NCBI GenBank assembly: GCA_038993745.2
Contig: CP160629.1
Coordinates: 930,001-994,000, forward strand
Source: Aliivibrio fischeri
GTDB lineage: Bacteria > Pseudomonadota > Gammaproteobacteria > Enterobacterales > Vibrionaceae
DNA length: 64,000 bases
Direction: 5' to 3'
Made by a program: the position numbers and the translations under genes. Numbering within the stretch: the first letter of the stretch is position 1; each line of letters opens with the position of its first letter. Positions 1 through 64,000 of this stretch are shown here, in pieces. A model generated the notes under the pieces. It was not told the origin of the DNA, did no database searches, and saw nothing but the letters and a program-made list of their open reading frames with translations.

Positions 1-87
1 CTAGAGCATTTCACATTAAAAGCACCATCACAGTGGTATAACTTTTTTAATTTTTGGCAGTTAACTGGAAAGAAAGATGACAACTAA
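1..87 (+). CDS. C-terminal end of an APE-cluster acyltransferase (partial)
   Basis: An open frame runs in from the left edge and stops with TAA at 85-87, giving about 28 residues ending PSQWYNFFNFWQLTGKKDDN. The aromatic WYNFFNFW tail is typical of the end of LPLAT/HtrB-like acyltransferases (often fused to a glycosyltransferase) that lie just upstream of the ammonia-lyase in aryl-polyene clusters. The stop overlaps the start of the next gene by 11 bases, as elsewhere in this operon. Identity rests on a short tail plus context, so it is an inference. Confidence 0.5.
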   Translation, partial: LEHFTLKAPSQWYNFFNFWQLTGKKDDN

Positions 88-1612
88 TTCAATTACATTT
101 GGTAAAGGACGTCTGACAATTGAAGACGTTGTTGATATTGCAAATGGCGCAAATGCACAACTTAATAACTCTGATGAATTCACTGCTAAAATTGACCGTG
201 GTGTTGAGTTTTTAGAGCGCTTATTAAAAGAAGAAGGCGTGATCTATGGTGTAACAACGGGTTATGGTGACTCTTGTACTGTAGCAATCCCAATGGATTT
301 AGTGGATGAATTACCGCTGCATTTAACTCGTTTTCACGGTTGTGGTTTAGGCGAAAACTTAGATGAACAACAAGCACGTGCTGTATTAGCGACTCGCTTA
401 TGCTCTTTATCACAAGGGGTATCGGGTGTGACTCATGATCTGCTTAATCAAATCGTGACTCTAATTAATCACGGCGTATCTCCACGTATTCCTCAAGAAG
501 GTTCTGTGGGTGCAAGTGGTGATTTAACGCCATTATCTTATCTTGCTGCTGCCCTTATTGGTGAGCGTGAAGTGATTTATAAAGGTGAAATCCGTGCAAC
601 TGCAGATGTATTTAAAGAGCTAAATATCACACCAATCAAGCTTAAACCAAAAGAAGGTTTGGCTTTAATGAATGGTACATCAGTGATGACAGCGTTAGCG
701 TGTTTAGCGTATAAGCGTGCTGAGTACTTAGCGCAAATGGCAACTAAGATCACCGCAATGGTATCAGTAGGGATGCAAGGTAATGACTTCCACTTTGATG
801 AAGCGTTATTTGCAGTGAAACCACATCCAGGCCAACAACAAATTGCTGCTTGGTTACGTTCTGATTTACATAACGAAACCCCACCAAGAAACAGTGATCG
901 CCTGCAAGACCGTTACTCACTTCGTTGTGCTCCACATGTGATTGGTGTACTTCAAGATAGCCTACCATTCTTGCGTCAAATGATTGAAAATGAATTAAAC
1001 AGTGCGAACGATAACCCAATTATCGATGGTGATAATGAGCGTGTTCTTCACGGTGGTCATTTCTATGGTGGTCATATTGCAATGGCAATGGACATGCTAA
1101 AAACCGCAGTAGCGAACATTGCTGATTTATTAGATCGCCAAATGGCACAGCTAATGGATTACAAATTCAATAACGGTTTACCATTTAACCTGACGGGTTC
1201 AACAGGGGCTCGTAAACCAATTAACCATGGCTTTAAAGCTGTTCAGATTGGTATTTCAGCATGGACAGCAGAAGCGCTTAAAGGAACAATGCCTGCAAGT
1301 GTTTTCTCACGTTCAACAGAATGTCATAACCAAGATAAAGTGAGTATGGGTACGATTGCCTCTCGTGATTGTTTACGTGTTTTACAGTTAACAGAGCAAG
1401 TGACATCAGCTTCATTATTAGCGGCAACTCAAGCGTTAGTATTGCGTGAAAAGCAAGGTGAGCTTGATGATACTCAGTTAAGTAAAGAGCTTAAAACCAT
1501 GCGTGATGCGGTATTAAGTGAATTTACTTTTGTCGATGAAGACCGACCATTAGAGAACGATTTACGTAACTTTATGGCGAAGATTCGGCAACAGCACTGG
1601 ACACTATACTAA
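77..1612 (+). CDS. Aromatic amino acid ammonia-lyase (HAL/TAL family) of the aryl-polyene cluster
   Basis: A 511-residue member of the histidine/phenylalanine/tyrosine ammonia-lyase family. The MIO-forming Ala-Ser-Gly triad is at 146-148 (GSVGASGDLTPLSY), and the catalytic Tyr lies in the TTGYGDS motif near residue 63. In aryl-polyene clusters this enzyme is thought to deaminate tyrosine to 4-hydroxycinnamate, the aromatic starter. The usual substrate-selectivity pair aligns to Phe86-His87, which is neither Ser-His (typical histidine lyases) nor His-Leu (typical tyrosine lyases), so the substrate should not be read off a generic hutH label. The gene overlaps the upstream acyltransferase tail and is followed 11 bases later by the thioesterase. 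There is no hut operon context. Confidence 0.85.
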   Translation: MTTNSITFGKGRLTIEDVVDIANGANAQLNNSDEFTAKIDRGVEFLERLLKEEGVIYGVTTGYGDSCTVAIPMDLVDELPLHLTRFHGCGLGENLDEQQARAVLATRLCSLSQGVSGVTHDLLNQIVTLINHGVSPRIPQEGSVGASGDLTPLSYLAAALIGEREVIYKGEIRATADVFKELNITPIKLKPKEGLALMNGTSVMTALACLAYKRAEYLAQMATKITAMVSVGMQGNDFHFDEALFAVKPHPGQQQIAAWLRSDLHNETPPRNSDRLQDRYSLRCAPHVIGVLQDSLPFLRQMIENELNSANDNPIIDGDNERVLHGGHFYGGHIAMAMDMLKTAVANIADLLDRQMAQLMDYKFNNGLPFNLTGSTGARKPINHGFKAVQIGISAWTAEALKGTMPASVFSRSTECHNQDKVSMGTIASRDCLRVLQLTEQVTSASLLAATQALVLREKQGELDDTQLSKELKTMRDAVLSEFTFVDEDRPLENDLRNFMAKIRQQHWTLY

Positions 1613-1623
1613 GGTTAAATGTT

Positions 1624-2069
1624 GTGACTAATACAAATGAAGCTAAGCCAGTGAATGTATTAAGCGTAGAAGTGATGATCACAACCGCCTTTCAGGATGC
1701 GGATCCGATGGGGGTGTGTATCACGGTAATTATTTCCGATTTTTTGAAAAAGCACGTCATGAAATGCTTGAAAAAATCGGTTATAGCTATCGAGATATGA
1801 TGGCGTCAGGCTATGTTTGGCCCATCATTGACACTCGTGTTAAGTACGTTAAATCCATTCCTTACGATCATAAGATCCGAGTGGAAGCGACACTAACGGA
1901 ATGGGAAAACCGCATGCGTGTTGATTATGTTATCTATGATGCAGAAACCAACGTACGAATGACTAAAGCCCATACAATGCAAGTAGCGGTAAGCATAGAA
2001 ACTGAAGAAATGTGCTTTGTTTCTCCTCGTGTATTTACCGATAAAGTAGAGGCTTATCATAATGCTTAA
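1624..2069 (+). CDS. APE-cluster 4HBT-type acyl thioesterase (frameshifted)
   Basis: A hotdog-fold thioesterase of the 4-hydroxybenzoyl-CoA type. A GTG start at 1624 opens a frame reading VEVMITTAFQDADPMGV. The remainder (YHGNYFRFFEKARHEML, from about 1717) lies in the next frame. The two halves join into one conserved DPMGVVYHGNYFRFFE motif, containing the catalytic Asp region, if one G is restored in the run at 1710-1718. The 3' end overlaps the LolA-like gene. It probably releases or edits acyl intermediates of the polyene. The break looks like a single-base consensus error, but a real frameshift cannot be excluded. Confidence 0.75.
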
Positions 2070-2681
2070 TCTTAAACGTTATTGGTCATTATTGGTGGCA
2101 TCGTTTGTTATGCTTTTTAGCGTAAATAGCTTTGCATTTAGTGTTGATGACTTGCAGCAACAACTCGCAAAATCGACGCTTGTTCGTGGTGATTTTAAAC
2201 AAGTAAGAACCATGCAGATGTTTGCCCAGCCATTATCGACATCAGGGACTTTTTGTTAGATCATGAAAAGGGGTTATTGTGGCAACAAACAACGCCTTTT
2301 CCGATTGCGCTGACTTTAACGCAGAACAAACTTCGCCAATCCATTAATGGTGACACTCAAGTCATGACGGATTCAGATAATCCAATGGCGTTTTATTTTA
2401 CTCGTCTATTTCTATCTCTATTTAAAGGGGATACGGAATCCATTAAAGAAAATTTCACTCTGCAATTAACGGGTGAAAAAGACGCTTGGACACTCATACT
2501 TACTCCAACTAAAGCCCCAATTGACAGCGTATTTAAAACCATAAAAATTGAGGGTAATGATTATTTAAATCGAGTGGTATTAAGTGAAGTGCGAGGTGAC
2601 GTAACTGAAATGGTATTTACTAATCAGTCGACAGAACCTGCGACCTTAACAGAAGAAGAGTTACGTGTTTTCGAATTCTAA
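2062..2681 (+). CDS. APE-cluster LolA-like outer-membrane carrier protein (frameshifted)
   Basis: The N-terminal part (2062-2259) has a signal peptide ending near SFAFS, then VRGDFKQVRTMQMF. The C-terminal part (2253-2681) starts LLDHEKGLLWQQTTPFPIAL. Together they resemble the LolA-related proteins encoded in aryl-polyene clusters, which are thought to carry the lipid-linked pigment across the periplasm. The halves join as GTFLLDHEKGLLW if one T is added to the T5 run at 2250-2254. It lies between the thioesterase (8-base overlap) and the MMPL exporter (17-base overlap), which supports a transport role. Confidence 0.75.
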
Positions 2682-5037
2682 TTGGATAAAACCACGAGTT
2701 TTAGCTCTGGTTTGGGCATTGGCTCTATTAGGAATCGCAGGGGTATTTGGTTATCAATGTACAACCAAAGGCGCACTGCCAATAGAAACCAATATCTTGG
2801 CGTTATTACCTGATAATCAACAAGATAAAGTTGCTCAGCAAGCGTTTGATAATATTGCTAATACCATGAGTGATAAAGTGGTGTTTGTAGTCAGCCAAAC
2901 CCAAGGTGACAGTAAAAAACTGATTGAAGCGGTTGATCAGTTTAATGAAGAACTGGTTGCGTTACCTATGTTTGACTCGGTAACGGCAACGATAAGTCCT
3001 GAGCAACAACAAGCGTGGGGGAAATTTTATTTTCCTGCTCGCGCTCAGTTACTGACAGCACAGCAAACCCAACAATTAGAACACGCACCAGAACAGCAAG
3101 TTCAAAAGGTATTACACGCACTATACAATCCTTTTTCAGGTGTGACGGGAGGGGAGTTAGAGAACGATCCTTTCTTGTTATTTCGAGATTATTTATCAGG
3201 TTTAACTCAAAGCTCTGGTAATGTTCAAGTAGAGAATGGCTATCTGATTGCCAAACACGATGATAAAGAATACGTCGTGATCACCGCTGATCTATCAGGA
3301 TCATCATACCAACTCTCTTTGCAGCAGCAATTACCTCAACTATTGTCACTTGAAAGCAAAGTATCAAAGACATTTTCGGTTGATATTCAACATACAGGTG
3401 TGATTTTTTATGCAGCCCATGGGACAGAAAGCGCCAAAGGGGAGATCAGCACAATCGGCCTTGGATCCCTTATCGGAATTATTGTCCTTGTCTTTTTAGT
3501 TTATCGCAGCACATTACCTTTGGCTCTAGCCTTACTGTCAATATCAACGGGTCTTGCTTGTGCCTATGTACTGACGATTGCTTTATTTGGTTCCATTCAT
3601 TTGTTTAGTTTGGTTTTTGGTGCCAGCTTAATTGGGGTTTCTATTGATTATGCATTTCACTTTTTAACCGACCGACTTCATGCGGGCAAAAAATGGAATT
3701 CAGTGGTGGGTATTCAGCAACTGTTTCCAGCCATTACCTTGGGGCTAATTACCAGTTTAATTGGTTATTTAGGGATGCTTATTGCGCCTTTCCCTGGGTT
3801 ACAGCAATTATCCTTATTTTCTGCCATTGGTTTAACAGCAGCCTATTTTACCGTGGTATGTTGGTATCCAGTATTGGCAAGTAAACCAAATCAATATAAC
3901 CAAGTACCGATGCAACGAGCCTTGAGTCAGTGGCTTTTGGTGTGGCAACAACCGCTTATTCGATTAGTTTTACCATTGAGCTTATTGATTGCTGCAAGTT
4001 TTGGCGTTTATATGGCGAAATATGATGATGATATTCGTCAACTTCAAGCTTTGCCACATGCACTGCAGCAGCAAGAGAGAGAGATAAAAGCGATTACCGG
4101 TGTCGGTGGCTCTCAGCAACTATTGCTTGTACGAGACAGTTCTGAAGAAGGGTTACTGCAAAAGTTAGAAACCATATCGACTAAACTGGATAAACGTAGT
4201 GATTTCGGTGGTTATCAATCCATAAGCCGTTATGTACCGTCACAAAAAAGACAACAAGAAAATTACCAATTAGTTAAACACCTGTATCAGCAACAATCTG
4301 AGTATTATCAAAGTGTCATACAGCCAAAAACAGCGCTGGATTTTTCACAGCAATATCAGCCTTTGACTATAGATGGTTTCTTAGCATCACCAATATCAGA
4401 CACGGTTGGTTTTTTATGGTTAGGTAAAATTGATGGTGTATTTGCCTCGGTGATCACGTTTAACCAAGAAGTGAACAGTACGGAATTGCAAGCATTTGCA
4501 GCGGATAATCACATTACTTATTTAAATAAAGCAGAAGAGATTTCTCGTTTATTTGCAGATTATCGACATCGTATTACTGAGCTATTGTTGTTTGCTTATG
4601 CCGCTATTTTCTTACTGCTGTTACCTCGCTATAAAATGAAACAAGCGTTTTTAATAGTATTGCCACCATTTATAGCAGGTTGCGCCGGCTTAGCTGTAAC
4701 CGTTTTAACTGGCGTACCGTTGAATTTGTTTAACTTACTAGCCTTGATGTTGATTTTAGGGATCGGAATAGACTACACCTTGTTTTTCGCAGAGCAGAAT
4801 AAGCAAAGTGATGATTCACATAAAGAAAGCACGCTATTAGCGATATCTTTATCTGCGTTAACAACGATTTTGTCATTTGGTTTATTGGCCTTGAGTGAAA
4901 CCCAAGCGATTCATAGCTTTGGTATTACGGTACTTACAGGGATTATCGTGGCTTGGTTACTGGCTCCGTTAAGCCAACAAAATAAAGAGAGTAAAGAGCA
5001 GATTAATACGCTTTCGGAGAAAAAAGATGCATCATAA
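2665..5037 (+). CDS. MMPL/RND-superfamily exporter of the aryl-polyene cluster
   Basis: A 790-residue membrane protein with a GTG start at 2665 inside the end of the LolA-like gene. It has one N-terminal transmembrane segment, a large periplasmic domain and a block of five helices (about residues 260-410), then a repeat of that arrangement, the two-fold layout of MMPL transporters. Charged signature stretches occur in both halves (GVSIDYAFHFLTDR and GIGIDYTLFFAEQ). With the LolA-like protein and the DUF3261 lipoprotein it probably moves the polyene from the inner membrane towards the outer membrane. It overlaps the lipoprotein gene by 11 bases. Confidence 0.88.
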   Translation: MFSNSNWIKPRVLALVWALALLGIAGVFGYQCTTKGALPIETNILALLPDNQQDKVAQQAFDNIANTMSDKVVFVVSQTQGDSKKLIEAVDQFNEELVALPMFDSVTATISPEQQQAWGKFYFPARAQLLTAQQTQQLEHAPEQQVQKVLHALYNPFSGVTGGELENDPFLLFRDYLSGLTQSSGNVQVENGYLIAKHDDKEYVVITADLSGSSYQLSLQQQLPQLLSLESKVSKTFSVDIQHTGVIFYAAHGTESAKGEISTIGLGSLIGIIVLVFLVYRSTLPLALALLSISTGLACAYVLTIALFGSIHLFSLVFGASLIGVSIDYAFHFLTDRLHAGKKWNSVVGIQQLFPAITLGLITSLIGYLGMLIAPFPGLQQLSLFSAIGLTAAYFTVVCWYPVLASKPNQYNQVPMQRALSQWLLVWQQPLIRLVLPLSLLIAASFGVYMAKYDDDIRQLQALPHALQQQEREIKAITGVGGSQQLLLVRDSSEEGLLQKLETISTKLDKRSDFGGYQSISRYVPSQKRQQENYQLVKHLYQQQSEYYQSVIQPKTALDFSQQYQPLTIDGFLASPISDTVGFLWLGKIDGVFASVITFNQEVNSTELQAFAADNHITYLNKAEEISRLFADYRHRITELLLFAYAAIFLLLLPRYKMKQAFLIVLPPFIAGCAGLAVTVLTGVPLNLFNLLALMLILGIGIDYTLFFAEQNKQSDDSHKESTLLAISLSALTTILSFGLLALSETQAIHSFGITVLTGIIVAWLLAPLSQQNKESKEQINTLSEKKDAS

Positions 5038-5653
5038 GGCCATAAAAATCCGCCACCTTATAGCGCTTGTTTTATCCTTTCTTTTGATGGGATGCGCAGC
5101 AAAACCGGTAAAGCAACCCAACCAAGTGGAAGTATCACAAGGTCAGTTTATTACCTTACCTCAGCCTGAAGAGTATGGCAGTGATTTATCACTTAGCCAG
5201 TTAATCTCCGTTGAATGGCAAGGAAAAAAGAATCAACTTCCAGTTCAACTGCAACTGACAGGTAATGACTTGGTATTAGCTGGCTTTGCCTCATGGGGTT
5301 CTCGTTTATTAAGTTTAGATTATGATGGCCAAACGTTAGATACTTACGTAATGGCAGGTCTAAGTGACACATTGCCACCACCAGAACAAGTGCTATTTAA
5401 TGTCATGATTACCTTGTGGCCACTTGAAGCATGGCAAGAAAGTTTAACTAGCATTGGCTGGCAACTAAACGAACATGACAATCACAGAACATTAGTGAAT
5501 GAATCAGGAAAAACAATCCTTGATGCTCGTTATGATGACATCACAGACAAATTAAGTGGTGAAATTGTGTTAACAAGTCCAGACTTTGGTTATGTCATAA
5601 AAATTAAAACGTTCTCGCATTCAAATACAACAACTCAAAATAATAACGGATAA
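5027..5653 (+). CDS. DUF3261 lipoprotein of the aryl-polyene cluster
   Basis: A 208-residue protein with a short basic N-terminus, a hydrophobic stretch and a lipobox LLMGC (Cys23), so it is probably an outer-membrane-anchored lipoprotein. DUF3261 proteins accompany the LolA-like and MMPL proteins in aryl-polyene clusters and are thought to help place the pigment in the outer membrane. The start overlaps the exporter by 11 bases and the next gene begins 5 bases later, so it is co-transcribed. The molecular function is unknown. Confidence 0.75.
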   Translation: MHHKAIKIRHLIALVLSFLLMGCAAKPVKQPNQVEVSQGQFITLPQPEEYGSDLSLSQLISVEWQGKKNQLPVQLQLTGNDLVLAGFASWGSRLLSLDYDGQTLDTYVMAGLSDTLPPPEQVLFNVMITLWPLEAWQESLTSIGWQLNEHDNHRTLVNESGKTILDARYDDITDKLSGEIVLTSPDFGYVIKIKTFSHSNTTTQNNNG

Positions 5654-5658
5654 ATTAA

Positions 5659-6846
5659 ATGAGTGACTTTCCTTTATATATACATGCGTGTGGCTCACAT
5701 TCAGCCATGGGTAAAGAGGTTGATGAAATCCATCAAGTATTGAGTGGAAATAAAGCGCCATCAATGCACAAAGAGACAGGTTGGCTCAATGATGGAAAGG
5801 CGACAGTCGTTGGTAAAGCATTAGGTGAGTTACCTTTAGTTCCTGAGCATTTGGCTCATTGGGATACCAGAAATAATCAGCTTGTTTTGTCCGCTTTACA
5901 GCAAATCGAACCTCAAATTAACGCCGCAAAAGAGAAATACGGTTCAGATCGTATTGCTGTTATTATTGGCACGAGTACTTCAGGGATCTCTGATGGTGAA
6001 GTCGCTTTAAAAGAGAAGATGGAGCAAGGGGCTTTTCCTGCTGGTTATAGCTATAAACAACAAGAGTTAGGAAACCCTGCGGATTTTATTGCTCAATATC
6101 TTGATATCAATGGACCAACGTATGCGATCTCAACCGCTTGTTCCTCAAGTGGTCGTGTTTTCTTATCAGCAAAGCGTTTATTAAAAGCAGGGTTTGTTGA
6201 TGCGGTTATCGTTGGCGGCACTGACAGTTTATGTCGTTTAACATTAAATGGTTTCAACAGCCTAGAAGCATTGTCAAATGAGTATTGCTTGCCGTTTAGT
6301 CCCAATCGAAAAGGGATAAATATTGGTGAAGCTAGCGCATATATGCTGCTAAGTGCAGAGCAAAAAGACTCTGATGATCCTATCGCTTTATTAGGAGCTG
6401 GAGATAGCTCAGATGCTCACCATATATCGGCACCGCACCCTGAAGGAAAAGGGGCAATTGAAGCGATGAATAAAGCGCTAACAGATGCTGGTTTGGAACC
6501 TAAAGACATTGGTTATATTAATGCGCATGGAACCGCCACACCGCTGAATGATGCCATGGAATCTAAAGCCGTTCATGCGGTGTTTGGTCATTCAGTACCG
6601 GTGAGCTCAACAAAACCATTCACTGGGCACACATTAGGTGCCGCAGGTATCATTGAAGCAAGCATTTGTTGGCATATTTTAAAGTATAATTTACCGCTAC
6701 CTAAGCAGATTAATGACGGACAGCAAGATGATGCACTGGCTGATATTCAGCTTGTGGTCGATCAACCACTAAGAAAAAAAGCCGTTATTAGTAATTCATT
6801 TGCCTTTGGCGGTAATAACATCAGTTTAATTTTTGGATGTATTTGA
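5659..6846 (+). CDS. Beta-ketoacyl-ACP synthase of the aryl-polyene cluster (first of two)
   Basis: A 395-residue thiolase-fold ketosynthase. The nucleophile is Cys161 in AISTACSSSGR. The catalytic histidines are in NAHGTATP (His290) and TGHTLGAAG (His324), with the conserved Lys at 319, so the active site is complete. In the type II aryl-polyene pathway paired ketosynthases add malonyl-derived two-carbon units to the aromatic starter. This one is shorter and more divergent than the second copy at 8049-9284 and may be its partner or a chain-length factor. Its stop codon overlaps the dehydratase start (TGATG). Confidence 0.85.
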   Translation: MSDFPLYIHACGSHSAMGKEVDEIHQVLSGNKAPSMHKETGWLNDGKATVVGKALGELPLVPEHLAHWDTRNNQLVLSALQQIEPQINAAKEKYGSDRIAVIIGTSTSGISDGEVALKEKMEQGAFPAGYSYKQQELGNPADFIAQYLDINGPTYAISTACSSSGRVFLSAKRLLKAGFVDAVIVGGTDSLCRLTLNGFNSLEALSNEYCLPFSPNRKGINIGEASAYMLLSAEQKDSDDPIALLGAGDSSDAHHISAPHPEGKGAIEAMNKALTDAGLEPKDIGYINAHGTATPLNDAMESKAVHAVFGHSVPVSSTKPFTGHTLGAAGIIEASICWHILKYNLPLPKQINDGQQDDALADIQLVVDQPLRKKAVISNSFAFGGNNISLIFGCI

Positions 6847-7307
6847 TGAGTAGTATTCCTCCTTTAATCGACCTTTTACCCCATGATACACCTTTAGCTC
6901 TTGTTGATGAGTTGATTGAGGTAAATGACTTATCGGTTCATTGTCAGGTGACAATCGGTGAGAATAATGTCTTTTTTGATCATGAGACGAAAACCGTTCC
7001 CGCTTGGGTTGGTATTGAGTTCATGGCGCAAAGTATTGCTGGTTGGTCTGGCTATCATGCGTGGAAAAAAGGCAATAAGTCACCAATAGGCTTTTTACTT
7101 GGTAGCCGTAAATACCAAGCTGAGTGCAGCGAGTTTCAACAAGGCGACACACTCGACATTTTTGCAGAGCAAGTGTTAGAGAATAATGGCATGGCCGTAT
7201 TCAGTTGTTATATTGAACATAAAGGACAACAGTTGGCATCGAGCCAATTAAACGTGTTCGTGCCAACAGAAGAAAAATTAGAAGAGCTCTTAACGCCAAA
7301 GCAGTAA
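6846..7307 (+). CDS. 3-hydroxyacyl-ACP dehydratase of the aryl-polyene cluster (ApeP-like)
   Basis: A protein of about 153 residues starting MSSIPPLIDLLPHD. This start at 6846 is preferred to the in-frame ATG at 6837 because it gives the TGATG coupling to the ketosynthase stop. The sequence has the hotdog-fold pattern of ApeP/FabZ-type dehydratases (LLPHDTPLALVDEL, then VPAWVGIEFMAQSIAGW). Its role would be dehydration of the beta-hydroxy intermediate to give the conjugated double bonds. A 19-base gap with a GAGG motif precedes the ketoreductase. Confidence 0.82.
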   Translation: MSSIPPLIDLLPHDTPLALVDELIEVNDLSVHCQVTIGENNVFFDHETKTVPAWVGIEFMAQSIAGWSGYHAWKKGNKSPIGFLLGSRKYQAECSEFQQGDTLDIFAEQVLENNGMAVFSCYIEHKGQQLASSQLNVFVPTEEKLEELLTPKQ

Positions 7308-7326
7308 CGCAGTAGTAGAGGACAAC

Positions 7327-8052
7327 ATGAAAAGACAAGTATTAGTGACAGGCGCCAGTAAAGGCATTGGTCGCGCAATTTCAGAGCAACTAGCAAAGGA
7401 TGGCTTTTATATTGTTGTTCATTATATGAGTGATAAAGCTGGCGCAGAGACAACGTTAGCAGCAATTCAAGAGCACGGTGGTGAAGGGCGCTTAATTCAG
7501 TTTGATATTAGTGACCGTGCACAATGTAAAGCGACACTTGAGGGCGATATCGAAACTCATGGTGCATATTATGGTGTGGTAAGTAATGCTGGTATTACTC
7601 GTGACACCGCTTTCCCTGCGATGACAGAAGAAGAGTGGGATGGTGTAATTCATACCAATTTAGACAGTTTTTATAATGTACTTCATCCTTGTGTTATGCC
7701 GATGGTTCAGAAGCGAAAAGGCGGTCGAATTGTGACGCTTGCATCGGTGTCAGGCATCATGGGTAACCGTGGTCAAACGAACTACAGCGCAGCAAAAGCA
7801 GGCGTTATTGGTGCAACTAAATCTCTTGCGTTAGAGCTAGCAAAACGAAAAATCACAGTAAACTGTGTTGCACCTGGCTTAATTGACACAGGCATGGTTG
7901 ATGAGCATGTGAAAGAGCATGCATTGCCACAAGTACCACTTCGAAGAATGGGTGAACCAGAAGAAGTAGCCGGTTTAGTAAGTTACTTAATGTCAGATGT
8001 TGCGGGTTATGTGACTCGCCAAGTTATTTCAATTAATGGTGGTTTAGTATGA
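7327..8052 (+). CDS. FabG-like 3-oxoacyl-ACP reductase of the aryl-polyene cluster
   Basis: A 241-residue classical short-chain dehydrogenase. The NADP-binding motif TGASKGIGRA is near residues 7-16, NAG is in the VVSNAGIT segment, and the catalytic Ser and Tyr-x3-Lys are in SVSGIM and NYSAAKAG. It should reduce the beta-ketoacyl-ACP made by the flanking ketosynthases. The last 4 bases overlap the start of the second ketosynthase. It is a cluster-specific paralogue: no plsX-fabD-fabG-acpP block surrounds it. Confidence 0.88.
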   Translation: MKRQVLVTGASKGIGRAISEQLAKDGFYIVVHYMSDKAGAETTLAAIQEHGGEGRLIQFDISDRAQCKATLEGDIETHGAYYGVVSNAGITRDTAFPAMTEEEWDGVIHTNLDSFYNVLHPCVMPMVQKRKGGRIVTLASVSGIMGNRGQTNYSAAKAGVIGATKSLALELAKRKITVNCVAPGLIDTGMVDEHVKEHALPQVPLRRMGEPEEVAGLVSYLMSDVAGYVTRQVISINGGLV

Positions 8053-9284
8053 GTCGTCGTGTAGTCGTAACCGGCATGTCTGGTGTTACCGCTTTAGGTA
8101 GTGATTGGAACACCGTAGGCGAAAACCTACGTAAATGTGAAAATGCCACTCAATATATGCCAAGCTTTGAAGTCTACGATGGCCTTAATACTAAGCTAGC
8201 AGCCCCGATTAATGATTTCACATTACCAAAGCACTATACCCGTAAAAAAATTCGTTCTATGGGACGTGTTTCTTTGTTATCTACCGTTGCTTCAGAGCAA
8301 GCCTTAGAGCAAAGTGGTCTTATTGGAAACGACATCTTAACCAATGGCCAAACAGGTATTGCCTTTGGTTCCTCAACCGGTTCTACCGATGCCGTTGGTG
8401 CTTTTGGTGTGATGCTTAATGAGAAATCAACTCGTGCTATTACGGCAACAACCTATGTGCAAATGATGCCACATACCGCAGCGGTTAACGTTGGTTTATT
8501 CTTTGGTTTACGTGGCCGAGTTATACCAACAAGCAGCGCATGTACTTCAGGCAGTCAAGCCATTGGTTACGCTTATGAAGCGATTAAACACGGTTATCAA
8601 ACGGCAATGGTTGCTGGTGGCGCAGAAGAATTATGCCCAACAGAATCAGCAGTATTTGATACATTATTCGCAACAAGTTTAAAAAACGATGCGCCAAAAA
8701 CATCCCCAAGCCCATATGACCAAGATCGCGATGGTCTTGTTATTGGTGAAGGTGCTGGTGCTTTAGTTCTTGAAGAGTATGAACATGCTAAAGCTCGTGG
8801 CGCAACGATTTACGCAGAGCTAGTTGGTTTTGCAAGTAACTGTGATGCTGCCCATGTAACACAACCACAAATGGAAACCATGCAAATGTGTATGGAAATG
8901 TCGTTAAGGGATGCCAACTTAGCGCCAGAGAAAATTGGTTATGTTTCAGCGCATGGTACCGCAACAGAACGTGGTGATATCGCAGAAAGTACAGCAACAG
9001 AGAACGTATTTGGCTCATCAATGCCAATCAGTTCATTGAAGTCTTATTTTGGTCATACATTAGGTGCATGTGGTGCGATTGAAGCGTGGTTATCCATTGA
9101 GATGATGCGTAACAATTGGTTTAGCCCAACATTGAACTTAAATAATGTAGATGAGCGTTGCGGTAAGTTAGATTACATTACAGGTACAGGTCGTGAAATT
9201 GAGTGTGATTACATCATGAGTAACAACTTTGCTTTTGGTGGTATTAATACATCACTTATCTTTAAGCGCTGGATTGAAGATTAA
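8049..9284 (+). CDS. Beta-ketoacyl-ACP synthase II (FabF-like) of the aryl-polyene cluster
   Basis: A 411-residue ketosynthase with a complete Cys-His-His triad: Cys165 in SSACTSGSQ, His302 in SAHGTATE and His336 in FGHTLGACG, with Lys331. It overlaps the ketoreductase by 4 bases and is the last gene of the operon, followed by an intergenic palindromic repeat and a bidirectional terminator. In the pathway it is the probable main elongating enzyme of the aryl-polyene chain. Phylogeny would be needed to tell it from housekeeping FabF; context supports the cluster role. Confidence 0.87.
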   Translation: MSRRVVVTGMSGVTALGSDWNTVGENLRKCENATQYMPSFEVYDGLNTKLAAPINDFTLPKHYTRKKIRSMGRVSLLSTVASEQALEQSGLIGNDILTNGQTGIAFGSSTGSTDAVGAFGVMLNEKSTRAITATTYVQMMPHTAAVNVGLFFGLRGRVIPTSSACTSGSQAIGYAYEAIKHGYQTAMVAGGAEELCPTESAVFDTLFATSLKNDAPKTSPSPYDQDRDGLVIGEGAGALVLEEYEHAKARGATIYAELVGFASNCDAAHVTQPQMETMQMCMEMSLRDANLAPEKIGYVSAHGTATERGDIAESTATENVFGSSMPISSLKSYFGHTLGACGAIEAWLSIEMMRNNWFSPTLNLNNVDERCGKLDYITGTGREIECDYIMSNNFAFGGINTSLIFKRWIED

Positions 9285-9447
9285 TACCAATCCACATAAA
9301 TATTTGATCATTCTTGCTTGTTAAAATCGATTATATCTGCGTTATAAATTTTGCAATTAGACCCACTAGTTACTGCAATTTATGCCTTGCTTTAATCGAT
9401 TTTTCCTACGCAATTATCTGATCAACTACTTATCCGGATTGGTATAA
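9285..9447. repeat. Imperfect palindromic intergenic repeat (MITE-like)
   Basis: The segment begins TACCAATCCACATAA and ends TTATCCGGATTGGTA, so the ends are inverted copies. Further inverted matches occur inside (TTGATCA, AAAATCGATT, ATAAATT...GCA) around a centre near GACCCACTAGT. Related half-copies are seen at 23112-23140 and 28402-28430. It contains no open frame. It looks like a short non-autonomous mobile element or a REP-like structured repeat. Confidence 0.6.
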
Positions 9448-9469
9448 GCTTATTTAGATAACAAATAAT

Positions 9470-9502
9470 AAAAAACCGGTGAAGAAATTCACCGGTTTTT
9501 TT
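9470..9502. terminator. Bidirectional rho-independent terminator
   Basis: A stem of ACCGGTGAA with TTCACCGGT flanked by A-run and T-run on both sides. It lies between the convergent ends of the aryl-polyene operon (+) and the HslJ-like gene (-) and would stop both. Confidence 0.85.
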
Positions 9503-9526
9503 GTGTCTTTTAAAAGCAAAGCTAAA

Positions 9527-9970
9527 TTAGTTTACCCAGTCACGTAGTGTGAAAGTTAGCTCGTGCTCTTGGCCTTTAAGGATAAGACCTTCTTTAGTTA
9601 GTGTAATGTCACTCCAAGTAGATAGAGTGCTAGACACAGCTTGTTCTGTTGTCATTACATCACCCATACACATTTTCATTGTCATTCCCATTTTCTCAAT
9701 GCGGAATTGACCTTCTTCATTTAGCTCAGCTTGGCCAAAGAAGTTGTTACAGCCTGCATTACCATTTGCTGTCATCTTTTCGCCGATTTCAAGACGTGGA
9801 GCTTCCATTTCTTCTGGAGTAGCGATGTCTTTACCATCAACTTGAGTTAACTGCCAGTTGTGGTGTTGAAGCATGTCTGCAGAGATTTGTGCGTCAGTGT
9901 TGTTATCACCATTGCTTGCACAAGCAGCCATTAATACAGGAAGAGATACAGCAACTAATAATTTTTTCAT
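9527..9970 (-). CDS. META/HslJ-domain lipoprotein
   Basis: A 147-residue protein with a lipoprotein signal (VLMAACAS, lipobox Cys17) followed by a META domain: HNWQLTQVDGK near the start, GNAGCNNFFG in the middle and a C-terminal GLILKGQEHELTF strand. This matches the HslJ family, periplasmic or outer-membrane proteins linked to heat and novobiocin resistance in E. coli. The exact function is unknown. It is a single gene on the minus strand with its own upstream region and a terminator shared with the aryl-polyene operon. Confidence 0.8.
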   Translation of the reverse strand: MKKLLVAVSLPVLMAACASNGDNNTDAQISADMLQHHNWQLTQVDGKDIATPEEMEAPRLEIGEKMTANGNAGCNNFFGQAELNEEGQFRIEKMGMTMKMCMGDVMTTEQAVSSTLSTWSDITLTKEGLILKGQEHELTFTLRDWVN

Positions 9971-10286
9971 TTGAACTCCTAGAGAGATTTATTAGGAACT
10001 ACCTAATATTCAATTCATTTTAGTATAAAAATTTAAAAATGCCTAATGTCAAATGTACGTAAAAAACGGCGTTCAATTAGTTTGTGTTTTAAAAATAAGA
10101 ATAGGATATGAACGGAATTCAAATCATGCTCGGGATGAATAAGTAGGGTGAAAAAAGGAAAGGAAAAAACAGAGTACCAGATAGATTAAAGCCCCGATAC
10201 TGGTAATATCAGGGCTTTAAAGGGTTTGTTATTTCAATTGGTAAGAAAGAAATAGCAATAATGCAAAAGAGTAAAACAGACTCGAA
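9971..10286. other. Intergenic region with rplY terminator
   Basis: No gene is visible between the HslJ-like start and the rplY stop. It holds the promoter side of the HslJ-like gene and a hairpin at 10187-10220 (TTAAAGCCC...GGGCTTTAA arms) that probably ends rplY transcription on the minus strand, although its U-run is weak. Confidence 0.55.
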
Positions 10287-10565
10287 TTAGATGCGGATGA
10301 AGTCCATGTGCTCAACTTTAGGCTTAAACGCGTGACGTTGAACGTCTTGCGGTTTAACCTTAACAGCAGCGCCATCGATTACTAGCTCAATTGCTTCGTA
10401 AAATGCTGGCTTGTCCATTTGGTTGATCACTGCGTCATGGTCTAGTGCGATAGAAACTGGCGCTTCTGTGCCACCATAAACGATTGCTGGGAATTTACCA
10501 GCGTGACGAAGGCGGCGGCTCGCACCCTTACCTTGTTCAGTACGTACTACTGCTTCAAATTTCAT
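10287..10565 (-). CDS. rplY: 50S ribosomal protein L25
   Basis: A 92-residue protein starting [20 protein letters not shown]. This start at 10565 matches the short single-domain L25 of gamma-proteobacteria better than an in-frame start five codons upstream. Conserved segments are [10 protein letters not shown] and [16 protein letters not shown]25 binds loop E of 5S rRNA in the large subunit. A GAG-containing Shine-Dalgarno precedes the ATG, and the leader carries a hairpin (see separate entry). Confidence 0.95.
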
Positions 10566-10601
10566 AGTCTTTACTCTCAAATAGTAAAATAAATAAATGC
10601 C

Positions 10602-10626
10602 GTTAAGCTTAGCGACCTAACTTAAC
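10602..10626 (-). promoter_or_regulatory. Hairpin in the rplY leader (possible L25 autoregulatory site)
   Basis: Arms GTTAAGTTAG and CTAAGCTTAAC, read on the minus strand, form an imperfect stem with a small bulge about 40 bases upstream of the rplY start. L25 leaders that mimic the 5S rRNA site are known in gamma-proteobacteria. Here only the hairpin is seen, so the assignment is an inference. Confidence 0.35.
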
Positions 10627-10763
10627 AGACTTTTCGTTTCGAAAAACGAGCGCGGATAATAGCATTCACTTGGTTAACTCACAACCTATTTTCGTGAATT
10701 TACTAAGAGAATTTGCTAATCTGGCTTTTAAAAGCCGATACTATCAAATCAAATGGAGTTGAT

Positions 10764-11189
10764 ATGAAAAAAATAGAGATATTAGGCCTATTTTCTTGTT
10801 CTTTAATGGCCAATGACTTTTCAAGTGAAATTGAACAACGACAAGATAACTTTCAGCATTTAGACGCCACTGCCGACCAATTGGATGAAGCGTTTGATAA
10901 TGAAGTCGTTGAATGGGACAAAATTATACCATTAGCCAAAAGTGCATACTTAACGGTACAAGAGCAAAAAACACTGTTTCCAGAAGGCAGTGCGGATAAC
11001 AGCAGAGCAAGAACAAAAATTTGGCAACAAAAGCCAGAGTTTGAAGAGAAGTTCACCGTACTTGCAGAGCAGTTTCAATTATTAGAGAAAGCAGCGAAAA
11101 ATAAAGATGAACAAGCAGCAAGAGAAGCACTTAGTGGCGCTTATTCTCAATGCCGTTCATGTCATATGAGTTATCGTTCTCTATGGTAA
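10764..11189 (+). CDS. Cytochrome c' family protein
   Basis: A 141-residue protein starting at the ATG at 10764, preceded by GGAG; an upstream in-frame start adds unlikely residues. The class II pattern is clear: a mostly helical body with a single C-terminal heme-binding motif CRSCH just before the end. The signal peptide (MKKIEILGLFSCSLMA) is unusually short but plausible. Cytochromes c' are periplasmic and bind NO or other small ligands. The gene stands alone between rplY and radD. Confidence 0.75.
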   Translation: MKKIEILGLFSCSLMANDFSSEIEQRQDNFQHLDATADQLDEAFDNEVVEWDKIIPLAKSAYLTVQEQKTLFPEGSADNSRARTKIWQQKPEFEEKFTVLAEQFQLLEKAAKNKDEQAAREALSGAYSQCRSCHMSYRSLW

Positions 11190-11206
11190 TCGTGTTTTAA
11201 AAACCG

Positions 11207-12931
11207 TTACTCTTCAAATATTTTGTCGCGAATGGACCAAAACTTACCTTGCTTACGAGCAATCACAAAGCTAGGTGGACGAAAACGGTGTTGGTTATTC
11301 GCGATTTTTGTTGCCGCCGTCTCTTCAAACGGGCGATGTCTATCAACAAGATGCGGACGAACGAAACTCTTTAAGAATAGCTCTTTCTGCTTTTTGGTTG
11401 CCAATTGCCACACTTCATGAATTTCAGAATCATCATCTCCAAAATAGGTGACTTTTATTTGTGGTTTATTAAATTGATTTTTTCCTGCGGTTAATGTCAG
11501 GTCGATACAATTTAAGATCCGTGCATCTTTTAGTTTCAGGGCTTCTTTTAGCTTCTTATCTGGATCAACTAAAATGGCATCGCATTCATGGCATACACGA
11601 GCTGCTATATCATTATCAGCGCCGCATTCATTACAATATTTGGCTCTAAAACGATAACCGCACTCTTCACGTGTGCCTTCGTCATCTTCAAAATAACCTT
11701 GGCAGCGACGGCCAAAATGCTCAAGCAAAAAACCGTTACTGTCTAACTTGCCCCAGAAATTATTATTAAAGCCGCAAGCTGGGCAGGGGATAGTAATGAT
11801 TTCACTACTGCTATCAGGTTTCGGGTCGCCAACTTCTGGCTGATATAAATCATAACAGTTACCTGCATAATCTAAGACCGTACACTCGGTTTTACCTTCA
11901 GCAAGACGAAGCCCACGACCAACAATTTGTTGATATAAACTCACCGATTCTGTTGGGCGTAAAATTGCAATTAAATCAACATGAGGCGCATCAAAGCCCG
12001 TGGTTAATACTGACACATTCACTAAAAATTTCGTTTCTTGATTTTTAAATCGTTGAATGATGGCATCACGATCAGCCAATTTAGTATCACCAATGACCAG
12101 TTCAGACTCGGCTGGCGGCAATAAAGAAAGGATCTCTTGAGCATGGCGAACGGTAGCAGCAAAGATCATCACGCCTTTTCTGTCTTTCGCGTATTCCACA
12201 ATTTGCTGAACGATTTGTGGCGTCGCACGTTTTGATTCTTCAATCACCAAATCTAATTCTGACTCTTTGTACTTACCTGTAGAAGCCGGTTTTAACTGTG
12301 AGAAGTCATAACTTAATACCGGTGCATCTAAGAGTTTTGCAGGGGTTAAAAATCCTTCATCTAATAGATATTGAATAGGAAGTTCAAAAATACAATCACG
12401 GAAAAAGCGAGGTGTATCGGTTTTTACCTGTCCACGAGTGTGATACTGATAAATCCAACCAATTCCTAAACGGTAAGGCGTCGCCGTTAACCCCAGTACT
12501 TTTATGCCAGAGTTTTGGGTTTGTAAGTGCTCAATAACTTTGCGGTAACTGGTGTCTTTGTTATCTGGCACACGGTGACATTCATCAATAACTAACAGAG
12601 AAAATTGATCTTTAAATTCATCAAGATTACGAACCACAGATTGCACAGAGGCAAATACCACCTGTTTATTGGTCTCTTTTCTACCTAAGCCTGCTGAGAA
12701 AATCGCTCCCTCTAGACCATAGCCTTCATATTTCGCATGATTTTGTTCAACAAGCTCTTTAACGTGAGCAAGTACCAACACACGACCTTTCGCTATTCGT
12801 GCTAGCTCTGCAATCACCAAACTTTTCCCTGCACCTGTAGGCAGTACAAGTACCGCAGGCGTCGTATGTTTTTGGAAATAATGGATAACCGCTTTAACAG
12901 AATCTTGTTGGTAAGGTCGTAACGTATACAT
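11207..12931 (-). CDS. radD: DNA repair helicase RadD (YejH)
   Basis: A 574-residue superfamily 2 helicase. Walker A PTGAGKS is at 31-37, DECH at 116-119, and motif VI is in the QIVGRGLRLAEGK region. The C-terminal third carries four-cysteine zinc-finger patterns (CPACGFNNNFWGKL, CNECG...CHECD). The order and wording of the motifs match E. coli RadD closely. RadD acts in recombinational and double-strand break repair with RecA and SSB. It is a single minus-strand gene, convergent with the cytochrome c' gene. Confidence 0.92.
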   Translation of the reverse strand: MYTLRPYQQDSVKAVIHYFQKHTTPAVLVLPTGAGKSLVIAELARIAKGRVLVLAHVKELVEQNHAKYEGYGLEGAIFSAGLGRKETNKQVVFASVQSVVRNLDEFKDQFSLLVIDECHRVPDNKDTSYRKVIEHLQTQNSGIKVLGLTATPYRLGIGWIYQYHTRGQVKTDTPRFFRDCIFELPIQYLLDEGFLTPAKLLDAPVLSYDFSQLKPASTGKYKESELDLVIEESKRATPQIVQQIVEYAKDRKGVMIFAATVRHAQEILSLLPPAESELVIGDTKLADRDAIIQRFKNQETKFLVNVSVLTTGFDAPHVDLIAILRPTESVSLYQQIVGRGLRLAEGKTECTVLDYAGNCYDLYQPEVGDPKPDSSSEIITIPCPACGFNNNFWGKLDSNGFLLEHFGRRCQGYFEDDEGTREECGYRFRAKYCNECGADNDIAARVCHECDAILVDPDKKLKEALKLKDARILNCIDLTLTAGKNQFNKPQIKVTYFGDDDSEIHEVWQLATKKQKELFLKSFVRPHLVDRHRPFEETAATKIANNQHRFRPPSFVIARKQGKFWSIRDKIFEE

Positions 12932-13067
12932 GGATATATAAACAGTGGTTAAGGCAAAAAGGCATCATATCAGAATATATAAGATTACTCTTTGTTTTCT
13001 TGCTAAGATTAAAACAGTTCTTATCTATCGCATTGGTTATTCAACATTAACAAAGGAAGTTTATTCA

Positions 13068-14615
13068 ATGTCAGTGCTTAAACGCATTCATGTCACTCTA
13101 TTTTTTGTCGCTATTCTTTCAGGTTGTGGTTCGCTTCCTAATGAAATTGAACACACGAACGAATCGGTAACAGCACCATTAAGCAGTTCGCTTTCTGAGT
13201 TAAGTGCTTCTTTCCAACCAGCTCCCTCAACAGCAGAAACCAGTGCTGTTTTGTTGCAAGATTCGGGATGGGATGCATTAGCGCAACGTTTAGCATTAAT
13301 TGAGACAGCAGAGCACAGCATTGATATCCAATATTATATTTGGAACTCAGACACCTCTGGTCATTACCTTGCCAGTCGTCTATTAGCGGCAGCTGATCGT
13401 GGTGTTAAAGTGCGTGTCATGTTGGATGACATCAACTTAAATGAACGTGAAGATCTACTTGTGGCGTTAAACGCGCATCCTCAGGTTGAGATCCGAGTAT
13501 TTAACCCCATTCCCACTCGCCGTGGCGTCACCAAGTGGGTGAACTTCTTAGGGGATTTTTCTCGTTTAAATCGTCGTATGCACAATAAATCATTCACTGT
13601 TGATGGCGTGTTCTCTGTTGTTGGTGGGCGTAATATTGGTGATGAGTATTTTGATCTTTCTAACGAGATTAACTTCCGTGATCGTGATGTGTTAGTTCGT
13701 GGTTCAGTCGTCCGTGATATACAAACCAGTTTTATCGAGTATTGGGACAGCCGTTGGTCTTACCCTGTGGATTTATTAGCAAAAGAAGCTTCGCAAGAAC
13801 CACTTTTACAAAAACAACCAGTGTTAGATGAGATTGATGCACCTGTTTATAAAAACTACCCAGCTTTACCAGAAGGAAATAAAACAGCGCATCAATACTT
13901 AACTAATCTAATGGATAAAATGACTTGGGTTAATGCTAAGTTCGTATTTGATCGCCCAGTACCGCTTAATAAAGACAATACCGATGAGCCTAAAGAGACC
14001 GCAAAAGCCCTCGGCAAATTGGCCAGTGAATCCAAGAAAGAGATCTTATTAGAATCGGCTTACCTTATTTTTGATGATAACCAACTTAAAGGGTGGCAAG
14101 CGCTTATTAATACAGGTGTTGAGATAAAAGCGCTTACCAACTCAATGGCATCGAACGATTTAACCACTAACCACTCAGGTTACGCAGGTCGTCGTCAAGA
14201 TATGCTTGAACACGGCATTCAGCTTTATGAATTGAAACCTGAAACAGAGTTATGTGAAGAGTCGACCAAAGACGTTTCTAAATGTGCACCAACATTACCT
14301 TATGGACTTCACGCCAAGTCAGCCGTTTTTGATGACAATATCGCAAGTATCGGTTCTTTTAACTTCAATTTGCGCTCAACGTACTTGAATACAGAATCGA
14401 TTTTAATCATTGAAAATCAAAAAATCGCAGAGCAACTCACTCAAGATATTGAACACGCTATGGATGAAGAAAACAGTTGGCACCTAAAACTGCAAGAGGG
14501 TGATGTTCGTTGGTATTCCGGTGATAAAAGTTGGGAAAGTGAACCAGAGACTGGCCGTTGGGAGCGATTTCAATCTGGATTCTTACAGTTATTACCAATA
14601 GAAAAGTATTTGTGA
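13068..14615 (+). CDS. Phospholipase D-family lipoprotein (ClsC/YmdC-like)
   Basis: A 515-residue protein starting at MSVLKRIHV (13068), behind an AAAGGAAG ribosome site; an upstream in-frame ATG is less likely. The lipobox ILSGCGS marks it as a lipoprotein. There are two HKD motifs: HNKSFTVDGVFSVVGGRN in the first half and HAKSAVFDDNIASIGSFN in the second. This is the layout of phospholipase D/cardiolipin synthase C-type enzymes, which form cardiolipin by phosphatidyl transfer. The usual ClsC partner gene ymdB is not adjacent, so the precise reaction is uncertain. Confidence 0.8.
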   Translation: MSVLKRIHVTLFFVAILSGCGSLPNEIEHTNESVTAPLSSSLSELSASFQPAPSTAETSAVLLQDSGWDALAQRLALIETAEHSIDIQYYIWNSDTSGHYLASRLLAAADRGVKVRVMLDDINLNEREDLLVALNAHPQVEIRVFNPIPTRRGVTKWVNFLGDFSRLNRRMHNKSFTVDGVFSVVGGRNIGDEYFDLSNEINFRDRDVLVRGSVVRDIQTSFIEYWDSRWSYPVDLLAKEASQEPLLQKQPVLDEIDAPVYKNYPALPEGNKTAHQYLTNLMDKMTWVNAKFVFDRPVPLNKDNTDEPKETAKALGKLASESKKEILLESAYLIFDDNQLKGWQALINTGVEIKALTNSMASNDLTTNHSGYAGRRQDMLEHGIQLYELKPETELCEESTKDVSKCAPTLPYGLHAKSAVFDDNIASIGSFNFNLRSTYLNTESILIIENQKIAEQLTQDIEHAMDEENSWHLKLQEGDVRWYSGDKSWESEPETGRWERFQSGFLQLLPIEKYL

Positions 14616-14696
14616 TTTAACTTTGAATAGGAACCTTGTGGTAATTTTTCGTTATTACCACAAACCCTAACACTCAGTGTTTACTCATAAATCGAA

Positions 14697-15371
14697 TTAG
14701 AATGACATTCGTCCACCGACAGTCCAGCTATATTCTGTCTCTGTCATACCATAGTAGGTACGGTTGGGATTAAAAGCGGATACTTTTGCGTATGGATAAA
14801 TATGCCATACAGGGCGCATTGTACCAATTGACAGTTCCCATTCTGCTGCTTGTCCTTGGTTAAAATCAAGCATGTCCGATTTGTCTTCAGCATAATGATA
14901 TTCCAATCTGCTCGTAATATAAGTGTGCTGAAAATATTTAGCGGCAGCAAAATAGGTCGAATACTTATTTGCATCATCAACGGTTATCCACGTAAAGCCA
15001 TTACGAACAAACTCACTGGTGACACCAAATTTTGCAGAATACCCATCAAAGAATCGAGCGGCTGAGAGCTCAACAAAGTGTGTATTGGTTTTAACGCCAT
15101 CAATACCGACTACTTCTGACATAAGCCAATCATCTCGTATACCGTATTCATAGTAAGACGCAAGTTTCCAACGGGGATTTACGAATTTATGATAGCCAAT
15201 TCCTAGGCCAACCCAGTTGTCATTGTCTCCACCAATATATAAATAGGTATTATTCGTTACTGCTGCGGTAACGCCAACTTCTACGACATCCTTTTCAATT
15301 GATAAATCAATTCCAGCAATAGCTGAAGTGCAGAGCATCATTGCGCTGCAAGTCATTGAAATGGTTTTCAT
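14697..15371 (-). CDS. Outer-membrane beta-barrel-like protein of unknown function
   Basis: A 224-residue protein with a signal peptide ending CTSAIAG. The mature part alternates aromatic and polar residues in short strands (TNNTYLYIGGDNDNWVGLGI, WKLASYYEYGI) and ends with a Phe (GGRMSF), typical of small outer-membrane barrels. No specific family is recognised. It lies 50 bases downstream of a lipoprotein gene on the same strand, so the two are probably co-transcribed and may work together at the cell surface. Confidence 0.6.
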   Translation of the reverse strand: MKTISMTCSAMMLCTSAIAGIDLSIEKDVVEVGVTAAVTNNTYLYIGGDNDNWVGLGIGYHKFVNPRWKLASYYEYGIRDDWLMSEVVGIDGVKTNTHFVELSAARFFDGYSAKFGVTSEFVRNGFTWITVDDANKYSTYFAAAKYFQHTYITSRLEYHYAEDKSDMLDFNQGQAAEWELSIGTMRPVWHIYPYAKVSAFNPNRTYYGMTETEYSWTVGGRMSF

Positions 15372-15421
15372 GTGATAACCTAGAAAGGTGCTCCTAGTAC
15401 GTAACTAGGAGCGAGGGAACA

Positions 15422-16045
15422 TTAGTTTAAGCGAGCGCGAATTGAATCACGGATAGTGTTACGGTCTATCTCTGGGCTTGAATTTTCCATAAATGGTCTT
15501 AAACCACCTTGAACAGTATCACCACCAATGATGATGGATTCACCATCAATAACAATTCCAAAGTCACCTTCATAGTCGCCTTGGCGAATGATACTTACGT
15601 AATGGTCATTACCGTCTTGGTCTTGAACAATCATAGATTGACCATGCCAGTCAACGTTCTTAATAACGAATATATTGCCATTTGTATCTGTAATAGTGCT
15701 TCCTGAAATCGTGTAGCTTGCCTCTGGACCATTATCAATTGGTGGCATTTCAGGGCCGCCCCATACAGGAGGCAGTCGATCTGGTGTATTCCCCGTGTCT
15801 AATCCCCAATCAGGTGTATTATCGATGTCTGGAATCGATGGTACAGGTAGACCAAACTCAGGATCAGCGAGTCCCCAATCAGGAGTATCACCAACATCTA
15901 AACCCCACTCAGGAGAGTTATCAATATCAGGAATAACAGGATTACCAGGGTTTGTTTGTCCAGAGCCACTAGAGTCGCTTGAAGAAGAACAACCAGACAG
16001 CAATAAAGCACCTGATACTACAACGGCTAAAAGAGATTTATTCAT
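15422..16045 (-). CDS. Repeat-containing lipoprotein of unknown function
   Basis: A 207-residue protein with a lipobox LLLSGCSSSS, then a Ser/Gly/Pro linker carrying near-repeats of the type IPDIDNxPxWGLDxGxTPDWGL (about residues 37-95). A C-terminal domain follows, with strands such as GNIFVIKNVDWHGQSM and GIVIDGESIIIGGD. The repeats are visible in the DNA as repeated cccaatcaggagtatcacc-like blocks, so copy number may vary between strains. It shares a strand and probably a transcript with the downstream barrel protein. No family is recognised. Confidence 0.6.
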   Translation of the reverse strand: MNKSLLAVVVSGALLLSGCSSSSDSSGSGQTNPGNPVIPDIDNSPEWGLDVGDTPDWGLADPEFGLPVPSIPDIDNTPDWGLDTGNTPDRLPPVWGGPEMPPIDNGPEASYTISGSTITDTNGNIFVIKNVDWHGQSMIVQDQDGNDHYVSIIRQGDYEGDFGIVIDGESIIIGGDTVQGGLRPFMENSSPEIDRNTIRDSIRARLN

Positions 16046-16495
16046 AATGTATCACCTAAAGTCTTATCAAAATTTACTGACTCTTCAATTGGTCAGTGCA
16101 GAAAATATCACCCTTTCCTTTGGCGCAATGACAGAGACTTTTTTTGGTACATCAACAACCTAGTACCATTAGACAAAAATCAAAACCACGCTGTTTGCAA
16201 TCCATGCGAGTTATTTGTTGAGAGAGATTATGATAATTAGAGGAGGGGATATCTAATGATGATTACTTTAGATAGTTATAAGCTTAGCTTATTATTGGCT
16301 TGTTAATTATGTCTATCAATAACTTATTCGCAGGAAAAGAACCATTTTCAAGGGCAAAAATTAAAAATGAAGAAAATGCGAAATGAACAAAGCATCAAAA
16401 TAGTTAAAGAAAAACATCGATAAACGATACAATAGGTGAGTTGCAAGATGGCAGCATAAAAGACTCATTCACATAAAACCGTAAAGTAGCCCTAT
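16046..16495. other. 450-base gap with two possible tiny ORFs
   Basis: No long gene is present. A strong GGAGGGG Shine-Dalgarno at 16242-16248 precedes ATG 16256, opening a 16-codon frame (MMITLDSYKLSLLLAC, stop 16304-16306). Two bases later a 25-codon frame starts (16309-16386). They may be a leader peptide pair or chance. The promoter of the lipoprotein gene must also lie at the left end. Confidence 0.3.
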
Positions 16496-16999
16496 ATGTC
16501 TAAAGATTTTAGTGTCACCACAGAATACGTTCTCGACAAGACCTTCTTTGCAGAATGTTATGATCAAACTAGTCAGCCGATTACTTTTCCGAAAGCCTAT
16601 TTAAAAGGAATACTCTTTTTCCTTTTTGGTCTGGCGTTATTAAAACTTGAGCTATTACCTAATGGCTACATTGGTTGGTTCTTTATTGCGTTAAGTATTA
16701 TTGAAGCGTTCAGTATTTACTTCAAGAGAACGTGGTGGCTATGGCGACAATCCATCAGCTCACTCTCTGGCAGTAAAGTGGTGTTTAACGTTGACGCAAA
16801 TGGTGTGAGTTATAAAAGCCTTAAAAACACCAAAAACTCTCGCACTATCGCTTGGAGTGACATCGACCAAGTTGAACAAAGCGATTTAGGGCTTATCTTT
16901 CATATTGGTAAACAGCGCCAATACGTCAGTAAATCGTGCTTAAATGAGGAAGAAATCGCCTTTATTTTAGAGCAGCATGAAGCATCAAAAGCAAACTAA
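16496..16999 (+). CDS. YcxB-like small membrane protein
   Basis: A 167-residue protein with a polar N-terminus, two adjacent transmembrane segments (about residues 34-72: KGILFFLFGLALLKLEL and IGWFFIALSIIEAFSIYF) and a C-terminal PH-like beta domain (SGSKVVFNVDANGVSYKS ... TIAWSDIDQVEQSDLGLIF). This is the organisation of YcxB-family proteins, whose function is unknown. It stands alone, followed by about 120 bases before the convergent chemoreceptor gene. Confidence 0.6.
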   Translation: MSKDFSVTTEYVLDKTFFAECYDQTSQPITFPKAYLKGILFFLFGLALLKLELLPNGYIGWFFIALSIIEAFSIYFKRTWWLWRQSISSLSGSKVVFNVDANGVSYKSLKNTKNSRTIAWSDIDQVEQSDLGLIFHIGKQRQYVSKSCLNEEEIAFILEQHEASKAN

Positions 17000-17121
17000 T
17001 CTAATCACATTTTGATTTGAATAGCTGGGTTATTCGCATCACGAAATGATGTGAATACTTTTTAGTGGTGGGATGGGCTTGATAATCCACTCAAGCCCAC
17101 AATCGAATTGAGATAAATACT

Positions 17122-18210
17122 TTATTTGTCTGCAACGATTTCATCCATTAAACGATCAATTTGGATTACGACTTGTTCGCTTGAATCTTCCATTGCATTA
17201 ATTGATGTAATCATATCAGCCATATTACCTGTTTGAGCTTTACTCATGGCTTTACGTCCATTGTCGTGAACTGCCTTGTGTGGCTCTTCCAGTAGAGCAT
17301 AGCTTTTTAGATGATCATAAGCTTTGCCACTTCCTTTGTAGTACCACTGACCCAATCGACATTCAGAGTGAGTATTAACGGTTTCGTCGAATGAGTGTTT
17401 TTGCAGTAAGCGATACACATTGTTTTTCCAAATCGCATGGTCAAGTTTTACCGTATCAAGGAATGCTCTCGTTGAGGCTACATAAATGATCTCTTTCATG
17501 TGCTCTGATTTATCAACGACCTCATTTACGATAGTTCCAATTTGTGCTGAAGAGGCCGATACTTCTTCTGCACAGGCTTGGTTTTCATCGATAGATATTT
17601 TAATGGCATCCACTTGAGTTAACACTTGGTTTACTAATGAATCAATCTGCTCGCTAGCATCACTGGCTTTGCTTGCTAGGGTTCTTACTTCATCAGCAAC
17701 AACAGCAAACCCTCGGCCTGCATCACCTGCACGAGCCGCTTCAATCGCTGCATTGAGAGCAAGTAAGTTTGTTTGGTCAGAAATTTCTTGGATAGTAGAG
17801 ACAAGATGAGAGATGGAGTTAGCCGTTTTATCTAATATTTGAACAGATTTAATGCTTTGGGTTGTTTGAGAGCTTATTTCTACGGCTCTATTGTCAAGTC
17901 GAGTGAGGGCTTGATGGGTTTGTTTAAAGACTTCGCTAAGTTGTTCTAGGTTTTCATTCTCTTGCGCCATCGATTGAGCGCTTTCGACCATCGCAGTTCG
18001 AATGGTTTGAAGCATATCACCACCTTTTAAACTGCTCGAAATCAAACCGTCGCTACTTTGATAATCTTGTTGTACTGAGATGACTTGCTGTTTAGCTTCT
18101 TGGAGCTGATCTTCTAATTTCTGAATATCTGTTTGGTATTTATTTTTAAGGTCAGATAACTCTTTTTTTAGAGCTTCATTTTCCGCTTTGACTCGATTTA
18201 ATCTAAACAT
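17122..18210 (-). CDS. Soluble methyl-accepting chemotaxis protein with C-terminal CZB domain
   Basis: A 362-residue protein without a transmembrane segment. The N-terminal 55 residues form a coiled coil. A chemoreceptor signalling domain follows, with the conserved hairpin tip [18 protein letters not shown]. The C-terminal part is a zinc-binding CZB domain: [19 protein letters not shown] and PHKAVHD supply the His-Cys-His-His ligands. CZB receptors are cytoplasmic and respond to zinc and to HOCl-type oxidants. It lies just upstream of the Kiwa genes but on the opposite strand, with no obvious link. Confidence 0.88.
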
Positions 18211-18669
18211 AAGCTAAGAAATTAATTAAATGATTTCCCGAGTCTACCTAGAATGGTTGATTTTTGTCATACCAAAGGTAATAGATATTGGTTAATTAAG
18301 TAAAATATTTGAGGTGGCTACACCTAAGTATAATCGTTACTTAGTGATTAAATAATGAGTCATTTGCGTACTATATGACACATGCAATTAAAGCCGTCGT
18401 TTTAAGTTCTCTAGATTATTGATGCGAATAATAGGCTTAATCACATCATGTTTTGATTTGAATACTTCTACATTTGATACATTTTGCTTGTGAATGAGAT
18501 TTTGATGACATAATTAAGATTATGTAGTTGTAAAAGATGGGTGGGTCAATATACACTCGCCATTTATTGTTACTGATATTGATTGTTTAGTTGTTCGATT
18601 AAGGCTAGAAATGAAGTTATAAATGCTCATTTGTTTCTTATACCGAAGGCTAACTATGAAGGGTTCATT
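18211..18669. other. Intergenic region upstream of the Kiwa genes
   Basis: AT-rich spacer between divergent genes. It holds the promoters of the chemoreceptor (-) and of kwaA (+), but no confident promoter or operator was picked out. The kwaA frame is open from 18583, where an in-frame TTG follows a TGA at 18580, so the first 87 bases of that frame are counted here as probable leader. Confidence 0.4.
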
Positions 18670-19248
18670 TTGGGAACGAAAGAACAATCTCAGTTGTATG
18701 TGCTTTCATTGTATTTTCTGTTTTTAATGATTGCTGTTTTAACCTTCCGAGTTGAAGCATTTACAAATTTATACGAATGGAATTTTAATAAGTTTAGAAT
18801 TGAAGATTTACTTTTTGCATTATCACTCGTTTTGATGGCTATATGTGAATACTTACGTAGGCAGTTTGAACGATATCTTTCTGGTGGCGTTGGCGATACC
18901 CTAACTGTCATTGAATGTCGAGGGGAAGATTATGAAAACCTTACATTTTTAGCTACATATATCATACCGTTTGCTGGTATGAGTTTTGATACTATAAATA
19001 AGGTCGTTGCTTATGTTTTATTGCTAGTTGTAATTGGGGTGATATTTATTAAAACTGAAAAATATTATGCAAATCCGACGCTTGCAATATTTGGATATCG
19101 ATTATACAAAGCTGATCTTTCTGATTCTAATTCTTTTTATTCATCAATAATGGTTATTTCTAAGAGCGAACTCAATGCAGGTTCAAATGTACACTATAAG
19201 TTTCTTTCAGATTCAGTCTGTTTTGTTAGAGAGATAAATAATGAATAA
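18670..19248 (+). CDS. kwaA: Kiwa anti-phage membrane protein KwaA
   Basis: About 192 residues from a TTG start at 18670, chosen because GAAGGG lies 6 bases upstream; the frame is open back to another TTG at 18583. Four hydrophobic segments are visible (LYVLSLYFLFLMIAVLTF, DLLFALSLVLMAI, FLATYIIPFAGM and VVAYVLLLVVIGVIF), then a conserved-looking NPTLAIFGYRLYK stretch. This four-helix plan directly upstream of a DUF4868 gene is the Kiwa arrangement. KwaA is the membrane component that senses infection together with KwaB. It overlaps kwaB by 8 bases. Base composition is more AT-rich than neighbours, consistent with acquisition. The family call rests on recalled features plus context. Confidence 0.7.
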   Translation: MGTKEQSQLYVLSLYFLFLMIAVLTFRVEAFTNLYEWNFNKFRIEDLLFALSLVLMAICEYLRRQFERYLSGGVGDTLTVIECRGEDYENLTFLATYIIPFAGMSFDTINKVVAYVLLLVVIGVIFIKTEKYYANPTLAIFGYRLYKADLSDSNSFYSSIMVISKSELNAGSNVHYKFLSDSVCFVREINNE

Positions 19249-20191
19249 AGCAAAGGTTAAAAGTGATATTAAAGATGTTGTTAATAGTTGCACAGGAATT
19301 AAAGTTTTTTTCTTAGATAAATTTAATAACGTACTTGATTCAGATATAGATAATGCTGCTTTGCAAGATTACAAAATGAGATATGTTAATTTTTTAATTA
19401 AAACTTATATTGAAAATGTAGCATTCGATTGTATTCCTCTTTCACAAAATGATGGACGTTCACATACTTTATACTATTATGACTTTAACGATAGAATTGC
19501 TGAATTAGATGCTATTGATACTGCACATACTCTTCCTGCAAATAAAAAGATTGATATATATCCAATAAAGCATACAGGTCTTCAAGATGTGCATGCTGTG
19601 GTTGTTCGCCTAAAAAACAATAAAGGCGAATCAATGAGTTTCTATAATTTGGTGAGAGCCGTAAATCTGTTTAAACATGAATCTAAATTTATGGTTACCT
19701 TTAGTAACAATCGGATTATTCCTGTTAGTGAAGATGTAATTAGATTGAATACTGATTTTATTTTTGCACGCGTTAAAGATTATTATTTGATTAAAGAGCC
19801 GAGTAAATTTGAAAGGGACTTTGCGTTTGATAAAATAATTAGATCTAAAGCTAAAGATTTTATATCAGACCTTAGAGCTATGTCATTAATTGATTGTTCT
19901 GTTAAGTTCGAAAGTAAACTTGATAACGATTCGACTTTTGCGCGCAAGTTTGTAAAGGTATTTAAAGGCTCTGCTGTTGTAGAAAGTAATCTGACAAATC
20001 AGCAGTTGATTGACTTTGCAATAAATCACCCAGTGTTTAAAGAAAAGCTTAAATTAAATGCGGCTGGAGATAAATTTGATCTTAATAGTCTCGCTAGATG
20101 TGATAACTTTTTAAAATTGCTAGATGAAGAGTTTCTTGTTTCAGAGCTAACTAAACAGAACTACCATGCTAAAGTAAAAGATAGAGTATAA
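19241..20191 (+). CDS. kwaB: Kiwa anti-phage protein KwaB (DUF4868)
   Basis: A 316-residue soluble protein. The DUF4868 pattern is visible: a central strand-rich region (IDIYPIKHTGLQDVHAVVVR), KFMVTFSNNRIIPV, then DFIFARVKDYYLIKEPSKFE, and a C-terminus LDEEFLVSELTKQNYHA that resembles the family's terminal LLDDxxLxSxLTxxxY block. KwaB is the effector of Kiwa, reported to act on phage DNA replication and to interact with RecBCD-inhibiting phage proteins. It overlaps kwaA by 8 bases and is followed by a terminator. Codon use is AT-rich, unlike the flanking secDF. Confidence 0.75.
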   Translation: MNKAKVKSDIKDVVNSCTGIKVFFLDKFNNVLDSDIDNAALQDYKMRYVNFLIKTYIENVAFDCIPLSQNDGRSHTLYYYDFNDRIAELDAIDTAHTLPANKKIDIYPIKHTGLQDVHAVVVRLKNNKGESMSFYNLVRAVNLFKHESKFMVTFSNNRIIPVSEDVIRLNTDFIFARVKDYYLIKEPSKFERDFAFDKIIRSKAKDFISDLRAMSLIDCSVKFESKLDNDSTFARKFVKVFKGSAVVESNLTNQQLIDFAINHPVFKEKLKLNAAGDKFDLNSLARCDNFLKLLDEEFLVSELTKQNYHAKVKDRV

Positions 20192-20243
20192 AACCTCAAA
20201 TTTATTGTGATTTTATCTTGAATAGAACTTATTAAATTTTAAC

Positions 20244-20273
20244 AAAAAAGGGATCTAGCCTAAACCAGATCCC
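20244..20273 (-). terminator. Terminator of the vemP-secDF operon
   Basis: Stem GGGATCT/AGATCCC with a run of six U read on the minus strand, about 55 bases after the secF stop. Confidence 0.75.
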
Positions 20274-20281
20274 TCAACATC

Positions 20282-20305
20282 AAGCCGCATTCTCTGCGGC
20301 TTTTT
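20282..20305 (+). terminator. Terminator after kwaB
   Basis: Stem AAGCCGCA/TGCGGCTT followed by a T-run on the plus strand. It lies between the convergent kwaB and secF genes. Confidence 0.75.
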
Positions 20306-20328
20306 ACCATCTATCTAAACCGTAATTC

Positions 20329-21228
20329 TTACGGCTCTTCAGAAATCGGTTTTGGCTTGTAGTGCTCTGAGTTCAAACCAAAATACTCAGGTAAACTTGT
20401 ACCCACCGATATAGAAGACCAAGTACCTGTTACGATACCGATGAACATCGCAATCGCAAAGCCCTCTAGTGGACCGCCACCTAATAACCATAAAGAACCA
20501 ACAGTGATTAGAGTAGTACCTGATGTCACCATAGTACGAGAGAAGGTTGCAGCAACCGCCTCGTTATTGATCTCTTGGATAGATAACTCAGGCTTGGCAA
20601 TTAACAGCTCACGGATTCTATCTGCAATGATGATAGAGTCATTTAACGAGTAACCTAAAATCGCCAAAATAGCGGCTAGGGTGGTTAAGTTAAACTCCAT
20701 TTGAGTAGCAGCAAAGAAACCAAGTACAAACACGATATCGTGGGTTAGGGCAAACAGAGAGCCAGAAGCCAAACGCCATTCAAAACGGTAGCTTAAGTAC
20801 GCTAAGATAACCAAAACCGACACCAATAACGCCATGCCACCTTGTTCAGTTAGCTCTTGGCCTACTTGTGGACCTACGATACTGGTATTTAATACTTGAA
20901 CATCGGTATGCAGAGGAGCAAGTACCTCTGTCAGTGGTGGAAGTTCTGTACCATGTGGTGGAATCGCATAACGTAGAACCCAACGACCCGGCTCACCAGA
21001 GGCAATAACAGCAACATCTTGTTTAAAGCCTGCATCCAATAATGGCGCAATTTCACTGTTGGTGATTTTGCTATCTAGCTGAATTTCACTCACGATACCG
21101 CCAGTAAAGTCCAAGCCCCAGTTAAGGCCTTTGGTTGCGATCATCGTTAATGCGAAAATCATTAAACATACCGAAACCACACTCGTCATGTGACGCCATT
21201 TTGTTGCATTTTTCATATTTATAAACAT
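20329..21228 (-). CDS. secF: Protein translocase subunit SecF (SecDF2 paralogue)
   Basis: A 299-residue protein with an N-terminal transmembrane segment, a periplasmic domain, and five more segments ending with the family block AILAILGYSLNDSIIIADRIRE. SecF pairs with SecD to pull translocating proteins across the inner membrane using an ion gradient. It starts 3 bases after secD. The pair lacks yajC/tgt and sits behind a VemP-like gene, which marks it as the second Vibrio SecDF set rather than the housekeeping one. Confidence 0.92.
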   Translation of the reverse strand: MFINMKNATKWRHMTSVVSVCLMIFALTMIATKGLNWGLDFTGGIVSEIQLDSKITNSEIAPLLDAGFKQDVAVIASGEPGRWVLRYAIPPHGTELPPLTEVLAPLHTDVQVLNTSIVGPQVGQELTEQGGMALLVSVLVILAYLSYRFEWRLASGSLFALTHDIVFVLGFFAATQMEFNLTTLAAILAILGYSLNDSIIIADRIRELLIAKPELSIQEINNEAVAATFSRTMVTSGTTLITVGSLWLLGGGPLEGFAIAMFIGIVTGTWSSISVGTSLPEYFGLNSEHYKPKPISEEP

Positions 21229-21231
21229 AAC

Positions 21232-23055
21232 TTAAACCCTAACATCATGACGAGAATCACGACCCCAAACTAAATTGATAATGGCACGTGAAGCGAAGAT
21301 GCCGGTGAACATACTGGTTAATAGACCTAAGCCCAGTGTTAATGCAAAGCCTTGGATAGGGCCGTTACCTATGGTGTATAGAACCACAGCGGTAATCATG
21401 GTGGTGAAGTTGGCATCGAAAATGGTACCAAATGCACTACTAAAGCCTCTATCAATGGCTTGAGCCAATGTTCGACCTTCTTTCTGTTTATCTTTAATAC
21501 GTTCAAATATCAGTACGTTGGTATCAACCGCCATACCTACGGTCAGTACAAGACCTGCAATACCCGGAAGGGTAAGAACCGCACCCGGAATAAGAGCAAG
21601 CAGACCAAATAGCATTACCATGTTGCCAATAAGTGCAATGTTGGCAACCCAGCCTAAACGACGGTACCACACCGCCATAAATAGCAGCGTTAAACCAAGA
21701 CCAAGACCTAAAGCCGCAAAACCGTTTTGGATGTTTTCAGCACCTAGCGTTGGACCAATAGTACGTTCTTCAACGATGGTTACAGGCGCAGTTAATGAAC
21801 CAGCACGTAGAAGTAGAGCAAGTTCTTGAGATTCTTGAAGAGAACCAGAACCTGTGATTCTAAAGCGGCTGCCTAGCTGACTTTGAATTGTCGCAACACT
21901 GATGATTTGGTTACTTTGTTCTGTGTTACCTGCGCTATCACGGCTGTATTCGTTGTATGAGGTTGCCATTGGCTTGCCCACATTGTGACGAGAGAACTCA
22001 GACATGATTTTGCCGCCTGAACTATCAAGAACAATGTTTACTTCTGCCATGCCCATTTCACCAAGACTCGCACGAGCATCAACAATGTGATCACCCGTTA
22101 ATACTGGTTTTCTGCCTACACGAACTGGTTGGCCGTTTTGGTCAGGAATAACCATTGTGCTGCCAGTGCCTTGTTCTTTTACTGCGTAGAAAGCAAGACT
22201 TGCTGTCGCACCGATAACGTTTTTCGCCGCTGCTGGATCTTGAACTCCTGGAAGCTCGATACGAATGCGGTTTTCACCTTGACGTTGAACCAGTGCTTCG
22301 GTAATACCTAACTCTTCAATACGGCTACGCATGGTTTGAAGGTTTTGCTGTACGGTTAGATTACGTACGGCAATTTTTTCATCTTCTTTTAGCGTTAATT
22401 TAAGATCAAAACCGTCATCATTGGTGATTTGCCAAGTAGGGTAGTTTTTATGAATGAATTGACGAGCAGCGTGGCTTGCTTCTTCTGAAGGTAAGTGAAC
22501 CACTAGCGTATCGCTGTCTACTTTTTGTAAGCGAACTGAGCGAATGCGTTCTTCACGTAGTTCTTGTTTTAGCGAGTCAGCTAATTCGTTACGTTGTGCT
22601 TGGTAAACTTGGTTTACGTCTACATCCAGTAAGAATTGCACACCGCCACGTAAATCAAGACCGAGTTTGATTGGTTCAAAGCCCATGTTTTGCAGCCAAG
22701 CTGGTGCTGCTGGTGCAAGAGACAATGCTAATGTGGTGCCTTTTTGGCTTTCATCAATCACTGAACCAAGCACATCTTTAGCGGCAACTTGTTGTGCTTC
22801 ATCTTTCAAAATAACGATGGTTTTATCGCCTTTTTGTTCGATGCGTTTTACGTTAATGCCTTGCTCAGTCAAGGTGTTTTGTAGTGATACAACCGATGGA
22901 ATGTGTCCATCTTTGTTGGTGATTTGCACGGCGGCATCTTCACCATACCAAGTCGGGATCGCACTCAATAATAGAATAACAAGGGTCGTAATAAGTACGA
23001 TGTATTTCCATTTAGAATAATGGTTCAGTCGTTGTATTGGTTGTTTTCTTTGCAT
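21232..23055 (-). CDS. secD: Protein translocase subunit SecD (SecDF2 paralogue)
   Basis: A 607-residue protein with an N-terminal transmembrane segment, a large P1 periplasmic domain and a five-helix block containing VGMAVDTNVLIFERIKD, where the conserved Asp is needed for ion-driven export. Vibrios carry two SecDF sets using different ions; the second is switched on translationally through VemP. Here secD follows the vemP-like gene on the same strand after 130 bases, and its Shine-Dalgarno (GAGGTG, 23064-23069) lies inside predicted structures. That supports the SecDF2 assignment. Confidence 0.93.
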   Translation of the reverse strand: MQRKQPIQRLNHYSKWKYIVLITTLVILLLSAIPTWYGEDAAVQITNKDGHIPSVVSLQNTLTEQGINVKRIEQKGDKTIVILKDEAQQVAAKDVLGSVIDESQKGTTLALSLAPAAPAWLQNMGFEPIKLGLDLRGGVQFLLDVDVNQVYQAQRNELADSLKQELREERIRSVRLQKVDSDTLVVHLPSEEASHAARQFIHKNYPTWQITNDDGFDLKLTLKEDEKIAVRNLTVQQNLQTMRSRIEELGITEALVQRQGENRIRIELPGVQDPAAAKNVIGATASLAFYAVKEQGTGSTMVIPDQNGQPVRVGRKPVLTGDHIVDARASLGEMGMAEVNIVLDSSGGKIMSEFSRHNVGKPMATSYNEYSRDSAGNTEQSNQIISVATIQSQLGSRFRITGSGSLQESQELALLLRAGSLTAPVTIVEERTIGPTLGAENIQNGFAALGLGLGLTLLFMAVWYRRLGWVANIALIGNMVMLFGLLALIPGAVLTLPGIAGLVLTVGMAVDTNVLIFERIKDKQKEGRTLAQAIDRGFSSAFGTIFDANFTTMITAVVLYTIGNGPIQGFALTLGLGLLTSMFTGIFASRAIINLVWGRDSRHDVRV

Positions 23056-23188
23056 AATAATTTCACCTCACATACGACAATACGTATGCGAAAAAGTCAC
23101 AAATCTAGCTAGATCAAATGCTTATATAGATTGGTATAAGTACAGAAATAACTAAGTGATAAATCGATGGATTTTGAATGTGAAATTA
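23056..23188 (-). promoter_or_regulatory. Translational switch in the vemP-secD leader
   Basis: Two pairings bury the secD ribosome site. Locally, CGCATACG (23083-23090) pairs with CGTATGTG (23069-23076), and the stem can extend so that GAGG of the Shine-Dalgarno is fully paired (11 pairs including wobbles, loop TATTGT). At long range, TAATTTCAC, which starts at the vemP stop codon (23180-23188), is perfectly complementary to GTGAAATTA (23058-23066) just before the secD ATG. A ribosome stalled at the end of vemP would cover the first arm. This fits the known VemP mechanism. The middle of the leader contains a half-copy of the intergenic repeat. Confidence 0.7.
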
Positions 23189-23722
23189 AGCAGCAGGGAA
23201 CAGTCGATGACTGTAGAGGAGGTTACTTTCTTTCCAAGCAGAGACTCGAGAAACCGATGAATAGCTGTATAACGCCCAATCAACACTTGGTTTTGGTTTT
23301 TCTTGATAACCAATGGTTAATTGTTCAGCAGGGATAGCTGGGATCTCTAACGCTAATTCATAAACAGGAAAGACTTCTTCTGGCTCATGGCGTGCTAGGT
23401 TTGCCATACGCGATGAGTTACCTACACCAAGGTTTACATTATGGCCTTGAGAAGAGTTTTGAGAATGGGAAGAGAGCGTATTGCTTGGGGTGTCTGTGAC
23501 ATTACAAGTTAAGAAGTCAACTTGATGTGTTAATGACGGGTCTAAAGTAAGGTTCACTTGAATGGTAGAATGTTGCTCGATAGTGAAATCGGCAATCACG
23601 GTGTCACTGTTTTGCTGATATGAAGATGCCTGAGCAAGCGAACTTACCCCTAAGCATAAACAGATGATCAGTAATCGAAACAGTTGTACCACGAAAAATC
23701 CAATGATGTGACAATAGACCAT
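23186..23722 (-). CDS. vemP: VemP-like export-monitoring arrest peptide controlling secDF
   Basis: About 178 residues from ATG 23722 (a TTG at 23755 is in frame, and the true start may differ). An N-terminal hydrophobic segment ending AQASS is a signal peptide. The body is polar. The C-terminus reads SRVSAWKESNLLYSHRLFPAA and resembles the VemP arrest motif, in which a WKE-containing segment lies about 16 residues before the end. VemP stalls its own translation when export is slow or sodium is low, opening the downstream secDF2 ribosome site. Its position directly upstream of secD and the complementary leader arms support the call. The arrest motif is matched from memory. Confidence 0.75.
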   Translation of the reverse strand: MVYCHIIGFFVVQLFRLLIICLCLGVSSLAQASSYQQNSDTVIADFTIEQHSTIQVNLTLDPSLTHQVDFLTCNVTDTPSNTLSSHSQNSSQGHNVNLGVGNSSRMANLARHEPEEVFPVYELALEIPAIPAEQLTIGYQEKPKPSVDWALYSYSSVSRVSAWKESNLLYSHRLFPAA

Positions 23723-23808
23723 CGCATCGTATTCGATGAATGGCCTTACTGGCAAGTGAAATTAATGGATTAATAAAAATTGATGTAATTTTTGTTGTTT
23801 ATTTCGCT

Positions 23809-24714
23809 TTATTTTCTTGCCGCATTCTTTGATTCAAAGCGTTCAAGTACATGATCAATAAAGGCTCTTAATCGTTTTGGTAGCAATTTATTTTGAGGGA
23901 ACACCAAGCTAATAGCCACTCGTGGTAAATCCCAATCAGGCAAAATTCGTATTAACTCTCCATTGTTAATGTGCTCACGACAGATGAATTCAGGTAATGA
24001 AGCTATGCCTAAGCCACTCAAGCAGGCGGATTTACAAGCAGTAACTGTATTGACTTTTAAGCGGTAGGGTAAGTTAACTCGAATCGCTTTATCGACCTGA
24101 TTAAAGTAAAGGTTAGGCACTTTAACTGCGTTCACCACTCGGATTTGATGATGAGGCGCTTGGAGATCTTCAGGGGTTTGAATATACCCATAGTTATTTA
24201 AATACTCAGGACTCGCAACAATAATGCGCTCAGAAAAATCAATGGTTCTGGCCACTAATGAAGAGTCGTTGATTTCCCCAATTTGTACGTAAAGATCAAT
24301 ATTATCGCCAATGATATCCACTTCACGGTTGGTCATTTCAAGGTTAATCGATACCTCTGGATAATGTTTTAAAAAGCTATTGATGTAATCAGACATGACG
24401 TTATGTCCAATTTCTACTGGCATGGCTAAATTGAGATGACCACGAATGAGGTTTTGGTTTGCGGTGAGCTCTAACTCGGTTTGTTGCATGATATCGAGCA
24501 CTTTTACGCTGGCTTGATAAAAGATTTCCCCTTCTTGAGTTAGGCCTAATTTTCGTGTTGAACGAGTGATGAGCTTCACACCTAGGTGTTCTTCGAGCTC
24601 AGCTAATTTTCGGCTTACTGTTGATTTTGTCATTCCGAGATTCGTTGCAGCTTGAGTAAAGCTACCAGAATCAACAACTTGGTTTAATAGTGTGATGTTA
24701 TTTAAATCCATCAT
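23809..24714 (-). CDS. LysR-family transcriptional regulator
   Basis: A 301-residue LysR-type regulator. The N-terminal winged helix-turn-helix (FTQAATNLGMTKSTVSRKLAELEEHLGVKLITRSTRK) is followed by an effector-binding domain. It is transcribed divergently from the EmrAB-type pump with 132 bases between the starts, the usual layout for control of a neighbouring efflux operon. The ligand is unknown. The start lies in MMDLNNITLLNQV; either of the two initial Met codons is possible. Confidence 0.88.
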   Translation of the reverse strand: MMDLNNITLLNQVVDSGSFTQAATNLGMTKSTVSRKLAELEEHLGVKLITRSTRKLGLTQEGEIFYQASVKVLDIMQQTELELTANQNLIRGHLNLAMPVEIGHNVMSDYINSFLKHYPEVSINLEMTNREVDIIGDNIDLYVQIGEINDSSLVARTIDFSERIIVASPEYLNNYGYIQTPEDLQAPHHQIRVVNAVKVPNLYFNQVDKAIRVNLPYRLKVNTVTACKSACLSGLGIASLPEFICREHINNGELIRILPDWDLPRVAISLVFPQNKLLPKRLRAFIDHVLERFESKNAARK

Positions 24715-24846
24715 AAGGGCGTAACCTAATCATTAGTAAGAATTATGCAACAGTGTTTCCTTTTTTTCCTATCTAATCAATTAATCTTTTAGTTTTATAC
24801 TCTGTATCCACAATATTAGAATTTTATAAAGATAGGTAAAGCCTCA

Positions 24847-25887
24847 GTGACTGAATTAAAAAAGAAGAAAAATAAAGCACCGTTAATCGCAACAGTCATT
24901 TTTATTTTATGTGGCGCCTTGGGTGCAGGTTATTGGTATGGCTACGGTCAGTATTTCCAATCAACGGATAATGCGTACCTTCAAGGCGATATCACAACAA
25001 TTAGCTCAAAAGTAGGTGGTTATATTCAACAAACCTTAGTTGAAGATAATCAGAAAGTAAAAGCAGGGGATTTATTAGCAACCATTGATGATCGTGATTT
25101 CTTGGCTGAACAAGAAAAAGCGGAAGCCAATGTTGCTGTTAATGCGGCGGCAATTACGAATTTAAATGCTGAGCTGAAACTGCAAACGATACGAATTCGT
25201 CAATCTGCAAGCCAAATTGAGTCGGCACAGGCGGATCTTGAGCGTGCTCAACAACAAGTAAAACGTACAAAAGCGTTAATTAAAAAGAATTACTCTTCAC
25301 AGGATGAATTGGATAATAACGTTTCACATTTGAAAGTGGCGATTGCGAATCTAGATGCAGCAAAAGCGAATTACCAAGCATCGAAAGAGCAAATCAACGT
25401 AATTGAAAGCCAAATCGGTCAAGCAAATGCAATGCTAAACCAAGCAAAAACAGCGTTAGACCAAGCGAATTTGAATTTATCTTATACTAAGATTTATGCG
25501 CCAATTGATGGCATCGTTGGTAAACGCAGTTTACGTGAAGGTTTATTAGTTCAAGCGGGAATGCCACTACTTAGCCTAGTTCCAACCAAAGAAGTGTGGA
25601 TTGAAGCGAACTTTAAAGAAACACAGTTAGAAAAAATTCATCATGGTCAAAAAGTGTTTGTTGATCTTGATGCTTATCCTGATCTGCATCTAAAAGGGAT
25701 TGTAGAAAGCTTCTCGCCAGCAACTGGTGCTAAATTTGCACTTCTGCCACCAGAGAACGCAACGGGTAACTTTACTAAAATTGTGCAACGTGTGCCGGTT
25801 AAGATCAGCATTTTAAATACTGATTTACTGGATGGTAAATTGATCCCGGGTCTGTCTGTTGTTGCGACTGTTGATACCCGAGGTTAA
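24847..25887 (+). CDS. HlyD-family periplasmic adaptor of an EmrAB/VceAB-type multidrug pump
   Basis: A 346-residue membrane-fusion protein from a GTG start at 24847 behind GGTAAAG. It has a short cytoplasmic Lys-rich N-terminus, one transmembrane segment (residues 12-30), a split biotinyl-lipoyl motif (STDNAYLQGDITTISSKVGG and YAPIDGIVGKRSLREG) and a long coiled coil between. It links the inner-membrane transporter encoded 2 bases downstream to an outer-membrane channel, which is not in this window. It is probably controlled by the divergent LysR gene. Confidence 0.87.
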   Translation: MTELKKKKNKAPLIATVIFILCGALGAGYWYGYGQYFQSTDNAYLQGDITTISSKVGGYIQQTLVEDNQKVKAGDLLATIDDRDFLAEQEKAEANVAVNAAAITNLNAELKLQTIRIRQSASQIESAQADLERAQQQVKRTKALIKKNYSSQDELDNNVSHLKVAIANLDAAKANYQASKEQINVIESQIGQANAMLNQAKTALDQANLNLSYTKIYAPIDGIVGKRSLREGLLVQAGMPLLSLVPTKEVWIEANFKETQLEKIHHGQKVFVDLDAYPDLHLKGIVESFSPATGAKFALLPPENATGNFTKIVQRVPVKISILNTDLLDGKLIPGLSVVATVDTRG

Positions 25888-25889
25888 GC

Positions 25890-27491
25890 ATGAGTCAATC
25901 GGTAAGTATTCCTGAAGGTGAGGTGGTTGAGAAACCACTTGAACCTGAGATCCCACGTCGTCATTGGATAGCATTATTTGGTGGTTTGATTGGTGCCTTT
26001 ATGGCGATCCTTGATATTCAAATCACTAACTCATCTCTAAAAGACATTCAAGGTGCATTATCGGCAACCATGGATGAGAGTTCTTGGATTTCCACCTCTT
26101 ATCTTGTTGCTGAAATGATAGCGATTCCATTAAGTGGTTGGCTGTCTGTGGCGCTTGGTAAACGTCGTTATCTAACATGGACAACCGTCGTATTTACCGT
26201 TGCTTCATTACTGTGTTCTTTTTCATGGAACATGGGCTCGATGATTGTGTTTCGTGCCATTCAAGGCTTTAGTGGTGGTGCGTTAATTCCTCTGGCGTTT
26301 TCCCTTGTGGTTCATTTATTACCTGTGAACAAACGTGCGGTGGGGATGGCTCTGTTTGGGGTAACGGCGACCTTTGCTCCTTCTATTGGTCCAACGCTTG
26401 GTGGTTGGTTAACTGAGCATTTTTCTTGGCACTATATTTTTTATATCAACCTGCCACCGGCAATCGCTTTACTGTGTATGGTGAATTATGGTTTGGATGA
26501 TGAGCCATTAAAGCTAGAAAGCCTATTGAAGGCCGATTGGCTTGGTATTATCACCATGGCGATAGGTTTGGGTTGTTTAGAAGTGGTACTTGAAGAAGGG
26601 AACCGTGAAGAATGGTTTAGCTCAAGCTTTATCATTACGTTATCTATTATCTCAGTAATTAGCTTAACCTATTTTATTATCAATGAGTTGCAGCATAAAA
26701 AACCATTGGTGAACTTGCGGTTATTAAAACAAAGTCAGTTTGCTATGTCGTGCATTGCGTATTTGATTTTGGGTATGGCGCTGCTGGGTTCTATCTATGT
26801 GTTGCCAATGTATATGATCCAAATTCAAGGATATAACGCCTTGGAGATTGGTGAAGTACTAATGTGGATGGGTTTTCCTCAATTATTGATCTTCCCATTA
26901 GTGCCGAAATTAACGCAGATCATTAAAGCAAAATATTTGGTGTTCTTTGGTTTCTCTATGTTTGGTATTAGCTGTTTTGTAAATACACACATGAGTTATT
27001 TATTTGGTGGTGATCAGCTCATTTTCTCCATGATATTACGTGCGATAGGCAGTCCGTTTATTATGGTTCCTTTGTCGTTGGTGGCAATGGAAGGGATCCA
27101 AAAGCAAGAAGTGGCCGATGCATCAACCATTACTAATGTTTTGAGAAACCTTGGTGGTGCGTTCAGTATTGCCTTTATTGCGACGCTATTGGACAACAAA
27201 ACACGTGAGCATTTGGCGCACATTAAAGAAACGTTAACCAGTGTGAGTACGGATGGTTGGTATCAATTAAACCAGAGTGCTGCGATGTTTGTAGCCAAAG
27301 GCAGCGATCCGACAACGGCAATGCAGCAAGCCAAAGCATCATTGACGCTAACTATGCAGCGAGATGCGGCGATCATGGCGTATAATGATGTCTTTTTTAT
27401 GATGTCCTGCTTCCTTGCTTTTGCTGCGGTTTTGATGTTTTTTGTTAAATCGAATGGCAAGCCTGATCCTATGGCAGGCGGCGCGCACTAA
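25890..27491 (+). CDS. DHA2-family multidrug transporter, EmrB-like
   Basis: A 533-residue transporter with 14 predicted helices. DHA2 signatures include LDIQITNSSLKDIQGAL in helix 1 and GFSGGALIPLAFSLV, with ALFGVTATFAPSIGPTLGGW as the motif C region. It exports hydrophobic drugs by proton exchange together with the adaptor encoded just upstream. The pair is a typical VceAB/EmrAB unit, and the substrate cannot be inferred from sequence. No clear terminator follows before rsuA. Confidence 0.88.
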   Translation: MSQSVSIPEGEVVEKPLEPEIPRRHWIALFGGLIGAFMAILDIQITNSSLKDIQGALSATMDESSWISTSYLVAEMIAIPLSGWLSVALGKRRYLTWTTVVFTVASLLCSFSWNMGSMIVFRAIQGFSGGALIPLAFSLVVHLLPVNKRAVGMALFGVTATFAPSIGPTLGGWLTEHFSWHYIFYINLPPAIALLCMVNYGLDDEPLKLESLLKADWLGIITMAIGLGCLEVVLEEGNREEWFSSSFIITLSIISVISLTYFIINELQHKKPLVNLRLLKQSQFAMSCIAYLILGMALLGSIYVLPMYMIQIQGYNALEIGEVLMWMGFPQLLIFPLVPKLTQIIKAKYLVFFGFSMFGISCFVNTHMSYLFGGDQLIFSMILRAIGSPFIMVPLSLVAMEGIQKQEVADASTITNVLRNLGGAFSIAFIATLLDNKTREHLAHIKETLTSVSTDGWYQLNQSAAMFVAKGSDPTTAMQQAKASLTLTMQRDAAIMAYNDVFFMMSCFLAFAAVLMFFVKSNGKPDPMAGGAH

Positions 27492-27563
27492 CAAATCTGG
27501 GTTGATGCTCGCATCTTTAAAAGGTTTGGGTATAATGCGCCAGAATATTGAAATGAGGTTCTC

Positions 27564-28268
27564 ATGCGTTTAGATAAATTTTTGTGCGAAACATTAGGTG
27601 CCACTCGTAAAGAAGCAACTCGAATCATTAAAAGTGGTACGGTTACTGTTGATGGAGTGAAAACAAAAGTAACATCTGTAAAAGTAACAGATGATTCAAC
27701 AGTTGAATGGGATGGACGTGAACTGAAATTCCATGGTCCTCGCTACATTATGCTATTTAAACCAGATGGTTATGTATGTTCTCATGAAGACAGTACACAC
27801 CCATCTGCATTGTCTTTATTAGATGAAGTGAACCTTGAGAAGCTGCATTTTGCAGGCCGTTTAGATGTTGATACTACCGGTTTAGTACTTATCACTGATG
27901 ATGGCCAATGGTCACATAAGATCACATCACCAAAACGTAAGTGTGCGAAAACATACCGTGTATGGCTTGCTGATCCAATTGGTGCTGATTACGCTGAGAA
28001 ATTGGAAGCGGGCATTCAGCTTAAGAGCGAAAAGGATCTAACGATGCCAGCAGTAATGGAAGTTGTTGATGAAGAAGAACACGAACTTCTATTAACTATC
28101 CATGAAGGTAAATACCACCAAGTTAAGCGTATGTTTGCAGCTTTAGGTAATAAAGTTGAAGGTTTACACCGTGCTCAAATCGGTGGTTTAGGTTTGGATT
28201 ATTCTCTAGAACCAGGTGAGTACCGTTACTTAACTGATGAAGAAGTTGAAGCGGTATTTGGCGAATAA
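27564..28268 (+). CDS. rsuA: 16S rRNA pseudouridine(516) synthase RsuA
   Basis: A 234-residue protein with an N-terminal S4 RNA-binding domain (MRLDKFLCETLGATRKEA) and a catalytic domain with the family motif HFAGRLDVDTTGLVLITDDG, where the first Asp is the nucleophile. Conserved wording such as GYVCSHEDSTHPSAL and EGKYHQVKRMFAALGN matches E. coli RsuA. It has its own -10 box, TATAAT at 27531-27536. The following bcr gene is also its neighbour in E. coli. Confidence 0.93.
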   Translation: MRLDKFLCETLGATRKEATRIIKSGTVTVDGVKTKVTSVKVTDDSTVEWDGRELKFHGPRYIMLFKPDGYVCSHEDSTHPSALSLLDEVNLEKLHFAGRLDVDTTGLVLITDDGQWSHKITSPKRKCAKTYRVWLADPIGADYAEKLEAGIQLKSEKDLTMPAVMEVVDEEEHELLLTIHEGKYHQVKRMFAALGNKVEGLHRAQIGGLGLDYSLEPGEYRYLTDEEVEAVFGE

Positions 28269-28295
28269 TTAATCAGCCTTATCAATCCAATATTA

Positions 28296-28330
28296 AAAAC
28301 GGCGTGGCATTTATGTCTCGCCGTTTTTTT
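28296..28330 (+). terminator. rsuA terminator
   Basis: Stem AAAACGGCG/CGCCGTTTT followed by a T-run, 30 bases after the rsuA stop. Confidence 0.8.
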
Positions 28331-28401
28331 GTGTAAATTTTATGCAAAGTGCTCGAATATAAAAGGCATGTTGTAATAGGGCGTGATACTATGATGAGTC
28401 A

Positions 28402-28430
28402 AATAAGTATCTGATCATTCTTGCTTGAAT
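28402..28430. repeat. Partial copy of the palindromic intergenic repeat
   Basis: AATAAGTATCTGATCATTCTTGCTTG matches the left part of the 9285-9447 element with two or three substitutions. The TACCAATCC end is missing. Confidence 0.45.
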
Positions 28431-28482
28431 CGGTATTGTTTGAACTCCTGTCCTGCTGTTTTATTTTATTGGTATCGCCGTT

Positions 28483-29687
28483 ATGTCATCCGCTGAAACT
28501 GCTCTTTCTGAGCCCCCAAAATTAAGCATACTACTGGTTATTATTTTAGGTGCAATTTCTGCACTTACTCCATTAGCTATTGATATGTATGTACCTGCGA
28601 TGCCAAGTATTGCTTCTGACTTAGGCGTTACTTCTGGTTCAGTACAGATGACATTAACCGCTTATACTGCGGGCTTTGCCATTGCTCAATTAATTCATGG
28701 CCCGTTAGCTGACAGTTATGGTCGACGTCCAGTCTTGATTATTGGTACGGTCTTATTTGCTATTTGTGCGGTCATTGGTGCTTTAGTTGGTGGCATTGAA
28801 TCCTTGATGTACATTCGTGTTTTACAAGGTGTTGCTGGTGCAGCTTCTGCGGTAGTGGTTCAAGCTATTGTTCGTGACATGTTTAACAAAGAAGATTTCG
28901 CACGAATGATGGCATTCATTACTTTGGTGATGACAGTAGCGCCTCTGGTTGCCCCTATGGTGGGTGGACATATGGCGGTGTGGTTTGGCTGGCGTTCTAT
29001 TTTCTGGTTGCTAGCGGGTTTTGCTGTGCTGATTATTTTGGCTATTTTATGGCGTATTCCTGAAACCTTAACAGAAGAGAACCGTTCACCGTTTAGGCTA
29101 ATGACGTCACTACGAAATTACCGCTCGTTATTTAAAAACCCTGTCTCTCTTGGTTTGATTTTTTCTGGAGCGTTTTCTTTCGCTGGAATGTTCTCATTTT
29201 TAACCGCTGGTTCGTTTGTTTACATTGATATTTATGGTGTGAGTGTTTCGAACTTTGGTTATCTGTTTGGCCTTAATGTGGTGTTCTTAATTATTATGAC
29301 CACGATTAATGGCCGCATTGTTAAGAAAATGGGCTCACATAACATGGTGAAACTGGGTATCTCAATCCAATTATTCGCGGGTATTTTGATGGTTGTAGGC
29401 CAATTACTCGATTGGGTTTATGGGGTACAGTGGTTCCAGTGGTTTTATTTGTTGGTTGTATTTCTACCATAGGTAGTAACACCATGGGCTTATTATTAAG
29501 TCATTACCCTAAAATGGCAGGTACTGCTTCGTCATTAGCGGGTACATTACGTTTTGGTACTGGTTCATTGGTCGGGGCGTGTATTGCAATGTTCCCTTCT
29601 GATTCGGCTTGGCCTATGGTAAGTTCCATGGCAGCATGTTCTATATTATCTTTTGGTTGTTATTTTGTGTTTGGACGAAAAGCGTAA
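28483..29687 (+). CDS. bcr: Bcr/CflA-family multidrug efflux transporter (frameshifted)
   Basis: A 12-helix DHA1 transporter. The N-terminus has the family block TPLAIDMYVPAMPSIASDLG, and GPLADSYGRRPVL is motif A. The frame runs to 29472, but family-like sequence continues from about 29412 in the next frame (GLWGTVVPVVLFVGCISTIGSN ... YFVFGRKA). Adding one base near 29405-29416 joins the halves into a protein of about 400 residues, normal for Bcr. It follows rsuA as in E. coli. The next gene starts directly after its stop. Confidence 0.82.
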
Positions 29688-30368
29688 ATGAGTAAAGAAA
29701 AAAAAGCAGTTGATTATTATCAAGAAATTCAACGAGTAATTAATAGTGCTCTTGGTGATCTACAAGAGTCTAAAGACAGTGGCCGTTTACCTAAAAACCC
29801 GGTAAGTGCAAACCACTTTTTAATTCGTTGGGTAACAACTGCAATTAAGTCTCAACGTTTTGCACATTGCGTTGCAAAAGATTTGATGACTTGGCAAAAA
29901 GAAGGGCGCACAAAAGGTACTGGTACTCAATTACCTGTGCGTTTTGAACAATACTCTCGTTTATACGCTGAGTTAGCACCTGTTGAGCAAGCGGCATCCA
30001 TTTCTAAATCTGCGATTATGGCGTGGGGTGAATCATTAGAAGAGAAAGAGTGGTGTGTAACAACTGAATATGAAGTATTAGAAAAAGCATCGCTGTTTTC
30101 TGATGGTGATCATTCATTCATCATTTGTTCTACTCAACTTGAATCATGCTTTGATGCTGAAAGTGAAGAGTTAATTAAACCACTGACTTGTTATGTTCGT
30201 GGTAATCACCATGAGTTTGTTGAATCTGCTTTTGAGCATGGATTAATGGTGCATAAGCGTTCTGATTACAAATCAAAAGTGAAGTACCATGGAGAGTATT
30301 TAATTTACCCTCATAATCACGGTACTCAGTTAGGTGAAATCCCATTTTCATTTAACGTGAAAAAATAA
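29688..30368 (+). CDS. DUF2913-like protein of unknown function
   Basis: A 226-residue soluble protein with no signal or membrane segment. It starts immediately after the bcr stop (TAAATG), so it is probably co-transcribed. Features such as PVSANHFLIRWVTTAIKSQRF and CVAKDLMTWQKEGRTKG resemble DUF2913 proteins of Vibrionaceae, recalled from memory. No catalytic motif is seen. A terminator follows. Confidence 0.6.
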   Translation: MSKEKKAVDYYQEIQRVINSALGDLQESKDSGRLPKNPVSANHFLIRWVTTAIKSQRFAHCVAKDLMTWQKEGRTKGTGTQLPVRFEQYSRLYAELAPVEQAASISKSAIMAWGESLEEKEWCVTTEYEVLEKASLFSDGDHSFIICSTQLESCFDAESEELIKPLTCYVRGNHHEFVESAFEHGLMVHKRSDYKSKVKYHGEYLIYPHNHGTQLGEIPFSFNVKK

Positions 30369-30384
30369 TCGATTATCGAGATTG

Positions 30385-30412
30385 GATGGGTTCTTAGTAG
30401 AGCCCATTTTTT
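30385..30412 (+). terminator. Terminator after the DUF2913-like gene
   Basis: Stem ATGGGTTCT/AGAGCCCAT with one wobble pair, then a run of T on the plus strand. Confidence 0.75.
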
Positions 30413-30420
30413 TATTCTTC

Positions 30421-31863
30421 CTATCCTTTTTCTTCTTTCTCAGCTTTTTTACATATCGCTTTTACCATGCCTTTGAAGATAAAAAGGTGTGCGGGAAACA
30501 TCGCAAACCAATACATTAATCCCCAAAACCCTTTTGGGTGCCACCAAGCACGAACATCTAACTCTCTGGTATTATTTTCAAGCTCTTTTATTGAAAATTC
30601 GAGTCGTCCTAACCCCGGAGCGGTCATTCCAAATAATAGAGATAAAAATTCGTTGTTTTCACAACGGATCACTTTCCAAGAATCAATGTAGTCACCTAGT
30701 TGCAACTGATCTGATTTTGGTTTTCTTCGTATAGGAAAAGATCCGCCAAGCAGTGGATCAAGCCACTCTCTGGTTCGCCATAGTCCATTGGCAAAGAAGT
30801 AGCCTTCAGGTCCTCCAAGTCGCAATATCACTTTCCACAGTGAACTAGCCGATGCGTTAGTTGTAAAACTGGCTCCGGCTTGTTTAGGGTAGTAACCGTA
30901 ATCGGGTTGCCAGCGACGCAGTGCACTTGGGTCAAATCCCCATATTTCCCCTTGCAGACTATTGGTAGAGGTATGGTTAGCCAATTTCAATGCTTCAGAA
31001 AGTGGGGTGAGTGTTTGAGGCATGAGTTGCTGTATTTTGGAGTTATCTGCAAGCAAATCATGGTCTATCCCTGCGAGAAGTGCACGTCCTAACTCTGATG
31101 GAACCGAGGTAATAATTCCAAGCCATAAACCTGCAAATTTGGGTGAAATAAAACGAGTTGGAATAATTTTGATGGATTTATTTAGTCGTTTAGCCAGAAG
31201 GTTAAAGAGCTGAAGGTAGGTAACGGTATCTGGTCCTCCTGCTTCTAAGGAAAGCGAGCTACTAACCTCGATATCAAGGCATTGAATGAGGTAATCATTT
31301 AGATTATCAATGGCGATAGGGTTGGCTTGAGAATGAATCCATTTAGGGCAGAGAATGATGGGTAAGTGATTAATAAAATCTGTCATGATCTCAAGGGCGG
31401 CAGAGCCTGCACCGATAATAATGCCCGATTGAATTTCAATGGTGATGATGCCGGTAGAGCGAAGAATTTCCCCAGTTTTTTGTCGAGCTAGTAAATGTTG
31501 CGAATGGTGATTCTCTGGTTGTAATGCACTTAAATAGATAATCCGTTTCAATTGGGATTGTTTAGCTACATCTGCAAAATTTTGAGCTAAGGAGACTTCA
31601 TAATCTATAAAATCATGACCGTGTGACATCCCATGTACTAAGAAATAGCCAATATCACAATCAGCCAAGAGTGGTTCGATTGTCGTTTTATCTTCTAAAT
31701 CAAGGTATTCACAGCGCAAGTTAGGGTGGTGCTGAACTCTATCGGTTAAATACTGGATATTTCGGGCACAGGCAATAACCTGATGTCCTTGCTCTAATAA
31801 CAACGGAATTAACTGAGATCCTATGTACCCTGATGCACCAACAATAATTATCCTATGAGCCAT
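30421..31863 (-). CDS. NAD(P)-binding SDR protein with C-terminal DUF2867
   Basis: A 480-residue protein with an atypical SDR domain at the N-terminus (IIIVGASGYIGSQLIPLL, the GxxGxxG fold) and a C-terminal DUF2867 domain (about residues 330-475: GGPEGYFFANGLWRTREWLDPLLGG). This fusion is common in proteobacteria, where its substrate is unknown; NAD(P)-dependent nucleotide-sugar or quinone chemistry has been suggested for related proteins. A hydrophobic segment near the end (FWGLMYWFAMFPAHLFIF) may touch the membrane. It is a single minus-strand gene. Confidence 0.75.
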   Translation of the reverse strand: MAHRIIIVGASGYIGSQLIPLLLEQGHQVIACARNIQYLTDRVQHHPNLRCEYLDLEDKTTIEPLLADCDIGYFLVHGMSHGHDFIDYEVSLAQNFADVAKQSQLKRIIYLSALQPENHHSQHLLARQKTGEILRSTGIITIEIQSGIIIGAGSAALEIMTDFINHLPIILCPKWIHSQANPIAIDNLNDYLIQCLDIEVSSSLSLEAGGPDTVTYLQLFNLLAKRLNKSIKIIPTRFISPKFAGLWLGIITSVPSELGRALLAGIDHDLLADNSKIQQLMPQTLTPLSEALKLANHTSTNSLQGEIWGFDPSALRRWQPDYGYYPKQAGASFTTNASASSLWKVILRLGGPEGYFFANGLWRTREWLDPLLGGSFPIRRKPKSDQLQLGDYIDSWKVIRCENNEFLSLLFGMTAPGLGRLEFSIKELENNTRELDVRAWWHPKGFWGLMYWFAMFPAHLFIFKGMVKAICKKAEKEEKG

Positions 31864-32171
31864 TTTTAAGAATCCATCCTTATTCTAATTGTTTTTCTTA
31901 TTAATATTAATTTGAGTTTAGTACAATTTATGACCATCTACTTAATTTCATCATTACTTTTGAGACATGATGAAATGAATAAGTGAACTGGAAAATTTAT
32001 TTAATGAAATCAAAAAAATAGATTTAAGAACTGGGTAGATAAGTGGCAAAAGTTAGCATTATGTTCGGTATCTGTGTCGAACTGCGAGTTAGGCCATAAA
32101 AAGCTTTAAGAAGTAAGGGGAATAGTGTAGATTCTGTTACCGATATCACAATACATCTTTTGAGAGGGGAT
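31864..32171. other. Intergenic region between SDR gene and ABC transporter operon
   Basis: 308 bases with divergent genes on both sides. It must hold both promoters. It is AT-rich and shows no convincing hairpin, repeat or open frame. Confidence 0.4.
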
Positions 32172-32843
32172 ATGTTAAAGCTGACAAACCTGAATAAAGG
32201 TTATTTGGATGGTGGCGAGTTTCATCCAATCCTTCAAGGGGCAGAATTAACAATTGAGCAAGGAGCTCAGATAGCATTAATGGGCGAAAGTGGCTCAGGA
32301 AAAAGCACCCTCTTAAATCTTATCGCAGGCCTAGATAGTGTAGACAGTGGTGAAATTAGTATCGCTGGTTTTTCAATGCACGCCCCTGAACAAAGTTCTC
32401 GAACTTCTTACCGTAGAAACAATATTGGCTTAGTATTTCAACAGTTTAACCTTCTTCCTACGTTAAGCGTGGCAGATAACATTCGTTTTTGTCGCCAACT
32501 TAAAGGGTTAAGAGACGATGATGCGTTATGGCGTCAAATTATCTCAGCTCTTGATCTTATGCCTCTACTTGGTCGTTATCCTGAAGAAATTTCTGGTGGA
32601 CAACAGCAACGAGCTGCGATTGCTCGAGCTCTGTATATGGAACCAAAATTATTACTTGCGGATGAGCCAACCGGTAGCCTCGATGAAAAAAATGCTGAAG
32701 CAGTAATGCGTTTGTTAACACGATTATCTCGTGATCTTCATTGCACACTTTTATTGGTGACTCACAGTGAGAAAGTGGCAGAGCATATGGATGGTTTGGT
32801 TAAACTTCAGGGAGGCTTACTGAATGTTATTTCCGGTAGCTAA
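32172..32843 (+). CDS. ABC transporter ATP-binding protein (AttE-like, LolD type)
   Basis: A 223-residue ATPase starting at ATG 32172 behind GAGAGGGG; a TTG four codons earlier is less likely. Walker A GESGSGKST is at 38-46, the signature is SGGQQQRAA, and Walker B runs into LLLADEPTGSLDE. It belongs to the MacB/LolD subgroup that powers FtsX-like permeases. It overlaps the permease gene by 20 bases, and with the lipocalin-like gene forms an AttEFGH-type operon. The substrate is unknown. Confidence 0.85.
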   Translation: MLKLTNLNKGYLDGGEFHPILQGAELTIEQGAQIALMGESGSGKSTLLNLIAGLDSVDSGEISIAGFSMHAPEQSSRTSYRRNNIGLVFQQFNLLPTLSVADNIRFCRQLKGLRDDDALWRQIISALDLMPLLGRYPEEISGGQQQRAAIARALYMEPKLLLADEPTGSLDEKNAEAVMRLLTRLSRDLHCTLLLVTHSEKVAEHMDGLVKLQGGLLNVISGS

Positions 32844-35276
32844 AGCGCTTCTTGGACACTACCGTAAACATCCGTTGCAAATCTTTTTAGTGTGGCTTGG
32901 TTTAACACTCGGAGTTGCTTTACTTGTTGGTGTTCTCGCGATAAACCATCACGCTAAAGTCAGTTATAGCGAAGGCGAAAAGCTTTTCTCAAATCCTTTT
33001 CCTAATCGTATTCGCTCTATTCAAGATAATGTTGTTATCCCTCAGGCGTTTTATATTAATTTACGTCGGGCTGGCTACACCTCTTGCATGCCTATACAAA
33101 CCTTGCATTTAGAAACCAATGAAAAGATTGATATCTCAATGGTTGGTATCGATCCTATTGCGTTAATGCAGATTTCATCAGGGAACTTAGCAAACACGGA
33201 CAATATGTTGTCTTTAATGCGTCCTCCGTTCCCGTATTGATCAGTAAGCCGCTAGCTTCGTATTTTAGCTTAAAAGATGGCGATTATATTGAGTTAAAAA
33301 ACCAATCCAATATTGGCCCTGTTATTGTTGATAAACAAAATCGCTTGGCGGGCTCTCGACTGTTTTCAGATATTGCACTGACTAAGATGCTAGGCCATAA
33401 AGCGGGCTTTAATGTCATTTTATGCGGAGCAATGTCAGAGCAAAAAAAAGAGCGTTTAGAGCGAATGCTTCCTCGTGGATTGCAGCTTGAAACCCATAAA
33501 GAATCTGGCTTAACGGCGCTGACCAATGCGTTTCATACCAATTTATTAGCGATGGGGATGCTTTCTTTTATCGTTGGTCTCTTTATTTTCTATCAAGCTA
33601 TGTCGCTCTCTTTTGTGCAGAGACAGCCGTTGGTTGGGACGCTACGTCAAATTGGTGTATCAACTAAAGAATTGATTATGGCCATGAGCCTCGAAGTGAT
33701 CATTTGGATCATTATTGGCTGGATAAGTGGTAACTTTTTTGGCTTATTGTTGGCAAATGAATTAATGCCGACGGTTTCGAATAGTTTGTATTCGTTGTAT
33801 AACGCTGAAGTGGATTTATTAATCTCATGGAGTTGGGATTGGAGTTATCAAAGTCTGCTAATGGCCGTATTAGGGTGTGTATTAGCTTGTGGTTGGCCGT
33901 TGTACCGTCTTTTAACTATTGAGCCAATTCGCTTAACTGCTCGTCTATCTTTAGCACGTTTTGCAGGTAAAGAGTTTGAAGTTCAAGCTATCATCGCTTG
34001 TGTGATTTTGGTTGCTGCTTATCTGATAAATTTATTACCTCATAGTCACAGAAATGGGTTTATGCTGATTGGCTTCTTAATGATAAGTATTGGGTTGTTA
34101 ACCCCGTTTATTATTTGGAAGTTTTTTGATTGGCTTTCTTATACGTTGCCATCAGCAAAAGCACGTTGGTTCTTCTCTGATTCAGCAGCAAGCTTAAGTT
34201 ATCGTGGTGTAGCGGCAATGGCATTTATGCTTGCGCTAGCATCTAATATTGGCGTGGAAACCATGGTTGGCAGCTTTAGAGCAACCACTAACAATTGGTT
34301 AGAGCAACGTTTGGCTGCTGATATCTATATTGAACCAAGTAAAGCGTCAGCTGGACGAATTAGTTATTGGTTAGAAAAACAACCTGAAGTGAAATCTGTG
34401 TGGCGTCAGTGGAAGATTGATTATCAAACAGAATTCGGCAATTTAGAGATCATCAGTACTGGTTCTACTGAGGGTGAGAAAAATGCGTTAACCATGAAAG
34501 TGGCGATTCCTGATTACTGGTATTCGCTTCATCATGGACGCAATGTATTAATCAGTGAATCCATGTCATTGAAATGGGACTTAAAACCGGGTGATTACAT
34601 CGATCTTCCTGCTCCTATGGGAAACAATTGGCAGATTTCTGGTGTGTATTATGATTACGGAAATCCGTATAACCAATTGTTGCTCTCTCATGGGACGTGG
34701 TTAAAGGCGTTTGGTGGTCAGGGTAAAACCGGGATTGGGGTTGTACTAACTGATCAATCAAAAAGAACCGAATTAATTGGGCGAGTATTAAAACAGTATC
34801 GATTATCTGCAGAGCAGGTTAGCGATAATAATAATATTCAAATACAGGCAATGCGTGTGTTTGATAGAACATTTATTGTTACGGGAACCCTTGGTAATCT
34901 GACGTTAGTTATTGCTGTCTTTGGTCTGTTTTTTGCCACATTGGTTGGTGAAATATCACGACAAAGACAAACTGCATTATTGCGATGTTTAGGTCTGTCT
35001 GGCAAAGAGTTGGTGCTGCTTGGTGGCTTACAGTTGCTGGTTATTGGCTTATTTACCATTCTTATTGCGTTGCCATTAGGACTGATTTTGTCACAGTTAT
35101 TGATTGATATTGTTATGAAATATGCTTTTGGTTGGACAATGGAAATCCATTACTTCCCTAAAGAGTATACCATCACGTTCTTATGGACTTTACTGGCTTT
35201 AACTGTTGCTGGTGCTGGAACCATTTGGAGAGTAACAAAGCGACAAGCCATTACTTCATTAAGGGAATCTTTGTAA
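32824..35276 (+). CDS. FtsX-like ABC permease (AttF/AttG-like, frameshifted)
   Basis: A permease of about 816 residues split into 32824-33240 and 33237-35276. The first part has a signal-anchor segment (FLVWLGLTLGVALLVGVLAI) and the start of a MacB-like periplasmic domain. The second carries further periplasmic sequence and two FtsX blocks (about 33540-34170 and 34860-35270). The halves join as RPPFPVLISKPLASYF if one C is added to the run at 33231-33233. It is a double-length permease with two FtsX domains. The stop overlaps the next start by one base. Confidence 0.78.
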
Positions 35277-36397
35277 TGCAAAACCAAAATAAAAAGAACA
35301 GTAGCTTGATAATATCAGCGCTGATTTTGATTGCTATTTTAGGTTGTGCTCTCGCTTATTATTTTAATTGGCAGCAGGTAAACGTAGAAAGAAACGGGGA
35401 AGCAAGCACCATTTTTTCTCATACGGATGGGGCTTTTTTTGAACCCGTTTTACCTGATACTCCCATCGTTTTTCCTAAAGATTATCAAGAACACCCCGAA
35501 TATCAGCATGAAAAATGGCTAATGACGGTGAATGCCAAAAATCAAAATGGTGATGCGATTGGTATACAGTGGAGTATGTTTAGGGTTTCTAACGATGATA
35601 GAGAAACTAAGGGATGGTTAGATCCTAGTTTGTATATTGCTAAGGTTGTGATAACAACGAAAAATGGTAAATGGTTTGCTGAACGCTTAGCTCGTGGTGG
35701 TATTGGACAGGTAGGAGTAAGTCAACGTCCATACCGAGTTTGGATTGATGACTGGGAGTGGAGAAGTTTAGGTAGAACACCATTTCCAGGACGATTAGCA
35801 GCATCTTCTGATGATTTCTCTTTAAAGCTATCCCTTAATTCTAATACGTTCCCTGTTCTAATGGGTGAAAAGGGTTATTTAAAGAAACACGATTTTCTTC
35901 CTATCGCTTCTTATGAATACATAGAGCCTTTTATTGCTGTGCGCGGCAGCGTTACCTTTGATAATCAAACTTATACGATTACAGGACAAGGCTTATTAGA
36001 GCATGAGTGGGCGAGTGGCTTTTTTGATGAAAATCAGTACGGCAGAGATTGGTTTGCTATTAATTTGGATAATCAGACTAAACTGATAGTGACACAATAT
36101 CGATACCAAGATCATCCACCATACCAATTTGGCGCTTTATTGAGAAAAAATGGCAGCTATACGTTACTTAGTGAAGAAGATCTCACTTTACAAACTTTGC
36201 CTGCTCGCCAACTAAAAAATGGTCGAAAAGTGCCGCTACAATGGATTATAAATATTCCAAAATACGATATTAATTTAACCACTCAAGTAATGAGAAATGA
36301 ACAGTGGTTAGACGCATTTATTCCTTATTGGCAAGGACCAATAACAACAACGGGTTCACATCAAGCTTCTGGATTCATGCAATTAGCTGGATATTAA
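35276..36397 (+). CDS. AttH-like lipocalin-domain protein
   Basis: A 373-residue protein starting at ATG 35276, which overlaps the permease stop (TAATG); the longer frame upstream is a shadow. One N-terminal transmembrane anchor (SLIISALILIAILGCALAYYF) is followed by an AttH/CrtC-type lipocalin-like domain (HPEYQHEKWLMTVNA, GQGLLEHEWASGFF). Proteins of this family accompany LolD/FtsX-type transporters in AttEFGH systems and probably bind a hydrophobic cargo in the periplasm. The cargo is unknown, and similarity to carotenoid hydratases does not imply that reaction here. Confidence 0.78.
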   Translation: MQNQNKKNSSLIISALILIAILGCALAYYFNWQQVNVERNGEASTIFSHTDGAFFEPVLPDTPIVFPKDYQEHPEYQHEKWLMTVNAKNQNGDAIGIQWSMFRVSNDDRETKGWLDPSLYIAKVVITTKNGKWFAERLARGGIGQVGVSQRPYRVWIDDWEWRSLGRTPFPGRLAASSDDFSLKLSLNSNTFPVLMGEKGYLKKHDFLPIASYEYIEPFIAVRGSVTFDNQTYTITGQGLLEHEWASGFFDENQYGRDWFAINLDNQTKLIVTQYRYQDHPPYQFGALLRKNGSYTLLSEEDLTLQTLPARQLKNGRKVPLQWIINIPKYDINLTTQVMRNEQWLDAFIPYWQGPITTTGSHQASGFMQLAGY

Positions 36398-36439
36398 TTG
36401 AATTGAATATAGACGATGCGAATAAAGCGCTGTAAAACG

Positions 36440-36469
36440 CTTAACACTTCGGATTTTCCGATGTGTAAG
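36440..36469. repeat. Imperfect hairpin between attH-like gene and nhaA
   Basis: Arms CTTAACACTTCGGA and TCCGATGTGTAAG with a TTT loop. There is no following T-run. It may be a weak terminator of the ABC operon or an operator/leader structure of nhaA. Confidence 0.35.
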
Positions 36470-36561
36470 CTCTGAACAAGCGATTATTCTTGATATTGAT
36501 CAACGGGTAGACTTTTCTTATTCGTTTTTCAGTAAACCATAATTATAAGCAAGGACATCTT

Positions 36562-37710
36562 ATGAGTGATGTTATTAAGAATTTTTTCAAATTAGAATCT
36601 GCCGGTGGGATTCTGTTAGTGATCGCAGCTGCGATTGCTATGATGATTGCAAACTCTTCATTAGCACCAATGTACGATACATTTTTACATTCTTATATCG
36701 GTGGAATGTCAGTATCACATTGGATTAATGACGGCCTAATGGCTGTTTTCTTCCTATTGATCGGATTAGAAGTAAAAAGAGAATTATTAGAAGGTGCGTT
36801 AAAATCAAAAGAAACCGCTATCTTCCCTGCAATTGCAGCGGTAGGTGGTATGTTAGCGCCAGCTTTAGTTTACGTTGCATTTAATATGGGCGATCCTGAA
36901 GCTCTATCTGGTTGGGCTATTCCTGCGGCAACAGATATTGCGTTTGCATTAGGTATCATGGCGCTTCTTGGTAATCGAGTTCCTGTTAGCTTAAAAGTGT
37001 TCTTACTTGCTCTAGCTATTATTGATGATTTAGGCGTTGTTGTTATTATCGCTTTCTTCTACACAAGTGATCTATCTGTTCTTGCTCTTGTAATTGGTTT
37101 TGTAATGACAGGTTTACTGTTCTTACTGAATGCAAAACATGTAACAAAGATCCGCTGGTATTTATTGGTTGGTTTTATCCTGTGGGTGAGCGTACTGCAA
37201 TCAGGTGTTCACGCAACGTTAGCTGGTGTGGTTCTTGGTTTTGCTATCCCTCTTAAAGGCAATAAAGGTGAGCGTTCACCACTAAAACACATGGAACATG
37301 CATTACACCCTTATGTTGCGTTTGCTATCCTTCCTGTGTTCGCTTTTGCTAATGCTGGTATCTCACTAGAAGGTGTGTCACTTGATAGTTTGACGACAAC
37401 ATTACCTCTAGGTGTTGCTTTAGGTCTGTTCCTTGGTAAGCCTCTAGGTATCTTCAGCTTTAGTTACCTTGCTGTTAAGTCTGGTGTAGCAAAACTACCA
37501 ACAGGCGTAAACATGAAGCATATTTTTGCTGTATCAGTGCTGTGTGGTATCGGCTTTACTATGTCCATCTTTATCTCATCACTGGCATTTGGTGGTGTGA
37601 ACCCAGAGTTTGATAAACTGGCTCGCTTAGGTATCTTGATGGGCTCGACATTTGCAGCGGTTGTTGGCTATGCGTTGTTAAGCATCTCATTACCAAAGAA
37701 AGCAGCATAA
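36562..37710 (+). CDS. nhaA: Na+/H+ antiporter NhaA
   Basis: A 382-residue antiporter with 12 predicted helices. The ion-binding acidic residues are in [16 protein letters not shown] and in [13 protein letters not shown], which corresponds to the Asp163/Asp164 pair of E. coli NhaA. It exports sodium in exchange for protons and is important in a marine bacterium. It has a clear ribosome site (AAGGA) and its own terminator. It is separated from the ABC operon by 164 bases. Confidence 0.95.
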
Positions 37711-37737
37711 ACCTGTTATCTTAAAATAAGTTTTGAT

Positions 37738-37768
37738 AAATACCTCGCAAATAGCGGGGTATTTTTTT
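37738..37768 (+). terminator. nhaA terminator
   Basis: Stem AAATACCTCGC/GCGGGGTATTT with one wobble pair, then seven T. Confidence 0.85.
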
Positions 37769-37772
37769 GGAC

Positions 37773-37893
37773 AAAAAAAAGCCCAAACAATAAATTGAAT
37801 GGGCAAAAGGAATATAAGGAATTATGAAAAAGCTATAGTTGATAAGATAAAACTTGGCGGCCTGCTAAATTTTAGAATTCATCATCAACGGGT
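37773..37893 (-). ncRNA. Candidate sigma-E-dependent sRNA, VrrA-like (copy A)
   Basis: A minus-strand transcription unit of about 120 bases with no open frame. The terminator at 37773-37804 has stem GCCCA/TGGGC-type arms and eight U. Upstream, GAACTA (37921-37926) and TCTGA (37900-37904) are spaced by exactly 16 bases, as in sigma-E promoters. The start is placed near 37893. It shares TTCATAATTCC and GCTTTTTC with copy B. Size and promoter fit the Vibrio sRNA VrrA, which represses outer-membrane proteins, but the name is an inference. Confidence 0.55.
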
Positions 37894-37899
37894 ATAAAA

Positions 37900-37926
37900 T
37901 CAGACTAGCGATCTTTCTCTTAGTTC
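37900..37926 (-). promoter_or_regulatory. Sigma-E-like promoter of sRNA copy A
   Basis: Minus-strand elements TTGAACTA and GTCTGA, with 16 bases between GAACTA and TCTGA. The layout is identical to that of the neighbouring sRNA at 38086-38112. Confidence 0.5.
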
Positions 37927-37991
37927 AATAAATATTCGATTTTTTTTAAATTATTTTTTGGGTGCTTATCTGTAAGAAATAGTGGTCCAGA

Positions 37992-38079
37992 TAAAGAAAA
38001 ACCCGTTACCTATAATGCTAAAATTAGCGAGATAACGGGCTTCTTGAATATATCAAGAAAAAGCAGTGGAATTATGAAC
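37992..38079 (-). ncRNA. Candidate sigma-E-dependent sRNA with RybB/MicV-like seed (copy B)
   Basis: A minus-strand unit of about 85 bases. It contains CCACTGCTTTTTCTTGAT near its 5' end, nearly the same as the RybB seed region CCACTGCTTTTCTTTGAT. A strong terminator (CCCGTTA/TAACGGG, U-run) ends at 37992. A sigma-E-like promoter lies just upstream. RybB is about 80 bases and in E. coli lies next to ybjL and grxA, which are also close here, with fabV in between. It probably represses outer-membrane protein mRNAs under envelope stress. Confidence 0.7.
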
Positions 38080-38085
38080 ATAAAT

Positions 38086-38112
38086 TCAGACTGCCGCTTT
38101 TTCCAATAGTTC
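38086..38112 (-). promoter_or_regulatory. Sigma-E-like promoter of sRNA copy B
   Basis: Minus-strand GAACTA (38107-38112), 16 bases, TCTGA (38086-38090). The probable start is 6-8 bases downstream, near 38079. Confidence 0.55.
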
Positions 38113-38180
38113 AAAAAAAGTGAAGATAATTCCATTTTTTTTATAAAAACCATTTTCACACCTCCAACCACTCACTATTT

Positions 38181-38195
38181 TGACAAAAATTGTCA
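38181..38195. promoter_or_regulatory. Perfect palindrome upstream of fabV
   Basis: TGACAAAAATTGTCA, with six-base arms around AAA, lies 67 bases before the fabV ATG. It has the size and symmetry of a repressor operator and overlaps a TTGACA -35-like box. The binding protein is unknown. Confidence 0.35.
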
Positions 38196-38262
38196 TAAAT
38201 GGGATGCGAACTGGAGAAGAACCTTTTATCCTACAAGGTAATTATTAGAAGGAAAGTTGAAC

Positions 38263-39465
38263 ATGATCATCAAACCTAGAATTCGTGGATTCATTTGTAC
38301 AACCACTCACCCTGTTGGTTGTGAGCAAAACGTAAAAGAGCAAATCGCATTAACTAAAGCTCAAGGCCCAATTGCTAACGCACCAAAACGTGTATTAGTT
38401 GTTGGTTCTTCAAGTGGCTACGGTCTATCTTCTCGTATTACAGCTGCTTTTGGTGGTGGTGCATCAACCATCGGCGTATTTTTTGAAAAAGCGGGTACAG
38501 AGAAAAAACCAGGTACAGCTGGTTGGTATAACTCTGCGGCTTTTGACAAATTTGCAAAAGAAGAAGGTTTATACTCTAAAAGTTTAAATGGCGATGCTTT
38601 CTCTAATGAAGCAAAACAAAAAACGATTGATCTAATTAAAGAAGATTTAGGTCAAATCGATATGGTTGTTTACTCATTAGCATCACCTGTACGTAAAATG
38701 CCTGAAACAGGTGAAGTGATCCGTTCTTCACTGAAACCTATCGGCGAAACTTACACAGCAACAGCGGTAGATACAAACAAAGATGCAATCATTGAAGCAT
38801 CAGTTGAGCCTGCAACAGAACAAGAGATCAAAGATACTGTTACTGTAATGGGTGGCGAAGACTGGGAACTGTGGATTAACGCATTATCAGAAGCTGGCGT
38901 TCTAGCTGATGGTTGTAAAACCGTTGCATATAGCTACATCGGTACTGAGCTAACATGGCCAATCTACTGGGATGGTGCTCTAGGTCAAGCTAAGATGGAT
39001 TTAGATCGTGCAGCAACAGCGCTAAACGAGAAACTATCTGCGACAGGTGGTACAGCAAACGTAGCAGTACTAAAATCTGTAGTAACACAAGCAAGTTCTG
39101 CAATTCCTGTTATGCCACTGTACATCGCAATGGTATTCAAGAAAATGCGTGAAGAAGGCGTACACGAAGGTTGCCAAGAGCAAATTCTACGTATGTTTAG
39201 TCAACGTCTATATAAAGCAGATGGTTCAGCTGCAGAAGTTGATGAGAAAAACCGTCTACGTTTAGATGACTGGGAACTTCGTGAAGATATTCAACAACAC
39301 TGTCGTGATCTATGGCCTCAAGTAACTACTGAGAACCTAAAAGATCTAACTGACTATGTTGAGTACAAAGAAGAGTTCTTAAAACTATTTGGCTTTGGTG
39401 TTGATGGTGTTGATTACGACGCTGATGTTAACCCTGAAGTAAACTTTGATGTTGCTGATATCTAA
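38263..39465 (+). CDS. fabV: Enoyl-ACP/trans-2-enoyl-CoA reductase FabV
   Basis: A 400-residue protein starting [20 protein letters not shown] at 38263, behind GGAAAG; a TTG two codons earlier is unlikely. The NADH-binding fold is at residues 43-60 ([18 protein letters not shown]). The catalytic Tyr235-x8-Lys244 pair is in [10 protein letters not shown]. FabV performs the last reduction of fatty-acid elongation and is the triclosan-resistant enoyl reductase first found in V. cholerae. It is a single gene with its own terminator. Confidence 0.95.
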
Positions 39466-39486
39466 TCAGTAAACAAAAGAGAAAAG

Positions 39487-39522
39487 AAAACCCCAGAGTG
39501 AATGTTCATTCTGGGGTTTTTT
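39487..39522. terminator. Bidirectional terminator between fabV and ybjL
   Basis: Long stem AAAACCCCAGAGTGAA/TTCATTCTGGGGTTTT between the convergent gene ends. Confidence 0.85.
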
Positions 39523-39547
39523 ATTGGTTCCAATAAATGGGTTCGTA

Positions 39548-41229
39548 TTATGCCAGGAGTATCATAATGGTGCCGGCAACGGTCATTAAGATATTGGCAA
39601 TCGCATACGTACCTGCGTAACCCAGTGCTGGGATGGTGCTGCGTGCGTGTTCGTTAACTACGTCCATTGCTGGACCACAAGTACGAGCACCGATAATTGC
39701 ACCAATCAATAAAGCACGGTTCATATTAAGAATATAGGCACCAACAAGGTAGGCTAAAATTACTGGGATCACGCTGACAATAAATGCAGCAGCAAGTACT
39801 TTTAAGCCATCTTCAGAGAAGTATTCATTAATATTGCCACCAGCACTTAATCCAATACCCACCATGAACACTAATAAACCAAGGTTTTTGGTCATGTTTA
39901 GAGCCCTTGTGGTACATAACCAAAAGTTGGGTGGTTTGCTCTTAAGAAACCTAATGTGATACCTGAAATCAATAGACCAACGGCATTACCTAAACCAAAT
40001 GTAACTTGGCCAAAGCTCATGGTGATCATCCCGAACATGATGCCAAGGATAAAGAAGCTACAGAAGGCTAATAAATCAGATACTTGGCTATGAATAGAGA
40101 TAAATCCAATTTTGTCAGCTAGGTAATGAACTTTGCTTTTTTCACCACTCACTTGAAGAATGTCACCTTTCGCTAATACGATATCGTGTTCAATTGGCAT
40201 TTCAATTTGTGCACGAACCACACGGTTAAGGAAACAGCCGTATTCAGAAAGGTTTAATTCTGACAGGCGTTTACCAGCGATATTATCGCTTTTAACTACG
40301 ATCTCTTCTTCTGCAATGCGTAAATCTAATAAGTTACGGTCAAATACTTCTTTCCCGTTTCTAAAGCTTGAATCGAGACGAGCATGGCTATCTGGATAAC
40401 CTACAAGTGCAATTTCATCACCTTGTTGCAAAATGTAGTCACCATCGGGGTTTGCTAAAATACCGTTACGACGAATACGTTCAATGTGACAGCCTGTTTG
40501 GCGGTGAATACCTAGTTCACGTAAGTTTTTACCATCAGTCCAATCGATTAGCTCTTGGCCAACACGATAAGCTCGAATGATTGGTAGGTATACTTTTCTC
40601 TGGCCAGCACTTCCTATTCCACGTTCTTGAGCAATTTGCATTGCACTGTCTTGTAGATTCTGTTTTTGCAATTTCGGAAGTAAACGAGCCAAAAGGATAA
40701 GGCTAGTTAAACCGATTAAATATGAGAAAGCATAACCGACACTTAAATTGTCAATTACCTTACTAAAGTCGACACCTTCAGGCAGGGCTGCTAAACCAGA
40801 ATTTAATGCATCTTTTGCACCCACTAATACAGGCGTTGCTGTTAATGCGCCTGCCATCATACCTGTAGATAAACCATAGTCTAAACCGAAGTAGTGCCCT
40901 GTTAAAAAACTGAGTGAAACAGCTGAGACTAATACAACAAGTACAAGTAAAAGGTAGTGTTTGCCATCTCGTAGGAAGATACCAAAGAAGTTTGGTCCAG
41001 CCTCGATACCAACACAAAAGATAAATAGCATAAAGCCAATATTGAGAGAGTCAGCGGTAAAAGTATAACCAAGACTTCCCATAAAGAGGGCGGTGATAAG
41101 AACACCAATAGAACTGCCTAGTTGAAAACTACCAATCCTAAGTTTAGCTATGAATAAGCCAAGAGCGAGAACAACGAATAAAAGTAAGATATCGTTTTGC
41201 GATAACAATGTCGCAACATCAATGTTCAC
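39548..41229 (-). CDS. ybjL: YbjL/AspT-family transporter with RCK domains (frameshifted)
   Basis: About 560 residues, the length of E. coli YbjL. The main frame (41229-39898) covers the first helical block, two RCK-C domains ([19 protein letters not shown] and [21 protein letters not shown]) and the start of the second helical block. The rest (39895-39548, [19 protein letters not shown]) is one frame away. They join as [14 protein letters not shown] if one G is added at 39904-39906. It is an aspartate:alanine exchanger-like membrane protein of unknown substrate. The ybjL-grxA neighbourhood is as in E. coli. Confidence 0.85.
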
Positions 41230-41318
41230 TGTATTTTGCCTGAAATATGGAGTAAGAAAGTGTGACGTAAGTCTAACTTAAAAATGGCGAATGTATAACC
41301 ATATTTAGAAATAAAATC

Positions 41319-41350
41319 AAAAAAAAATCACCGTTTGGGAGCGGTGATTT
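41319..41350 (-). terminator. grxA terminator
   Basis: Stem AAATCACCG/CGGTGATTT, with a U-run on the minus strand, between grxA and ybjL. Confidence 0.8.
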
Positions 41351-41375
41351 AATTTTATAAATTAGCTATTTGAAA

Positions 41376-41639
41376 TTAATCAAAAAGACCTAAATTTTCT
41401 TTTGCGTACGCTTCAAATTCAGTACAGCCGCCAATGTGTTTTTCATCGATAAAGATTTGAGGAACCGTTTCAACTGGTTTACCTACTGTCTTTTCTAAGT
41501 CTGCTTTTGAGATACCTTCAGCGTGAATATCAACGTAGCGGAATTTAAAATCATCACGTTTTTCAGTTAGCGTTTCAGCGTGCTCTTTAGCTCGAACACA
41601 GAATGGACAACCAGGACGACCAAAAATAACAACAAACAT
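41376..41639 (-). CDS. grxA: Glutaredoxin 1
   Basis: An 87-residue protein starting MFVVIFGRPGCPFC at 41639, behind GGAGAAAG; an in-frame Met four codons earlier is disfavoured. The redox motif CPFC is at Cys11 and Cys14. KPVETVPQIFIDEKHIGG is the conserved cis-Pro and glutathione-binding region. It reduces ribonucleotide reductase and mixed disulfides with glutathione. It is a single gene next to ybjL. Confidence 0.94.
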   Translation of the reverse strand: MFVVIFGRPGCPFCVRAKEHAETLTEKRDDFKFRYVDIHAEGISKADLEKTVGKPVETVPQIFIDEKHIGGCTEFEAYAKENLGLFD

Positions 41640-41750
41640 AGCTTTCTCCAAAAATTATTAGCGGATATGGTTCGCAATCAATAGGTTAACTATGCCTATC
41701 AATATGGATTAAGTAAAGATGATTATACCTTTTAGATTGATAGGTAAAAC

Positions 41751-42608
41751 CTATTGGTAACGTTCATCTTTTCCGTAGCGAGAATCTTTAAGTGCTTCTT
41801 TAACTCGTTTCAGATTATCTCTAAAACCAACACCACGGCGTAATGTGAAGCCAGTTGCTAGAACATCAATAACGGTCATTTGAACAACACGACTTGCCAT
41901 TGGCATATATACGTCAGTATCTTCCGGCACATCTAAACAAATAGCTAAAGATGCCATTTTTTCAAGAGGTGAATCCTTTGCAGTAATCGCAATAACCGTT
42001 GCGCCGTTTGATTTAGCAAGCTCTGCGATTTCAACCAAGCTTTTAGTGCGACCTGTGTGTGAGATTAACACGACTACATCATTCTCTGTGCTATTGATGC
42101 AGCTCATGCGTTGCATCACGATGTCATCAAAACAAGCGATAGGGATGTTAAATCGGAAAAATTTGTTCATGGCATCGTGCGCTACAGAAGCTGATGCACC
42201 TAGACCAAAGAAAGAGATTTTTTTCGCTTGTGTTAGAAGGTCAACTGCACGGTTTACCTGCATTGGATCTAAGCTATTTTTAGCTACATCAAGACATGCC
42301 ATTGTTGATTCGAAGATCTTATGCGTATATGCATCTGGACCATCGTTTTCTTCAACATTACGGTTTACATAAGGAGTACCATTGGCAAGGCTTTGTGCAA
42401 GGTGAAGTTTAAAGTCTGGGAAGCCTTTTGTATCTAATCGACGGCAAAAACGGTTTACCGTTGGCTCACTAACGTCAGCCATTTTAGCTAAAGTGGCAAT
42501 ACTTGAATGAATTGCTGTTTGAGGTGAGGCCATAATTACTTCAGCTACTTTGCGCTCTGATTTGCTGAAGTTATCTAAATTATTTTGTATTTTCTCAATG
42601 GTATTCAT
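41751..42608 (-). CDS. hexR: HexR, RpiR-family regulator of central carbon metabolism
   Basis: A 285-residue protein. The N-terminal helix-turn-helix (MADVSEPTVNRFCRRLDTKGFPDFK) and the C-terminal SIS sugar-phosphate-binding domain (KISFFGLGASASVAHDAMNKFFRF) match E. coli HexR closely. HexR binds the Entner-Doudoroff intermediate KDPG and controls zwf-edd-eda and gluconeogenic genes. Here it stands alone rather than beside zwf. Its leader holds a 13-base inverted repeat (see separate entry). Confidence 0.92.
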   Translation of the reverse strand: MNTIEKIQNNLDNFSKSERKVAEVIMASPQTAIHSSIATLAKMADVSEPTVNRFCRRLDTKGFPDFKLHLAQSLANGTPYVNRNVEENDGPDAYTHKIFESTMACLDVAKNSLDPMQVNRAVDLLTQAKKISFFGLGASASVAHDAMNKFFRFNIPIACFDDIVMQRMSCINSTENDVVVLISHTGRTKSLVEIAELAKSNGATVIAITAKDSPLEKMASLAICLDVPEDTDVYMPMASRVVQMTVIDVLATGFTLRRGVGFRDNLKRVKEALKDSRYGKDERYQ

Positions 42609-42641
42609 ATGCGCTCTTCTACATTTTTAATTTGATATAAC

Positions 42642-42678
42642 CTTAACCAGAGTGATTTGAAAAGACACTTTGGTTAAG
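42642..42678 (-). promoter_or_regulatory. 13-base inverted repeat in the hexR leader
   Basis: CTTAACCAGAGTG and CACTTTGGTTAAG are inverted copies with one mismatch, separated by 11 bases, 34-70 bases upstream of the hexR start. It may form an RNA hairpin or be an operator. It does not look like the known HexR box. Confidence 0.45.
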
Positions 42679-42774
42679 ATTATCTGTTTGAATAAGTATA
42701 TACGTTTGTTTACTTAGCCTCTAACAATTGGCCTTGTTGATTGTATTTTAATAACAATAATATGACAGATCTCT

Positions 42775-42804
42775 AAAAACACTTTCAATTTAGAAAGTGT
42801 TTTT
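42775..42804. terminator. Orphan bidirectional terminator
   Basis: Stem AAAAACACTTTC/GAAAGTGTTTTT in the 320-base gap between hexR and panP (42609-42928). panP already has its own terminator at 42882-42919, so this second hairpin may end a short plus-strand transcript. The gap otherwise holds only the hexR promoter region. Confidence 0.6.
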
Positions 42805-42881
42805 TCGGTGTAAATACGACAAAACTAAAATTTTATCGATAATTTCGTGATTAAGTTTCAGTTAGAAAGGAAATGAATTAC

Positions 42882-42919
42882 AAAAAAATAGGTTGTTTTA
42901 CATTCATAAAACAACCTAT
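42882..42919 (-). terminator. panP terminator
   Basis: A 13-base perfect stem ATAGGTTGTTTTA/TAAAACAACCTAT, with a U-run on the minus strand, 10 bases after the panP stop. Confidence 0.85.
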
Positions 42920-42928
42920 ATGAGGGGG

Positions 42929-44572
42929 TTAGTGAAGAATGTTGTCTACAATTTGGTTTAAAAGAGGTAAAGATATTTCACTGCTGCTCGCAATTTCTCT
43001 TTGCTCAATTAAGACATTTTGCAGTATTTCTTTTGTTGTTAATGGGTTTGCCAATACGACTCTGAAAACGATGGTTGGTTGATGCTGATAAGCTTCAGGT
43101 GTTAATCGAGTTCGAGAAACAAAAGATTTCCCAGTTTCACGTTGCGTTTTTTGAATGTACTTGGTGAGATTATCCAAGTGTTCATAAATCTCAAGCTTTT
43201 GCTCGTCAGTCGCAATGGCCAGTGCCGCTTTTACATTACTTGGAACATAACGATAAGTCAGCAAACACAGCTCAGGTTCTGTTATCAGTTCAAAGTCATC
43301 TTGCTGTTGAATTAAATCAGCGAAGTAGTGTGCTTTTTCAATACTTTGGTTGATTAATAATTCATAACCAGGGCGACTGATCACGTTGAAACAAGAATAA
43401 AGCAACATCGCCATACCACTTCGAGAACCTTCAAGTGTGTGACGACCTAAATCTTTAGACCCTTTACGAAGAATGTACTCAGCATGATGCTGGATAGAAG
43501 ACATTAACTCAGGATCTTTAAAAATAACCATACCAGCACCCATTGGTACGTATAGTTGTTTGTGTGCATCAATCGTTACGGAATCGGCTAAATCAATACC
43601 ATCTAAAAGGTGTCGGTACGTATTCGACATTAACGTTGCACCGCCCCAAGCGGCATCCACATGGAAATGACATCCTTCACGTTGAGCAACGTTTGCTAAC
43701 TCACGCAGTGGGTCAATTGAACCTGTTTCTGTGGTACCTGCAACACCAACAATAGCTAGTGGCTTAATGTTTTTCGCTTTTGCTTGGGAAATTTTAAGCT
43801 CTAAATCATCAAGGCAAACACGGTTGTTGTTGTCAGTTTTTACGGCAATAACACCATCTTGACCAATCCCTAATACATCGGCTGCTTTTTTGAGTGAGTA
43901 GTGACCACGTTCTGAAACGAAAATAGCTAACCCATTGCACTTATAATGCATAAGAGCGGCAAAAAGTCCTTGTTTGGCAATACCTTCAAAATCACCTTCT
44001 GGTTTTAATAGGCGATTTCTTGCAACCCATAACGCTGTAATATTGGCAATGGTGCCGCCTGAACAAAAAGCACCCAGAGAATGATCAGCACTGTGCATCC
44101 AGTGTTGATAGAAACTGTCTTTTTGACCGAAAATTAGACGGTGCAACATACCAAGCACTTGACGCTCTAACGGGGTAAATGCTTTTGATGTTTCAATTTT
44201 TACCAAGTTTTGGTTTAGGGCAATCATGATTTTTGAAAGTGGCATTAAAAAGTAAGGCAATGCCGATGTCATGTGGCCAATAAAGCTTGGTGCAGAGGTA
44301 TGAACGGATTGAGATACAAGGGTATCTAACAGGTGCTCAGTATGTTCGGATACATAGGTTGGCGATTCAGGCATTGATGAATCGGTAAAATCTTTTTCGA
44401 TTTCCGTCAATGGCTTTTCTTCGGCAACAATATGCTCTCTCAAAAATTGATTTAAGTTCTGTGAAAGTTCTTTTTCAATTATTCCAAGAGTCGAATCGGG
44501 AGCTTCCGGAACAGTAAAAATTCGCAGCAGGCTTTCAAAGCTCGCATCTGCTGTTTTGTTGTCTGTTACCAT
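42929..44572 (-). CDS. panP: Pyridoxal-phosphate aspartate 1-decarboxylase PanP
   Basis: A 547-residue group II PLP decarboxylase. The PLP-binding Lys is in TIDAHKQLYVPMGAG, with FHVDAAWGGA (cofactor Asp) upstream and FCSGGTIANI holding the phosphate. It resembles glutamate decarboxylases, but the length and N-terminal extension fit PanP, which makes beta-alanine from aspartate for pantothenate in Vibrionaceae that lack PanD. It is a single gene with a long structured 5' leader. Absence of panD cannot be checked from this window. Confidence 0.85.
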   Translation of the reverse strand: MVTDNKTADASFESLLRIFTVPEAPDSTLGIIEKELSQNLNQFLREHIVAEEKPLTEIEKDFTDSSMPESPTYVSEHTEHLLDTLVSQSVHTSAPSFIGHMTSALPYFLMPLSKIMIALNQNLVKIETSKAFTPLERQVLGMLHRLIFGQKDSFYQHWMHSADHSLGAFCSGGTIANITALWVARNRLLKPEGDFEGIAKQGLFAALMHYKCNGLAIFVSERGHYSLKKAADVLGIGQDGVIAVKTDNNNRVCLDDLELKISQAKAKNIKPLAIVGVAGTTETGSIDPLRELANVAQREGCHFHVDAAWGGATLMSNTYRHLLDGIDLADSVTIDAHKQLYVPMGAGMVIFKDPELMSSIQHHAEYILRKGSKDLGRHTLEGSRSGMAMLLYSCFNVISRPGYELLINQSIEKAHYFADLIQQQDDFELITEPELCLLTYRYVPSNVKAALAIATDEQKLEIYEHLDNLTKYIQKTQRETGKSFVSRTRLTPEAYQHQPTIVFRVVLANPLTTKEILQNVLIEQREIASSSEISLPLLNQIVDNILH

Positions 44573-44746
44573 GGTATCTGTTCTATTTGTTGATGATTGA
44601 AAAGTAAAGAGAATGATTCTTTACAGGCTCTGAGGGCACAATTTAGAACAAAATGACGAAAATGTCTTGTGTAAAATGTGCCTCATTGAGCCTTGAAGGG
44701 GGGATTTACCACCAAAAATGAATGAATGGTGATAAATTAATCAATA

Positions 44747-45259
44747 TTATTGGCATTTAATAATACTGATCTCACTCATTTTTTGATTGTAGGCTTTCAG
44801 TGGTGCATCAATTGTTTTTGGATGACTTAAGATGTCTGCAAAAGCAGAACGTAATTCATAATTTTGTTTATGAGGTTGAGATTGACGGTCATCAAACGTT
44901 GTTTTGGCGATTTTACCTAGCTCGTCATCATGGCTTGCTAATTCTTTCACTTCTTTTTGAGAAAGTTGTAACCACGATTCTATTGATTGATTTGTTTTAA
45001 CCTTTTCAGGTGCATTTTCAAGATAGTAATTCACCGCAGCACGGTTCAATTCAAAGTGATGTTTGCGTCCTTCAAGGAACCAGTCACCAACACTTTGTAG
45101 GTTTGGATCTTTTTTCACGGTAATGGCAATGAGCTCTTGATACCAAGTTAAAGATGCATCTACATATTGACTGTATTTGTCGCTTAAACATTGAGTATCT
45201 GCAGCTTGAGCTGACGTCGTAAGCAATGCAAAAGGTAAGATTAGAGCGGCAAGTTTCAT
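44747..45259 (-). CDS. Small secreted protein of unknown function
   Basis: A 170-residue protein with a signal peptide ending SAQAADT and a mostly helical, charged mature part. It has two Cys residues, one near the start (TQCLSDKY) and one near the end (IIKCQ), that could form a disulfide. No family is recognised. It stands alone between panP and lysO on the same strand, with about 135-175 bases on each side. Confidence 0.55.
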   Translation of the reverse strand: MKLAALILPFALLTTSAQAADTQCLSDKYSQYVDASLTWYQELIAITVKKDPNLQSVGDWFLEGRKHHFELNRAAVNYYLENAPEKVKTNQSIESWLQLSQKEVKELASHDDELGKIAKTTFDDRQSQPHKQNYELRSAFADILSHPKTIDAPLKAYNQKMSEISIIKCQ

Positions 45260-45395
45260 TTTAAATCCTTATAAATGAATCGTAATTATCAATTTGTGAT
45301 TGTAAATAGAGTGTAACTAAATGCAATTGAAACGATTCACAGTGTGATGCTTCCCACTTAATCTAATGCGAATAACTTTTTTCTGCTGCGATTAC

Positions 45396-46295
45396 TTAAA
45401 GAGAAACGAAGAACAGCATCAAAAAAGGAACTGAGAGACTCAGTATAAAACCACTGACAATAGCAATAGGAACACAGCGAATCCCGCCACAATTTTGAAT
45501 AACAGGAAGTGTGAAATCCATTGCTGTTGCTCCAGCGTAACCAATAGAGGTGACTGGATAGCGATGAATTAAGGTTGGGATTAGTAGTAGAGCGACCAAC
45601 TCACGGAAAAGTTCATTTAAGAAAGCCGCGCCACCATATACTGGACCTAAAGCATCACCCATTAAGATGCCAGCAAGTGAATACCATCCAAAACCAGAAG
45701 CCATTGCTAAGCCGTGTGGTAATGGGATATCAAGAATAAGAGCACCAATGATGCCACCAACAAAAGAAGTAGACATAATAACTGCGGCAATAATAATACC
45801 GTGCTTATTTAATAGGATCTGGCGAAGTGTAAGGCCACTATTACGTAATTGAATACCAATTAAAAATAATAGAAGTAATAGGATGATCTCACTGGCTTGC
45901 TCAACCCAACTTAAATCGATACCAGAAAGTAAGCCAAATACTAGACCTCCTGCAACCGCTAAGAGCAGCTTTGCTGATTCTAGGATCATTTTAAATAGTG
46001 GAAGTGAGTTTTTATTCCCTTCTGAATTTAGCGGAAAGAGCTTATCCATAATAGGAAGAATAGCTAAGTTACATACACTAATTGCGATAAAGAAAGTAAC
46101 CGTAATCGTTAAGATTTGATTGAGGTTTTGAGCAAGATTATCCAGAGCAGCAAGACTTAAGCCCATAAGTGCTAGGATAACGGTAACTAGGTGACTTGTT
46201 GCAGCATTAATATGTTGAAGCGGCTTCTTCGTATGAAGAGGGATTAAATAGCCTAAAAGCAGTGGTAAAAAAACGAATAACATTCCCGAAAACAT
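45396..46295 (-). CDS. lysO: LysO/YbjE-family lysine exporter
   Basis: 299 residues from MFSGMLFVFLPLLLGYLIP (46295), the same length as E. coli YbjE; a longer in-frame start at 46370 has no counterpart there. It has eight or more helices with the conserved blocks LLLFLIGIQLRNSGLTLRQ, AMASGFGWYSLAGIL and GATAMDFTLPV. LysO exports lysine and toxic analogues. It follows the HDOD gene by about 90 bases on the same strand and may be co-transcribed. No lysine riboswitch is visible. Confidence 0.85.
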   Translation of the reverse strand: MFSGMLFVFLPLLLGYLIPLHTKKPLQHINAATSHLVTVILALMGLSLAALDNLAQNLNQILTITVTFFIAISVCNLAILPIMDKLFPLNSEGNKNSLPLFKMILESAKLLLAVAGGLVFGLLSGIDLSWVEQASEIILLLLLFLIGIQLRNSGLTLRQILLNKHGIIIAAVIMSTSFVGGIIGALILDIPLPHGLAMASGFGWYSLAGILMGDALGPVYGGAAFLNELFRELVALLLIPTLIHRYPVTSIGYAGATAMDFTLPVIQNCGGIRCVPIAIVSGFILSLSVPFLMLFFVSL

Positions 46296-46385
46296 AATAA
46301 TAAACCCAACTTTTGAAGAAGCCTCGAGAATATCAAGGCTTTTCAAATTCGGCAATATAATGTTAATCAATTTGTTGTAATTTAA

Positions 46386-47309
46386 TTACAAACCACTGCT
46401 TCTTAGTGTTTCTCTAATTCGGTCGTTGAATTGAGTATTGGTAAGATTACTTAGTGTATAAAGGGCTTCAGCACCTTCTAGTGTGATTTCTACTTCATGG
46501 TCATCAATATCGTCATCGTTATTTCTGAACATTAACAAATGATTAGCAATACGTGCGATGTTTAAATAACTTATTGGGTAGCTATTTTCTGAAATTTGTT
46601 TATTTGTGGCAATTGAAAGGAAATCTTCATCAAACTGCCAATGATTCAATACATGGTAGCTAATTGGATTACACTCTTTTTCAAAAATATGGAGTGCAAC
46701 ATCGAGATCGAGGTAATTTCCTTCTTCAAGGTAGTTGTAGTATTTATTGACTAAGCAAAATAAACCGATGTCTGCCAAAAGACCACTTAATAGCGCCTTT
46801 TCTGGTTCAAGGTAATCGTGTGAGCTATCAGTACTTTCTTTTAGTATCTCTTCGCATACCATTGTCATAACGGCGGCAAATTCGCGCGACTTAGCCGCAC
46901 TCTTACGAAGTAACGCATTACACTCGCTATTTAAGTCACTTGAATATTTTAATTGTTCGATAGCTTGTGCGGTAACAATATCACGCACACGGAAGATACC
47001 CAGACGAGATACAGCAGTAAGAACATCTGTACAGGTAATATTACGGCGGTTAAATACGACAGAATTAGCCATTCGAATCACAATAGCGGTAAGGCTCGGG
47101 TCTTCTAAAAGCGTATCGGACACATCTTTTATCATTGTACCTTCAAGGGTACACAATTTCTGAATTTTAAGAACGACATCAGGGATCGGTGGAAGCTGAA
47201 TTTTCCCCGATGTGATGTTAGAGGTAACTTGTTGGCTAAACTCAGTCCTCAATGCATTCAGAGCTTTCTCTTTGTCATGAGTTAACCAAAAAAATGATAA
47301 ATGATTCAT
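46386..47309 (-). CDS. HDOD-domain signalling protein
   Basis: A 307-residue protein with an HDOD domain from about residue 35: LPPIPDVVLKIQKLC, DVSDTLLEDPSLTAIVIRMANSVVFNRR and LLSGLLADIGLF. The HD residues of true phosphohydrolases are not conserved, as usual for this family. HDOD proteins act as adaptors in c-di-GMP, motility and stress signalling. No fused output domain is present. It is divergent from tfoY across a 418-base gap. Confidence 0.8.
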   Translation of the reverse strand: MNHLSFFWLTHDKEKALNALRTEFSQQVTSNITSGKIQLPPIPDVVLKIQKLCTLEGTMIKDVSDTLLEDPSLTAIVIRMANSVVFNRRNITCTDVLTAVSRLGIFRVRDIVTAQAIEQLKYSSDLNSECNALLRKSAAKSREFAAVMTMVCEEILKESTDSSHDYLEPEKALLSGLLADIGLFCLVNKYYNYLEEGNYLDLDVALHIFEKECNPISYHVLNHWQFDEDFLSIATNKQISENSYPISYLNIARIANHLLMFRNNDDDIDDHEVEITLEGAEALYTLSNLTNTQFNDRIRETLRSSGL

Positions 47310-47727
47310 TTTAATTCATGTATTTAAATAATGGGTAAATCATACATTATTTTTATACATACGAAATAAAAACTTAAAGATTTGAGCACACACTCAAATT
47401 AAAAAAATATGTAGAAATGTCAAAGTTAATACGGTGAATTAAATAAGTGATAATTTATTGACATGACAAATGAATCTTGTGAGATTCATCAATGTAATGA
47501 GGTGCGATGTTATGTCATTATAATGTGATACGAGCCTGAAGAATTACTTGTTTCGTTACATGAATTAATTAGTAATTATGTGATCGAAATAAAGAAATAT
47601 ACTGTTATTTCAGGTATTAATATAAAAATAATAGAAACATATTCATTGTACGTTTATTATTCAATTGCTTGATGTCAATTTTATGACAGGGACGGGGGAT
47701 GTTAATTTAAAGATCAAGGAGATCGAG
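47310..47727. other. AT-rich intergenic region between HDOD gene and tfoY
   Basis: 418 bases with no convincing gene. It must hold both divergent promoters and the tfoY leader. The conserved core of the c-di-GMP-I (GEMM) riboswitch, known upstream of tfoY in V. cholerae, is not recognisable here. Confidence 0.45.
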
Positions 47728-48312
47728 ATGAGTCATCTAGAAGAGCGCTTTTTTAACTTTGTAAAAAAACTGGGAAGATTTAATAAACGTTCAATGTTTG
47801 GTGGTGTTGGATTGTTTAATGAAGATGCTATGTTCTCACTTGTTACTGACGGACGATTATATGTTCGTGGTGGTGGTGAAGTAGATGCTCGGTTTGAAGA
47901 GTTAGGTTGTGAGCGTTTCAAGCATGTTAAGAAGACGACAATTGCTACTGTAAATTATTTTGATGTTACTGAGTTATTTGAAAAGAAACCGGCTTCTCTT
48001 CTTTCTATTGTTCAAGAAGCTATGGAAAATTCTCGTTTAGAAAGAGAGTTTAAAAAATCAAAAGAAAACCGCCGTTTACGTGACTTACCAAATATGCAAC
48101 TGACATTAGAAAGGATGGTCAAAAAAGCAGGAGTTCCTGATGTTGATTCATTTCTGGAAATTGGTGCTGTTGATGTATTTAAAAAAGTGAATCACACCTA
48201 TGGTGGTGATGTGGATGTTAAGCTACTTTGGAAATTTGCTGGAGCGGAGTCAGGCGTTCATTGGACTTTATTACAAGAGCCTGCAAAGCAAGCATTATTG
48301 CAGCAAGTTTAA
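47728..48312 (+). CDS. tfoY: TfoX/Sxy-family regulator TfoY
   Basis: 194 residues from MSHLEERFFNFVKKLGRF (47728), behind AAGGAG; an in-frame ATG/TTG further upstream is less likely. The N-terminal TfoX domain has RSMFGGVGLFNEDAMFSLV and YVRGGGEVDARFEELGCERF; the C-terminal domain has RLRDLPNMQLTLERMVKKAGV and LLWKFAGAESGVHW. The RGGGEVD and KKTTIATVNYFDVT wording favours TfoY over TfoX. TfoY governs type VI secretion, motility and related traits in vibrios. It shares a terminator with the convergent barrel gene. Confidence 0.85.
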   Translation: MSHLEERFFNFVKKLGRFNKRSMFGGVGLFNEDAMFSLVTDGRLYVRGGGEVDARFEELGCERFKHVKKTTIATVNYFDVTELFEKKPASLLSIVQEAMENSRLEREFKKSKENRRLRDLPNMQLTLERMVKKAGVPDVDSFLEIGAVDVFKKVNHTYGGDVDVKLLWKFAGAESGVHWTLLQEPAKQALLQQV

Positions 48313-48326
48313 ATTGTTTATTTCAT

Positions 48327-48381
48327 AAAAAAACCTCGTTATACCGAAACAAATAAAGTTAAGGGATAACGAGGTTTTTTT
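48327..48381. terminator. Bidirectional terminator after tfoY
   Basis: Arms AAAAAAACCTCGTTAT and ATAACGAGGTTTTTTT with a 23-base loop. It serves both tfoY and the convergent outer-membrane gene. Confidence 0.85.
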
Positions 48382-48403
48382 GTATTTAAATATCTAATTT
48401 AAA

Positions 48404-48952
48404 TTAGTATTTAAAACGAGCTGTTAGCAGAAGCTGATCACCGTAGATACCATTGAAGCGACCTTCAGCACCAATAGAGAATAGCTCTGTTGAGTGGAAG
48501 CGACCGTATACTGAGAATAGAGTATCGTCGTTATCATCGATAGATAGGTAACCTACTTTACCACCAACTTCAAGTTGTGGACCTAACCATTGACGTACGC
48601 CAAGGTTCAGTTCCATACCTGTGTCATTGTGGTATTTATGGTTGTCATCAACAACACGTAATAACATTTCACCTGTGATGTCAGCCCAATTGTTTACTGG
48701 AGCGTGGAAACCAAGACCAGCAGCTAGGTCGTAATCGCCGTCTAGCTCTGAATCAATGTTTGCGATAGCGTGAGCATTTGGGTGAATTGATTTGCTGAAA
48801 CCAGCACCGAATGTTGAAGGGCTAAAGCCAATGCGAGCTTCAACGTAATCGTAGCTGAAGTTGCTCATGATGGCATTGTTTGCGTCATCTGCAGCCATTG
48901 AAGTTGCAGAAATAAACATTAGGCTTGATGCTAAAAGTGTTTTACGGATCAT
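48404..48952 (-). CDS. YfaZ-like outer-membrane beta-barrel protein
   Basis: A 182-residue protein with a signal peptide ending SMAADD and about eight amphipathic strands (YDYVEARIGFSPSTFGAGFS, MELNLGVRQWLGPQLEVGGKVGYL), ending ARFKY with a C-terminal aromatic residue. The pattern resembles YfaZ-family barrels. It could be a target of the sigma-E sRNAs in this window, but no pairing was tested. It is a single gene with about 275 bases upstream. Confidence 0.6.
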   Translation of the reverse strand: MIRKTLLASSLMFISATSMAADDANNAIMSNFSYDYVEARIGFSPSTFGAGFSKSIHPNAHAIANIDSELDGDYDLAAGLGFHAPVNNWADITGEMLLRVVDDNHKYHNDTGMELNLGVRQWLGPQLEVGGKVGYLSIDDNDDTLFSVYGRFHSTELFSIGAEGRFNGIYGDQLLLTARFKY

Positions 48953-49227
48953 GATATTTGAAACCTATCAAATTGAGTGCTGTAAACAAAAAATATGGCC
49001 TAGATACTAACAGAAATCGGTATTTTTGCTAGAAAGCAATATATAAATTTGAAGTAACAACAAATCGTCAAAAAATGAACATGTATATATATTTAATAAA
49101 ATAAAGCAAAAATTAAGCCAAGCATAGTAAGTTTTGTTATATATGACGCAGTTATTTACTAATTAGAGTTGTGTTGGGCTTATTGTGTTAGGTAAACTGA
49201 TCGAAATAGATAACGTTGGATAACAAT

Positions 49228-50529
49228 ATGAACGAGTTAAAAAAATACGCGGCTATAGGTGGTGCAATCGCTCTTGTTGCTTGCTGGCCATTTGCAACAG
49301 GTAAGATTGGTGAGGCTATTTTTAAAGATGGGATTGCTTCTTATGATAATTCAGTCATCGCTATTGAAAATTTGTCTTATGACCGTGGTTATTTAAGTTC
49401 TACTGCGCAAAGTCGAATTCATGTTGTTGATCCTGGTTTAAGTGCTGAGCTAGAACATGCTGGATATCCGACTGACATTATTGTGAATCATGAAATATCT
49501 CATGGTTTATTGTCGATCTCTTCGGTATCAACATTTGAAACTGAAGCCAATAAGTCTGATTTTATTAAAGGACTTAAGTTAACTACTGAGAGTCAATTAA
49601 CAGGCACAACTGATTTACTTCTTTCAAGTCAAGATGCTAACTTTGTGAATGACGATTTGCGTGCACAGGGTGTTGAAAAGTTATTTGTTGCCGCAAGTGA
49701 AGTGTCGGCAACGGTACAAAAAGATGGTCAATTCTCTTTAGTCTATAACCTTCCTAAAACGGAATTACGTTTAGATAATCAGTCAGAATTTATTGTTGAT
49801 AACGTAAAGGGTCAAAGTGTTGGTCATTATGTAGGTGATATCTTCATTGGTGAAGCAAACATCGGTATGGATAAATTGCTGTTAAATGACGTAGAAGGTC
49901 AAAATCACAATGAAGTGAAAGGCTTTAACTATACGAGCATTAACCAAATCAAAGAAGTAAAAGATAAACCAGAAGACAATGTACTTACCTCTAGCAATAA
50001 ACTAACGATAAATGAAGTTGTTACGGATAGTGGTACGTTAGAAAATGGTGTTTTTGATTTAAGTTTTGAAGAGCTAAACTATGATGCATTAATTAAGTTA
50101 GTTCCTCTATTACAAGAGCAAGAAATCACGCCAGAAAAAGTACAACAACTGATGCTGTCTTTTGATTTACTTGCCGCTAAAGGTTTTAAAGTAAATTTAA
50201 ATGAATTCAGTGCTGATGTTCTAGGTAGTAAAGTGAATAGCCAAATTCTACTTACTTTACCAGCAGGGACAGCACGAGCTTCTCAAAATGCGGATAAATT
50301 AGTTCAAACATTACAAGGCAGTTCTGAGCTAGTTATTGCGAAAAAATTGGTAGATGAAACGCCAGAACTTCGTATGCAAATGGATGAATTACTAGTTAAT
50401 GAATTTGCAACGGAAGAGGGCGATAATTATCGGTTATCTGCGAAGATTGCTAATGGTCAAATTGAGTTACCAAATGGTCAAAAAATGCCTCTATTTATGC
50501 TATTAGGCTTTTTAACTTATCTTCGTTAA
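49228..50529 (+). CDS. DUF945 (YdgA-like) family protein
   Basis: 433 residues from ATG 49228; a TTG four codons earlier is the longest start. The N-terminal hydrophobic segment (YAAIGGAIALVACWPFATGKIG) is probably an uncleaved anchor. The rest is a repetitive, beta-rich periplasmic region. This is typical of the DUF945 family (E. coli YdgA/YihF), whose function is unclear. It is a single gene followed by its own terminator. Confidence 0.78.
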   Translation: MNELKKYAAIGGAIALVACWPFATGKIGEAIFKDGIASYDNSVIAIENLSYDRGYLSSTAQSRIHVVDPGLSAELEHAGYPTDIIVNHEISHGLLSISSVSTFETEANKSDFIKGLKLTTESQLTGTTDLLLSSQDANFVNDDLRAQGVEKLFVAASEVSATVQKDGQFSLVYNLPKTELRLDNQSEFIVDNVKGQSVGHYVGDIFIGEANIGMDKLLLNDVEGQNHNEVKGFNYTSINQIKEVKDKPEDNVLTSSNKLTINEVVTDSGTLENGVFDLSFEELNYDALIKLVPLLQEQEITPEKVQQLMLSFDLLAAKGFKVNLNEFSADVLGSKVNSQILLTLPAGTARASQNADKLVQTLQGSSELVIAKKLVDETPELRMQMDELLVNEFATEEGDNYRLSAKIANGQIELPNGQKMPLFMLLGFLTYLR

Positions 50530-50546
50530 TTCATCTATATTTATAC

Positions 50547-50576
50547 AAATAGCTCACTTTGGTGGGCTATTTTTTT
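50547..50576 (+). terminator. Terminator after the DUF945 gene
   Basis: Stem AAATAGCTCAC/GTGGGCTATTT followed by a T-run. Confidence 0.8.
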
Positions 50577-50726
50577 AATTAATATTTTTAATTTGAATCT
50601 GTCATCGTTATAGATTTAGTGAAATAGATCACTTTCTGATTCCTTTATGAGATGAAAGGTGTTATTAATTTCGTAATCATTTTTTGTCAGTTAGTGTTGT
50701 AAACATCAACAGGAGTTTTAAGAAAC

Positions 50727-51809
50727 ATGGAAAAAGTATTTAACTTTTGTGCTGGACCAGCAATGTTACCAGTAGACGTTCTCGCCCAAGCTCAAAAGGA
50801 ATTGGTAAATTGGAACGGCTTAGGCACATCTGTGATGGAAATAAGCCACCGTAGTAAAGAGTTTATTAAAGTCGCTGAAGAATCAGAGCAAGATTTGCGT
50901 GATTTATTAGCCATTCCAAACAACTATAAAGTATTGTTTTGCCAAGGTGGTGCCAGAGCTCAGTTTGCTGCTGTCCCTTTAAATTTATTGGGCGGTAATA
51001 CTAAAGCTGATTATGTTGATGCAGGTTATTGGGCTCAAAGTGCGGTTGAAGAAGCGCAAAAATATTGTACTCCAAATGTCATTAATACCATTATTGATGT
51101 TGATGGTAAAAAAGCGGTTCAACCGGCTTCTGAGTGGGCATTAAGCGATGATGCTGCGTATGTTCATTTTTGTCCAAATGAAACCATCGATGGAATAGAG
51201 ATTAATGATTTACCAGTAACAGACAAACCGATTGTTGCTGATATGTCTTCAACTATCTTGTCTCGTAAAATCGATGTGTCGAAATACGGTGTTATTTATG
51301 CCGGAGCACAAAAGAATATTGGTCCTGCGGGCTTAACGATTGTTATTGTACGTGATGATTTATTGGATTTAGCCTCTCAAGCACTGCCTAGTGTATTAAA
51401 TTATGGTGTTTTGGCTGATAAAGAATCTATGTTCAATACGCCTCCAACGTACGCTTGGTACCTTGCGGGATTAGTTTTCAAATGGTTGAAATCTAATGGT
51501 GGTATTGATGCAATGGAAACACACAACCGTAAGAAAGCAGCGGTTCTGTACGATTACATTGATCAATCTGATTTTTACCGTAACGATGTGCATTCTGATA
51601 ATCGCTCATTAATGAACGTACCATTTCAACTGGCAAACCCAGAGCTTGATACGAAGTTTCTTGAATTAGCAGATGAAGCGGGTTTAAAAGCATTGAAAGG
51701 ACACCGAGTTGTCGGTGGTATGCGTGCATCAATTTATAATGCAATGCCATTAGAAGGTGTTGAAGCGCTTGTGCAATTTATGAAAGAGTTTGAAGAGAAG
51801 TACGTTTAG
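50727..51809 (+). CDS. serC: Phosphoserine aminotransferase
   Basis: A 360-residue class V aminotransferase. N-terminal [11 protein letters not shown] is the SerC hallmark. The PLP Lys is in [12 protein letters not shown], and [17 protein letters not shown] forms the C-terminal substrate site. It makes 3-phosphoserine for serine and acts in pyridoxal phosphate synthesis. Ribosome site ACAGGAG. It has its own terminator and is not followed by aroA. Confidence 0.95.
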
Positions 51810-51832
51810 GTATTGCTCTTATTAACTGATAC

Positions 51833-51870
51833 AAAAAAGCCGATATGATGATGGTCATATCGGCTTTTTT
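51833..51870. terminator. Bidirectional terminator between serC and cydC
   Basis: A 16-base stem AAAAAAGCCGATATGA/TCATATCGGCTTTTTT. Confidence 0.88.
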
Positions 51871-51899
51871 TATATCCTTAGGTTATCTATCTAAGGTAA

Positions 51900-53620
51900 T
51901 TAAAAGCGTTGCCATAATTGGTGGTAAGCACCTTTAAGAGATAGGAGGCTATCATGCGTACCTTGCTCAACGATTTCACCGTGATCCATTAAACAAATAT
52001 GATCCATCTGTTCTAGGTTCACAAGACGGTGTGTAATAAACACAACGGTTTTATGTTCAATGTGTTTATTAAGTACCGACATGATTTGTTGTTCGGTTTT
52101 TTGATCTAAACCTTCTGTTGGTTCATCCAATAATACAATAGGTGCATCATGTAATAACGCTCGTGCAATCCCAATTCGACGACGTTCACCACCAGAGAGT
52201 TGTCGACCACCATCGCCTAACCAAGCATTCAGACCTTCGTCGGTTGTTAAATCTTCCAAACCAACTTGATTTAACGTTTCCGTCAGTTTTTCATCGCTTG
52301 CTGTATCATCGGCAAGCAGTAAGTTATCTCGCAGAGAGCCATTTAAAATATCCACTCGTTGGCTTACCACTGACATTGCACTACGAAGATTTGTTTCTTT
52401 CCATTTAGGTAACTTCACACCATCAATAGCAATGTAGCCTGATTTAGGATCCCACTGACGAGTTAGCAACTGTAGTAAGGTTGATTTACCAGAGCCAGTT
52501 TGACCTACAATGGCCATTTTTTGTCCTGCAAGTAGATCAAGTGAGATGGCATTAATTGCATTGGTATCGGCATCCATGTATTGGTAATCAACATTTGAGA
52601 TGGTTAAATTACCTTTGATGGCTTGATCTACGCCGTTTTCATCAAAAACAGTATCTGGTGCTGCTGTGATGATTTCATTCAAGCGACGAGCCGAGCTTAG
52701 TGTTTGCCCTAGATATTGAAAGGCGCCGGCTATTGGCATAAGTAGTTCAAAACTTGCCATTGTCGCAAATGCAACCATCGCAACCATAGGGTCAGGTGTC
52801 ATTCCTGCAATACCGTCGCCTGCAATCCACAACATTAATAGCAGCGTCCAGCCGTTAGCTAGTAGTAATAGACCATTTGCTAATCCTGTTAATGCTGCCA
52901 TACGGTGCTGGTTAGCTAATAGTGCCGTTTGTGCATCAAGAATACGTTGACGGTATTGAGCTTCCGCACCAAAAATGCGTAATTCAGCATTACCTTGTAG
53001 CCAATCTAAGGTTTTGATCCTCAGTATTGCTTTATTTTGAGTTAACTCTGAGCCATTGTGCTTACCTAACTTGTAGAATAGCGTTGGCCAGATTAGCAAT
53101 AGAGAAAGTAAAATAGCTCCAAGAGTTAGACCGATAGTGATATCAAACCATGCAAGAAATGCAGTCAGTCCAATAATACCTAAAGTACCGACAATAATAG
53201 GGCTAACTAAACGCAAATATACATGGTCCATTGCATCAACATCAGCAACAAGACGGTTTAATAAATCCGCATCACGTAGCTTTGAGAAACGACCTGGGAT
53301 AAGCGGTATTAGTTTCTTAAAGAAGAAAATACGTAATTCAGTTAGCAGTTTGAATGTGGCGTTATGACTAACAACACGTTCACCCCATCGTCCAGCAGTA
53401 CGGCCAATAGAGAAACACGAACGGCACCGGCTGGAAGCATGTAGTTGAATGTTTCTCTTGCAATGGTTAAACCTGCAATAGCTGAAGCTGAGATAAACCA
53501 GCCAGAAATTGTTAGCAAACCAATAGAAGCAAACAAAGTAGCAAAGCTGAGTAGCATACCAAGCGTTAAGCCGAACCAATGTTTTTTATAGAGTTTGATA
53601 TAAGGAAGTAAATCACGCAT
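51900..53620 (-). CDS. cydC: CydC subunit of the CydDC thiol exporter (frameshifted)
   Basis: The N-terminus lies at 53620-53412 (MRDLLPYIKLYKKHW ... NYMLPAGAVRV), and the rest is one frame away down to 51900 (FSIGRTAGRWGERVVSHNATFKLL onwards). Adding one T at 53413-53415 gives a normal protein of about 573 residues. It is an ABC exporter half with six helices, then Walker A VGQTGSGKSTL, signature LSGGERRRIG and Walker B VLLDEPTEGLD. CydDC exports glutathione and cysteine and is needed for cytochrome bd assembly. It overlaps the cydD stop by 8 bases. Confidence 0.87.
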
Positions 53621-55385
53621 CGAGATCACCTTGCACTGGTTGTTTTGCCGCTAGCATATTCGCAAATAGGCCAGAATCTTTTATCTCATCAAATGAGCCA
53701 GATTGAACTATTTTCCCTTTATCTAATACAAGGATAGAGTCCATTGCATGAAGTTGATCTAAGCGGTGAGTGATCATTAATGTAGTTAAGCCTTGAGTCG
53801 CTTGATTTAAGCTCTTCATGACTAAACGTTCACTTTTTGCATCAAGACTTGCTGTTGGTTCATCTAAGATCCATAAACGCCCTTGTTGCAATAATGCTCT
53901 TGCTAATGCCAGTCGCTGTGCTTGTCCTACAGATAAACCACCTGAACGATCAGAAATCGCATGTTGATAACCAAGATCAGCAATAAACTCGTTAGCGAAT
54001 GCATGCTCACATGCCGTATCTAGTTGTTCTTGAGTAATCTCTTGTTTACCTAGAGTGATGTTTTCTTGAATAGTACCGTGAACCAATGTTGGGTTTTGAC
54101 CGACCCAGTTGATTTCTTTATACCATTCAGTTTTATCTAATTCTGATAATTCAATGCCATTAATTTTGATACTTCCTTGATATGGAAGGAAGCCAAGAAT
54201 GGCATTAATCAAACTTGTTTTACCAGCACCACTAGGACCAATAAGTGCAGTTTGAGAGCCTTCTTCTAGATGGAAACTAATAGGACCTAAGAGGTTTTTT
54301 CCATCGTGAGTCGTTACGATTAACTCTTCAACTTGAATATCGAGGGTTGAAGATTCAGAGACTTTTTTATCACCTTGAGCTTGCTGTTCTGTTTTGGTGT
54401 CTAGAAATTCAACCAGCGATTCTGCAGCACCGATCGCTTGTGCTTTGGCGTGATAGAAGGTACCTAAATCACGGAGTGGCTGATAGAACTCTGGAGCAAG
54501 AATAAGAATAAATAGGCCTGTAAACAGAGTAACAGTTGTTCCGTAATGACCGAAATCTAGCTCACCAATAAAAGTAAAACCGAAGTAAACCGCAACAATA
54601 GCAATTGAAATTGAAGTGAAAAACTCTAGAACAGCTGACGATAAGAATGCCAGTCTTAGTACTTCCATCGTACGTTTACGGAAAATTTCCGAAGCACCAT
54701 GTAAGTGTTCAGTTTCTTGTGCTGTTTTATTGAATAAGCGTATGGTTGTCATTGATTGCAGACGATCATAAAAATGACCAGATAAACGTTGCAATGCTTT
54801 AAAATTTCGTCGGTTAGCATCTGCAGCTCCCATACCAACCAGTGCCATAAATAATGGAACTAACGGAGCGGTAAGCAAAAAGATTAACCCGGCAGCCCAG
54901 TTTTGAGGGAACACCACGATTAATATAACAAACGGAATTAAAACCGATAGAGACATTTGTGGAAGGTAGCGAGAGAAGAAGTCTTGCATGTCTTCAACTT
55001 GTTCAAGTAATAAGGTTGCCCATGTACCAGCAGGTTTCCCTTTGATATAAGCTGGACCTAATTCTTGAAGTTTATTCAAAATCAATTGTCGAATGTGTAC
55101 TCGAATGTGTTCACCACACCGGTAACCTGCAATCTCTCGTCCCCAACTACAAAGGGCACGAATAGCAACAAACACTAAGATAGCAACAAAGTGCGAAATC
55201 AGTTCGTATTTATCGACTTGTTCTACGATTAATTGGTGCAGAATATCGGCAAGTAATGCCGCTTGAGCAATAAGAAAAAGACTGGAAAGAAAGCCGAGCC
55301 CGATAGAGAGGGTGAGCCATTTTTTTGCAAGCTTGCTTTGACCCTTGAGCCATTTACCTAACTCGCGTTGTTGTATTTTATCCAT
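53613..55385 (-). CDS. cydD: CydD subunit of the CydDC thiol exporter
   Basis: A 590-residue ABC exporter half. The transmembrane domain has a helix such as LSIGLGFLSSLFLIAQAALLADIL at the N-terminus. The ATPase has Walker A GPSGAGKTSL, signature SVGQAQRLALARAL and Walker B LWILDEPTASLD. It works as a heterodimer with CydC in the inner membrane. The cydD-cydC order with trxB upstream is conserved in gamma-proteobacteria. Confidence 0.93.
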   Translation of the reverse strand: MDKIQQRELGKWLKGQSKLAKKWLTLSIGLGFLSSLFLIAQAALLADILHQLIVEQVDKYELISHFVAILVFVAIRALCSWGREIAGYRCGEHIRVHIRQLILNKLQELGPAYIKGKPAGTWATLLLEQVEDMQDFFSRYLPQMSLSVLIPFVILIVVFPQNWAAGLIFLLTAPLVPLFMALVGMGAADANRRNFKALQRLSGHFYDRLQSMTTIRLFNKTAQETEHLHGASEIFRKRTMEVLRLAFLSSAVLEFFTSISIAIVAVYFGFTFIGELDFGHYGTTVTLFTGLFILILAPEFYQPLRDLGTFYHAKAQAIGAAESLVEFLDTKTEQQAQGDKKVSESSTLDIQVEELIVTTHDGKNLLGPISFHLEEGSQTALIGPSGAGKTSLINAILGFLPYQGSIKINGIELSELDKTEWYKEINWVGQNPTLVHGTIQENITLGKQEITQEQLDTACEHAFANEFIADLGYQHAISDRSGGLSVGQAQRLALARALLQQGRLWILDEPTASLDAKSERLVMKSLNQATQGLTTLMITHRLDQLHAMDSILVLDKGKIVQSGSFDEIKDSGLFANMLAAKQPVQGDLDA

Positions 55386-55494
55386 AATATTGAAAGCTTA
55401 CGTTTTGTATTATTTTGCACGCACTACTTTTTCTATTTTAATAATTTGAATATCAGAAAAAATAGGCACATCAACAAAATAAGATGAGCAAAAG

Positions 55495-55520
55495 AAACCC
55501 GAAGCATTAACTTCGGGTTT
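55495..55520 (-). terminator. trxB terminator
   Basis: Stem AAACCCGAAG/CTTCGGGTTT, 19 bases after the trxB stop on the minus strand. Confidence 0.75.
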
Positions 55521-55538
55521 AACGTTAACATAGATAGT

Positions 55539-56516
<978 letters not shown>

Positions 56517-56601
56517 CTAAAACAAAAAATAGAGAAAGAGGAAGGTAACATCGAGTTATCAACCAATATCCTGATTGTAGGGAATTTATTCGATGAAAGA
56601 A

Positions 56602-56623
56602 AGGGCACCGTAATAGGTGCCCT
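56602..56623 (-). terminator. ald terminator
   Basis: Stem AGGGCACC/GGTGCCCT followed by a U-rich tract on the minus strand. Confidence 0.75.
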
Positions 56624-56651
56624 CAAATGATTTGGTTATAGGATATGCTTT

Positions 56652-57769
56652 TTAAGCACTGATAGCCGTTTCAGGAGCAACGTATTCTAAGTCGAAACTT
56701 TCTGCTACTTCTTTGCAGGTTACTTTTCGTGAATAACGTTCAAACCACCTAAAAAGCCTTTATCTTCTAATAAAGCCGCTTTATATCCCTTATCTGCTAA
56801 TTTAATTATGTAAGGAAGTGTTGCATTATTTAGGGCAAATGTAGAGGTTCGAGCAACCGCTCCTGGCATGTTAGCAACACAATAATGAACAACGTCATCC
56901 ACAATATAAGTTGGGTCAGCATGAGTGGTGGCATGAGAGGTTTCAAAACAACCGCCTTGGTCAATGGCAACATCAACAACGGCTGCGCCCGGTTTCATGC
57001 GTTTAATATGTTCTGCTGTAATTAACTTAGGTGCTGCTGCGCCCGGAATAAGTACGGCACCAACGACTAAATCAGCTTCTAGAACGTGTTTTTCAATGGC
57101 ATCCACCGTAGAATAAACGACTTTAGCTCGACCTTGAAACTCTTCATCTAGATGACGTAGCGTATCGATATTGCGATCTAATATGGTGACATCAGCACGC
57201 ATTCCTACGGCCATACGAGCAGCATTTGCTCCAACAACACCACCGCCAACAATGACGACTTTCGCAGGTTCAACACCCGGAACACCACCTAAAAGTAAGC
57301 CTCGACCACCGTTTGATTTCTCTAATGTTTGTGCGCCTGCTTGAATGGACATTCGACCTGCAACTTCTGACATTGGCGCTAATAGTGGCAGACGACCCAT
57401 ATTATCTGTTACAGTCTCATATGCGATGCAGACAGCTTTACTCTTGATTAGGTCTTTAGTTTGTGGAAGATCTGGTGCAAGATGTAAATACGTGAATAAA
57501 ATTTGCCCTTCACGAAGCATTGCACGCTCAACAGCCTGAGGTTCTTTAACTTTAATAATCATTTCAGCTTTAGCAAATACGTCTTCAGCTGTAGGAAGAA
57601 TGGATGCACCAACCGCGATGTAGTCTTCGTCGGTAAAACCAATGCCTGAGCCGGCTTTTGTTTCGACAAATACGGTGTGGCCATGAGATATTAATTCGCG
57701 AACACTCGCAGGGATCATACCAACGCGATATTCATGATTTTTTATTTCTTTAGGTACTCCAATGATCAT
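56652..57769 (-). CDS. ald: Alanine dehydrogenase (frameshifted near the C-terminus)
   Basis: About 372 residues after correction. The main frame ends early at 56720 after GGLNVIHEK, but the next frame continues VTCKEVAESFDLEYVAPETA to a TAA at 56652-56654. Adding one A in the A4 run (56724-56727) joins them into a normal-length enzyme. Catalytic sequence includes MIIKVKEPQ (Lys), YLHLA (His) and the NAD fold KVVIVGGGVVGANAA. It interconverts alanine and pyruvate. It is divergent from lrp, its probable regulator. Confidence 0.9.
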
Positions 57770-57925
57770 CCTGATTTCCTTTTGTTTTATGGTTATTATG
57801 ACTGGTTGTAGGGTTTTTGTTTCGAGTTTTTATCTAGTATAGATTGTAAATGGCAAAATTTGATGCTAAATATTAAAAAGTTGTAGTATATTTTTTTGCA
57901 AGGAAGTAATAAGGTGGAATAAAAA

Positions 57926-58415
57926 ATGGTAGATAATAAGAAACCTTCCAAGGAACTGGATCGTATCGATCGCAATATTTTGAATGAACTCCAGAAAGAT
58001 GGTCGAATTTCAAATGTTGAATTATCTAAGAGAGTAGGCCTGTCGCCAACTCCATGTTTAGAGCGCGTTCGCCGTCTAGAACGCCAAGGGTATATCAATG
58101 GTTATACAGCATTGCTAAACCACAATATCTTGATGCGTCATTATTAGTATTTGTTGAAATCACGTTAAACCGTGGTGCACCGGATGTATTTGAACAATTT
58201 AATGCTGCAGTACAGTTATTAGACGATATTCAAGAGTGTCATCTTGTATCGGGTGATTTTGACTATCTTTTAAAGACTCGTGTATCAGATATGAGTGCTT
58301 ATCGTCGATTACTTGGTGATACACTATTACGACTTCCGGCGTTAACGACACTCGTACTTATGTTGTTATGGAAGAAGTAAAACAAACGAACCATTTAGTG
58401 ATTAAGACTCGCTAA
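57926..58415 (+). CDS. lrp: Leucine-responsive regulatory protein Lrp (two frameshifts)
   Basis: About 164 residues if two single-base losses are corrected. The N-terminal helix-turn-helix (LDRIDRNILNELQKDGRIS ... LSPTPCLERVRRLE) is in frame 1, the RAM domain (PQYLDASLLVFVEITL ... LRLP) is in a second frame, and the C-terminus (GVNDTRTYVVMEEVKQTNH) is in a third. The breaks are in CC at 58120-58121 and in CCGG at 58336-58339. Corrected, it matches E. coli Lrp almost throughout. It is a global regulator of amino-acid metabolism, divergent from ald. The TAA is at 58413-58415. Confidence 0.92.
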
Positions 58416-58525
58416 TTGAAGCAAGATTGTAAATATCGAGATATTTTCTTTATTTTTACAAAAACTTGCAGAGCTTAATGGCATTTTAGGTATATTATTT
58501 ACCTGTGATTACTATTAAGTAATGA

Positions 58526-58556
58526 CGAGCGGCGTAGTGCCGCTCGACTTGTTTTT
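58526..58556 (+). terminator. lrp terminator
   Basis: Stem CGAGCGGC/GCCGCTCG with loop GTAGT, then a T-rich tract. Confidence 0.75.
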
Positions 58557-58637
58557 ATTTTATAGAGATTCAGTGATCCTTACTTCTCCTCGAATTCGCA
58601 TTTTAAAGAGGGATGACTAAATCTAAGTATCGTATCA

Positions 58638-61600
58638 ATGGACAGTATTTTGTTTACAAAGATTAAAGAAAAAATTGCAGAAAGAAAAATGCAGCTTACG
58701 ACATTAAAAGTTGAGGCCGTGGCAGAACCTGAAAAAGAGCGTTTGAATGGCAACCAACGTCTACAAGAAGCGCTTTTTATCGTAGGTTTACTCGCAACAA
58801 TATTCATCACGATTTCATTATTGAGTTTTAATCCTGCCGATCCATCATGGACTCAAACTGCATGGGCGGGCTCAGTAGAAAATGCGGGTGGTTCATTTGG
58901 TGCGTGGATTGCTGATACGCTTTTTTTTGCTTTTGGGTCTTTAGCTTATTTACTACCAGTGATCTTACTTGGTTGTACTTGGATTGTTTTCCGTAGAAGA
59001 GAAGAAGAGCAAGAAACTGAATTAGATTTTATGATGATTGGTACTCGTATTTTAGGGTTACTGATCTTGTTCTTAACAAGCTGTGCTTTAGCGGATACTA
59101 ACTTTGATGATCTTTGGTATTTCTCATCTGGCGGTGTCGTTGGTGATGTTTTAACTAGCATTACAAACCCTATTTTAAATGTATTGGGTTCTACGCTTAT
59201 CTTCATGTTCTTATGGGGCGCAGGTTTAACTTTATTCACTGGTGTATCTTGGCTAACGATAGTCGATAACCTAGGTGGTTTTGTTTTAGAAGCAACTCGT
59301 GCTTTAGTAAATAAGGTTCGTAAAACAGAAGATGAAACTTATGAAGTTGAGAATGAACAACCAATCGTAGAAAGCAAACCTGAATCTTCTCAACCATTTG
59401 TTTCTGCACCGTCGATGACGGCGGTTGAAGACGATGAACCTCTTGACCCGTATGCGACACCTAAGATCTCTGCAAGTGAGTTACCACGTTTTGGTGCCGC
59501 TGGGGCGGGTGTGGTTGTTTCGGCTGCGAAAGCGGATGATGATTTTTATTCGACAGATGATGACCCTCTGTTTTCAACATCGACGGTTGATGTATTTTCT
59601 GATAATTCAGAAGTGTCTCAACCTTATGAAGATCCACTATTTACAACGAATACGCACATTGATGAGCCAAATGTGGCTGATTCAACAGTAGCTCCAGAAG
59701 AGTTTAATACTCAAGAGGTTACTGAAGTTGCTCAAGACTTAGAAAGCAATGTTGAAACGATGCAGGTAAATCAAGAACCTGAACTATTAGAAGATGGTTT
59801 GAATTTATCTATGCGTAGTAATGCGACGATTGCAGAGCTTGATCATGAGGCTTTAGAACAAGATCCATTATTGAGTCAAGTTGATGCTGAAACTGCCTTT
59901 GTGCAGAATGCTACCGCAGCTGCTGTTACTACTGCAGCTATGAGCAGTGACGCTTTATCTGACGTTTCAATTGATGCTCCAGAAATGCCTACATCAGGAT
60001 TTGAAACGCAGGATAGTGCATTTGAACCATCGTTTAGTGCAGCACAAGAAGTAGAAGAAAATACAGAACAAGACCATTCTGTTTTTGCTAAAGAAGAGCC
60101 TGTAACGTCACCTGTTTCAACTTCAGAAGTGAGTGAGGGCTATGCCACTTCTTTTGAAGAAGATAATACCGTCGGATCTGATGCAGTTAGCTTTGATTCT
60201 GCTGATTATGACGTTGAAGAAGGTGACGAATTAACGACTCAAGCTCACTTCTCTGCTCAAGAAGCATCAGAAAGTGAGGAAGAATCTACGTTACTAACAT
60301 TCAGTGCAGTAGAGGCTGATGATATTGATGATGAACCAAGCTTCGTTCAATCTCAACATCAGGTTGCTGATACGCTTGAAGTTAATGTTACGCCTGTTGC
60401 AGAGCCTGTTTTTGAAGAAGTAGAAGATGAAACGCCAACGCATTCTGATGCTGATGTAGCTGCGTTCCAAGCGCTAGTTGCAAAAGAAAAGGCGACTCAG
60501 GCAGCATTACAAAATCCGTTTTTAGTACAGTCAGAGCCAAATTTACCAAAACCAACATCACCAATGCCGACGTTGGATTTGCTTTACTCACCAGATACGC
60601 GTGAAGAGTTAGAGTCTCGTGAATCGTTAGAACATACGGCACGTTTGGTTGAAGCTAAATTAGCGGATTACAAAATTAAAGCTCGTGTGGTGGATATTTT
60701 CCCAGGGCCTGTAATTACCCGATTTGAATTAGATTTAGCGCCGGGTGTTAAGGTTAGTCGTATCTCAGGTCTAGCGATGGACTTAGCTCGTTCACTATCA
60801 GCAATGGCTGTGCGTGTCGTTGAAGTTATTCCGGGCAAACCATATGTTGGTCTTGAATTACCTAACTTTAATCGACAAACCGTTTTCTTCTCTGATGTTG
60901 TAGGTAGCCAGAAGTTTATTGAAGCGAAGTCTCCAACAACGGTTGTAATGGGACAAGATATTGCTGGTGAAGCGATCATTGCTGACCTTGCGAAAATGCC
61001 TCACGTATTGGTTGCCGGTACAACAGGTTCAGGTAAATCAGTTGGTGTAAACGTAATGATCTTGAGTGTGCTTTATAAAGCGACACCAGAAGATGTACGT
61101 TTCATTATGATCGATCCAAAAATGTTGGAACTTTCTATCTATGAAGGAATCCCACACTTATTGACGGAAGTGGTAACGGACATGAAAGACGCAGGTAATG
61201 CTCTGCGTTGGTGTGTTGGTGAAATGGAACGTCGTTATAAGTTAATGTCTGCATTAGGTGTTCGAAATCTAAAAGGCTTTAACGATAAATTAAAAATGGC
61301 AGCTGAAGCGGGACACCCAATCCACGATCCATTATGGAAACCGGGTGACAGCATGGACGAAATGCCGCCATTGCTTGAGAAGTTACCATCTATCGTTGTT
61401 ATCGTTGATGAATTTGCTGACTTAATGATGGTTGTTGGTAAGAAAGTAGAAGAATTGATTGCACGATTGGCTCAAAAAGCACGTGCAGCCGGTATTCACT
61501 TAATTCTAGCAACACAACGTCCATCTGTTGATGTTATTACGGGTTTGATTAAAGCAAACATCCCAACACGTGTGGCGTTTACAGTATCAACTAAAACTGA

Positions 61601-62054
61601 CTCAAGAACCATTCTTGACCAAGGTGGTGCAGAGTCACTACTAGGTATGGGTGACATGCTTTATCTAGCGCCGGGTTCTAACCACACAGTACGTGTTCAT
61701 GGTGCTTTTGCATCAGATGATGATGTACATGCGGTAGTGAACGATTGGAAAGCGCGTGGTCGTCCAAATTATATTGATGCGATTACTAAGAGTGATCAAG
61801 GTGCTGAAGCATTACTTCCAGGAGAAAAACCTGAAGGTGAAGAAGAGCTAGATCAGTTGTTTGATCAGGTGGTTGAGTTTGTAACAACATCACGTCGTGG
61901 TTCAGTGTCAGGTGTTCAGCGTCAATTTAGAATCGGCTATAACCGAGCTGCTCGTATTGTCGAACAATTAGAAGCGCATGGCATTGTTAGTACTCCAGGT
62001 CACAATGGTAACCGTGAAGTAATTGCACCGCCTCCAGTAGGTATGCACGATTAA
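58638..62054 (+). CDS. ftsK: DNA translocase FtsK
   Basis: 1138 residues. Four or more transmembrane segments lie in the first 220 residues ([20 protein letters not shown] and others). A long acidic, Ser/Glu-rich linker (about 225-620) follows, then the motor domain: Walker A GTTGSGKS at 794-801, Walker [13 protein letters not shown], and a C-terminal winged-helix gamma domain ([20 protein letters not shown]). It pumps DNA at the division septum and activates XerCD recombination. The ATG at 58638 is the first in frame. It is followed 25 bases later by lolA, the usual order. Confidence 0.96.
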
Positions 62055-62079
62055 TCCAAATTTTTAGAAGTGAAGTGTA

Positions 62080-62676
62080 ATGAAAAAGATTTTATTTTCT
62101 CTCTGTTTATTAAGTTCGACGGTATTGGCATCACCTCAAAGTGAACTAACCGAACGATTGAACCAGAATGCAGGTTTTGAAGCTGGTTTTACACAAAAAG
62201 TATTAAGCCCAGAAGGTGATGTACTAATGCAAGGCGAGGGTGATGTGAAGATCCTGCGCCCTAATTTGTTTCGTTGGCATACACAAACGCCTGATGAAAA
62301 CCTATTAGTTACCGATGGCAACACCTTGTGGTATTACAACCCATTTGTTGAGCAAGTAACATTAATGGGGTTAGAGAAAGCAACAACTCAAACACCATTC
62401 GTATTATTAACTCGTAATAAAGCGTCGGATTGGGACAATTATTCAGTAAGCCAAAATGGTGATGCGTTTACGGTTTCACCAAAAGCAGATTCTGCTGTAA
62501 AAAGTGAATTTATTGTTCGCATCCAAGAAAACGGCAAAGTAACGGGTTTTTCGGTTGTTGAGCAAGATGGCCAACGTAGTGATTTTGATTTCACAAAGTT
62601 TGAAGCGAAGAAGCCTGCCAAAGATAATTTTACATTTGCGATTCCTGATGGTGTAGATATTGACGATCAACGTTAA
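62080..62676 (+). CDS. lolA: Outer-membrane lipoprotein carrier protein LolA
   Basis: A 198-residue periplasmic protein with a signal peptide ending VLASPQ. Typical LolA segments are GFEAGFTQKVLSPEGDVLMQGEGD, LFRWHTQTPDENLLVTDG and WYYNPFVEQVT. It carries lipoproteins from LolCDE to LolB. It lies between ftsK and rarA, as in other gamma-proteobacteria. The LolA-like protein of the aryl-polyene cluster (2062-2681) is a distant second copy. Confidence 0.95.
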   Translation: MKKILFSLCLLSSTVLASPQSELTERLNQNAGFEAGFTQKVLSPEGDVLMQGEGDVKILRPNLFRWHTQTPDENLLVTDGNTLWYYNPFVEQVTLMGLEKATTQTPFVLLTRNKASDWDNYSVSQNGDAFTVSPKADSAVKSEFIVRIQENGKVTGFSVVEQDGQRSDFDFTKFEAKKPAKDNFTFAIPDGVDIDDQR

Positions 62677-62709
62677 TAAGCGTGCATCTAAGAAACTAAA
62701 AGGATAAAC

Positions 62710-64000
62710 GTGAGTAATTTCAGTTTAGATTTTTCAGCAGGGGACGATTATCGTCCCCTTGCTGCTAGAATGCGTCCGCAAAATATTGAGCAATATATTG
62801 GTCAACAACACTTGCTAGGTGTTGGTAAACCACTGCGTCGAGCGTTAGAAGCGGGTCAAATCCACTCTATGATTTTGTGGGGACCTCCGGGAACGGGTAA
62901 AACAACATTAGCGGAAGTCGCTGCCAATTATGCGAACGCAGAAGTTGAACGTGTTTCAGCGGTAACCTCTGGTGTTAAAGATATTCGAGCGGCAATCGAA
63001 AAGGCCAAAGAAAATCAAATTACGGGTCGAAGAACCATCATGTTTGTGGATGAGGTGCATCGCTTTAATAAAAGCCAGCAAGATGCATTCTTACCGCATA
63101 TTGAAGACGGCACGATTACCTTTATTGGTGCAACAACAGAAAACCCGTCTTTTGAACTTAATAACGCCTTGTTATCTCGTGCACGTGTATACAAATTAAA
63201 ATCACTAGAAAAAGAAGACATTGTTCAAGTCATTGACCAAGCTTTAATAGATAAAGATCGTGGTTTAAATGATGAAAATTTTGTACTACCTGATGCTGTT
63301 AAATTGCAGCTAGCTGATTTAGTATCAGGCGATGCTCGTATGTCTCTAAACTATTTAGAGCTTTTGCATGATATGGCAGAAGAAAACGCACAAGGTAAAA
63401 AAGTCGTCGATTTACCATTATTAGCGGAAGTAGCAGGTGAAAAAGTTGCACGCTTCGATAATAAAGGTGATATGTGGTATGACTTAATATCAGCGGTTCA
63501 TAAGTCCATTCGTGGTTCAAATCCTGATGCGGCTCTTTACTGGACGGCTCGAATTATTGCCGCAGGTGGTGACCCTCTGTATGTAGCTCGTCGTTTACTT
63601 GCTATTGCTTCAGAAGATATCGGTAACGCTGATCCTAGAGCGATGGAAGTCGCAATGAATGCATGGGATTGTTTTACTCGCATTGGTCCTGCTGAAGGTG
63701 AACGAGCCATTGCTCAAGCCGTGGTTTATTTAGCGTGTGCTCCAAAAAGTAATGCGGTTTATACGGCATGGAAACAAGCACAAATGGATGCGATAAATTC
63801 ACCAGATTATGAAGTGCCTAATCATCTTCGTAATGCTCCGACCTCATTAATGAAAGATATGGGGTATGGGTCAGATTATCGTTATGCTCATGATGAGCCA
63901 AATGCTTATGCGGCGGGTGAGAACTATTTCCCACCTGAAATGCGTGATCGTAAGTATTATTTTCCTACAAAACGTGGCTTAGAAACCAAAATTAGTGAAA
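62710..64000 (+). CDS. rarA: Replication-associated recombination protein RarA (3' end cut by window)
   Basis: 430 codons from a GTG start at 62710 ([23 protein letters not shown]) run to the window edge without a stop. The family length is about 447, so only the tail is missing. It is an AAA+ ATPase: Walker A GPPGTGKT, Walker [11 protein letters not shown] and sensor 1 GATTENPSF. It acts at stalled replication forks and is related to clamp-loader subunits. The frame was read through by eye with no break. The gene follows lolA by 33 bases. Confidence 0.95.

Follow-up and report, generated by a model that had tools for sequence, protein, structure and literature searches.

Two candidate sigma-E-driven small RNAs of the RybB/MicV and VrrA types in the nhaA-fabV gap of Aliivibrio fischeri

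What occupies the 552 bases that separate nhaA (36562..37710, plus strand) from fabV (38263..39465, plus strand, with its ATG at 38263) in A. fischeri, and does it correspond to one duplicated gene or to two genes of distinct families? In the original prediction, two sRNA genes had been placed here in tandem on the minus strand of a 64,000-nucleotide stretch of DNA (hereafter, the window), and their existence is supported by sequence, folds and conservation. No open reading frame of at least 60 aa was found within the gap in the ORF list. Relative to the sRNA units, nhaA is the convergent neighbour and fabV the divergent one, and the FabV protein of the window was 100% identical to A. fischeri FabV (L003). 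It was also observed that positions 37739-37773 likely hold the nhaA terminator, on the plus strand, which stops a few bases from the minus-strand end of the second unit, so that the two transcripts would converge.

The two sigma-E-type promoters

Each unit is preceded by the GAACTA-N16-TCTGA arrangement, found at the predicted positions. The promoter of unit 1 spans 38086..38112 on the minus strand, with GAACTA at 38112-38107, a spacer of 16 bases and TCTGA at 38090-38086, and that of unit 2 spans 37900..37926 on the same strand, with the same three elements. The sigma-E consensus used for evaluating the -35 and -10 elements agrees with that in the VrrA loci compared, and both the correct spacing and the conservation of these elements support their assignment to the sigma-E type. 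When the window was searched for GAACT-N17-TCTGA, exactly two sites were recovered, both in the nhaA-fabV gap, whereas in 100 dinucleotide shuffles the mean was 0.14 sites and the maximum one; the promoter pair is beyond chance. Counterparts of both promoters were present in 14/14 Aliivibrio loci, with variants restricted to GAGCTT in G069 for unit 1 and to TCATA or TCTCA in G053, G039 and G069 for unit 2.

Because matches to sigma-E promoters are short, they could still be fortuitous, and the RNAs would then be independent of sigma-E, being either constitutive or produced by read-through. This explanation is highly improbable, considering that both matches of the window fall at these units, that their counterparts are kept throughout the Aliivibrio set and also at the psrA loci of other genera, and that V. 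cholerae VrrA was reported to need sigma-E (PMC2628432). An intact rpoE ORF is present in the genome, hfq is attributed to V. fischeri (PMC6299092), and the candidate RNAs carry a U-tail, as in Hfq-dependent sRNAs. By analogy with RybB and VrrA, both units would be transcribed under sigma-E dependence, would make use of Hfq and would act as repressors, and their induction by envelope stress is a prediction.

Kinship of the two units

Unit 1 would produce an RNA of 87 nt (37993..38079, minus strand), whose +1 was deduced from promoter spacing and placed 7 bases past TCTGA, where Rfam VrrA matches start in the majority of the compared Vibrio loci. This RNA comprises, on the minus strand, a 5′ extension, GUUCAUAAUU (38070..38079), a RybB-type seed, CCACUGCUUUUUCUU (38055..38069), and a terminator hairpin followed by a U-run (37993..38040), in whose stem compensatory changes were found: in an alignment of 17 RybB-type units, six of the 11 terminator pairs were changed on both sides. 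When folded as 87 nt, unit 1 was more stable than 200/200 shuffled sequences (z -5.27). It matched the Rfam RybB model (RF00110) with 42.6 bits, above the gathering threshold of 40, and across the 14 Aliivibrio genomes, five passed this cut-off, five were just under it and four had no listed match.

In RybB, the RNA begins with the seed. The predicted +1 of unit 1, itself deduced from the promoter, lies 10 nt before CCACUGC, since UUCAUAAUU is inserted in Aliivibrio between the first G and this motif. The extension was found in 14/14 Aliivibrio genomes, being altered only in G069, in which the seed is changed as well, and its 9 nt were absent from the 73 RybB-type units of other genera. Among the latter, 72 present (G/A)CCACU(G/A)CUUUU at the predicted +1 or close to it, and the remaining one, in G003, presents UACACUGC. 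Unit 1 resembles RybB (RF00110, enterobacteria) and MicV of V. cholerae (in part after PMC7602753) in the seed (C)CACUGCUUUUUCUU, the two-hairpin layout, the terminator, the sigma-E-type promoter and the predicted porin targets. It differs from them in that the seed is displaced from the predicted 5′ end in Aliivibrio by a 9-nt extension that is predicted to pair with a porin start codon, in its tandem placement with VrrA, and in the existence of a separate MicV-like gene.

Unit 2 would correspond to an RNA of 121 nt (37773..37893, minus strand), with its +1 placed by the same promoter spacing. Its family was examined with R2, a covariance model built from 17 VrrA sequences (13 from g12, which is the code for the genus Vibrio, one from g9 and three from g3) and none from Aliivibrio. 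This model matched unit 2 with 47.9 bits (E 1.7e-7 in 471 kb), the next match reaching 20.4 bits; as R2 contains only four pairs, this match reflects mainly sequence homology. In the Rfam VrrA model (RF01456), unit 2 scored 20 bits, below the gathering threshold of 50. The covariance search anticipated for this locus was thus successful for unit 1 with Rfam RybB and for unit 2 with R2, but not with Rfam VrrA, and the proposed kinship with VrrA, MicV and RybB held, unit 1 being of RybB type and unit 2 of VrrA type. Rfam VrrA matches were also obtained at L160, L161 and L162, from three Aliivibrio genomes (E about 2e-4 to 4e-4), and were discarded as false positives, since they were coding-sequence 3′ ends followed by a terminator, read as pyrC-like, and lacked a sigma-E promoter within the stretch printed.

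The general plan of VrrA is recognised in unit 2, with a 5′ hairpin, the loop C(A/U)GGCCG(U/C)CA, an internal GCUUUUUC and a GCCCA terminator, besides the sigma-E-type promoter. On the minus strand, the conserved loop GGCCGCC lies at 37856..37862, the single-stranded seed region, GCUUUUUCAUAAUUCC, at 37818..37833, and the terminator hairpin GCCCA..UGGGC followed by U8, as seen in the fold, at 37773..37804. The GGCCGCC loop is invariant in 14/14 Aliivibrio rows, and GGCCGTC(A/G)AA was found in 25 of the 30 g12 VrrA loci. When folded as 122 nt, unit 2 was more stable than 200/200 shuffles (z -3.31), and one of its 23 pairs was changed on both sides within Aliivibrio. Compared with V. cholerae VrrA, unit 2 is shorter (121 versus 140 nt) and its seed continues with AUAAUUCC instead of UUAUUAACUCC. 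Concerning the expectation of units of 85-120 bases ending in a strong terminator, the lengths agree with the 87 and 121 nt predicted here and a hairpin with a U-run is seen in the folds of both, but a terminator scan limited to loops of 3-8 bases reported none, so that the evidence for both terminators comes from the folds and from conservation.

The original prediction had also considered the two units as duplicated, diverged copies of one gene. They share the promoter type, GCTTTTTC, and an exact TTCATAATTCC, which has four copies genome-wide, two of them here, and a common word of at least 11 nt between the two RNAs arose in only 5 of 2000 mononucleotide shuffles. Furthermore, VrrA units match R1, the model built for unit 1, weakly, with 21.5 bits for unit 2; in the 30 g12 VrrA loci, the R1 matches are mainly VrrA itself and the rest are weak, at most 16.7 bits. 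Despite these similarities, a recent tandem duplication of a single sRNA followed by divergence is very unlikely. The order of TTCATAATTCC relative to GCTTTTTC is swapped between the units; the 5′ hairpin and the GGCCG(U/C)CA loop belong to unit 2 and are missing from unit 1; and the grouping of unit 1 with RybB/MicV and of unit 2 with VrrA is largely established by Rfam RybB and R2. Moreover, other genera also have adjacent RybB-type and VrrA-type units, which do not share the 11-mer. The shared TTCATAATTCC was not seen in the printed counterparts of other genera and thus seems particular to this lineage, not left over from a duplication. The word UUCAUAAUUCC also occurs within the Aliivibrio VrrA seed, in another order. 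The two units are better regarded as members of two families, for which a very old common origin is possible.

Tandem sibling sRNAs are known from PrrF1/2 and OmrA/B, as described in PMC4211561, and the units reported here resemble them in being adjacent and related. Unlike those pairs, they belong to two sRNA types whose seed is shared in part, and up to five units are found in g8. Among the titles and abstract starts listed from a partial literature library, none described an Aliivibrio RybB/VrrA pair or a multi-unit VrrA array. These are known sRNA families in a new arrangement and with a new seed, and a light-organ symbiont lineage thereby gains a RybB-type sRNA and a VrrA that had gone unrecognised.

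The MicV-like sRNA at argH and the predicted porin target

R1 matched 132 of 150 genomes at E 0.05 or better; since it includes Aliivibrio rows, its score for unit 1 is given by construction. In each of the 14 Aliivibrio genomes, a second R1 match was found elsewhere, and the four of these that were fetched adjoin argH/argG and have their own sigma-E-like promoter. The same position and promoter type were observed in G008 and in 7/7 fetched g12 loci, argH/argG being named by NCBIfam in L208 and by blastp clustering in the remaining ones. In the genome of the window itself, L208 carries at 3512-3576 (minus strand) a MicV-like sRNA at argH, with a sigma-E-like promoter and 39.4 bits in R1. This argH copy is presumably the published MicV. 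Another R1 match, of 30 bits at L376, was rejected, being the terminator of a gene and having no sigma-E site.

It could be argued that unit 1 is the MicV orthologue itself, relocated, and not an additional gene, as both have the same seed and size class and the seven fetched core Vibrio loci carry a RybB-type unit at argH. However, the presence of a further match in every Aliivibrio genome, with argH placing and promoter as in those core Vibrio loci, makes this relocation extremely improbable, and unit 1 is taken here as an additional gene.

RybB represses porin mRNAs by base pairing. Across 39 starts of outer-membrane protein families and 49 genes of the window, the best partners of unit 1 were a pair of neighbouring Porin_4 genes (at about 1.119-1.122 Mb of G000:C1), with predicted duplexes of -32.1 and -31.3 kcal/mol, each of 25 bp (17 + 8 bp) and covering the ribosome site and the AUG of both genes. 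By comparison, the 49 genes of the window gave a mean of -11.3 and a minimum of -15.8 kcal/mol with unit 1. A screen of outer-membrane protein families, in which 43 loci were reduced to 39 starts after merging duplicates and leaving out L238 and L249, without a called start, yielded two more starts reaching -21.0 and -16.8, bearing in mind that the 39 include proteins other than membrane porins and that starts were picked with a simple scoring of SD sites. When the leaders were lengthened, the minimum among window genes became -19.7 and the porins still ranked first (z -7.9 and -7.6). The pair also occupied ranks 1 and 2 in a 347-gene genome sample, followed by -21.0, in a sample formed by one stretch selected for the porin pair and five adjacent stretches that were hoped to hold rpoE, and whose mean includes the porins.

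The extension contributes to this fit, which dropped to -24.7 when it was removed; both observed energies were reached by 7/5000 shuffled extensions and by 12/5000 random ones of 38% GC. The complementarity holds across the genus: AAGAAAAGGCAGTGGA and ATTATGAA are retained in 16/16 porin starts, recovered from 11 of the 14 Aliivibrio genomes, with energies from -30.4 to -34.5 kcal/mol, and 14 of these 16 leaders are distinct. As one genus was compared and other parts of the leaders are also alike, the kept porin site is partly explained by shared descent; in the flank before it, 5 of 60 ungapped columns were conserved, a figure that offers no fair contrast since the leaders differ by indels. 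No such porin was found at E 1e-8 in G010, G039 and G069; unit 1 is changed in G069 and without changes in the other two. The argH sRNA pairs with the same porin site (-29.5 and -25.7), so that unit 1 may be redundant. Two other genome copies of exact GGAATTATGAA were considered as targets and rejected for not being porin starts, one lying inside a frame read as argE-like and the other before a 6-codon frame, and GGRRTTATGAA variants led to no envelope gene.

Regarding unit 2, the target screen revealed no partner clear of background: its best seed partners (z about -3) include genes read as lipoproteins and as a FadL-like protein, no duplex with ompA or ompT, whose repression is a VrrA trait, stood out, and no pairing partner above background was found for the GGCCGCC loop. 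The leaders of two other porins of this genome (L228 and L229) contain GGCGACC and GGCGGCC, and the pairing of the VrrA loop with the leader of L229, as well as of L228, was not above background.

We hold with good confidence that the two units are sigma-E-driven trans-acting sRNAs, one of RybB/MicV type and the other a divergent VrrA, that together represent the Aliivibrio form of an ancestral psrA-side cluster. In the mechanism proposed, envelope damage would free sigma-E, which would transcribe unit 1, unit 2 and the argH copy. The 5′ end of unit 1, formed by UUCAUAAUU and CCACUGCUUUUUCUU, would then base-pair across the ribosome-binding site and start codon of both adjacent Porin_4 genes, blocking ribosome entry on both mRNAs and preventing their translation. 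Unit 1 would act as an additional copy beside the MicV-like sRNA at argH, and the single-stranded seed of unit 2 would serve to target other envelope mRNAs. Sigma-E-driven repression of porin translation is the likely function, and marine bacteria probably rely on the sRNA cluster to shut down outer-membrane pores when the envelope is stressed. The mechanism can be tested directly through the two-part duplex of 25 bp predicted at both porin starts.

The psrA-side cluster across Vibrionaceae

Both units were present in 14/14 Aliivibrio genomes, the whole genus set compared. At E 1e-30, psrA was found in 127 of 150 Vibrionaceae genomes and in none of the 14 from Aliivibrio. Outside this genus, the sRNA pair lies upstream of psrA, a TetR gene taken to be vc1741, which neighbours V. 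cholerae vrrA according to PMC2628432; unit 2, in turn, has nhaA and fabV as neighbours. A regular-expression search up to 1.5 kb upstream of fabV found such a promoter pair in 0 of 71 named loci outside Aliivibrio, where L056 gave one looser match and L049 offered only about 200 bases. In G003, fabV, fadE, psrA and a RybB-type unit are located on one 10-kb contig, which links the fabV and psrA neighbourhoods, and loss of the genes between them would explain the position found in Aliivibrio. In G008 (g9), fabV is about 3.4 kb from the sRNA pair, if the contig is that of Vibrio sp. Of7-15. A pattern of TCTGA-N4-30-TGCTTTTTCT was abandoned for being too loose, with matches in 125/150 genomes, many of them unrelated.

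The 127 psrA regions were classified by regular expression, which misses some units, such as the RybB-type ones of G005 and g10. Both types were recognised in 14/14 g3, 1/1 g9, 1/1 g13 and 1/2 g6 genomes, RybB-type alone in 2/2 g7 and 1/1 g4, and VrrA-type alone in 46/50 g12, 1/2 g6, 1/1 g5 and 2/8 g10. Neither type was recognised in 6/8 g10 and in 4/50 g12, although three of these four g12 genomes have an Rfam VrrA match. Among the 47 genomes of g8, which we guess to be Photobacterium, 37 carry one RybB-type and zero to four VrrA-type units, nine carry one to three VrrA-type units only and one carries neither, with several of these regions being only 0.5-1.6 kb long. A looser expression recovered a RybB-type unit in 73/127 psrA regions, including 45/47 g8, 8/8 g10 and 0/50 g12.

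From these sequence comparisons, we infer that a RybB-type unit and VrrA beside psrA would constitute an old pairing in Vibrionaceae. The simplest reading is that of an old psrA-side cluster from which psrA would have been lost in Aliivibrio and the RybB-type unit in core Vibrio, and whose units would have multiplied in g8. A broader proposal, to which we give an even chance, is that Vibrionaceae hold at psrA an evolvable cassette of sigma-E sRNAs in which the number of units (one to five) and the seed vary by lineage. According to this proposal, the RybB-type member of Aliivibrio would have gained its 9-nt 5′ extension and become a near-complete antisense of two porin start regions, and gene conversion, or selection for a target common to both RNAs, would have brought the same 11-nt word into the adjacent VrrA. 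The data suggest that the array of sigma-E sRNAs at the vrrA locus varies across Vibrionaceae, and its natural copy-number and seed variants bear on why several stress sRNAs with one seed are kept.

The maximum of one RybB-type plus four VrrA-type units was reached in three of the 47 g8 genomes, and in L301, L310 and L317 these five sigma-E-like units are seen in a row. In the three longest g8 arrays, the 5′ hairpins of the VrrA-type units differ, and the seed CCACUGCUGCU(U/A)AACUCCUAAUUGU is common to them with few changes. Within the same genus code, VrrA-type units were observed about 2.2 kb from psrA in L305 (G118), L307, L309, L311 and L313, and a unit reading CCACUACUUUUU was located near psrA in G118 and G116.
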